A DNA stretch of 33,005 nucleotides, from assembly GCA_947589555.1 (NCBI GenBank), contig CANQAZ010000012.1:1-33005 (forward strand). The letters run 5' to 3'. Shown here piece after piece: positions 1 through 33,005 of the stretch. The notes under the pieces are model-generated. The model saw only the letters and a list, made by a program, of their open reading frames with translations, had not been told where the DNA came from and did no database searches. This DNA is from an uncultured Clostridia bacterium. Lineage in GTDB: Bacteria; Bacillota; Clostridia; Christensenellales; Borkfalkiaceae. The translations under genes and the position numbers were made by a program. The stretch's first letter is position 1. Each line of letters starts with the position of its first letter.

Positions 1-111
1 GGGGACGGGAAAGGGCGGGAAGAGGCGAAGAGGAGGTGGGATGTTGTGATGTGACAAGATTTTTTTCCTTTTGTGATTTTTGTGAAAATTTCTTTTTCGC
101 CCGCAGTTTGT

Positions 112-140
112 TTGACTTTCGCGCGTATAAATGTTAATAT
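112..140 (+). promoter_or_regulatory. sigma-A-type promoter of the ABC exporter operon
   Basis: TTGACT (112-117), 17-nt spacer, TAATAT (135-140), upstream of the 238 start. Confidence 0.65.
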
Positions 141-157
141 AAAAACAATCGCATTCC

Positions 158-197
158 GAGGCGTATGACCGCGCGGGTTTGCGCCTCTTCTTTTTTT
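158..197 (+). terminator. intrinsic terminator/attenuator in the leader of the ABC exporter operon
   Basis: GAGGCG (158-163) pairs with CGCCTC (182-187), followed by TTCTTTTTTT (188-197); inner ACC/GGT pairing possible; lies between promoter and first gene. Confidence 0.55.
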
Positions 198-233
198 ACG
201 GACTACGGTTTTTTGCCTGTGATTCGGAGGTGA
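165..233 (+). CDS. candidate leader peptide MTARVCASSFFTDYGFLPVIRR
   Basis: ATG at 165 inside the attenuator hairpin, stop TGA 231-233, 4 nt before the TTG start of the exporter gene; only weak SD (GAGG, short spacing). Confidence 0.3.
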   Translation: MTARVCASSFFTDYGFLPVIRR

Positions 234-237
234 TCGT

Positions 238-2082
238 TTGTTAAAACGGCTGTTTCAGTGTATCCGGGAATACAAGGTTTCCACCATCCTTTCTCCCATC
301 TTCGTGACCTTTGAGGTCGTGCTCGAATGTCTGCTTCCCTTCTTCATCGCGGGCCTCCTCGGCTATATGGAGGACGCCCGCCTCGGCAAGGTGACCCTTC
401 AACTGTGGGGCACGGAAGGGGTGTTCGGCATCGGCCAGTACGCCTGCATCCTCATCGCGATGGCCATTGCTTCCCTCGTGTGCGGCATGCTCTCCGGCCT
501 CTTCTGCGCCCGCGCTTCCGCCGGCTTCGCCCGCAACCTGCGCAAGGACCTCTACTACAAGGTGCAGGATTTCTCCTTCGAGAACATCGATAAATTCTCC
601 ACGCCCTCCCTCGTCACCCGCATGACGACGGACGTGACCAACGTGCAGATGTCCTTCATGATGATCATTCGCGTGGCGGTCCGCAGTCCCATGATGATGA
701 TTTTTTCCGTGGTGATGGCCTTTATCATGGGCGGAAACCTCGCGTGGATCTTCGTGGGCGTCATCCCGCCCCTCGCCGCCATCCTCTTTTTCATCATGTG
801 GAAAACGATGCCCCTCTTCCGCCGCGTGTTCAAGAAGTACGACAACCTCAACGAGAGCATCGAAGAGAACATCGCGGGTATCCGCGTGGTGAAATCGTAC
901 GTGCGGGAGGACTTTGAAAAGGAAAAATTCGACAGGGCCGCGACCGACGTGCAGACCGACTTCACCAAAGCGGAACGCATCCTCGCGTGGAACAACCCCG
1001 TGATGCAGTTCTTCTTCTACTCCGTGCTCTCGACCGTGCTCTTTTTGGGCTCCTACCTCGTGCTCTCCGAGACCCCCGTCGGCTTGGGGGTCACCCTGCA
1101 ATATACCACCATCTCCCAACTCATCGTGTACGGCATGCAGATCCTGATGTCCCTCATGATGTTCTCCATGACCTTTGCGATGATCGCGATGTCCATTGAG
1201 AGCATGCGCCGCATTTACGAGGTGTTGAGCGAGGAATCCACCCTCCGCAGTCCCGAAAACGCCGTCACCGAGGTCGCGGACGGCTCCATCGACTTCGATA
1301 ACGTCTCCTTTAAGTACTCGGCTTCTGCCGAAAAGGACGTGTTGGAGGGGATCGACCTGCATATCCGCTCGGGCGAGACCATCGGCGTCATCGGCGGCAC
1401 CGGCGTGGGAAAGACCTCCCTCGTCAACCTCATCTCCCGCCTCTACGATGCGACGGAGGGTAGCGTGAAGGTGGGCGGCCGCGACGTGAAAGAGTACGAT
1501 TTGGAGGTCCTGCGCAACAACGTGGCCGTGGTGCTCCAAAAGAACGTGCTCTTTTCGGGCTCCATTAAAGATAATTTGCGCTGGGGCAACCCCGACGCCA
1601 CCGACGAGGAGATGGAGGAGGCGTGCAAACTGGCGCAGGCGGATGAGTTCATCCAGACCTTCCCCAAAAAGTACGATACCTACATCGAGCAGGGGGGCAC
1701 CAACGTCTCGGGCGGGCAGAAACAGCGGCTGTGCATCGCCCGCGCCCTGTTGAAAAAGCCCAAAATTTTGATTTTGGACGACTCGACCTCGGCCGTGGAT
1801 ACCCATACCGACGCGCTCATCCGCAAGGCCTTCCGCGAGTACATCCCCGCGACGACCAAAATCATCATCGCCCAGCGCACCTCCTCCGTGGAGGACGCCG
1901 ACCGCATCGTCATTATGGACGCGGGCAGGATCGTCGCCGTGGGCACGCATGAGGAACTCCTCGGCACCAACGAGATCTACACCGAAGTGTACACCACCCA
2001 AAACAAGGGCGGAAAGGCCATTTCCTCCCTCGGAGAGATGGGGGAACTGGATGAGGAGAACAAGAAAGGGGGTGAAAACTGA
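238..2082 (+). CDS. ABC transporter ATP-binding/permease protein, heterodimeric multidrug exporter-like, subunit 1
   Basis: N-terminal TMD, Walker A GGTGVGKT, signature NVSGGQKQR, Walker B ILILDDSTSAVD; TTG start preceded by GGAGGTGATC. Confidence 0.93.
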   Translation: MLKRLFQCIREYKVSTILSPIFVTFEVVLECLLPFFIAGLLGYMEDARLGKVTLQLWGTEGVFGIGQYACILIAMAIASLVCGMLSGLFCARASAGFARNLRKDLYYKVQDFSFENIDKFSTPSLVTRMTTDVTNVQMSFMMIIRVAVRSPMMMIFSVVMAFIMGGNLAWIFVGVIPPLAAILFFIMWKTMPLFRRVFKKYDNLNESIEENIAGIRVVKSYVREDFEKEKFDRAATDVQTDFTKAERILAWNNPVMQFFFYSVLSTVLFLGSYLVLSETPVGLGVTLQYTTISQLIVYGMQILMSLMMFSMTFAMIAMSIESMRRIYEVLSEESTLRSPENAVTEVADGSIDFDNVSFKYSASAEKDVLEGIDLHIRSGETIGVIGGTGVGKTSLVNLISRLYDATEGSVKVGGRDVKEYDLEVLRNNVAVVLQKNVLFSGSIKDNLRWGNPDATDEEMEEACKLAQADEFIQTFPKKYDTYIEQGGTNVSGGQKQRLCIARALLKKPKILILDDSTSAVDTHTDALIRKAFREYIPATTKIIIAQRTSSVEDADRIVIMDAGRIVAVGTHEELLGTNEIYTEVYTTQNKGGKAISSLGEMGELDEENKKGGEN

Positions 2083-4091
2083 TGGCAAGAATGGCTATGG
2101 CGCGGCCCGCGCGCAGTGCAAAGGGTGGCGCGCCCAACCTCAAAGCGCCCAAAGGGACCTTCAAACGCACCATCAAGGCGGTCTTTCACGCCTATCCCAA
2201 GATGATGACCATTGCCCTTATCTGCATCATCTTCAACGCGATCGTTTCCGCCCTGCCCTCCATCTTCATGGAGCGCATCTTCAAGGCCATCGAGGCCGCG
2301 ACGGAGCAGGGCGTGCTGTGGGGGGGCATCGTGGACCTCGGCACCGAGTCCGTGCCCGTCTTGCAGAACGTGGCGACCTATATCACGACAAGTATGCTCA
2401 CCCTCATCGGGCTGTATGTCGTCTCCCTCGCCTCGGGCGCGGTGGATAAGCAACTCATGGCCATCATCACCCAGGGATTTTTGAAAAAAATGCGCGGGCA
2501 GATGTTCGACGGCATGCAGGATCTGCCTATCCGCTACTTCGATACCCATAACCACGGCGATATCATGAGTTATTATACCAACGATATCGATACCCTGCGG
2601 CAGGTCATTTCGCAGTCTCTTCCCCAACTGCTGACCTCGGGCGTGATGGTCGTTACCCTGTTCATCATCATGATGGTGTACAGCGTGTGGCTCCTCCTCA
2701 TCGTGCTGGCCTTCATCTTCGTCATCCTTTTCGTCACGAAGGTGGTGGGCGGCGGCGCGGGGCGGTTCTTCCTCGGCCAGCAGCGCGCCGTGGCGCAGAC
2801 GGAGGGCTTTGTGGAGGAGATGATGAACGGCCAGAAGGTGGTGAAGGTGTTCTGCCACGAGGAGGCCGCAAAAGCCGACTTCGACAGGGTGAACGACCAC
2901 CTCTGCGAGCAATCGACCAAAGCCAATGCCTACGCAAACATGCTCATGCCCATTTTGGGCAATATCGGGCACGTCTTGTATGTGCTCATCGCCCTGCTCG
3001 GCGGCGTGTTTATCCTTTCGAACGTGCATAACTTCGGGTTCATCAACCTCTTTGACCCGGCCGAAGCGGGATTTTTCACCGTGGCCAACGTCGCCGCCTT
3101 TTTGCAGATGACGCGGCAGTTCTCCAACAACATCAACCAAGTCTCCAACCAGGTCAACCCCGTCGTCATGGGGCTTGCGGGCGCGGCGCGCCTCTTTGCC
3201 CTCATCGACGAAAAACCCGAGGAGGACGAAGGGTATGTGACCCTCGTCAACGCCAAAGAGAACGCCGACGGCACCCTGACGGAGTGCGGGGAGCGCACCG
3301 GCATCTGGGCGTGGAAGCACCCCCACAAAGAGGACGGGACGGTGACCTATACCAAACTGGAAGGGGACATCCGCATGTTCGACGTGGACTTCGGCTACGA
3401 CCCCGAGAAGATTGTGCTCCACGACATCAACCTCTATGCAAAGCCCGGGCAGAAGGTGGCCTTTGTGGGCGCGACGGGCGCGGGCAAGACGACGGTGACC
3501 AACCTCCTGACCCGATTCTATGACATCCAGGACGGCAAGATCCGCTACGACGGCATCAACGTCAATAAGATCAAGAAAGGGGAACTGCGCAGGGCCATCG
3601 GCATGGTGTTGCAGGATACCAACCTCTTTACGGGCACCGTGATGGAGAACATCCGCTACGGCCGTTTGGACGCCACCGACGAGGAGTGCATTGCGGCCGC
3701 CAAACTTGCGGGCGCGGACGACTTTATCGTGCGTCTGCCCGAGGGGTACAACACGATGCTCCACCAGAACGGCGCGAATTTGTCGCAGGGGCAGAGGCAA
3801 CTCCTCTCCATCGCCCGCGCCGCCGTCGCCGACCCGCCCGTGATGATTCTGGACGAGGCGACTTCCTCCATTGATACGAGGACGGAGGCCATCGTCCAGC
3901 GCGGCATGGATAAACTCATGGAGGGCAGAACGGTGTTCGTCATTGCGCACAGGCTCTCCACCGTCAAAAATTCCAACGTCATCATGGTGCTTGAACGGGG
4001 ACGCATCATCGAACGCGGCACCCACGAGCAACTCATCGACATGAAGGGCAAGTATTATCAACTCTACACGGGCGCGTTTGAACTGGAATAA
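2082..4091 (+). CDS. ABC transporter ATP-binding/permease protein, heterodimeric multidrug exporter-like, subunit 2
   Basis: TMD plus NBD: Walker A GATGAGKT, signature NLSQGQRQ, Walker B VMILDEATSSID, switch IAHRLSTV; start overlaps the upstream stop by 1 nt. Confidence 0.93.
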   Translation: MARMAMARPARSAKGGAPNLKAPKGTFKRTIKAVFHAYPKMMTIALICIIFNAIVSALPSIFMERIFKAIEAATEQGVLWGGIVDLGTESVPVLQNVATYITTSMLTLIGLYVVSLASGAVDKQLMAIITQGFLKKMRGQMFDGMQDLPIRYFDTHNHGDIMSYYTNDIDTLRQVISQSLPQLLTSGVMVVTLFIIMMVYSVWLLLIVLAFIFVILFVTKVVGGGAGRFFLGQQRAVAQTEGFVEEMMNGQKVVKVFCHEEAAKADFDRVNDHLCEQSTKANAYANMLMPILGNIGHVLYVLIALLGGVFILSNVHNFGFINLFDPAEAGFFTVANVAAFLQMTRQFSNNINQVSNQVNPVVMGLAGAARLFALIDEKPEEDEGYVTLVNAKENADGTLTECGERTGIWAWKHPHKEDGTVTYTKLEGDIRMFDVDFGYDPEKIVLHDINLYAKPGQKVAFVGATGAGKTTVTNLLTRFYDIQDGKIRYDGINVNKIKKGELRRAIGMVLQDTNLFTGTVMENIRYGRLDATDEECIAAAKLAGADDFIVRLPEGYNTMLHQNGANLSQGQRQLLSIARAAVADPPVMILDEATSSIDTRTEAIVQRGMDKLMEGRTVFVIAHRLSTVKNSNVIMVLERGRIIERGTHEQLIDMKGKYYQLYTGAFELE

Positions 4092-4106
4092 AGTTTGATA
4101 AAGAGA

Positions 4107-4141
4107 GCCGCCGCTTCTTCGGAAGCGGCGGCGGTTTTTTT
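4107..4141 (+). terminator. Rho-independent terminator after the ABC operon
   Basis: GCCGCCGCTTC-TTCG-GAAGCGGCGGC followed by GG and an 8-T tract; UUCG tetraloop. Confidence 0.9.
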
Positions 4142-4167
4142 ACGGTTCGTACGGCTTTTTCCAAACC

Positions 4168-4485
4168 CTATATGGTGGAAAGGGCGGCGCCGACTACGGC
4201 GACTTCGATGATAACAACAATGACGGTGAGCACCAACGAAATGGCGCTTATGATCGTCCCGGCGAGCGCAAGCCCGTGCCCTTTTCCGCCGAGTTCGGCG
4301 GCTTTTTTCATCCCGAGAATGGAACAAACGAGCCCCGCGATCGCGATGAAGAAAGAGAGAACGAAGCCGACGATCGCAAGGACGTTGCTCTCTTCTTTTT
4401 GGACGGGAGCGGACTGCGCCACGCCGCAGTGCGGGCAGACGACGGCTCTGTCATCGATCTGCGCGCCGCAATTTTTACAGAACAT
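4168..4485 (-). CDS. zinc-ribbon plus two-TM protein (DUF4190-like)
   Basis: MFCKNCGAQIDDRAVVCPHCG zinc ribbon followed by hydrophobic segments and a LGMKKAAELGGKGHGLALAG motif. Confidence 0.75.
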   Translation of the reverse strand: MFCKNCGAQIDDRAVVCPHCGVAQSAPVQKEESNVLAIVGFVLSFFIAIAGLVCSILGMKKAAELGGKGHGLALAGTIISAISLVLTVIVVIIEVAVVGAALSTI

Positions 4486-4511
4486 TGAATTTACCTCCTT
4501 TGTTTTTTCTC

Positions 4512-4540
4512 ATTATACTCCCATTATACTGGGAAGTCAA
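4512..4540 (-). promoter_or_regulatory. sigma-A-type promoter of the zinc-ribbon gene
   Basis: minus strand TTGACT-TCCCAGTATAATGGGAG-TATAAT (17-nt spacer). Confidence 0.75.
4519..4534. promoter_or_regulatory. candidate operator 1
   Basis: TCCCA-TTATAC-TGGGA palindrome inside the spacer of the minus promoter. Confidence 0.45.
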
Positions 4541-4547
4541 GATATTT

Positions 4548-4563
4548 TCCCAATATTATGGAA
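4548..4563. promoter_or_regulatory. candidate operator 2
   Basis: TCCCA-ATATTA-TGGAA, same register as operator 1; also part of TTTTCC-N9-GGAAAA; upstream of the XRE gene. Confidence 0.45.
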
Positions 4564-4574
4564 AAATAAAATGT

Positions 4575-4781
4575 ATGGAAAATAAATTCGGGGAGAGGCT
4601 CCGCACGCTTCGGCAGGAGAGAGGGCTCGGGCAGGTGCAACTTGCAAGGGAACTCGATGTGGGAAAATCGATCGTCAGCCTTTGGGAGAGAGGGGAGTGC
4701 GAGCCGACGCTTTCGAAATTGGTTGCGATCGCGCAGTTTTTCGGGGTCTCCGTGGATTATCTCGCCGGATTGGAGGACTGA
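4575..4781 (+). CDS. XRE-family helix-turn-helix transcriptional regulator
   Basis: MENKFGERLRTLRQERGLGQVQLARELDVGKSIVSLWERGECEPTLSKLVAIAQFFGVSVDYLAGLED is a full HTH_3 domain; start placed at 4575 inside the longer ORF. Confidence 0.85.
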   Translation: MENKFGERLRTLRQERGLGQVQLARELDVGKSIVSLWERGECEPTLSKLVAIAQFFGVSVDYLAGLED

Positions 4782-4789
4782 ATGAAAAG

Positions 4790-4817
4790 GGCGCGCGGCC
4801 CGAATGGGCCGCGCGCC
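4790..4817. terminator. GC-rich hairpin between convergent genes
   Basis: GGCGCGCGGCCC-GAAT-GGGCCGCGCGCC; T-rich only on the minus side. Confidence 0.5.
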
Positions 4818-4819
4818 GC

Positions 4820-4855
4820 AAAAATGAGGCGCCCCGCGGCAAAGCCGCGGGGCGC
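4820..4855 (-). terminator. intrinsic terminator of asd-dapA-dapB
   Basis: GCGCCCCGCGGC-loop-GCCGCGGGGCGC hairpin (4829-4855) followed on the minus strand by CTCATTTTT. Confidence 0.7.
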
Positions 4856-4875
4856 ATTCATTATTTTTAGCATGT

Positions 4876-5631
4876 TTAGCGGAAGAGGTCGCCGAGGAGA
4901 TCGTCCATATCGTATAATCCGGGGCGTTTGCCGAGCATGAAACGGGCCGCTTTCAACGCGCCCGCCGCGAATACCTTGCGGCTCCGCGCCGAGTGGGTGA
5001 GGGTCAGAATTTCGTCGTCGCCCGCGAACATCACCTCATGTTCGCCCACGATGGTGCCGCCGCGCACGGCGTGGACGCCGATTTCGCTCTTCTTCCGCGC
5101 GCCGACCGCGCCCTGACGGCCGTAGACGTTCTCTTTGCCGCCGCCGAAGCCCTCGTTTACGCTCTTTGCGAGCATCAGCGCGGTGCCCGAGGGAGCGTCC
5201 TGTTTTTGGCTGTGGTGGCGCTCGATGATCTCCGCGTCAAAGGCCGTCCCGAGCGCCTCCGCCGCCTTTTGGGCGAGCCGTTGCATGACGTTTATCCCGA
5301 GCGAAAGGTTGCCCGTGCGGAAAACGGGCACCCGCTTGGAGTAGTTTTCGATGAGCGCGAGGTCGTTATCGGTGTAGCCCGTGGAGGCGAGCACGGCGGG
5401 AAGGCCCTTTTCTTCGCAAAAGCGGAGGCGTTCCTCCACAAAGCGGGCCGAGGAGAAGTCGATGAGGACGTCCGCTTCCTCCGTGACCGAAGAAAAATCG
5501 GGATAGATGGGGAAGGGGGCGGGAGCGGGGGCGAGATCGACCCCGCAGACGATCTCGGCTTGCGCTTCGGGGGCGAGGTCGGCGACCATGCGCCCCATTT
5601 TGCCGCAGGCGCCGCATAAAACGATTTTCAT
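4876..5631 (-). CDS. dapB: 4-hydroxy-tetrahydrodipicolinate reductase
   Basis: N-terminal MKIVLCGACGKMGRMV, E(I)IERHHSQKQDAPSGTA motif. Confidence 0.95.
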   Translation of the reverse strand: MKIVLCGACGKMGRMVADLAPEAQAEIVCGVDLAPAPAPFPIYPDFSSVTEEADVLIDFSSARFVEERLRFCEEKGLPAVLASTGYTDNDLALIENYSKRVPVFRTGNLSLGINVMQRLAQKAAEALGTAFDAEIIERHHSQKQDAPSGTALMLAKSVNEGFGGGKENVYGRQGAVGARKKSEIGVHAVRGGTIVGEHEVMFAGDDEILTLTHSARSRKVFAAGALKAARFMLGKRPGLYDMDDLLGDLFR

Positions 5632-6518
5632 TCTTTCACCTCTAAGCCATAGTTTCTCATGGCCGCTTTGAGCGCTTCGAAATGGGCGGGTTCGATGGGG
5701 GTGAGGGGGGCGCGCGGCAGACCCGCTTCAAACCCGAGAAGGTTTGCGCCCGCCTTGACGGGAATGGGGTTGACTTCGCAGAAACAGGCGTTCGCGAGGG
5801 GCAGAAGGGCGTCGCTCACGGTGCGCGCATAGGTCAGATCTCCTGTTTCGACCGCCGTGCAGAGCGCTTTGACGCCGCGGGGGGCGAGATTGGAGACGAC
5901 GGAGATGACCGCCGTGCCGCCCGCGCACAGAATGGGCAGATTGAGGGCGTCCTCCCCCGAGTAAATATCGCATTTTCCGCGGGTGAGGCGGAGGGTCTCC
6001 ATGACTTGCGCCATGTTGCCGCTCGCCTCCTTGATGCCCGCAAGGTTTTTCAGCCCGGCGATCGCGGCGGCCGTCTCCGGCAGGAGATTGACCCCGGTAC
6101 GCCCGGGTACGTTGTAGGCGATGACGGGCACCGAGACCGCCCCGCACACCGCTTTATAATATTCGTAGAGCCCGCGCTGGGTGCACTTGTTGTAGTAGGG
6201 GGTGACGGCGAGCACGCCGTCCGCGCCGAGATCCTCGGCCCGCCGCGCCGCCTTGACGGCCGTTTCCGTGCTGTTGCTCCCCACGCCGAAGATAATTTTC
6301 ATCCGCCCTGCGTTCTTCTCCACCGAAAAACGCATGAGCGCCGCCTTCTCTTCCTCCTGCATCGTGGCGGGCTCGCCCGTCGTGCCGAGGATGACGAGGG
6401 CGTCCGTTCCGCCCGCGGCCTGGTATTCCATGAGCGATGCGAACGCATCGAAATTGACGCCGTCCTTCATAAAAGGCGTGATCATCGCCGTTGCGCTTCC
6501 CTTCAAAAATCCCGTCAT
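5628..6518 (-). CDS. dapA: 4-hydroxy-tetrahydrodipicolinate synthase
   Basis: GSATAMITPF, LGTTGEPATM, YYNKCTQRGLYEYY, YNVPGRTGVN, IAGIKEASGN; 4-nt overlap with dapB. Confidence 0.95.
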   Translation of the reverse strand: MTGFLKGSATAMITPFMKDGVNFDAFASLMEYQAAGGTDALVILGTTGEPATMQEEEKAALMRFSVEKNAGRMKIIFGVGSNSTETAVKAARRAEDLGADGVLAVTPYYNKCTQRGLYEYYKAVCGAVSVPVIAYNVPGRTGVNLLPETAAAIAGLKNLAGIKEASGNMAQVMETLRLTRGKCDIYSGEDALNLPILCAGGTAVISVVSNLAPRGVKALCTAVETGDLTYARTVSDALLPLANACFCEVNPIPVKAGANLLGFEAGLPRAPLTPIEPAHFEALKAAMRNYGLEVKE

Positions 6519-6586
6519 GATCTTCTCCTTATTTTTATCGCGGCCGATCGCATGTCGTGCCGCTTTGTGCCGCCGTGCGGCAAAAT

Positions 6587-7666
6587 TCAGCCGAAATATC
6601 CCTTTACGGCGAGGAGTTCGGCAAGGAGCACCGCCCCGCCCGCGGCTCCCCGCAACGTGTTGTGCGAACAGCCGATGAATTTCCAGTCGAAGAGGGGATC
6701 CTCGCGGAGCCGCCCGGCCGAGATCGCCATGCCGTTTTCCGCCATGCGGTCGAGTCGGGGCTGGGGACGGTCGTCCTCTTCAATATAGTGAATAAACTGC
6801 TTGGGGGCGGAGGGGAGCCGCAGTGTTTGGGGCTCGCCCGCGAAATTTTTCCACGCCGAGAGGATCTGCTCTTTCGTCGGCTTGGTTTTGAATTTTACGA
6901 ACGCCGCCGCGAGGTGACCGTCGGAGACGGGCACGCGCACGCACTGCGCCGAGATGCGGGGGCCGTCCGCGGGAACGATCTGCCCGCCCTCCGCCTTGCC
7001 CCAAATTTTGAGGGGTTCGCGTTCGCTCTTTTCCTCTTCGCCGCCGATGTAGGGGATGACGTTATCCAAAATTTCGGGCATCGAGCCGAATGTCTTGCCC
7101 GCGCCCGAAATGGCCTGATAGGTGCACACGGCCGCGCTTTCGACGCCGAAGGGCAGAAGGGGGTGCAGGAGGGGAACATACGACTGCAACGAGCAGTTGC
7201 TCTTGACCGCGATAAATCCGCGCCGCGTGCCGAGCCGCGCCCTCTGCGCTTCGATGACGGCAAGATGTCCGGGGTTGACTTCGGGAATGACCATCGGCAC
7301 GTCGGGCGTGAAGCGGTGCGCCGAATTGTTGGATACGACGGGGATCTCCGCCCGCGCGTAACGCTCTTCGAGCGCCATGATCTCTTCCTTTTTCATGTTG
7401 ACGGCGCAGAACACGAAATCGACCTTACCGACGAGCGGACGGGGATCTGCGGCGTCGAGGACGGTCATCTTTTTGGCATAAGCGGGGATGGGGGTCTCCA
7501 TCGCCCATTTTATGCCGACCGCCTCGGGGTACGGCTTGCCCGCCGAACGCGCGCTTGCGAGAAGGGCGACGGGTTCAAACCACGGATGGTCCGCAAGGAG
7601 GGAGACGAAGCGCTGTCCCACCATGCCCGTTGCGCCGATGATGCCGACCCGATACTGTTTTGCCAT
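6587..7666 (-). CDS. asd: aspartate-semialdehyde dehydrogenase, archaeal/fungal-type family
   Basis: MAKQYRVGIIGATGMVGQRFVSLLADHPWFEPVALLASARSAGKPY and AVKSNCSLQ active-site region; start placed at 7666 with GGGAGA upstream instead of the ORF-track start 7774. Confidence 0.92.
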   Translation of the reverse strand: MAKQYRVGIIGATGMVGQRFVSLLADHPWFEPVALLASARSAGKPYPEAVGIKWAMETPIPAYAKKMTVLDAADPRPLVGKVDFVFCAVNMKKEEIMALEERYARAEIPVVSNNSAHRFTPDVPMVIPEVNPGHLAVIEAQRARLGTRRGFIAVKSNCSLQSYVPLLHPLLPFGVESAAVCTYQAISGAGKTFGSMPEILDNVIPYIGGEEEKSEREPLKIWGKAEGGQIVPADGPRISAQCVRVPVSDGHLAAAFVKFKTKPTKEQILSAWKNFAGEPQTLRLPSAPKQFIHYIEEDDRPQPRLDRMAENGMAISAGRLREDPLFDWKFIGCSHNTLRGAAGGAVLLAELLAVKGYFG

Positions 7667-7694
7667 TGTTTTCTCCCGTGACCGTCGGAAAATC

Positions 7695-7719
7695 CAAAAA
7701 AAGGACGGCTTTTCCGTCC
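7695..7719 (-). terminator. asd: intrinsic terminator/attenuator in the asd leader
   Basis: minus strand GGACGG-AAAAG-CCGTCC followed by TTTTTTTT, about 30 nt before the asd start codon and downstream of its promoter. Confidence 0.55.
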
Positions 7720-7795
7720 GTTTCCGGCGGCGCGGCGGCGGGGACAACGGAGCCCCTTGCGCCACCCGTCGCATTTCCGTTTTTTCGGTAAATCA

Positions 7796-7824
7796 ATTTT
7801 ATCATAGGCACAAGCAAAAATCAA
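7796..7824 (-). promoter_or_regulatory. sigma-A-type promoter of asd-dapA-dapB
   Basis: minus strand TTGATT-N17-TAAAAT. Confidence 0.6.
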
Positions 7825-7845
7825 GGAAAAAATGCCCGATTTTAA

Positions 7846-7874
7846 TTGAAATATTTTTGCTTTTGTAGTACAAT
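7846..7874 (+). promoter_or_regulatory. sigma-A-type promoter of the 7925 gene
   Basis: TTGAAA-N17-TACAAT, divergent from the asd promoter. Confidence 0.65.
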
Positions 7875-7924
7875 AACCATAAGGCGGTCTGCCGCCTGCG
7901 TTTTGTACAAGATCGGAGCATGAT

Positions 7925-9250
7925 ATGGCGGATAGAGAGAGAAAAGGACTTGTAGCCCGTTGGCTGGAAGGAAAGGAGCGCAGTGAGGATTACGCCCGCG
8001 GCACCCTTCCCACGAGCCGTTGGGCGTTGTTTTGGGATATTTTGAAGGGGAGGTTCGGCAAACTCATCCTCGTCAACCTCATGGTCTTTGTGACCTGCAT
8101 CCCCATCTTCCTCATCATCTTTTTCCACACCTACAACCTTGCGGCGGTGGGGGCGAGCGGTACCTTCGGCGCGGGCCTCGGCGTGGGATATCCCTACATT
8201 CCCCAATCGCCCGGCCAACTCGAATGGCTTGTGTTGCAACTCGATCTCTTCTATTTCGCCTTGCTCATTCCCGCTTCCGTCATCGCCGCCGTCGGCGTGG
8301 CGGGCGGCATGTATATCATCCGCAACCTCATCTGGACGGAGGGCATTTTCGTCGCCAACGACTTTTTGCGGGGCATTAAGCGCAACTTTTTCAGCATGCT
8401 CGAAGGGGCGCTCTTCTTCTCCGTCGTCCTCTTTGCCGCCACCATCGTGGGCGACCTTGCCGACGTGTTTGTTGCAACGGGCTCCTCGGCCGCCGGCTGG
8501 ATGATCGCCTCCAAAGTCATCGGCTATATCTTCGTCGCCTTCGCGGTCCTCGTGACCCTGTGGATCATCTCCCTCGGCGTCAACTACAAGCAGGGGCCGT
8601 TCGCTCTGCTCCGCAACGCCATCGTCATGACGGTGGGCACCTTCCCGCAGTCGGTCTTTTTTGCCGCGCTCGCCGTCTGGCCCATTTTCCTCGTCATCTT
8701 CGGCTCCGGCTTCCTCCTTGCGATAGGGCTCGTGCTCATCGTGCTCTTCGGCCTTTCGTGGCTCATGCTCGTGTGGATGGATTTCAGCCAGTGGGCCTTC
8801 GATAAATTCGTCAATCCCGAGCACGGCTATGAAACGGGGCGCGGCCTCTACAACAAGGACAAGCCCGTCTCCGAGAACGCGCCGCAAAAGGAGGTCAGCC
8901 TCGAAGAGAGCGCGGCCATGCGCGAGATGCGCCGCCAGATCGTGGCGCAGGGCAAGAGCAAACTGATGTGCCGCCCTATCAAGCCGGTGGACGACGGTGT
9001 GGATATTTACCAGTTGCCCGACAGTTTCTCCCGCGAGGATCTGCAACGCCTCCGCGAGAGCCGCACCGCCGTGGAAGAGGATGTGCGCGCCTATGAAGAG
9101 GAGCACAAAAACGACGAGCGGTATGTGGAATACAACCGCATCTTCGAGGAACAGGAACGCGCGCTCCGCGACGAGGATGCGGGCGGCAAAAAGACGAAAA
9201 AGAAGAAAAAGGACCCCAAACGGCCCAAACTTCTCAATAAACGCAAGTAA
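7925..9250 (+). CDS. multi-pass membrane protein, DUF624/YesL-like N-terminal part with a charged C-terminal tail
   Basis: several hydrophobic segments; WDILKGRFGKLILVNLMVFVTCIPIF resembles the DUF624 N-terminus; C-terminus KKTKKKKKDPKRPKLLNKRK. Confidence 0.6.
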   Translation: MADRERKGLVARWLEGKERSEDYARGTLPTSRWALFWDILKGRFGKLILVNLMVFVTCIPIFLIIFFHTYNLAAVGASGTFGAGLGVGYPYIPQSPGQLEWLVLQLDLFYFALLIPASVIAAVGVAGGMYIIRNLIWTEGIFVANDFLRGIKRNFFSMLEGALFFSVVLFAATIVGDLADVFVATGSSAAGWMIASKVIGYIFVAFAVLVTLWIISLGVNYKQGPFALLRNAIVMTVGTFPQSVFFAALAVWPIFLVIFGSGFLLAIGLVLIVLFGLSWLMLVWMDFSQWAFDKFVNPEHGYETGRGLYNKDKPVSENAPQKEVSLEESAAMREMRRQIVAQGKSKLMCRPIKPVDDGVDIYQLPDSFSREDLQRLRESRTAVEEDVRAYEEEHKNDERYVEYNRIFEEQERALRDEDAGGKKTKKKKKDPKRPKLLNKRK

Positions 9251-9988
9251 GTGGCGGATATGGCGCAGGCTTATGACTTTCTTGCCGGTTGGTTTGAATT
9301 TTTGAACGACGACTGCGACTATCCCAAGTGGTCGCAGTATTTTATTGGCGGGCTTTCCCGTTACGGCGCGGGTAAAAAGGGGCTCGAACTCGGGTGCGGG
9401 AGCGGCGCGTTCTGCCGTGCGCTTTCCCGCGCGGGTTACAAGATGACGGGGGCAGATCGCTCGGCCGCCATGCTCTCCAAAGCGGTGGAACTCGCGGCGA
9501 AGGAGGGGGTGCGGGCGGAATTCGTCCGCGCGGACGCCGCCGCGCTGAAAACACCCGAAAAATACGATTTTATCCTCTCGCCCAACGATTGCTTCAACTA
9601 TATCGCCCCCGAAAAGTTGCATTCCGCTTTTATGCACGTCGCCCGTTGCCTCCTTCCGCACGGCCTGTTTTGGTTCGACGTGAGTTCGGAATACAAGTTG
9701 CGCCGCAAAGTTGCAAATAATATGTTTTGCGACGACCGCGACGAGGTGACCTATCTCGAAATCAACCGCTTGGCGGAGGGGCGCGTGGAGACCGACGTGA
9801 CCCTCTTCGTGCGGGAGGTTGAGTTGTTCCGCCGCTACGACGAAAAACATGTCCGCTATATCCATACCGAGGAAAAAATTTGCGCCGCATTGGAGGGGAC
9901 GGGGCTCACACTCCGCGCCCTCGAAGGGCACCTCGGCGAAGAGAGGGAGGGGAGCGATCGGCTCAACGTGATATGCAAAAAGGCATAA
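9251..9988 (+). CDS. class I SAM-dependent methyltransferase
   Basis: motif I GLELGCGSGAFCRALSRAGYKMTGADRSAAML; GTG 9251 or ATG 9260 start. Confidence 0.85.
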   Translation: MADMAQAYDFLAGWFEFLNDDCDYPKWSQYFIGGLSRYGAGKKGLELGCGSGAFCRALSRAGYKMTGADRSAAMLSKAVELAAKEGVRAEFVRADAAALKTPEKYDFILSPNDCFNYIAPEKLHSAFMHVARCLLPHGLFWFDVSSEYKLRRKVANNMFCDDRDEVTYLEINRLAEGRVETDVTLFVREVELFRRYDEKHVRYIHTEEKICAALEGTGLTLRALEGHLGEEREGSDRLNVICKKA

Positions 9989-10848
9989 ACGCTATCTGGA
10001 AATCGCTGATTTGGGGGGAGAGCGTATCCCTTGCCGTACTCGATACGACCGCCCTCGTGAACGAGGCGATCGAAAGGCACAAACTGACGCCCGTGGCCGC
10101 CGCGGCGCTCGGCAGAACGATGACGGCGACCGCCTATCTTTGCAGTTGGCTCAAAGAGGGGACGGGCGCCCTCTCCGTTACGGTGGACGGCGGAGGTCCG
10201 TGCGGAAAGGTCTTTGCGGTGGGGGACGGAAATTTGTACCTCCGCGGCTTTGTGCAGGAGCCCGCGGCCGACCTGCCCCCGCGCGCCGACGGAAAACTCG
10301 ACGTAGGCGGCCTCGTGGGGAAAAAAGGCACCCTGACCGTCATCCGCGACGACGGCGACGGTATTCCCTTCGCGGGGACGTGCGCCCTCGTTTCGGGCGA
10401 GATCGCGGAAGATTTTTCCGCCTACTTTCTGACGAGCGAACAGCGCCCCACGGCAATCGCTCTTGGCGTGAAGATGGGGACGGACGGCAAGTGTCTTGCC
10501 GCGGGCGGGCTCTTTTTGCAACCCCTCCCCGGGGCGGACGATCTCATCCTTTCCCGCACCGAAGAAGAGATCGCGAAATACCGCAACATTTCCACCCAAA
10601 TTGAGGAGATGGGGGCGGAAAAACTGCTTTTACAGGTGGAAAATTCGCCCTACGAAAAGCGGGAGATCTTCTACCGTTGCCATTGCTCGCGGGAGCGCGC
10701 GGCCGCGGCCGTTTTGTCGCTGGGGCGGGAGGACGCCATGAAACTGATCGCGGAGCGGGGGGAGATCTGCGTGCATTGCGATTACTGCAATACCGACCAC
10801 CGCTTCGGCGAAGAAGATACGAAAAAAATTTTTGCGGAGAAAGCATGA
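9973..10848 (+). CDS. hslO: redox-regulated chaperone Hsp33
   Basis: Hsp33 N-terminal domain plus CHC and CDYC redox zinc motif (YRCHCSRER...ICVHCDYCNTDHRF); start placed at 9973. Confidence 0.93.
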   Translation: MQKGINAIWKSLIWGESVSLAVLDTTALVNEAIERHKLTPVAAAALGRTMTATAYLCSWLKEGTGALSVTVDGGGPCGKVFAVGDGNLYLRGFVQEPAADLPPRADGKLDVGGLVGKKGTLTVIRDDGDGIPFAGTCALVSGEIAEDFSAYFLTSEQRPTAIALGVKMGTDGKCLAAGGLFLQPLPGADDLILSRTEEEIAKYRNISTQIEEMGAEKLLLQVENSPYEKREIFYRCHCSRERAAAAVLSLGREDAMKLIAERGEICVHCDYCNTDHRFGEEDTKKIFAEKA

Positions 10849-12509
10849 GAGCGAAGAGGGACGGTTTTATGTTCAGCGAGGAGTTTCTCTACGAGAGCGC
10901 CGAAAAGCGCTTTGACGCAGGGGACTTTTTCGGCGCGCTCACCGTGCTCAATAAATTTACTTCGCAGTATCCGCCCAATGCCGACGTGTGGGCCCTCTAC
11001 GCAGATATCTATGAGAGCCTCGAACTTTACGGAGCCGCCGCGGACGCGTGGTTCCGCTTCCTCGATACCTGCAACGAAGCCGATTTCGGCGAGGGCTACG
11101 AGGGGCTCGCCGTCGCCTTTATGAATCTCGGCAACAATATCCAGTCCGCCTACTATTACCACCGCGCCGCGGAGGACGGCGGGGAGGAGAGCGATTACGG
11201 GCTTGACGAACTTGCCGAAGCCCTTTCCGAAACGGCGGAAGAGAAGCCCCGCCTCCGCCTCGTGGAGGAGGGCGCGCCCGATCCCGATACCTTGCGCGAG
11301 GGACTCATCTTGCTCAAAGAGGGCGACCTCGAAGCCGCGAAAAAGCGGCTCGGCGAAATCGACGAGACGAGTTCGGATTTTCCCTCCGCCAAAGGGCTCG
11401 CGGCGATGTGTACCCTCATGCTCGGCGACGAGGAAGGGGCGGAACGGGAGTGCGAGGAACTTTTGAAGGCTCACCCCGATAACATCCAGGCGCTGACGAC
11501 CTATTGTGCCGTGCTCGGCGCGCGGGGCAATCGGGCGGGGGCGAAAGAGGTGGCAAAACGGCTTTCGGAACTCGACGCCGACCATACCGACGATATGTAC
11601 CGCGTCGCGACCGCCCTCTGCGAGACGGGGCTGGACGAAGAGGCGTACGAACTTCTCGAAAAACTAAAAATACGCCTACCCTACGATGAAAATGTACTCT
11701 ATTTTCACGCCGTGGCCGCCTATCACATCGGGAAACTCGAAGAGGGAATCTCTTCCCTCGAACGGCTGACGACGGTTTATCCGCGCAAGGCGGTGGCGCA
11801 GTACTATCTCGAACGCATGCGCAAACTCCGCGACGGCGACGGCGAAAAATTTCCGATGTCCTATTACTACCGCGTGCCCGAGGAAGAATATCATACCGTG
11901 GCGAATTTTCTGCTCGGCGCCGCCGATATGGACGAAAATTTGATGGGGCGCATCGCCGCCCTGCCCGAATTGACCGAATTTTTCCGCATCTCCTTCGACG
12001 AGATGGAGGGGCGGGACGAAAAATTGCAACTTCTCGCCGCCAAAGTGGCGGTCCGGACCCGTTCGGACGACTTTTTGCGCGAAGCGCTCCTCGATTGCGA
12101 GGGGGATGAGATCGTCAAACTGTCCATTTTGCACGACCTCGTCATGCGCAACGAGGACGATTCCTTCGGGACGGTGTTTCTGAATATTTACCGCGAATTT
12201 TTCACGCACGAACTCCGGCTCGGCGAGGAAAAGAAGGAAGAACTTTTGAGGTCGTTTGCCGACGTGTATTCGCGGTTTGCCTTGCTCGGCGAGGAGAACG
12301 AAGAAAAACTGTGCATGGCGGCCGAGGATCTCTATGCCACCCTTGCGGAGGCAGACGCGCTCGATCTTTTGGCGCACCGCGCGGAGATCGCCGCCGTCAT
12401 CTACCGCGAGGCGCGCATGCAACGGGGAGAACGTTCCTTCGCCGAGATCGCAAAAATTTTCGAAGCGGACAGGGCGCTCGCCCAAAAAATTCTCGATTAT
12501 ATGATATAA
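10845..12509 (+). CDS. tetratricopeptide-repeat protein
   Basis: repeated TPR-like helices (AEKRFDAGDFFGALTVLNKFTSQYPPNADVWALYADIYES...); ATGA overlap with hslO. Confidence 0.75.
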   Translation: MRAKRDGFMFSEEFLYESAEKRFDAGDFFGALTVLNKFTSQYPPNADVWALYADIYESLELYGAAADAWFRFLDTCNEADFGEGYEGLAVAFMNLGNNIQSAYYYHRAAEDGGEESDYGLDELAEALSETAEEKPRLRLVEEGAPDPDTLREGLILLKEGDLEAAKKRLGEIDETSSDFPSAKGLAAMCTLMLGDEEGAERECEELLKAHPDNIQALTTYCAVLGARGNRAGAKEVAKRLSELDADHTDDMYRVATALCETGLDEEAYELLEKLKIRLPYDENVLYFHAVAAYHIGKLEEGISSLERLTTVYPRKAVAQYYLERMRKLRDGDGEKFPMSYYYRVPEEEYHTVANFLLGAADMDENLMGRIAALPELTEFFRISFDEMEGRDEKLQLLAAKVAVRTRSDDFLREALLDCEGDEIVKLSILHDLVMRNEDDSFGTVFLNIYREFFTHELRLGEEKKEELLRSFADVYSRFALLGEENEEKLCMAAEDLYATLAEADALDLLAHRAEIAAVIYREARMQRGERSFAEIAKIFEADRALAQKILDYMI

Positions 12510-12523
12510 AATAGGGGAAAAAT

Positions 12524-13372
12524 ATGGCAAAGGAAAAAAAACCCGTAGATTTCGACGGCTTATTCGATGAAAAATTGGCGCAATATATGCGCGAAAATGC
12601 GGGAAAATACACCGAAAAACAGTGGGAAAACCTCATTCCGAAACTGTACAGGCAATTCGGCGGCATCACCATTCCGAAAATCGGCACGACGCCCGTGGGG
12701 TATTTTTCCGAGTGCTCCGACGAGGAACTCGTCGCCCTTCTCGTGCGCTATGTGGAGGAGGATGTGCCCGTCAGCGACTTTTTGTGCCGCGAATTGGAGG
12801 GCAGAAATTGCCCGCCCGCGCTCATCGCCCTCCTCGAAAAGGGGGACGAGCGCATCCTGACCCTCGCCGTCAACCTCGCGGGGGACAATCCCGCCGCTTT
12901 CGATGCCTACTTCGGCATTTTGGAGCGCTCGGAGGACGTCGAACTCAAAGATACCGTTGCCGAACAACTCAAATCGGGCGCGGACAAGGCAAAGGAACGC
13001 GCGCTTGCGTATTACGCGCGCGGAGTGGAACGCGAACTTATGTTGGAGATCCTCTCCCGCTGTAAGGAGCGCGACGAGCGCATCTACGACATTCTCATGA
13101 ACGAATTCCGCACGAACGGGGAGATCCCCATGCACGCCAGTTACCTCGCCGCCTACGGTGACGAGCGCGCGTTGCCCGCGCTCCTCGAAACCATCGACCG
13201 CGAAGATATCAACTACCTCGAATATCAGGAATTGAAATTCGCCATCGAGGCGCTCGGCGGCGAATACACCCGCCCGCGCGACTTTTCGAACGATCCGTAT
13301 TTCAAGGAGATCGCCGAACAATCGAAATTGCCGCCCGACTTCGATCCCCTCAAAAAGCCGCAAACAAATTGA
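12524..13372 (+). CDS. uncharacterised HEAT-repeat-like protein
   Basis: alpha-helical repeat pattern (AYGDERALPALLETIDREDINYLEYQELKFAIEALGGE); translational spacing to the TPR gene. Confidence 0.5.
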   Translation: MAKEKKPVDFDGLFDEKLAQYMRENAGKYTEKQWENLIPKLYRQFGGITIPKIGTTPVGYFSECSDEELVALLVRYVEEDVPVSDFLCRELEGRNCPPALIALLEKGDERILTLAVNLAGDNPAAFDAYFGILERSEDVELKDTVAEQLKSGADKAKERALAYYARGVERELMLEILSRCKERDERIYDILMNEFRTNGEIPMHASYLAAYGDERALPALLETIDREDINYLEYQELKFAIEALGGEYTRPRDFSNDPYFKEIAEQSKLPPDFDPLKKPQTN

Positions 13373-13381
13373 GGCATTGCG

Positions 13382-13410
13382 TCATAACCGTTCCGTCTCC
13401 GCCATATAGT
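13382..13410 (+). promoter_or_regulatory. spoIVA: candidate sigma-E-type (mother-cell) promoter of spoIVA
   Basis: TCATAAC-N14-CATATAGT, close to the B. subtilis sigma-E consensus (about KMATATT-N14-CATACAnT). Confidence 0.5.
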
Positions 13411-13446
13411 ATTCAAGCAAGGACTATCCGGCGGAGGCGGTTTTTT
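13393..13446 (+). terminator. terminator-like hairpin overlapping the spoIVA promoter and Shine-Dalgarno
   Basis: CCGTCTCCGCC (13393-13403) pairs with GGCGGAGGCGG (13430-13440), 11 bp with one U-G; inner ATAGT/ACTAT; TTTTTT 13441-13446. Confidence 0.7.
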
Positions 13447-14913
13447 ATGGAAACTTTCAGCGTATATGAGGACATTGCAACGCGTACGGGAGGGGAAATT
13501 TACGTGGGCGTTGCGGGACCCGTGAGAACGGGCAAATCGACGTTCATCAAAAAATTCATGCAGGAACTCGTCCTGCCGAGCGTGGAAGGCTCCAAGCGCC
13601 AGCGCTATGTGGACGAATTGCCGCAGTCGGCGGCGGGCCGCACGGTGATGACCACAGAGCCCAAATTCGTGCCCGAGGAAGGGGCGCAGATCCGCGTGAA
13701 GGACGCGGTCGCGAAGGTGCGGCTCATCGACTGCGTGGGCTTCCCCGTTGCGGGGGCTTCCGGGTTTGAAGAGGAGGGCGCGCCCCGCCTCGTCAAGACG
13801 CCGTGGAGCGAAACGCCCGTTCCCTTCGAGCAGGCCGCCGAAGAGGGTACGCGGCGGGTCATCAGGGACCATTCGACCATCGCCATTCTCATGACGACGG
13901 ACGGCTCTATTGCGGGGATCCCCCGCGACGCCTACGAGGAAGCGGAGGCGCGCACCGTGGCCGAAGCGAAAAAAATAGGCAAGCCCTTCGTTATCCTGCT
14001 CAACTGCAAGGAACCCGCGGGCGCGGAAGACCTGCGCGCCGCCCTCGAAGAAAAGTATGCGGCGCCCGTCATGGCCGTCAACGCCGAGGAGATCGATGCG
14101 CAGGGCATCAACGCCGTCATGGAGCGCATCCTCTACGAATTCCCGGTGCTTTCGGTGGACGTCGATCTGCCCGCGTGGATGCGCGTTCTCGACGCCGATT
14201 CTCCTCTCATCTCCGAAGTGCTCGCGGGCATCCGCGAAGTCGCTCCCAAGATCGTCAAGATGAGCGACTGCGCTCTCCTCGACGGTCTGTATGCGAACAG
14301 TACGCGCCTGTTGCCGCCCGTCTCCTTCGATCTCGACGCCGCAACGGGCAGGGCGCACTGCCGCATCGAGGCCAAAGACGGGGCGTTCTACGAAGTGCTC
14401 GGCGAAGCGTGCGGCGAGGATATTTCCGACGATTTCGCCCTCATGAGTTACGTTTGCCGCCTTGCGGAGGCCAAACGCGTGTACGAGAGGGTGGGCAAGG
14501 CCTTTGCCGATGCGCAGGAGTACGGCTACGGCATCGTGCCCCCCGAAGAGGAGGAGATGAACCTTGCGGAGCCCAAAGTCGTGAAAAAGAGCGGGCGCGT
14601 GGGGGTCAACCTCAGAGCGGATGCGCCCAGTTATCACATCGTGCGCGTGGACGTCCACGGCGAAGTCAGCCCCGCCCTCGGCACCGAGGAGCAGAGCGAA
14701 GCGTTCGCCCAAAAACTCACCGAGAGCATGGGCACGGAGCCCGAAACGGCGTGGAATACCAATATGTTCGGCAAGACCCTCAAAGAGATGCTCGGCGAGG
14801 AACTCTCGGTCAAGAACCGCGCGATGGGGGGCAACGTGCAAAAGAAGATGAGAAAGACGATGACGCGCATCGTCAACGAAGGCAAGGGCGGCGTCATCTG
14901 CATCCTGCTTTAA
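13447..14913 (+). CDS. spoIVA: stage IV sporulation protein A (spore coat morphogenetic ATPase)
   Basis: METFSVYEDIATRTGGEIYVGVAGPVRTGKSTFIKKFMQELVLP, DELPQSAAGRTVMTTEPKFVP, C-terminal RIVNEGKGGVICILL; start 13447 with GGAGG 9 nt upstream. Confidence 0.97.
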   Translation: METFSVYEDIATRTGGEIYVGVAGPVRTGKSTFIKKFMQELVLPSVEGSKRQRYVDELPQSAAGRTVMTTEPKFVPEEGAQIRVKDAVAKVRLIDCVGFPVAGASGFEEEGAPRLVKTPWSETPVPFEQAAEEGTRRVIRDHSTIAILMTTDGSIAGIPRDAYEEAEARTVAEAKKIGKPFVILLNCKEPAGAEDLRAALEEKYAAPVMAVNAEEIDAQGINAVMERILYEFPVLSVDVDLPAWMRVLDADSPLISEVLAGIREVAPKIVKMSDCALLDGLYANSTRLLPPVSFDLDAATGRAHCRIEAKDGAFYEVLGEACGEDISDDFALMSYVCRLAEAKRVYERVGKAFADAQEYGYGIVPPEEEEMNLAEPKVVKKSGRVGVNLRADAPSYHIVRVDVHGEVSPALGTEEQSEAFAQKLTESMGTEPETAWNTNMFGKTLKEMLGEELSVKNRAMGGNVQKKMRKTMTRIVNEGKGGVICILL

Positions 14914-14928
14914 GTGGATTTCCGGAAA

Positions 14929-14967
14929 GGGGCGCCCGCGCCGAAGCGCGGGCGCCCCGCAATTTTT
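14929..14967 (+). terminator. Rho-independent terminator after spoIVA
   Basis: GGGGCGCCCGCG-CCGAAG-CGCGGGCGCCCC-GCAATTTTT. Confidence 0.85.
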
Positions 14968-15037
14968 GTCGTATTTTTTGCGTAGCCCGTAAAGAACGGT
15001 ACAAGCGAAATTTTCATAAAAAAACTTTGTTTCATCG

Positions 15038-15066
15038 TTGACAATCCTTTCCGTAGCGGCTATAAT
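15038..15066 (+). promoter_or_regulatory. consensus sigma-A promoter of the mscS-like gene
   Basis: TTGACA-N17-TATAAT. Confidence 0.85.
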
Positions 15067-15097
15067 AAAACCGATTTCATCGGAAAGGAGTTTTTTT

Positions 15098-16036
15098 ATG
15101 GCAGAAGAAGTCAAACAAGAAACCAAATGGAAAAAGAGAACGACGGTCGGGCTCGTTTTGTTGGTTGTGTTCGCCGTCGTAACGGTGCTCGGATTCGTCT
15201 TTTATGACGATATCCGCAGTTGGTGCGCCGAGAAAGGGGCGGGCGAGGGGATCATGGACCGCCTGATCAACCTCATTCCCTCCGTCGTCACGACCGTCCA
15301 GATCTTGTTCGTGACCTTGCTCGTCCTGTACATTGTGTGCACGATCATCAAGGCCATCTTCAAGGGAACGCCGCGAAGGGTGACCATCGGCAAACTCGTC
15401 AACAGCATCTTTAAGGTCGTCGTGTGGGTCGTGTGCGTCATTGCCGTCCTCGCCGTTTGGGGGATCAACCTCGCCGCTCTCATTGCGGGCGCCGGAGTGC
15501 TCACTCTTATCATCGGTCTCGGAATGCAGAGCCTCATCGCCGACGTCGTCGCGGGCGTGTTCATCGTGTGCGACGGGACCCTTCAAGTGGGGGACATCGT
15601 CACCATCGACGGTTGGCGCGGCACCGTGCAGGAAATCGGCATCCGCAACACCAAACTCATCAATTACAGCGGCGATATCCGCGTTGCGAACAATTCCACC
15701 ATCAAGGTATTCATCAACCAGAGCAGGGAAAATTCCTATCCCACCGTCATCGTCGGCGTGGCTTATGAGGAGAACCTGCAACACGTCAAGGAAGTGTTTG
15801 AGGCGAACAAGGCAAAGATCAAGGAGATGTGCCCGTCCCTCATATCCGACGTCGATTTCAACGGCGTGGACGAACTTGCCGCTTCGAGCGTCAATCTGCA
15901 CTTCGGCGCGACCTGCAAGGAGAACGATTTCTTCGTCGCCCAAAGGGAGATGCGCGGCGCCATCAAGACGGTGTTTGCGGAGAACGGCGTTTCCATTCCC
16001 TTCCCTCAGGTCGTGGTGCACGAAGAGAAGAAATAA
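15098..16036 (+). CDS. mechanosensitive ion channel family protein (MscS-like)
   Basis: AALIAGAGVLTLIIGLGMQSLIADVVAGVFIVCDGTLQVGDIVTIDGWRGTVQEIGIRNTKL is the MscS pore/beta domain; GGAAAGGAG RBS. Confidence 0.93.
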   Translation: MAEEVKQETKWKKRTTVGLVLLVVFAVVTVLGFVFYDDIRSWCAEKGAGEGIMDRLINLIPSVVTTVQILFVTLLVLYIVCTIIKAIFKGTPRRVTIGKLVNSIFKVVVWVVCVIAVLAVWGINLAALIAGAGVLTLIIGLGMQSLIADVVAGVFIVCDGTLQVGDIVTIDGWRGTVQEIGIRNTKLINYSGDIRVANNSTIKVFINQSRENSYPTVIVGVAYEENLQHVKEVFEANKAKIKEMCPSLISDVDFNGVDELAASSVNLHFGATCKENDFFVAQREMRGAIKTVFAENGVSIPFPQVVVHEEKK

Positions 16037-16053
16037 TTCCGATTTACAAATAC

Positions 16054-16087
16054 AAAAAACCGAAAGCGATTGGGCTTTCGGTTTTTT
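16054..16087 (+). terminator. Rho-independent terminator after the mscS-like gene
   Basis: AAAAAACCGAAAGC-GATTGG-GCTTTCGGTTTTTT. Confidence 0.88.
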
Positions 16088-16142
16088 GTTGTGAAAAAGG
16101 CACAAAAAAAGAATTATTGTGCCGATTTTGCGGATTTTAACA

Positions 16143-16190
16143 AAACGATCACAAAAGTACTTGACATGATCGTTTCTCATACTTTACAAT
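16143..16190 (+). promoter_or_regulatory. promoter with flanking inverted repeat upstream of the LRR lipoprotein gene
   Basis: TTGACA (16161-16166), 18-nt spacer, TACAAT (16185-16190); 9-bp IR AAACGATCA (16143-16151) / TGATCGTTT (16167-16175). Confidence 0.6.
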
Positions 16191-16241
16191 GATCAAGAAA
16201 TTATGCAATTATTATAATAAAAAAATGCAGGAGGAACGAAT

Positions 16242-17588
16242 ATGAAAAAAAGCCCTTTTGTTATGCTTGCCCTCATCGTAGCGGTATCCTTATGCGGGGG
16301 GGGGTGCTCCCATCGGCACACCTTTTCCGATCAGTGGTCGTTTGACGGGACGGCGCACTACCACAAAGCCACCTGCGGCCACGACGAAGTGGCGGACAGC
16401 GCGGCGCACGACTTCGGCGAAGCGCAGATCGTGACGCCCGCAACCTGCACCGCGGAGGGGAAAAAGGTAATGGAATGCTCCGTGTGCGGCTATCAGGCGG
16501 AGGAGGCGATCCCGCCGTCGCACAGTTATGTTCAGAAATATGACTATGCCTATCACTATACGGAATGCACGGTGTGCGGCGATAAAATCGGCTACGAGGC
16601 ACACGACGGCAATCCTTGCGGGACCTGCGGACACACGGCCGATTACTCCGCGCTCGAATTTGCGGAGAACGGCCCCGACGCCTATCAGGTGAAAGGCATG
16701 GGCGATTGCACCGACGCCGTCGTCAATATTCCCGCCGTTTACGAAGGAAAACCGGTGACCGCCATCGACGGCTATGCGTTTAAGGATGCGGAGTTTACGC
16801 AGGTCAACCTTCCCGCGACGATCACTTCCATCGGCATCGCCGCCTTCATGTACTGCGATCACCTCGAAAAAATCAACATTCCCGCCTCGGTCGTATCTTT
16901 GGGCGGAAACGCCTTCAACGGGTGCGCCGCGCTGAATGAGATCGCGCTTCCCGATACCATCACGGCGATCGGCGGCTTTTGCTTTGACGGTTCAGGCGTC
17001 TATAACAAGGACGAAAATTGGACGGACAACGTTCTGTACATCGGAAAGTATGCGATACAGGGCAAGGAGAGTACATTGAGCGGCCCGTTGGAGATCCGCG
17101 AGGGGACGCTCGGGGTCGCAACGTACGCCTTTTCGGGTTGCACCCATATCACGGAAATCAAACTGCCCGCGAGCGTTGGGTTTATCGGCGTCGGCGCGTT
17201 TTCGGAGTGCCTCGATACGACGGTCATGACCGTGGACGGCGGCAACGAAAATTACTACGCCGAGGGGAATTGCATCGTGGAGAAAAAGGCGAAGCGCGTC
17301 GTGGGCGGTTGCCCGACGAGCGTCATCCTCAAAGACGTCAAAATCATCGGCGAGAGCGCTTTTTCGGGGTTGGAGATCACCGAGATCACGATTCCCGTGA
17401 GCGTGGAGAGCATTGAATCCTATGCCTTCGGCTTCTGCGATCAATTGGAAGATTTCAATTACGAAGGCACGCTCGACCAATGGAAGCAGATCGCATTGGG
17501 AACGGGCTGGAAGTCGGATACATTGAGTTGGTGGGTCATCCACTGCACGGACGGCTTCATCAATCCGATGGGCGAGACCAAAAAATAA
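16242..17588 (+). CDS. BspA-type leucine-rich-repeat surface lipoprotein with Cys/His-rich N-terminal modules
   Basis: signal peptide and lipobox-like LCGGGC; HTF..W..DG..HYHKATCGH and CxxCG modules; LRR_5 repeats (LPATITSIGIAAFMYCDHLEKINIPASVVSLGGNAFNGC). Confidence 0.85.
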   Translation: MKKSPFVMLALIVAVSLCGGGCSHRHTFSDQWSFDGTAHYHKATCGHDEVADSAAHDFGEAQIVTPATCTAEGKKVMECSVCGYQAEEAIPPSHSYVQKYDYAYHYTECTVCGDKIGYEAHDGNPCGTCGHTADYSALEFAENGPDAYQVKGMGDCTDAVVNIPAVYEGKPVTAIDGYAFKDAEFTQVNLPATITSIGIAAFMYCDHLEKINIPASVVSLGGNAFNGCAALNEIALPDTITAIGGFCFDGSGVYNKDENWTDNVLYIGKYAIQGKESTLSGPLEIREGTLGVATYAFSGCTHITEIKLPASVGFIGVGAFSECLDTTVMTVDGGNENYYAEGNCIVEKKAKRVVGGCPTSVILKDVKIIGESAFSGLEITEITIPVSVESIESYAFGFCDQLEDFNYEGTLDQWKQIALGTGWKSDTLSWWVIHCTDGFINPMGETKK

Positions 17589-17596
17589 GCATTCGG

Positions 17597-17627
17597 AAAG
17601 CGCGGAGGCCGTTGCCCCGCGCTTTTT
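17597..17627 (+). terminator. Rho-independent terminator after the LRR gene
   Basis: AAAGCGCGG-N11-CCGCGCTTTTT. Confidence 0.8.
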
Positions 17628-17661
17628 GCCTGTATTTGCCGTTATATTTTGAAGAAAAATC

Positions 17662-17690
17662 TTGACGGTGATATCTTTTTATGATATGAT
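17662..17690 (+). promoter_or_regulatory. sigma-A-type promoter of the 17722 gene
   Basis: TTGACG-N17-TATGAT. Confidence 0.7.
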
Positions 17691-17721
17691 TTGAAAAAAT
17701 CCGCACCGAGGGGAGGGTAGC

Positions 17722-18570
17722 ATGGCGCAGAAAAATACGGGCCCCGCCAAGACAAACGGGAAGGGGAACGAAAAGACGAGCGGGAAGGGCGGCGCAGGCG
17801 CGCAAAAACAGACGCAAAAGCAAAATAAAATTCAGAAGGCTCCCGAAGAGCCCGCCTTCCGCCCCAACATTGTCCGCCTCATCTTCGGCGTGATCGTCGG
17901 GTTTCTCGTTCCCGTCATTTCGGTGTTCATCGTGGTGTTCGCCGCGGCGTTCTACCACGGGTATATCGCTACTGCGCGTTGGCTCGATTGGATCATCATT
18001 GTGTTGCTTCTTCTCATCGCCCTCGCCGCGCCCTTCTATTTTTACGGCTGGTTGCACCGCTCGCTTGCCCTCTGCGGCGAGGGGGCGGATTGGTGGGTGA
18101 AGATCCCGGGGAAGTTTTTCGGCGGCGTCGGTTACGTCCTGCAACCCATCGTCCTGCTCGTGTACGGTCCCAACAAAAAATGGCTGTACTTTTTCGCGGT
18201 CGGGATCCCGTCTTTGCTCGGCGGATTGGTCTTTTTGCTCAACTATTTGGATGTTCTCGTCTTTGACGTGAGTTTTTCTTTGAGCGAGATGCCCATAAGC
18301 CTGCACGCATACAGTTTGCCGCTTGCGATCGCGCTCTTTTTGAACGGATTCCTCGCCCTTTGCACCAAGCGTTGCAAGCACTGCGGCTGTATGATGACGG
18401 AAATCGTTCATTCCGTCGAGGACATCGAATTCAAGGAATACGAGCACAGCGGGGACTACACGGGCATGGGCGACAAGATCACGGTCGGCAAATTTTACGT
18501 CTGCGAACATTGCCTTTCCGTGAAAAAGGGCGTCGGTTTCTCCGTCCAGACCGATAAGATCGTCGTCTGA
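17722..18570 (+). CDS. uncharacterised membrane protein with C-terminal CxxC motifs
   Basis: Lys/Gln/Gly-rich N-terminus, about four hydrophobic segments, then CTKRCKHCGCMM and FYVCEHCLS. Confidence 0.6.
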   Translation: MAQKNTGPAKTNGKGNEKTSGKGGAGAQKQTQKQNKIQKAPEEPAFRPNIVRLIFGVIVGFLVPVISVFIVVFAAAFYHGYIATARWLDWIIIVLLLLIALAAPFYFYGWLHRSLALCGEGADWWVKIPGKFFGGVGYVLQPIVLLVYGPNKKWLYFFAVGIPSLLGGLVFLLNYLDVLVFDVSFSLSEMPISLHAYSLPLAIALFLNGFLALCTKRCKHCGCMMTEIVHSVEDIEFKEYEHSGDYTGMGDKITVGKFYVCEHCLSVKKGVGFSVQTDKIVV

Positions 18571-18587
18571 AAACCGCAAAACAAATA

Positions 18588-18620
18588 ATGATCCCCGCGT
18601 AAAACGCGGGGATCATCTTT
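18588..18620 (+). terminator. Rho-independent terminator
   Basis: ATGATCCCCGCGT-AAA-ACGCGGGGATCAT-CTTTAT; weak T tract. Confidence 0.65.
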
Positions 18621-18688
18621 ATCGATTTCACGGCAATATCGAGCGGGGGAAGGCGCAAAAATTCCGCGAAATATTTTCCGCTATCCTA

Positions 18689-18737
18689 TTGAAATTCCGC
18701 GGTATTTATACTATAATATACTCGTGCTATTATAGTA
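18689..18737 (+). promoter_or_regulatory. promoter and candidate operator of the arabinose locus
   Basis: TTGAAA-N17-TATAAT (18712-18717); 10-bp perfect inverted repeat TACTATAATA (18709-18718) / TATTATAGTA (18728-18737). Confidence 0.7.
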
Positions 18738-18758
18738 CCAATATGCAAGGGGGAAATT

Positions 18759-20354
18759 ATGGAACTTACGGCAAAGCAAGGTATCGAGCAGGGCAGGACC
18801 GCGCTCGGCATCGAATTCGGCTCCACGCGCATCAAAGCGGTCCTTGTGGACAGCAACAATAAGCCCGTCGCTTCGGGCGCGCACGATTGGGAAAACCGGC
18901 ATCTCGGCAACATCTGGTCCTATTCGTTGGACGATATCCGCGAGGGTTTGCAGGGCAGTTTTGCCGCAATGGCAAAGGACGTCAAGGAAAAATACGGCGT
19001 CACCCTTACGACCGTGGGCGCCATCGGCATTTCCGCCATGATGCACGGCTACATGGTGTTCGATCAAAAGGGAGAGATCCTCGTGCCCTTCCGCACGTGG
19101 CGCAACAACACGGCGGCCCGCGCGGGCGAGGCGCTCACCGAACTCTTCGGCTATCACATTCCCGCGCGTTGGTCGGTCGCCCACCTCTATCAGGCCATTT
19201 CGGACGGCGAGCCCCACGTCAAGGACATCGTGTTCCAGACGACCCTCGAAGGCTACGTCCATTGGATGCTCACGGGCAAAAAAGTCATCGGCATCGGCGA
19301 AGCGAGCGGCATGTTCCCCGTCGATCCCGCCACAAAGCAATACGACGCCCGCATGCTCAAACAATTTAATGAACTCATCGCGGGCAAAGTCCCCTTCAAA
19401 GTGGAAGAAATTTTGCCCGAAATTTTGCTTGCGGGCGAGGACGCGGGCAAACTGACGCCCGAAGGCGCCAAATTCCTCGATCCCTCGGGCAACCTCAAAG
19501 CGGGCATTCCGCTTTGCCCGCCCGAAGGAGACGCGGGCACGGGGATGGTCGCCACCAATTCCATCAAAAAGCGCACGGGCAACGTCTCGGCGGGCACTTC
19601 GGTGTTCGCGATGATCGTGCTCGAAAAGGAACTCTCCAAAGCATATCCCGAGATCGACCTCGTCACGACGCCCGTGGGCGATCTCGTCGGAATGGTGCAC
19701 TGCAACAACTGCACTTCCGACCTCAACGCATGGGTGGGCATGTTCGGCGAGTTCGCAAAGGAACTCGGCGTGGACATTCCCAAGTGGAAACTCTACGATA
19801 TGCTGTACTTCGCCTCCGAGAAGGGGGATAAGGACTGCGGAGGGCTCCTCGCCTACAACTACGTCTCCAACGAGCACGTGACCAACGTAGAGCACGGCCG
19901 CCCGATGTTCGTAAGAAAGGCGGACAGCAATTTCAACCTTGCCAACTTCATGCGCGCTCATCTCTATTCGGCCTTCGGCGCCCTCAAAGTGGGGTGTGAC
20001 ATCATGCTCAAAGAGGAGGGCGTGAAGTTGGACCGCATCACGGGGCACGGCGGGCTCTTCAAGACGGAGCGCGTCGGGCAGAGTTATCTCGCCGCGGCGA
20101 TAGGCGCGCCCGTCACCGTCATGAAGACGGCGGGCGAGGGCGGCGCATGGGGCATGGCCATCCTTGCCAACTATCTCATCACCAAAAAGAAGGGCGAAAG
20201 CCTCGAAGATTACCTCGACGGGCGCGTGTTCGCGGGGCAGGAGGGCGTGACTGTTGCGCCCGATCCCGCCGACGTTGCGGGCTTCGAGAAATTTACCGAG
20301 CGCTACGTCGAAGGGCTCCCCATCGTGCGGGAAGCCGTCCGTAGCCTGAAATAA
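18759..20354 (+). CDS. FGGY-family carbohydrate kinase, probable L-ribulokinase by context
   Basis: [67 protein letters not shown]; followed by araD and araA. Confidence 0.85.
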
Positions 20355-20366
20355 AGGGGGAAAATC

Positions 20367-21065
20367 ATGTTAGAAGCATTGAAAGAGAAGGTTTTGAAGG
20401 CCAATTTGGACCTCGTGAAGAACAAACTCGTGCTCTTTACGTGGGGGAACGTTTCGGAGATCGACCGCGCAAGCGGGCTCGTCGTCATCAAGCCCTCGGG
20501 CGTCTCCTACGACGAAATGAAGGCGGAAGATATGGTCGTCGTGGATCTCGAAGGCAAAGTGGTGGAGGGCAATCTGCGCCCTTCGTCGGATACGCCCACC
20601 CACATCGAGTTCTACAAGGCGTTTCCGAACGTCGGCGGCGTCACCCACACCCATTCCACCTTCGCAACGGCTTGGGCGCAGGCGGGGCGGGACATCCCGT
20701 TCTACGGCACCACCCACGCCGACTATTTCTATGGGGATATCCCCTGCGCCCGCTCGCTCACGCAGGCGGAGATCGAAGGAGAGTACGAAAAGAATACGGG
20801 GCTCGTCATCATCGAGCGCTTCCAAAGGGATAAACTGAATCCCATCGAGGTGCCCGGCGTGCTCATCAAGAGCCACGGCGTATTCGCCTTCGGCAAGGAT
20901 GCGGACGGCTCCGTCTACAACGCGACGGTCATCGAGGAGGTCGCCAAAATGGCCTACCTCACCGAGCAGATCAACCCGTCCGCACCCCGCGCCGACAAGT
21001 TCATGATGGAAAAGCACTATCAGCGCAAGCACGGCAAAAACGCCTATTACGGGCAGAAAAAGTGA
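20367..21065 (+). CDS. araD: L-ribulose-5-phosphate 4-epimerase
   Basis: [80 protein letters not shown]. Confidence 0.95.
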
Positions 21066-21072
21066 GGAAAAA

Positions 21073-21384
21073 ATGGATAAAGAAGTGACGGATCGGAACA
21101 ACAAGGACGACGATATCATCACGGTCGTTACGCAGGACGGAAGACAAATCGATTTCTATGAAATCGCGGGCATCGCGCATAAGGGCAATTTTTACGCCAT
21201 TTTGCAACCCGTCGAATTGCTCGAAGGCATGGCGGAGGACGAGGCGCTCGTTTTCAAAGTCACCCACCAGCCGAACGGGGACAATAAATTCGAGATAGAA
21301 CTCGACGATGCGATCATCGACGCCGTGTTCGCCGAATATAACCGACTTTTGGACAATGCGAAGAAGTCCGGGAAAAAGGACTGA
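21073..21384 (+). CDS. DUF1292 (YrzB-like) protein
   Basis: DDDIITVVTQDGRQIDFYEIAGIAHKGNFYAILQPVE... acidic small protein, pattern of DUF1292. Confidence 0.65.
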   Translation: MDKEVTDRNNKDDDIITVVTQDGRQIDFYEIAGIAHKGNFYAILQPVELLEGMAEDEALVFKVTHQPNGDNKFEIELDDAIIDAVFAEYNRLLDNAKKSGKKD

Positions 21385-21426
21385 ATCTTTGCGGAATAAA
21401 AATCAAAACAAATTGGGGGTATTATC

Positions 21427-22887
21427 ATGAAAGAAAAAGTAGTTTATTGGCTTACGGGTTCCCAGACGCTGTACGGCGACGACGTGCTTCAACACGTGGC
21501 CCAGCACTCCAAAGAGATGGCGAATTACGTCAACAAGCATGTTCCCGTCACCGTCAAATATCTGACGACCTGCAAGAGTTCCGACGAGGTCGTCGAGGCC
21601 GTCAAAAAGGTCAACGCGGATGAGAACTGCATCGGCATCATCACGTGGTGCCACACTTTCTCGCCCGCCAAAATGTGGATCAAAGGGCTCACGATGCTCC
21701 AAAAGCCGATGTGCCACTTTGCCACGCAGTACAACGAGAAACTGCCCTACGATACCATCGACATGGATTTCATGAACGAAAACCAGGCCGCCCACGGCGA
21801 CAGGGAATTCGGCTACATCGTCGCGCGGCTCCGCATGGATAACAAAGTCATCGTCGGCTACTATAAAGATAAGGAAGCGCTTGCGGAACTCGCATCGTGG
21901 TGCAAGGTCGCCGCGGGCTACGCCTTCTCCAAGAAGGTGAAAGTCGCAAGATTTTCCGATAACATGCGGGACGTCGCCGTCACCGAAGGCGACAAGATCG
22001 ACGCCCACATCAATCTCGGCTGGCAGGTCGATTACTACCCCGTCGGCGACCTCGTCGATTACATCGAACAGGTGACGGAGGAAGAGGTGGACGCCCTCAT
22101 GGCGGAATATGCCGAAAAGTACACGATGGGCACCGACCGCATCTCCGTCGTCCGCGAACAGGCGAAGTACGAGATCGCGATGGATAAATTCTGCAAGGAG
22201 AAGGGGGGCTACATCGGCATCGTCGATCACTTCGGGTCCCTCCACGGCATGAACCAACTTCCCGGTCTCGCCATTCAGGATCTGCAATCCAAAGGCTACG
22301 GCTTCGGTGCGGAGGGCGATTGGAAGATCGCGGCCCTCGGCGCCACCATGCAGTACATGGCCGACCAGAAGGGCACGGGCCTCATGGAGGACTACACTTA
22401 CGACCTCAAAGACGGACTCTGCCTCGGCGCGCACATGTTGGAAGTCTCCCCGCAGTTTGCGGCGACCAAACCCGAGATCCAAGTGCATCCGCTTGGCATC
22501 GGCGGCAAGAGCGATCCCGCCCGCCTCGTGTTCGAAGGCATCGAAGCGCCCCGCGCCATCGCCGTCTCGATGGTGGACATGGGGGACAGGATGCGCCTCA
22601 TCGTCCAAAAGATCAAACTCGTCAAATATCCTCACCCGATGCCCAACCTGCCCGTCGGCGGGCTGATGTGGCAGTACGAGCCCAACTTCAAGGACGGCGT
22701 TGCGGCTTGGATCTATGCGGGCGGCGCGCACCACACGGTGGTCTCCTCCGTCGTCACGGCACAGCAGATGGTGGACCTCGGCAATATGTGGGGGGTGGAA
22801 GTCGTCCTCATCGACGAAAATACCGAGATCAACGCCTTCAAGGAAAAACTGATGTGGTCCGACGCCGTCTGGAAGACGAGAAGATAA
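21427..22887 (+). CDS. araA: L-arabinose isomerase
   Basis: VYWLTGSQTLYGDDVLQHVAQHSKEM, IITWCHTFSPAKMWIKGL, GGAHHTVVSSVVTAQQMVDLG. Confidence 0.97.
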   Translation: MKEKVVYWLTGSQTLYGDDVLQHVAQHSKEMANYVNKHVPVTVKYLTTCKSSDEVVEAVKKVNADENCIGIITWCHTFSPAKMWIKGLTMLQKPMCHFATQYNEKLPYDTIDMDFMNENQAAHGDREFGYIVARLRMDNKVIVGYYKDKEALAELASWCKVAAGYAFSKKVKVARFSDNMRDVAVTEGDKIDAHINLGWQVDYYPVGDLVDYIEQVTEEEVDALMAEYAEKYTMGTDRISVVREQAKYEIAMDKFCKEKGGYIGIVDHFGSLHGMNQLPGLAIQDLQSKGYGFGAEGDWKIAALGATMQYMADQKGTGLMEDYTYDLKDGLCLGAHMLEVSPQFAATKPEIQVHPLGIGGKSDPARLVFEGIEAPRAIAVSMVDMGDRMRLIVQKIKLVKYPHPMPNLPVGGLMWQYEPNFKDGVAAWIYAGGAHHTVVSSVVTAQQMVDLGNMWGVEVVLIDENTEINAFKEKLMWSDAVWKTRR

Positions 22888-22946
22888 TTCATTTTGCCGG
22901 ATAAGGGGCGGCGGGCCTTCGCCGCTCCCGTTCCGGGAGGAAGGGC

Positions 22947-25028
22947 ATGTACTTCAAAAAATATCTCTATGGCGATACCGCCGTCTATTTCGTCGAAACG
23001 CCCGTGGAAGGGCACGATAAACTCACGACCGTGGGCTTTGCGGCCTTTCCCGCCGACGTGGAGGTGGACCCCAAAACGTTGCACCTCGACAGCCTCATTC
23101 AGGTCGCCTTTACGGGGGATGAAGCCCTCGTGGACTACACCTACGGCGTGACTATGCGCAATCGCCGTTCCACTGCGCTCAAAATTGTGCGGCAGACGGA
23201 GTTTACGGGGGGCAATCTCAACACCTATTTGACGGACGGCGCGGGCAACGACTATGTCCACCGCCTCTTTTACGATAAAAAGACGGGCGTTTTCACCGTC
23301 AATGTGCGCTACGACAACCGCACCAAGACCCCGCGCACCCTCGAATATCTCGCAAGCCTTTCTTTGGGCGGCGTGATGGCTCCGGGCACGGGGACGACGG
23401 TGGGGCTCAGACTCCATCGCATGACGAGCGCATGGTCGCGCGAATGCCGCCTGAAAACCGATGATTTTTCCCGCCTCGGCCTCGATATGAGTTGGGCGCG
23501 CTACGGCGTGAAGTCGGAAAAATGGGGGCAGACGGGCAGTATGCCCAACCGCGGCTATTTTCCGTTCGCCGCCGTCGAGGACGGCCAGAGCGGCGTCATC
23601 TGGGGCGTCATGCAGGAAGCGCCGTTTTCTTGGCAGATGGAGGTCTACGAGGAGAAGGAGACCTGCTCTCTCACCTCTGGCTTTACCGATTACGAAACGG
23701 GGCACTGGCGCAAGACGGTGCCCGCCGGCGGCTCTTTTACGACGTACAGCGCCCGTTTTTGCGTGGGGCGTGGCGGCGTAGAGGGCGTCTGCAATGCCTT
23801 CGTGCACGAGCAGGACGCGCGGCTCCGCGTGCCCGCAAGCGAGGAGGAAATGCCCGTTTTGTACAATGAATATTGTGCGACGTGGGGCAATCCGAGCGAA
23901 AAAAAGATTGAAAAACAACTTGCGGCGGTAGCGTCGCTCGGCGTTAAATATTTTGTGATCGACAGCGGGTGGTATAAGCCCCTCGACAAGGGCTGGTGCA
24001 ACGCGATTGGCGATTGGAACGTCAATCCCGAATATTTCCCCGATATGCGCCGCGCCGTCGAAAAGATCAACGCCAAAGGCATGAAGGCGGGCATCTGGTA
24101 CGAATTTGAGGTCACGGGACGGGACAGCGAAGTGTTTCAATTCGAAAGAGAACACCTCTCCCGCGACGGGCAGGTCATCACGAGCAAGAACCGCCGTTTT
24201 CTCGATCTGCGCCGCCCCGAAGTCATCGAATATTTGGAAGCCAAGATGCTCCGTCCCCTCAAAGAGTACGGCTTCGAATACATCAAAATCGACTATAACG
24301 ACACCTATGGGCTCGGGTGCGACAGTCCCGACGGCGCGGCCCTCGGCGAGGGCGGCAGACAGATCGCCGAGGAGAGCCTCGCGTGGTACGACCGCTTAAA
24401 GGCGGCCGTCCCCGGGCTCGTCATCGAAAATTGTTCTTCGGGCGGGAGCCGCATCGAGCCCCTGCGCATGAGCAAGGTCTCGATGTGCTCCTTCTCGGAC
24501 GCCCACGAGTGCAACGAGATCCCGCTCGTGGCGGCAAACGTTTCGCGGGTCATTCCCGCCCGCCAGTCGCAAATTTGGGCGGTCATCCGCAAGGGAGAGA
24601 GCGCAAGCCGCACCATCTATTCGCTCTGCGCCGCCATGATGGGCAGGATCTGCCTTTCGGGCGACATCAACCGCCGCGATGAGGAGAAAATGGCGCTCAT
24701 CAAGGCGGGGCTCGATTTCTATGAAAAAATCAAGGAGATCGTCCGCCGCGGGGACGTCGTGAAAATCGACAACACGGTGGAATATTACCGCGAGCCTAAG
24801 GGCCGTCAGGTGTACGTCAAGGATTACGGCGCACAGCGCCTCGTCATCGTACACTTTTTGGATTGTGAGGAGAGGCTCAAACTTCCCCTCGAAGGGTACG
24901 AATTGCGGGAAGCGTACACCGATCTGTCCTATCGGGTGGATAAAAACGCGGACGCCCTCCGCATTGCGGGGGAAAGTTACCGCGCGGGCGCTTTCCTGTT
25001 GGAAAAAACGGAAGAAGAGGGGCAGTGA
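22947..25028 (+). CDS. GH36-family alpha-galactosidase-like glycoside hydrolase
   Basis: FVIDSGWYKPLDKGW.NAIGDWNVNPEYFPDMRRAVEKINAKGMKAGIWYEFE, nucleophile region YIKIDYNDTYG, CSSGGSRIEPLRM, SFSDAHECNE. Confidence 0.88.
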   Translation: MYFKKYLYGDTAVYFVETPVEGHDKLTTVGFAAFPADVEVDPKTLHLDSLIQVAFTGDEALVDYTYGVTMRNRRSTALKIVRQTEFTGGNLNTYLTDGAGNDYVHRLFYDKKTGVFTVNVRYDNRTKTPRTLEYLASLSLGGVMAPGTGTTVGLRLHRMTSAWSRECRLKTDDFSRLGLDMSWARYGVKSEKWGQTGSMPNRGYFPFAAVEDGQSGVIWGVMQEAPFSWQMEVYEEKETCSLTSGFTDYETGHWRKTVPAGGSFTTYSARFCVGRGGVEGVCNAFVHEQDARLRVPASEEEMPVLYNEYCATWGNPSEKKIEKQLAAVASLGVKYFVIDSGWYKPLDKGWCNAIGDWNVNPEYFPDMRRAVEKINAKGMKAGIWYEFEVTGRDSEVFQFEREHLSRDGQVITSKNRRFLDLRRPEVIEYLEAKMLRPLKEYGFEYIKIDYNDTYGLGCDSPDGAALGEGGRQIAEESLAWYDRLKAAVPGLVIENCSSGGSRIEPLRMSKVSMCSFSDAHECNEIPLVAANVSRVIPARQSQIWAVIRKGESASRTIYSLCAAMMGRICLSGDINRRDEEKMALIKAGLDFYEKIKEIVRRGDVVKIDNTVEYYREPKGRQVYVKDYGAQRLVIVHFLDCEERLKLPLEGYELREAYTDLSYRVDKNADALRIAGESYRAGAFLLEKTEEEGQ

Positions 25029-25083
25029 GCGGGCATTTTGCCGCCGCGGGCCCCGTCGGCTTCGGCCGTGAGGGAGAAAAGTT

Positions 25084-26301
25084 ATGGAACGACTGATCCG
25101 TATATTGAAAGAGCACGGACAGGACAGAATGGCGAGGTATTTGGCCACCGTTTCGCCCGATAAGGCGGGCCGCCTCGCCGTGCAACTCAAACAGATCGAT
25201 TGGGATATGCTCGAATTGTGGCGCCTTCCAGAGCCCCGTCCGCAGGGCAAAATTTCGCCCATCACGGGGCTGGATCGGGCGGAGATCGCCGCTCGCAAAG
25301 AGGAATTTTCGGCGCTCGGCGCCGAGGCCGTCCGCGCGGGCAAGGTGGGGGCGGTGCTCCTTGCGGGCGGACAGGGCACCCGCCTCGGCTTCGAAGGGCC
25401 GAAGGGGATGTACGATATCGGCCTGACAAAGCCCGTCTGCATCTTCGGGCGGCTCATCGCCAACCTGAAAGAGGTGACGGAAGGCACGGGCGCCCGCGTG
25501 CCGCTCTACATCATGACGAGCGCCAAAAACGACGCCGAAACGCGCGCATTTTTCAAAGAAAACAACTTTTTCGGCTATCCCAAAAAGGAAGTGCGCTTTT
25601 TCGTGCAGGAAATGGCGCCGTGCGTGGATATGCAGGGCGAACTCCTGCTCGAAGGGGACGACCGCCTCGCCCTTTCCCCCAACGGAAACGGCGGATGGTT
25701 TTCCTCCATGTTGCGGGGCGGACTGGGGAAGGACCTCGCGGCGCGCGGCGTGGAATGGCTCAACGTCTTTTCGGTAGACAACGTGCTCCAACGCATCGCC
25801 GACCCCGTATTCATCGGCGCGACGATCGCAAGCGGGATGAAATGCGGGGCGAAGGTCGTGCGCAAGGCCGATCCCTACGAAAAAGTGGGCGTTTTGTGCC
25901 TGCAAGACGGGAAGCCCTCCGTCGTGGAGTACTACGACCTCACCGAGGAGATGGCAAACGAACGGGCGGCGGACGGCTCCCTCGCCTATTCTTACGGCGT
26001 CATCCTCAACTATCTTTTCAACGTCAAAAGGTTGGAAGAGATCGCGGCGGAAAAGATCCCCGTGCACGTCGTCAAAAAGAAAATTCCCTTTTACGACGGC
26101 TCGGGTTATTACGTTGCGCCCCAGCGGGAGAACGGCTATAAATTCGAAACGCTCATCCTCGATATGGTCCGCCTCATGGGGGATTGTCTCCCGTTCGAGG
26201 TGGATAGGGAGAGGGAATTTGCGCCCGTCAAAAACAGAACGGGCGTCGACAGCGTGGAAACGGCGCGGGAACTTCTCGCAAAAAACGGAGTGGAATTATA
26301 A
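25084..26301 (+). CDS. UDPGP-type (eukaryote-like) UTP-sugar-1-phosphate uridylyltransferase
   Basis: VLLAGGQGTRLGFEGPKGMYDIGL, NGNGGWFSSM, FSVDNVLQRIADPVFIG, APQRENGYKFETLILDM. Confidence 0.85.
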   Translation: MERLIRILKEHGQDRMARYLATVSPDKAGRLAVQLKQIDWDMLELWRLPEPRPQGKISPITGLDRAEIAARKEEFSALGAEAVRAGKVGAVLLAGGQGTRLGFEGPKGMYDIGLTKPVCIFGRLIANLKEVTEGTGARVPLYIMTSAKNDAETRAFFKENNFFGYPKKEVRFFVQEMAPCVDMQGELLLEGDDRLALSPNGNGGWFSSMLRGGLGKDLAARGVEWLNVFSVDNVLQRIADPVFIGATIASGMKCGAKVVRKADPYEKVGVLCLQDGKPSVVEYYDLTEEMANERAADGSLAYSYGVILNYLFNVKRLEEIAAEKIPVHVVKKKIPFYDGSGYYVAPQRENGYKFETLILDMVRLMGDCLPFEVDREREFAPVKNRTGVDSVETARELLAKNGVEL

Positions 26302-26646
26302 ATGGAAGGAGCAAGTCAGGCGCTTTCCGCCTTCACGGAACAACTTGTAAGGCTCAACGGGGCGATGGCGGAACTTTTCAAAAGCGGCAACGTGGCGCTC
26401 TTCACCGAGATGAACGCGGCCGTCAAGGAGATGCACCGCATCCAGCACGGGAGCAAGGACAAAGTTTTGCAGGCCTTAGAGCCGGAGTGCGCTGTGATTT
26501 GGGGCAACTTCGATATGATCGTCAAAGTGCTCCGCACCACGGAAAACGGCGAGATCGATCCGGGCGCGCAAACGGCGCTCAACCGCCTGCTCCACAACAT
26601 CGACGGATCGGTCGTCAATATCGCCAAAGCGTTGGAAATCGTTTAA
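26302..26646 (+). CDS. small uncharacterised alpha-helical protein
   Basis: 114 aa ORF starting directly after the upstream stop; same coding style. Confidence 0.6.
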   Translation: MEGASQALSAFTEQLVRLNGAMAELFKSGNVALFTEMNAAVKEMHRIQHGSKDKVLQALEPECAVIWGNFDMIVKVLRTTENGEIDPGAQTALNRLLHNIDGSVVNIAKALEIV

Positions 26647-26658
26647 CGGAGAAACAGA

Positions 26659-28203
26659 ATGATAAAGACTAAAATTTTCGCAGACGCCAATCTCGTCATC
26701 GGGCAGGCGGACAAAAATCTCTACGGCTCCTTTCTCGAACACATCGGCCGCGCCATCTACGAAGGCATCTATGAGCCGGGGCACCCCTCGGCGGACGAAA
26801 ACGGCTTCCGCCGCGACGTGATCGGCCTCATCCACTCGCTCAACGTGCCCATTGTGCGCTACCCGGGCGGAAATTTTCTTTCGGGATATAACTGGCGGGA
26901 CGGCATCGGCCCCCGCGAAAATCGCCCTGTGCGGCTGGATCTCGCGTGGCATACGACGGAGCCCAACGAATTCGGCACGGACGAATTCATGAAGTGGTGC
27001 CGTACCGTGGGCGTGGAGCCGATGATGGGGGTCAACATGGGCACGGGCACCGTCAAGGATGCGGCGGAACTCGTGGAGTACTGCAATCACGCGGGCGGAA
27101 CGGCGATCTCCGATCTGCGCCGCGCCAACGGGGCGGAAGAGCCCTACAACGTGCGCTATTGGTGCATCGGCAACGAAATGGACGGCCCGTGGCAGATCGG
27201 CCACCTTTCGGCGGATGAATACGGCAAAAAGGCGCTCGAAGCGGCCAAAGTCATGCGCTGGACCAACGGCGAGACCGACCGCGAGGCCCCGAACGGCCGC
27301 CTCCGCCTCATCGTATCGGGCTCGTCCAACCACGAAATGGATACCTTCCCCGAATGGGACAGGGTCGTCCTCGAACACACCTACGATCAGGTGGATTACC
27401 TCTCCATGCACCGTTATTACGAGTACAGCGAGGACCGCAAGCGCCCATTGGAGGACTTTTTGGGCTCGGCGGACGACATGAACGAATATATCAACACCTT
27501 GAAGGCGACCATCGAATACGTGCGCGCAAAAGTGCGTTCGCGCAAGCGGGTGGGCATCTCCTTCGACGAGTGGAACATCTGGACGCAGGCCGCGCCCCGC
27601 ACGGAGCCCCTCTGGAAGCGTGCGCCCCATCTTTTTGAGGATGTTTACACCTTCCGCGATGCGCTCGTCTTTGCGGGCCTCATGAACACTCTCCTCAACA
27701 ACTGCGATGCGGTGGGCATCGGTTGCCTTGCGCAACTTGTCAACGTCATCGCGCCCATCACCACAAAGAAAGGGGGCGGGACCCTCAAACAGGCGACGTT
27801 CTATCCCTTCGAACTTCTCTCCAACGCGGCGCGGGGCGCAACGGTGCGCACCTTCTCGGACAGCGCCCGCTTCGAAAGCATGTTCGGCCCCGCGCGCTAC
27901 ATCAACGAGGCCGTCAACTACGATCGGGAGAAGGGGACCGTCTGCGTGTCCGTCTGCAACTATGCGCAGAGCGATGCGGAAACGGAAATCGAACTTCGTT
28001 CCTTCGGCGCGCTCAAAGCCGAGGAATATTACGAAATGACGAACGCCGATCTTGCCGCCGTCAACACCTTCGCCTCGCCCGATACCGTCCTTCCGCAGAA
28101 GAAGGATTTGCCCGCAGTGAAGGACGGCTCCCGCGTCAGTCTGCGCCTCCCCGCCATGAGTTGGAGTTTTTTGAAGTTTTCCGTCCAAAAAGCAAAAGCA
28201 TAA
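26659..28203 (+). CDS. abfA: alpha-L-arabinofuranosidase, GH51
   Basis: NLYGSFLEHIGRAIYEGIYEPGHPSADENGFRRDVI, NVPIVRYPGGNFLSGYNWRDGIGP, YWCIGNEMDGPWQIG, ISFDEWNIW. Confidence 0.95.
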   Translation: MIKTKIFADANLVIGQADKNLYGSFLEHIGRAIYEGIYEPGHPSADENGFRRDVIGLIHSLNVPIVRYPGGNFLSGYNWRDGIGPRENRPVRLDLAWHTTEPNEFGTDEFMKWCRTVGVEPMMGVNMGTGTVKDAAELVEYCNHAGGTAISDLRRANGAEEPYNVRYWCIGNEMDGPWQIGHLSADEYGKKALEAAKVMRWTNGETDREAPNGRLRLIVSGSSNHEMDTFPEWDRVVLEHTYDQVDYLSMHRYYEYSEDRKRPLEDFLGSADDMNEYINTLKATIEYVRAKVRSRKRVGISFDEWNIWTQAAPRTEPLWKRAPHLFEDVYTFRDALVFAGLMNTLLNNCDAVGIGCLAQLVNVIAPITTKKGGGTLKQATFYPFELLSNAARGATVRTFSDSARFESMFGPARYINEAVNYDREKGTVCVSVCNYAQSDAETEIELRSFGALKAEEYYEMTNADLAAVNTFASPDTVLPQKKDLPAVKDGSRVSLRLPAMSWSFLKFSVQKAKA

Positions 28204-28221
28204 AACAGATAGGAGAAAAGA

Positions 28222-29790
28222 ATGAAAAAGAAAAAAGTTTTCTCATTTTTATTGGCCGTGATCCTGTCCTTCGTGCTCGCATTCGGGTTGTGCGGATGTT
28301 CTCTTTCCGAACTTTTCGGCGCGGGCGGAGGAGATAACTCCGCCGGGGTCGGCACGCAGGAGCCGAACGGTTCCGAAGATGACGGTGGCTCCGAAGATGA
28401 CGGTGGCTCCGAAGATGACGGCGACGGTCTTTCTGCCCGTACCGTCTACGAAATGTATGTGGAAAGTTGTGCCAAGAGCGGCGATACGCCGCTCACCTAT
28501 GAGGAGTGGCTCGCTTCCGTCAAGGGTGCGGACGGTGCTCCCGGCAAAGACGGTGCTCCCGGCAAAGACGGTGCTCCCGGTAAGGACGGTACCCCCGGCA
28601 AAAATGGGGAGGACGGCAACGGTTGGCTGTACGGAAGCGGCGCGCCCGCGTCTACGCTCGGCAGAAACGGAGACCTCTATCTCAATTACAGCACTTGGGA
28701 CGTCTATACAAAGGATAACGGCTCGTGGACGTTCCGCGGCAACATCAAGGGCGAAAAGGGGGATCCCGGCAAGGACAGCACTTCGGGCGGCGGCGAAGGC
28801 GGCGGCTCGGGCGGCGACGGGACGGCTGCCGAACTTGAAATCCATTTTCTCGAACTCGGCAACGGCAACGCGGGCGACTGCACCCTTATCAAGACGGGCA
28901 ACACCGAAGTGCTCATCGACGCAGGTTCCAAACGCGACTCGGCGGCGACCCTCGTGCCCAAGATCAAGACATATTGCACGGACGGCGTGCTCGATTACGT
29001 CATTGCGACGCATGCCCACGAGGACCACATCGCGTCCTTTGTCGGCAACAACGGCACGGACGGCATCTTCGCCAACTTCAAATGCGGCACGATCATCGAC
29101 TTCGCGCGGAAGAAGACGACTTCCGGTATCGCTTCGGACTATATCACGTGGCGGGATAAGGAAGTGAGTCAGGACGGCGCGGTGCACTATACCGCTCTGC
29201 AATGCTGGAATCAAACGGACGGCGCACAGCGCTCCTACGAACTTGCCGAGGGCATTTCCTTTGAGATCCTGTATCAGAAATATTATGAGACTTCCTCGGA
29301 TACCGACAACAACTACTCCGTCTGCACGCTCTTTACGCAGGGGGACTATCACTATCTCTTTACGGGCGATCTGGAAAAGGAAGGCGAGGAGAGCCTCGCA
29401 GCGAGCAACGATCTTCCGCACTGCAAACTGTATAAGGGTGGTCACCACGGGAGCAAGACGTCCTCCAACGATTGCTTGCTCCAAGAGATCACGCCCGAAA
29501 ACGTGTGCGTCTGCTGTTGCGCGGGTTCTTCGGAATACACCGATAACAACGCAAATCAATTCCCCACGCAGGATATGATCAACCGCGTGGCAAAGTACAC
29601 CAAGAACATCTACGTCACCACGCTCTCCCTCGACGGGACGACCAAGAATTATACTTCCATGAACGGCGAGATCACGGTGCGCTCCGACGGCGTCGATTTC
29701 TCCATTCACGGGAGCAATAACGATACCATTCTCAAAGATACGGAGTGGTTCAAAGCCAACCGCACGTGGCCCGCAGACGGCGTTCAATAG
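28222..29790 (+). CDS. lipoprotein with collagen-like stalk and ComEC-like metallo-beta-lactamase-fold domain
   Basis: signal peptide/lipobox FGLCGC; SEDDGG repeats; GAPGKD collagen repeats and GEKGDPGKD; MBL motif THAHEDH, FTGDLEKEGE, GGHHGSKTSS. Confidence 0.88.
   Translation: MKKKKVFSFLLAVILSFVLAFGLCGCSLSELFGAGGGDNSAGVGTQEPNGSEDDGGSEDDGGSEDDGDGLSARTVYEMYVESCAKSGDTPLTYEEWLASVKGADGAPGKDGAPGKDGAPGKDGTPGKNGEDGNGWLYGSGAPASTLGRNGDLYLNYSTWDVYTKDNGSWTFRGNIKGEKGDPGKDSTSGGGEGGGSGGDGTAAELEIHFLELGNGNAGDCTLIKTGNTEVLIDAGSKRDSAATLVPKIKTYCTDGVLDYVIATHAHEDHIASFVGNNGTDGIFANFKCGTIIDFARKKTTSGIASDYITWRDKEVSQDGAVHYTALQCWNQTDGAQRSYELAEGISFEILYQKYYETSSDTDNNYSVCTLFTQGDYHYLFTGDLEKEGEESLAASNDLPHCKLYKGGHHGSKTSSNDCLLQEITPENVCVCCCAGSSEYTDNNANQFPTQDMINRVAKYTKNIYVTTLSLDGTTKNYTSMNGEITVRSDGVDFSIHGSNNDTILKDTEWFKANRTWPADGVQ
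28372..28425 (+). repeat. 3 x 18-bp tandem repeat encoding SEDDGG
   Basis: tccgaagatgacggtggc twice, then tccgaagatgacggcgac. Confidence 0.95.
28534..28605 (+). repeat. 4 x 18-bp tandem repeat encoding collagen-like GAPGKD
   Basis: ggtgctcccggcaaagac x2, ggtgctcccggtaaggac, ggtacccccggcaaaaat. Confidence 0.95.
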
Positions 29791-29799
29791 GAGCCTGTA

Positions 29800-30411
29800 A
29801 TGCCCGAGATCACCGCCATTACTCCGCAAAAAAAGGATAAGACCCGTTGCAATATCGAAGTAGACGGGCGTTTTTACTGCGGCATGAAGTTGGAAACGGT
29901 GATGCAAAACCGCTTGAAAGCGGGCGTTTCCGTCACGGAAGAGGCCCTTTCCCGCATGCAACTCGAAAGCGAGAAGCAGACCGCGCTCGATAAGGCGCTC
30001 ACCCATATTTCCGCGTCGATCAAAACGGAAAAAGAGGTCCGCGCCTTCCTTGCCCGCAAGGGCTATCTGCAAGAGGTTGCGGATCACGTCGTCGGAAAGA
30101 TGAAGGAGTACGGCTATCTCGACGACGAGGCCTATGCGCGGGTTTACGCCGAGAGCGCGGGCAAAAAGAAGGGGGCGCGGCTCATTGCGCAGGAATTGCG
30201 GCGCAAAGGGATCGCGGAGGGCGCCGTCGAGGCCGCGCTTTCCGAGTTCGGCGACGAGACGGAGAGTGCCAAGCGCGTCCTTCAAAAGTACATGCGCGGC
30301 AAACCGGCGGATCGGGAGACGATTTCAAAGGCATACCGCTATCTTCTTTCCAAAGGCTACGGCTATGAGACGGCCCGCGCCGCGCTCGAAGGGCTTGCCG
30401 ATGAGGATTGA
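29800..30411 (+). CDS. recX: RecX family regulatory protein
   Basis: LTHISASIKTEKEVRAFLARKGYLQEVADHVVGKMKEYGYLDDEAYARVYAESAGKKKGARLIAQELRRKGI. Confidence 0.92.
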   Translation: MPEITAITPQKKDKTRCNIEVDGRFYCGMKLETVMQNRLKAGVSVTEEALSRMQLESEKQTALDKALTHISASIKTEKEVRAFLARKGYLQEVADHVVGKMKEYGYLDDEAYARVYAESAGKKKGARLIAQELRRKGIAEGAVEAALSEFGDETESAKRVLQKYMRGKPADRETISKAYRYLLSKGYGYETARAALEGLADED

Positions 30412-31081
30412 GTATTTGGACGAAACAACGTCCACCAACGAATATATCGGCCGTTACGTCGGCGCGCGGGAGAACGTCATCGTCTGCGCCCGCCGTCAGA
30501 CGGGCGGAAAGGGCACCAAAGGGCGCAGTTTTCTTTCCGAAGAGGGCGGCGTGTACCTTTCGGCGCTGGTTTTTTATGAAAATTTGCCCGCAGACAGGGC
30601 GTTTGAGGTGATGGCGCACGCCGCCGTCGCCGTTTGCCGCACTGCCGAGGCGTTCGGGGCCGCGCCCGAGATCAAATGGGCGAACGACGTGCTCGCGGGC
30701 GGAAAAAAGTTGTGCGGCATCCTAATCGGGAACGCCGTCAAGGGAAATTTCCTCGATTACAGCATCGTCGGCGTCGGGCTCAACGCCGAAAACGACGTCT
30801 CCGCCCTCGGCGGCATTGCCGTCACTCTCTCGGAGGCGGCGGGGCGCAGGGTCACCGCGGAAGAGGCGCGCGAACGGCTCATCGCGGAACTTCTGCGCCC
30901 GACCTCCTTTGCGGATTATCTCGCCCGCGTCAAATTTTTGGGACGCGAGGTCACGGTGGAGGAAAACGGCCGCACCTATCGCGCGGCGGCGCGGCGCATC
31001 CTACCCGACGGACGGCTCGAAGTGGGGGTCGGAGGGGAAATCAGGCGGCTGTCCTCCGCCGAAATCGGTTTGAAATTGTGA
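30401..31081 (+). CDS. biotin--[acetyl-CoA-carboxylase] ligase, catalytic-domain-only form
   Basis: MRIEYLDETTSTNEYIG, RQTGGKGTKGRSFLSEEGGVYLS, IKWANDVLAGGKKLCGILIG, SIVGVGLNAEND; no N-terminal HTH. Confidence 0.92.
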   Translation: MRIEYLDETTSTNEYIGRYVGARENVIVCARRQTGGKGTKGRSFLSEEGGVYLSALVFYENLPADRAFEVMAHAAVAVCRTAEAFGAAPEIKWANDVLAGGKKLCGILIGNAVKGNFLDYSIVGVGLNAENDVSALGGIAVTLSEAAGRRVTAEEARERLIAELLRPTSFADYLARVKFLGREVTVEENGRTYRAAARRILPDGRLEVGVGGEIRRLSSAEIGLKL

Positions 31082-31088
31082 GGCGAAC

Positions 31089-32546
31089 ATGAAATTTGCT
31101 TTTTCGAATGCGCAGATGCGCGCCGCGGACGAAGCCGCCATTGCGGCAGGTACTTTGGCAGAGACGCTCATGGAGCGTGCGGGGAGCGCGCTTGCGGACG
31201 CCGTGGAGCGCGCCGCACAGCGGTTGGGCGTCGGCGATGCGCTCTTTGTTTGCGGCGGAGGGAACAACGGGGGAGACGGCTTTGTCGCCGCCCGCATTCT
31301 CATGGAGCGCGGCTATGAAACGGCCGTTCTGTGCCTTGCGGAAAGGTTTTCCGAGGCCTGTAAGGGCGCAAAGGCGAAGTATCGCGGCGAAATTTTGGGG
31401 CGCATCCCGCGCCGCCGCTATGCCCTCGTCGCCGATTGTCTCTTTGGCACGGGGCTCGACCGCGCGCCCGCGGGTGACAACGCCGCGCTCATCCGGTTTA
31501 TCAACCAAAGCGGAGCGTATGTCATCTCCTGCGACCTCCCGAGCGGCCTCAATGAGGGCGGAATTGCCTTTGATCCCTGCGTCGTCGCAAACGAGACGGT
31601 CACAATGGGGCAGTTGAAGCAATCTCTTCTCCTCGCCGACGGGGCCGACGTAGCGGGGAAAATTTCCGTCGCCGATATCGGCATACCTGCCGAGGGCGGC
31701 GCGGAAGTGTGGGAGGATGCGGACGTCGCCGCTCTTTTCCCCAAGAAAAAGTCCCATTCCAACAAGGGAAACTACGGCTCCGTCGCCATTCTTGCGGGCT
31801 ACGGCTCCCTCGGCGCGCCTCTCATGGCGGTGGGCGCGGCGCTCAAATCGGGCGCGGGCTACACCGAGTTGTGGTTGCCGTGCGCGGAGAGCCGCGAGAC
31901 GGACGAGATGCGCCGCACCGTGTTTGCGGCCAAGTATCCCGCGTGCATCGTCAATTTCTACACGGGAAATCCCCTTCTTGCAAAGGCGGTCGCCTTCGGC
32001 ATGGGCGCAAGTGTGGGGGAGTCTCAGTACGAGATGCTCCAAACCCTCCTCAAAAACGAAGGATGCGGCGCCCTCGTCCTCGACGCCGACGCTTTGAACG
32101 CCCTCTCCGCGTACGGGAAGGCGCCATTGAAAGGGCACAGGTGTCCCGTCGTCGTCACCCCGCACATCAAAGAATTTTCCCGTTTGACGGGCAAGAGCGC
32201 GGCGGAAATTCTCGCCGATCCCGTCCCCTGCGCGCAAGCGTTTGCGCGGGAGTACGGCGTCACCGTCGTCCTCAAAAATAACCGCACCGTCATCACCGAC
32301 GGCGCGCGCACGGCGATCAACACGTCGGGTTCTCCCGCCCTTGCAAAGGGGGGAAGCGGCGATGCGCTCACGGGCTTTTTGGCCGGGCTCTGCGCCCGAG
32401 GCGTGCCGCCCTTCGAGGCCTCCTGCGCCGCTTGCTATCTCATGGGCATGGCGGGCGAACTCGCCGCCGACGCGCTCGGGGAGTATTCTCCCACCGCATG
32501 CGACGTGATAGAACAAATCCCGTCCGCCATACTCTCCTTGCAATAA
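31089..32546 (+). CDS. nnr: bifunctional NAD(P)H-hydrate epimerase / ADP-dependent dehydratase
   Basis: epimerase CGGGNNGGDGFVAARIL plus dehydratase GNYGSVAILAGYGSLGAPLMA, VVTPHIKEFSRLTG, ALAKGGSGDALTGFLAGL. Confidence 0.95.
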   Translation: MKFAFSNAQMRAADEAAIAAGTLAETLMERAGSALADAVERAAQRLGVGDALFVCGGGNNGGDGFVAARILMERGYETAVLCLAERFSEACKGAKAKYRGEILGRIPRRRYALVADCLFGTGLDRAPAGDNAALIRFINQSGAYVISCDLPSGLNEGGIAFDPCVVANETVTMGQLKQSLLLADGADVAGKISVADIGIPAEGGAEVWEDADVAALFPKKKSHSNKGNYGSVAILAGYGSLGAPLMAVGAALKSGAGYTELWLPCAESRETDEMRRTVFAAKYPACIVNFYTGNPLLAKAVAFGMGASVGESQYEMLQTLLKNEGCGALVLDADALNALSAYGKAPLKGHRCPVVVTPHIKEFSRLTGKSAAEILADPVPCAQAFAREYGVTVVLKNNRTVITDGARTAINTSGSPALAKGGSGDALTGFLAGLCARGVPPFEASCAACYLMGMAGELAADALGEYSPTACDVIEQIPSAILSLQ

Positions 32547-32571
32547 AAAAACGCCGTTTCAGGCGTTTTTT
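32546..32571. terminator. bidirectional terminator between convergent genes
   Basis: AAAAAACGCC-GTTTCA-GGCGTTTTTT. Confidence 0.85.
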
Positions 32572-32620
32572 GAGATTTTACAAGGTACTATGTGTGACAT
32601 AATTGCTTCAAAACGCCCAT

Positions 32621-33005
32621 TTAAGCGTATCCGAAGGCGCGGATGAACACCGCGGAGAGCAAGAGCACGCTTCCCGTCACGAGGTAATAGACGGGGAAAA
32701 AGGTGAAAAGGCTCATGAGGAGCAGGAGGGCGCCGCTCACAAAAAAGGGCCTCGCGTTGCTCCTCGAAAAACTGCGGCGGAGTTTTTGCCGCACGCTCTT
32801 GCGCGGGATCTCGCCGCAGATGAGGGGGGAAGGCGTCGTACCCGTGCGGGAGAACAGGGCGTAAACGTCGTCGGCGGTGACCGCATCCCGTCCGAAGGAA
32901 GTAAGAAGTTTTTCGGCCTCGGGGGTAACGGCGTTGCACACGAGGGTAAAGGCCGCCGCGCCGTGTTCGCGGAGCAAGCGGGCTACGGCGCGGCGGCCTT
33001 TACCC
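32621..33005 (-). CDS. uncharacterised protein with C-terminal hydrophobic segments, 5' end outside the window
   Basis: frame open through the window edge (GKGRRAVARLLREHGAAAFTLVCNAVTPEAEKLL...FFVSGALLLLMSLFTFFPVYYLVTGSVLLLSAVFIRAFGYA). Confidence 0.55.
   Translation of the reverse strand, partial: GKGRRAVARLLREHGAAAFTLVCNAVTPEAEKLLTSFGRDAVTADDVYALFSRTGTTPSPLICGEIPRKSVRQKLRRSFSRSNARPFFVSGALLLLMSLFTFFPVYYLVTGSVLLLSAVFIRAFGYA

Follow-up and report, generated by a model that had tools for sequence, protein, structure and literature searches.

A sporulation promoter nested in a predicted terminator hairpin upstream of spoIVA in Borkfalkiaceae-like gut Clostridia

The DNA immediately upstream of spoIVA in the window (the entire stretch analysed here, 33,005 nt from an uncultured Clostridia bacterium) appears to combine a developmental promoter with an insulator against read-through, a reading to which we give a probability of roughly 0.78. 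It rests on computed observations of the sequence, its conservation, covariation and geometry, and its co-variation with separate terminators. In the inferred mechanism, polymerase arriving from upstream would transcribe both arms of a hairpin (13393-13403 and 13430-13440) together with a T6 tract, and the read-through RNA would fold into an intrinsic terminator and release the polymerase around 13441-13446, immediately ahead of the AUG. Read-through RNA that escaped would have its Shine-Dalgarno sequence (SD) locked in the stem and would be translated poorly. Polymerase carrying σE would start near 13417, in the loop, and its RNA, lacking the 5' arm, would neither terminate nor hide the SD. 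The inferred purpose is to keep a spore-coat gene silent until σE acts; silence of spoIVA in vegetative cells, as suggested by the first-pass annotation of this DNA, is likewise an inference.

That annotation had described a σE-like promoter inside a terminator hairpin whose 3' arm contains the SD, and on rereading the sequence we found the hairpin, SD, T6, ATG and promoter each at the position given for it (Table 1). The main stem, read directly, is 11 bp long and is followed by T6-ATG, while the promoter, GTCATAA-n15-CATATAGT, occupies the 5' arm and the loop. With 11 bp and T6, the element fulfils the sequence criterion for an intrinsic terminator, namely a GC-rich stem with an adjoining T-rich tract. 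The fold of an 86-nt RNA has a predicted energy of -30.4 kcal/mol (z -3.8), and none of 200 shuffles was equally stable. A simple terminator scan did not flag the hairpin because its loop is longer than 8 nt, and an Rfam search with the element returned no family (best E 0.11, far under the gathering score). The spoIVA product matches SpoIVA along its full length (TIGR02836, 561 bits against a cut-off of 460), which confirms the start codon. No Pfam or NCBIfam family matched the 282-aa protein encoded upstream, leaving its earlier "HEAT" label unconfirmed. The stop codon of that gene lies 8 nt before the -35 element, so that no space remains in the window for a separate terminator. The criterion for a σE-type promoter, a conserved -35/-10 register before the gene in a genome with a σE-like gene, is also fulfilled, activity being inferred; the SigE-like protein scores 345.7 bits, just under the cut-off of 348.6. 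A GCAA motif follows the -10 element at a fixed offset, near the predicted +1, in 56 of 89 genomes (window copy 13417-13420), and it is present also in clades that have lost the hairpin.

Table 1. Features of the spoIVA upstream element in the window and, in the last four rows, of similar elements elsewhere in the same genome
Feature	Position	Strand	Basis
Upstream co-directional gene, 282 aa, presumed source of read-through	12524-13372	+	
-35 element GTCATAA of σE-type promoter	13381-13387	+	Sequence read directly; register shared with 88/88 Gallimonas relatives
Promoter spacer, 15 nt, 3' part complementary to SD region	13388-13402	+	Spacer shuffles, T-group
Main stem 5' arm CCGTCTCCGCC, absent from predicted σE transcript	13393-13403	+	Sequence, fold, SD opening cost, arm position relative to +1
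-10 element CATATAGT	13403-13410	+	Sequence read directly; register in relatives
Inner 5-bp stem, 5' arm ATAGT, within -10	13406-13410	+	Fold
Predicted σE start site, in loop	13416-13418	+	Inferred from σE geometry
Inner stem 3' arm ACTAT	13423-13427	+	Fold
Main stem 3' arm GGCGGAGGCGG, one U-G pair	13430-13440	+	Sequence read directly, fold
SD GGAGG of spoIVA, within 3' arm	13433-13437	+	Sequence read directly; relatives
T6 tract of predicted terminator, abutting start codon	13441-13446	+	Sequence read directly; T-tract comparison
spoIVA (SpoIVA, TIGR02836), presumed protected gene, ATG at 13447	13447-14913	+	Profile match
Second σE-like promoter, GTCATAA-n15-CATACCCT, inside SD terminator hairpin before 126-aa DUF3792-like membrane protein	G000:C2:40948-40999		
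M1-peptidase-like lipoprotein: σE-like promoter and SD terminator hairpin, 5' arm starting just after -10	G000:C25:19588-19652		
Small CotF-like protein: σF/σG-like promoter overlapping SD terminator hairpin	C20:12723		
140-aa protein: σF/σG-like promoter overlapping SD terminator hairpin	C25:17604		

Conservation was examined within the genus Candidatus Gallimonas, a group of uncultured gut Clostridia to which named relatives assign the window; "family" here denotes the genome group (f1) that contains Gallimonas, which we take to be Borkfalkiaceae in GTDB. spoIVA is present in 97 of 101 genomes of the genus, and upstream DNA was compared for 90 sequences, window included, with 88 relatives providing enough upstream sequence. 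In all 88 the best promoter has exactly 20 nt between its CATA cores, where 18-23 nt were permitted, which speaks against chance. SD pairing is kept in the sequences with a T-tract (the T-group). There the spacer-SD duplex averages -20.8 kcal/mol, compared with -11.2 for shuffled spacers (z -25), and 43 of 43 sequences are paired at p<0.05 against such shuffles. This number includes the window and a borderline sequence, L035; n is 42 when L035 is counted outside. The T-group spacers also pair better with their own SD regions than with permuted partners (0 of 2000 permutations as good). Position by position, the SD core does not vary and the flanking pairs change on both sides; at SD+5, for example, G-C is replaced by A-U, and at SD+6 C-G gives way to A-U. 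The pair-position table was taken from the best duplexes and is biased to pairing, a bias from which the permutation test is free. All sequences are metagenome-assembled genomes, and the relatives are not independent. One genome carries a second SpoIVA-like frame (G073:C31:7972-9435), 41% identical, which may be a paralogue or lie on a foreign contig.

The predicted geometry separates the two kinds of transcript. In the window, the predicted cost of exposing the SD is 16.3 kcal/mol for the read-through RNA and 4.6 for a transcript begun at 13417, in line with the earlier proposal that the SD is sequestered in the former and freer in the latter; the T-group medians are 13.4 and 4.9 kcal/mol, respectively. 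At spoIVA, the 5' arm ends before the predicted +1 in 42/42 sequences of the T-group and in 24/26 from the family; the same holds for 28/30 spoIIR and 29/29 spoVT sequences. Given the predicted start site, the element meets the definition of an occluding hairpin, one holding the SD but formed only by RNA initiated upstream. Among the points against an insulator, the SD of the predicted σE RNA is still not free, its opening costing about 4.6 kcal/mol, and a U-rich spacer between SD and ATG can be favoured for translation alone.

The layout extends beyond the genus. In genera of the family other than two, g3 and g8, the same layout is found with unrelated stems, 24 of 26 sequences being paired (p<0.05) and 24 of 26 having a T-tract. 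When each of 14 genera, that of the window among them, is represented by a single sequence, pairing averages -15.5 with own partners and -11.6 with permuted ones (0/2000). Genus g8 falls in between, with 3/7 sequences paired and none having a T-tract. In genus g3 a terminator with the -10 element in its 5' arm occurs in 11 of 13 sequences, its T-tract ends 24-58 nt before the ATG, and the SD lies outside this promoter-holding terminator. Genus g3 has thus kept the terminator, itself a prediction, without occlusion of the ribosome-binding site (RBS). Among 19 readable loci sampled from other families of the order, two were paired and none had a T-tract.

The T-tract has been lost within Gallimonas, and its loss tends to coincide with the presence of separate terminators. 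In a tree of 90 SpoIVA proteins, the non-T sequences fall mainly in three clades of 24, 17 and 5 genomes (c24, c17 and c5), plus L035. In these clades the T-tract is gone and pairing decays (z -5.7, -1.2 and -1.8, respectively), while the promoter is kept. Separate intrinsic terminators, scored in a fixed window reaching at most 110 nt upstream of the -35 element (chance rate in shuffled DNA 1.9%), were detected in 28/46 non-T and 3/43 T sequences (Fisher 4.5e-8). Regrouped by clade, with L032 placed in its clade and L035 counted outside the T-group, the figures become 29/47 outside and 2/42 within. The link is strong by counts and without significance by independent pairs, since the tree contains only about 5 changes of T-tract state, which is too few. 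Of the 47 genomes outside the T-group, 18 lack both a T-tract and a detected terminator. This anticorrelation and genus g3 lend independent support to the terminator reading of the first-pass annotation, the 3' ends remaining predicted.

Similar elements precede other genes. In a search of the same genome short of an exhaustive count, the pattern GGAGG-N0-4-T5-N0-3-ATG fits 18 places, compared with 2 for the reversed pattern. A significant SD hairpin occurs at 9 of the 18, and 7 of these 9 also have a sporulation-type promoter, as judged by eye: spoIVA, spoIIR, spoVT and the genes for a small CotF-like protein (named by eye, without a family match), a DUF3792-like protein (a weak match), an M1-peptidase-like lipoprotein and a 140-aa protein (Table 1). 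A σE pattern with an obligatory final A proved too strict, as it misses a second promoter. A TM1266-like regulator gene has an SD terminator hairpin and no evident sporulation promoter (G000:C13:6951-6983), and folding of the upstream region of sigG from this genome gave no nested hairpin of this sort. Of the seven genes, only spoIVA, spoIIR and spoVT were followed across genomes, and the positive result is limited to these; spoIIR and spoVT were each compared over 30 genomes. Their NCBIfam scores are under the equivalog cut-offs, and their promoters are labelled σF (spoIIR) and σG (spoVT) by resemblance. At spoIIR, GTATAAA stands at a fixed 20-nt distance from a -10-like element in 29/29 sequences, 23/30 are paired and 26/30 have a T-tract (permutation 0/2000); at spoVT, 21/30 are paired and 29/30 have a T-tract (2/2000). 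Loss of stem covariation had been named beforehand as an outcome that would refute the model; stems covary within the genus, across the 14 genera and at spoIIR.

A further candidate, sigK, looked alike in its own genome but was rejected, as its hairpin is not conserved across 30 relatives. These have a clear, conserved σE-type promoter and no conserved SD hairpin, and sigK now serves as a negative control; the device is therefore no rule for every σE gene. A conserved CATAGGACAA is found at the sigK -35 region. It resembles a SpoIIID box, which would fit the expected control by σE and SpoIIID.

The strongest competing explanation is that the element is a terminator and nothing more: a 3'-end signal belonging to the upstream operon, which compaction has pushed on top of the spoIVA promoter, with SD pairing as an unselected by-product. 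We regard this as possible, though not the better account. The g3 terminator holds the promoter and not the SD, clades with a separate terminator lose T-tract and SD pairing alike, and sigK, which has no terminator, shows no conserved SD hairpin, all as it would predict. It does not readily account for the large difference in SD opening cost that the layout yields, nor for the weak pairing that clade c24 retains without a T-tract. The stem is also centred on the SD at three genes, yet any terminator abutting the ATG tends to include the SD.

It is unlikely that, conversely, the hairpin only occludes the RBS, in the style of T4 lysozyme, with the T-run as a mere U-rich spacer between SD and ATG. 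The closest precedents do act in this way, and the opening costs (13.4 and 4.9 kcal/mol) suit such a role, but the T-tract tracks pairing and opposes separate terminators, and g3 has hairpin and T-tract away from the SD. Still less credible is regulation of the gene's own RNA by a leader or attenuator, such as one under protein or ligand control. Its sole argument is that a terminator and SD hairpin before a start codon resemble attenuators, whereas the 5' arm is promoter DNA upstream of the predicted +1 in 42/42 sequences, Rfam gave no match, and pairing is conserved while stem sequences are not. Finally, chance pairing of a C-rich spacer with a G-rich SD in a GC-rich genome, where short CCTCC..GGAGG pairs are common enough (69 matches, 51 for the reversed pattern) that a generic scan for them is too noisy alone, can hardly be reconciled with the spacer shuffles, the covariation, the permutation result over 14 genera (AT-rich stems included) or the scarcity of pairing and lack of T-tracts in the sampled other families.

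Within the insulator reading, termination seems to be the main role, with RBS occlusion as a likely further layer that may or may not be selected in itself. Termination is the better-supported of the two, given its replacement by separate terminators in some clades and the arrangement in genus g3. The comparisons support, at the level of sequence, a refined version of the original model: termination and occlusion can be separated, genes other than spoIVA also carry the device, and it is a trait at family level.

Several known systems share parts of this logic. The transposase genes of IS10 and IS50 have a start that is hidden in read-through RNA from external promoters and not in RNA from their own promoter; these are mobile elements, however, with no developmental sigma factor. 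A conventional intergenic intrinsic terminator has the same GC-rich stem and T-tract, and replaces the element in several clades, but the spoIVA element builds the promoter and SD of the next gene into stem and loop. For sigG (spoIIIG) of B. subtilis, which lies downstream of another gene, the accessible part of one report proposes that a hairpin of 20+ bp keeps read-through RNA from being translated, and that transcripts from sigG's own promoter are unable to form it (PMC5942855). As at spoIVA, this is a read-through-only hairpin at a sporulation gene; no terminator function is described for it in that part of the report. In T4, according to the portions available of two papers, the e (lysozyme), soc, 49 and I-TevI genes have a late promoter in the DNA that specifies the 5' half of a hairpin sequestering the SD, with translation of the late RNA and not of the early read-through RNA (PMC3014915, PMC2988022). 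There too promoter DNA doubles as the SD-hiding arm, but these are phage genes with T4 late promoters and occlusion only, and the same portions describe no U-tract terminator function. The occlusion logic is thus already established for the T4 genes and proposed for sigG. Our literature search, from which subscription papers were largely absent, found no precedent for a promoter inside a terminator. As far as could be found within that coverage, the new features are that the hairpin is fused with a terminator and that this combination recurs at σF, σE and σG genes within a single bacterial family.

On balance we favour, with less assurance than for spoIVA itself, a general promoter-in-terminator design for sporulation genes of Borkfalkiaceae-like gut Clostridia (σF spoIIR, σE spoIVA and σG spoVT). 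In such a design non-transcribed promoter DNA would be selected as the complement of the SD of its gene, giving termination and a translation block in one compact element, evolutionarily exchangeable with an ordinary terminator; because of this exchange, the function can be tested directly. A design rule suggested for compact insulated promoters is to place the complement of the SD in the promoter spacer. The element would be an unusually clear case of promoter DNA under selection for its effect when transcribed by mistake, and would show how compact genomes keep developmental genes silent when transcription runs on from nearby genes in the same direction.
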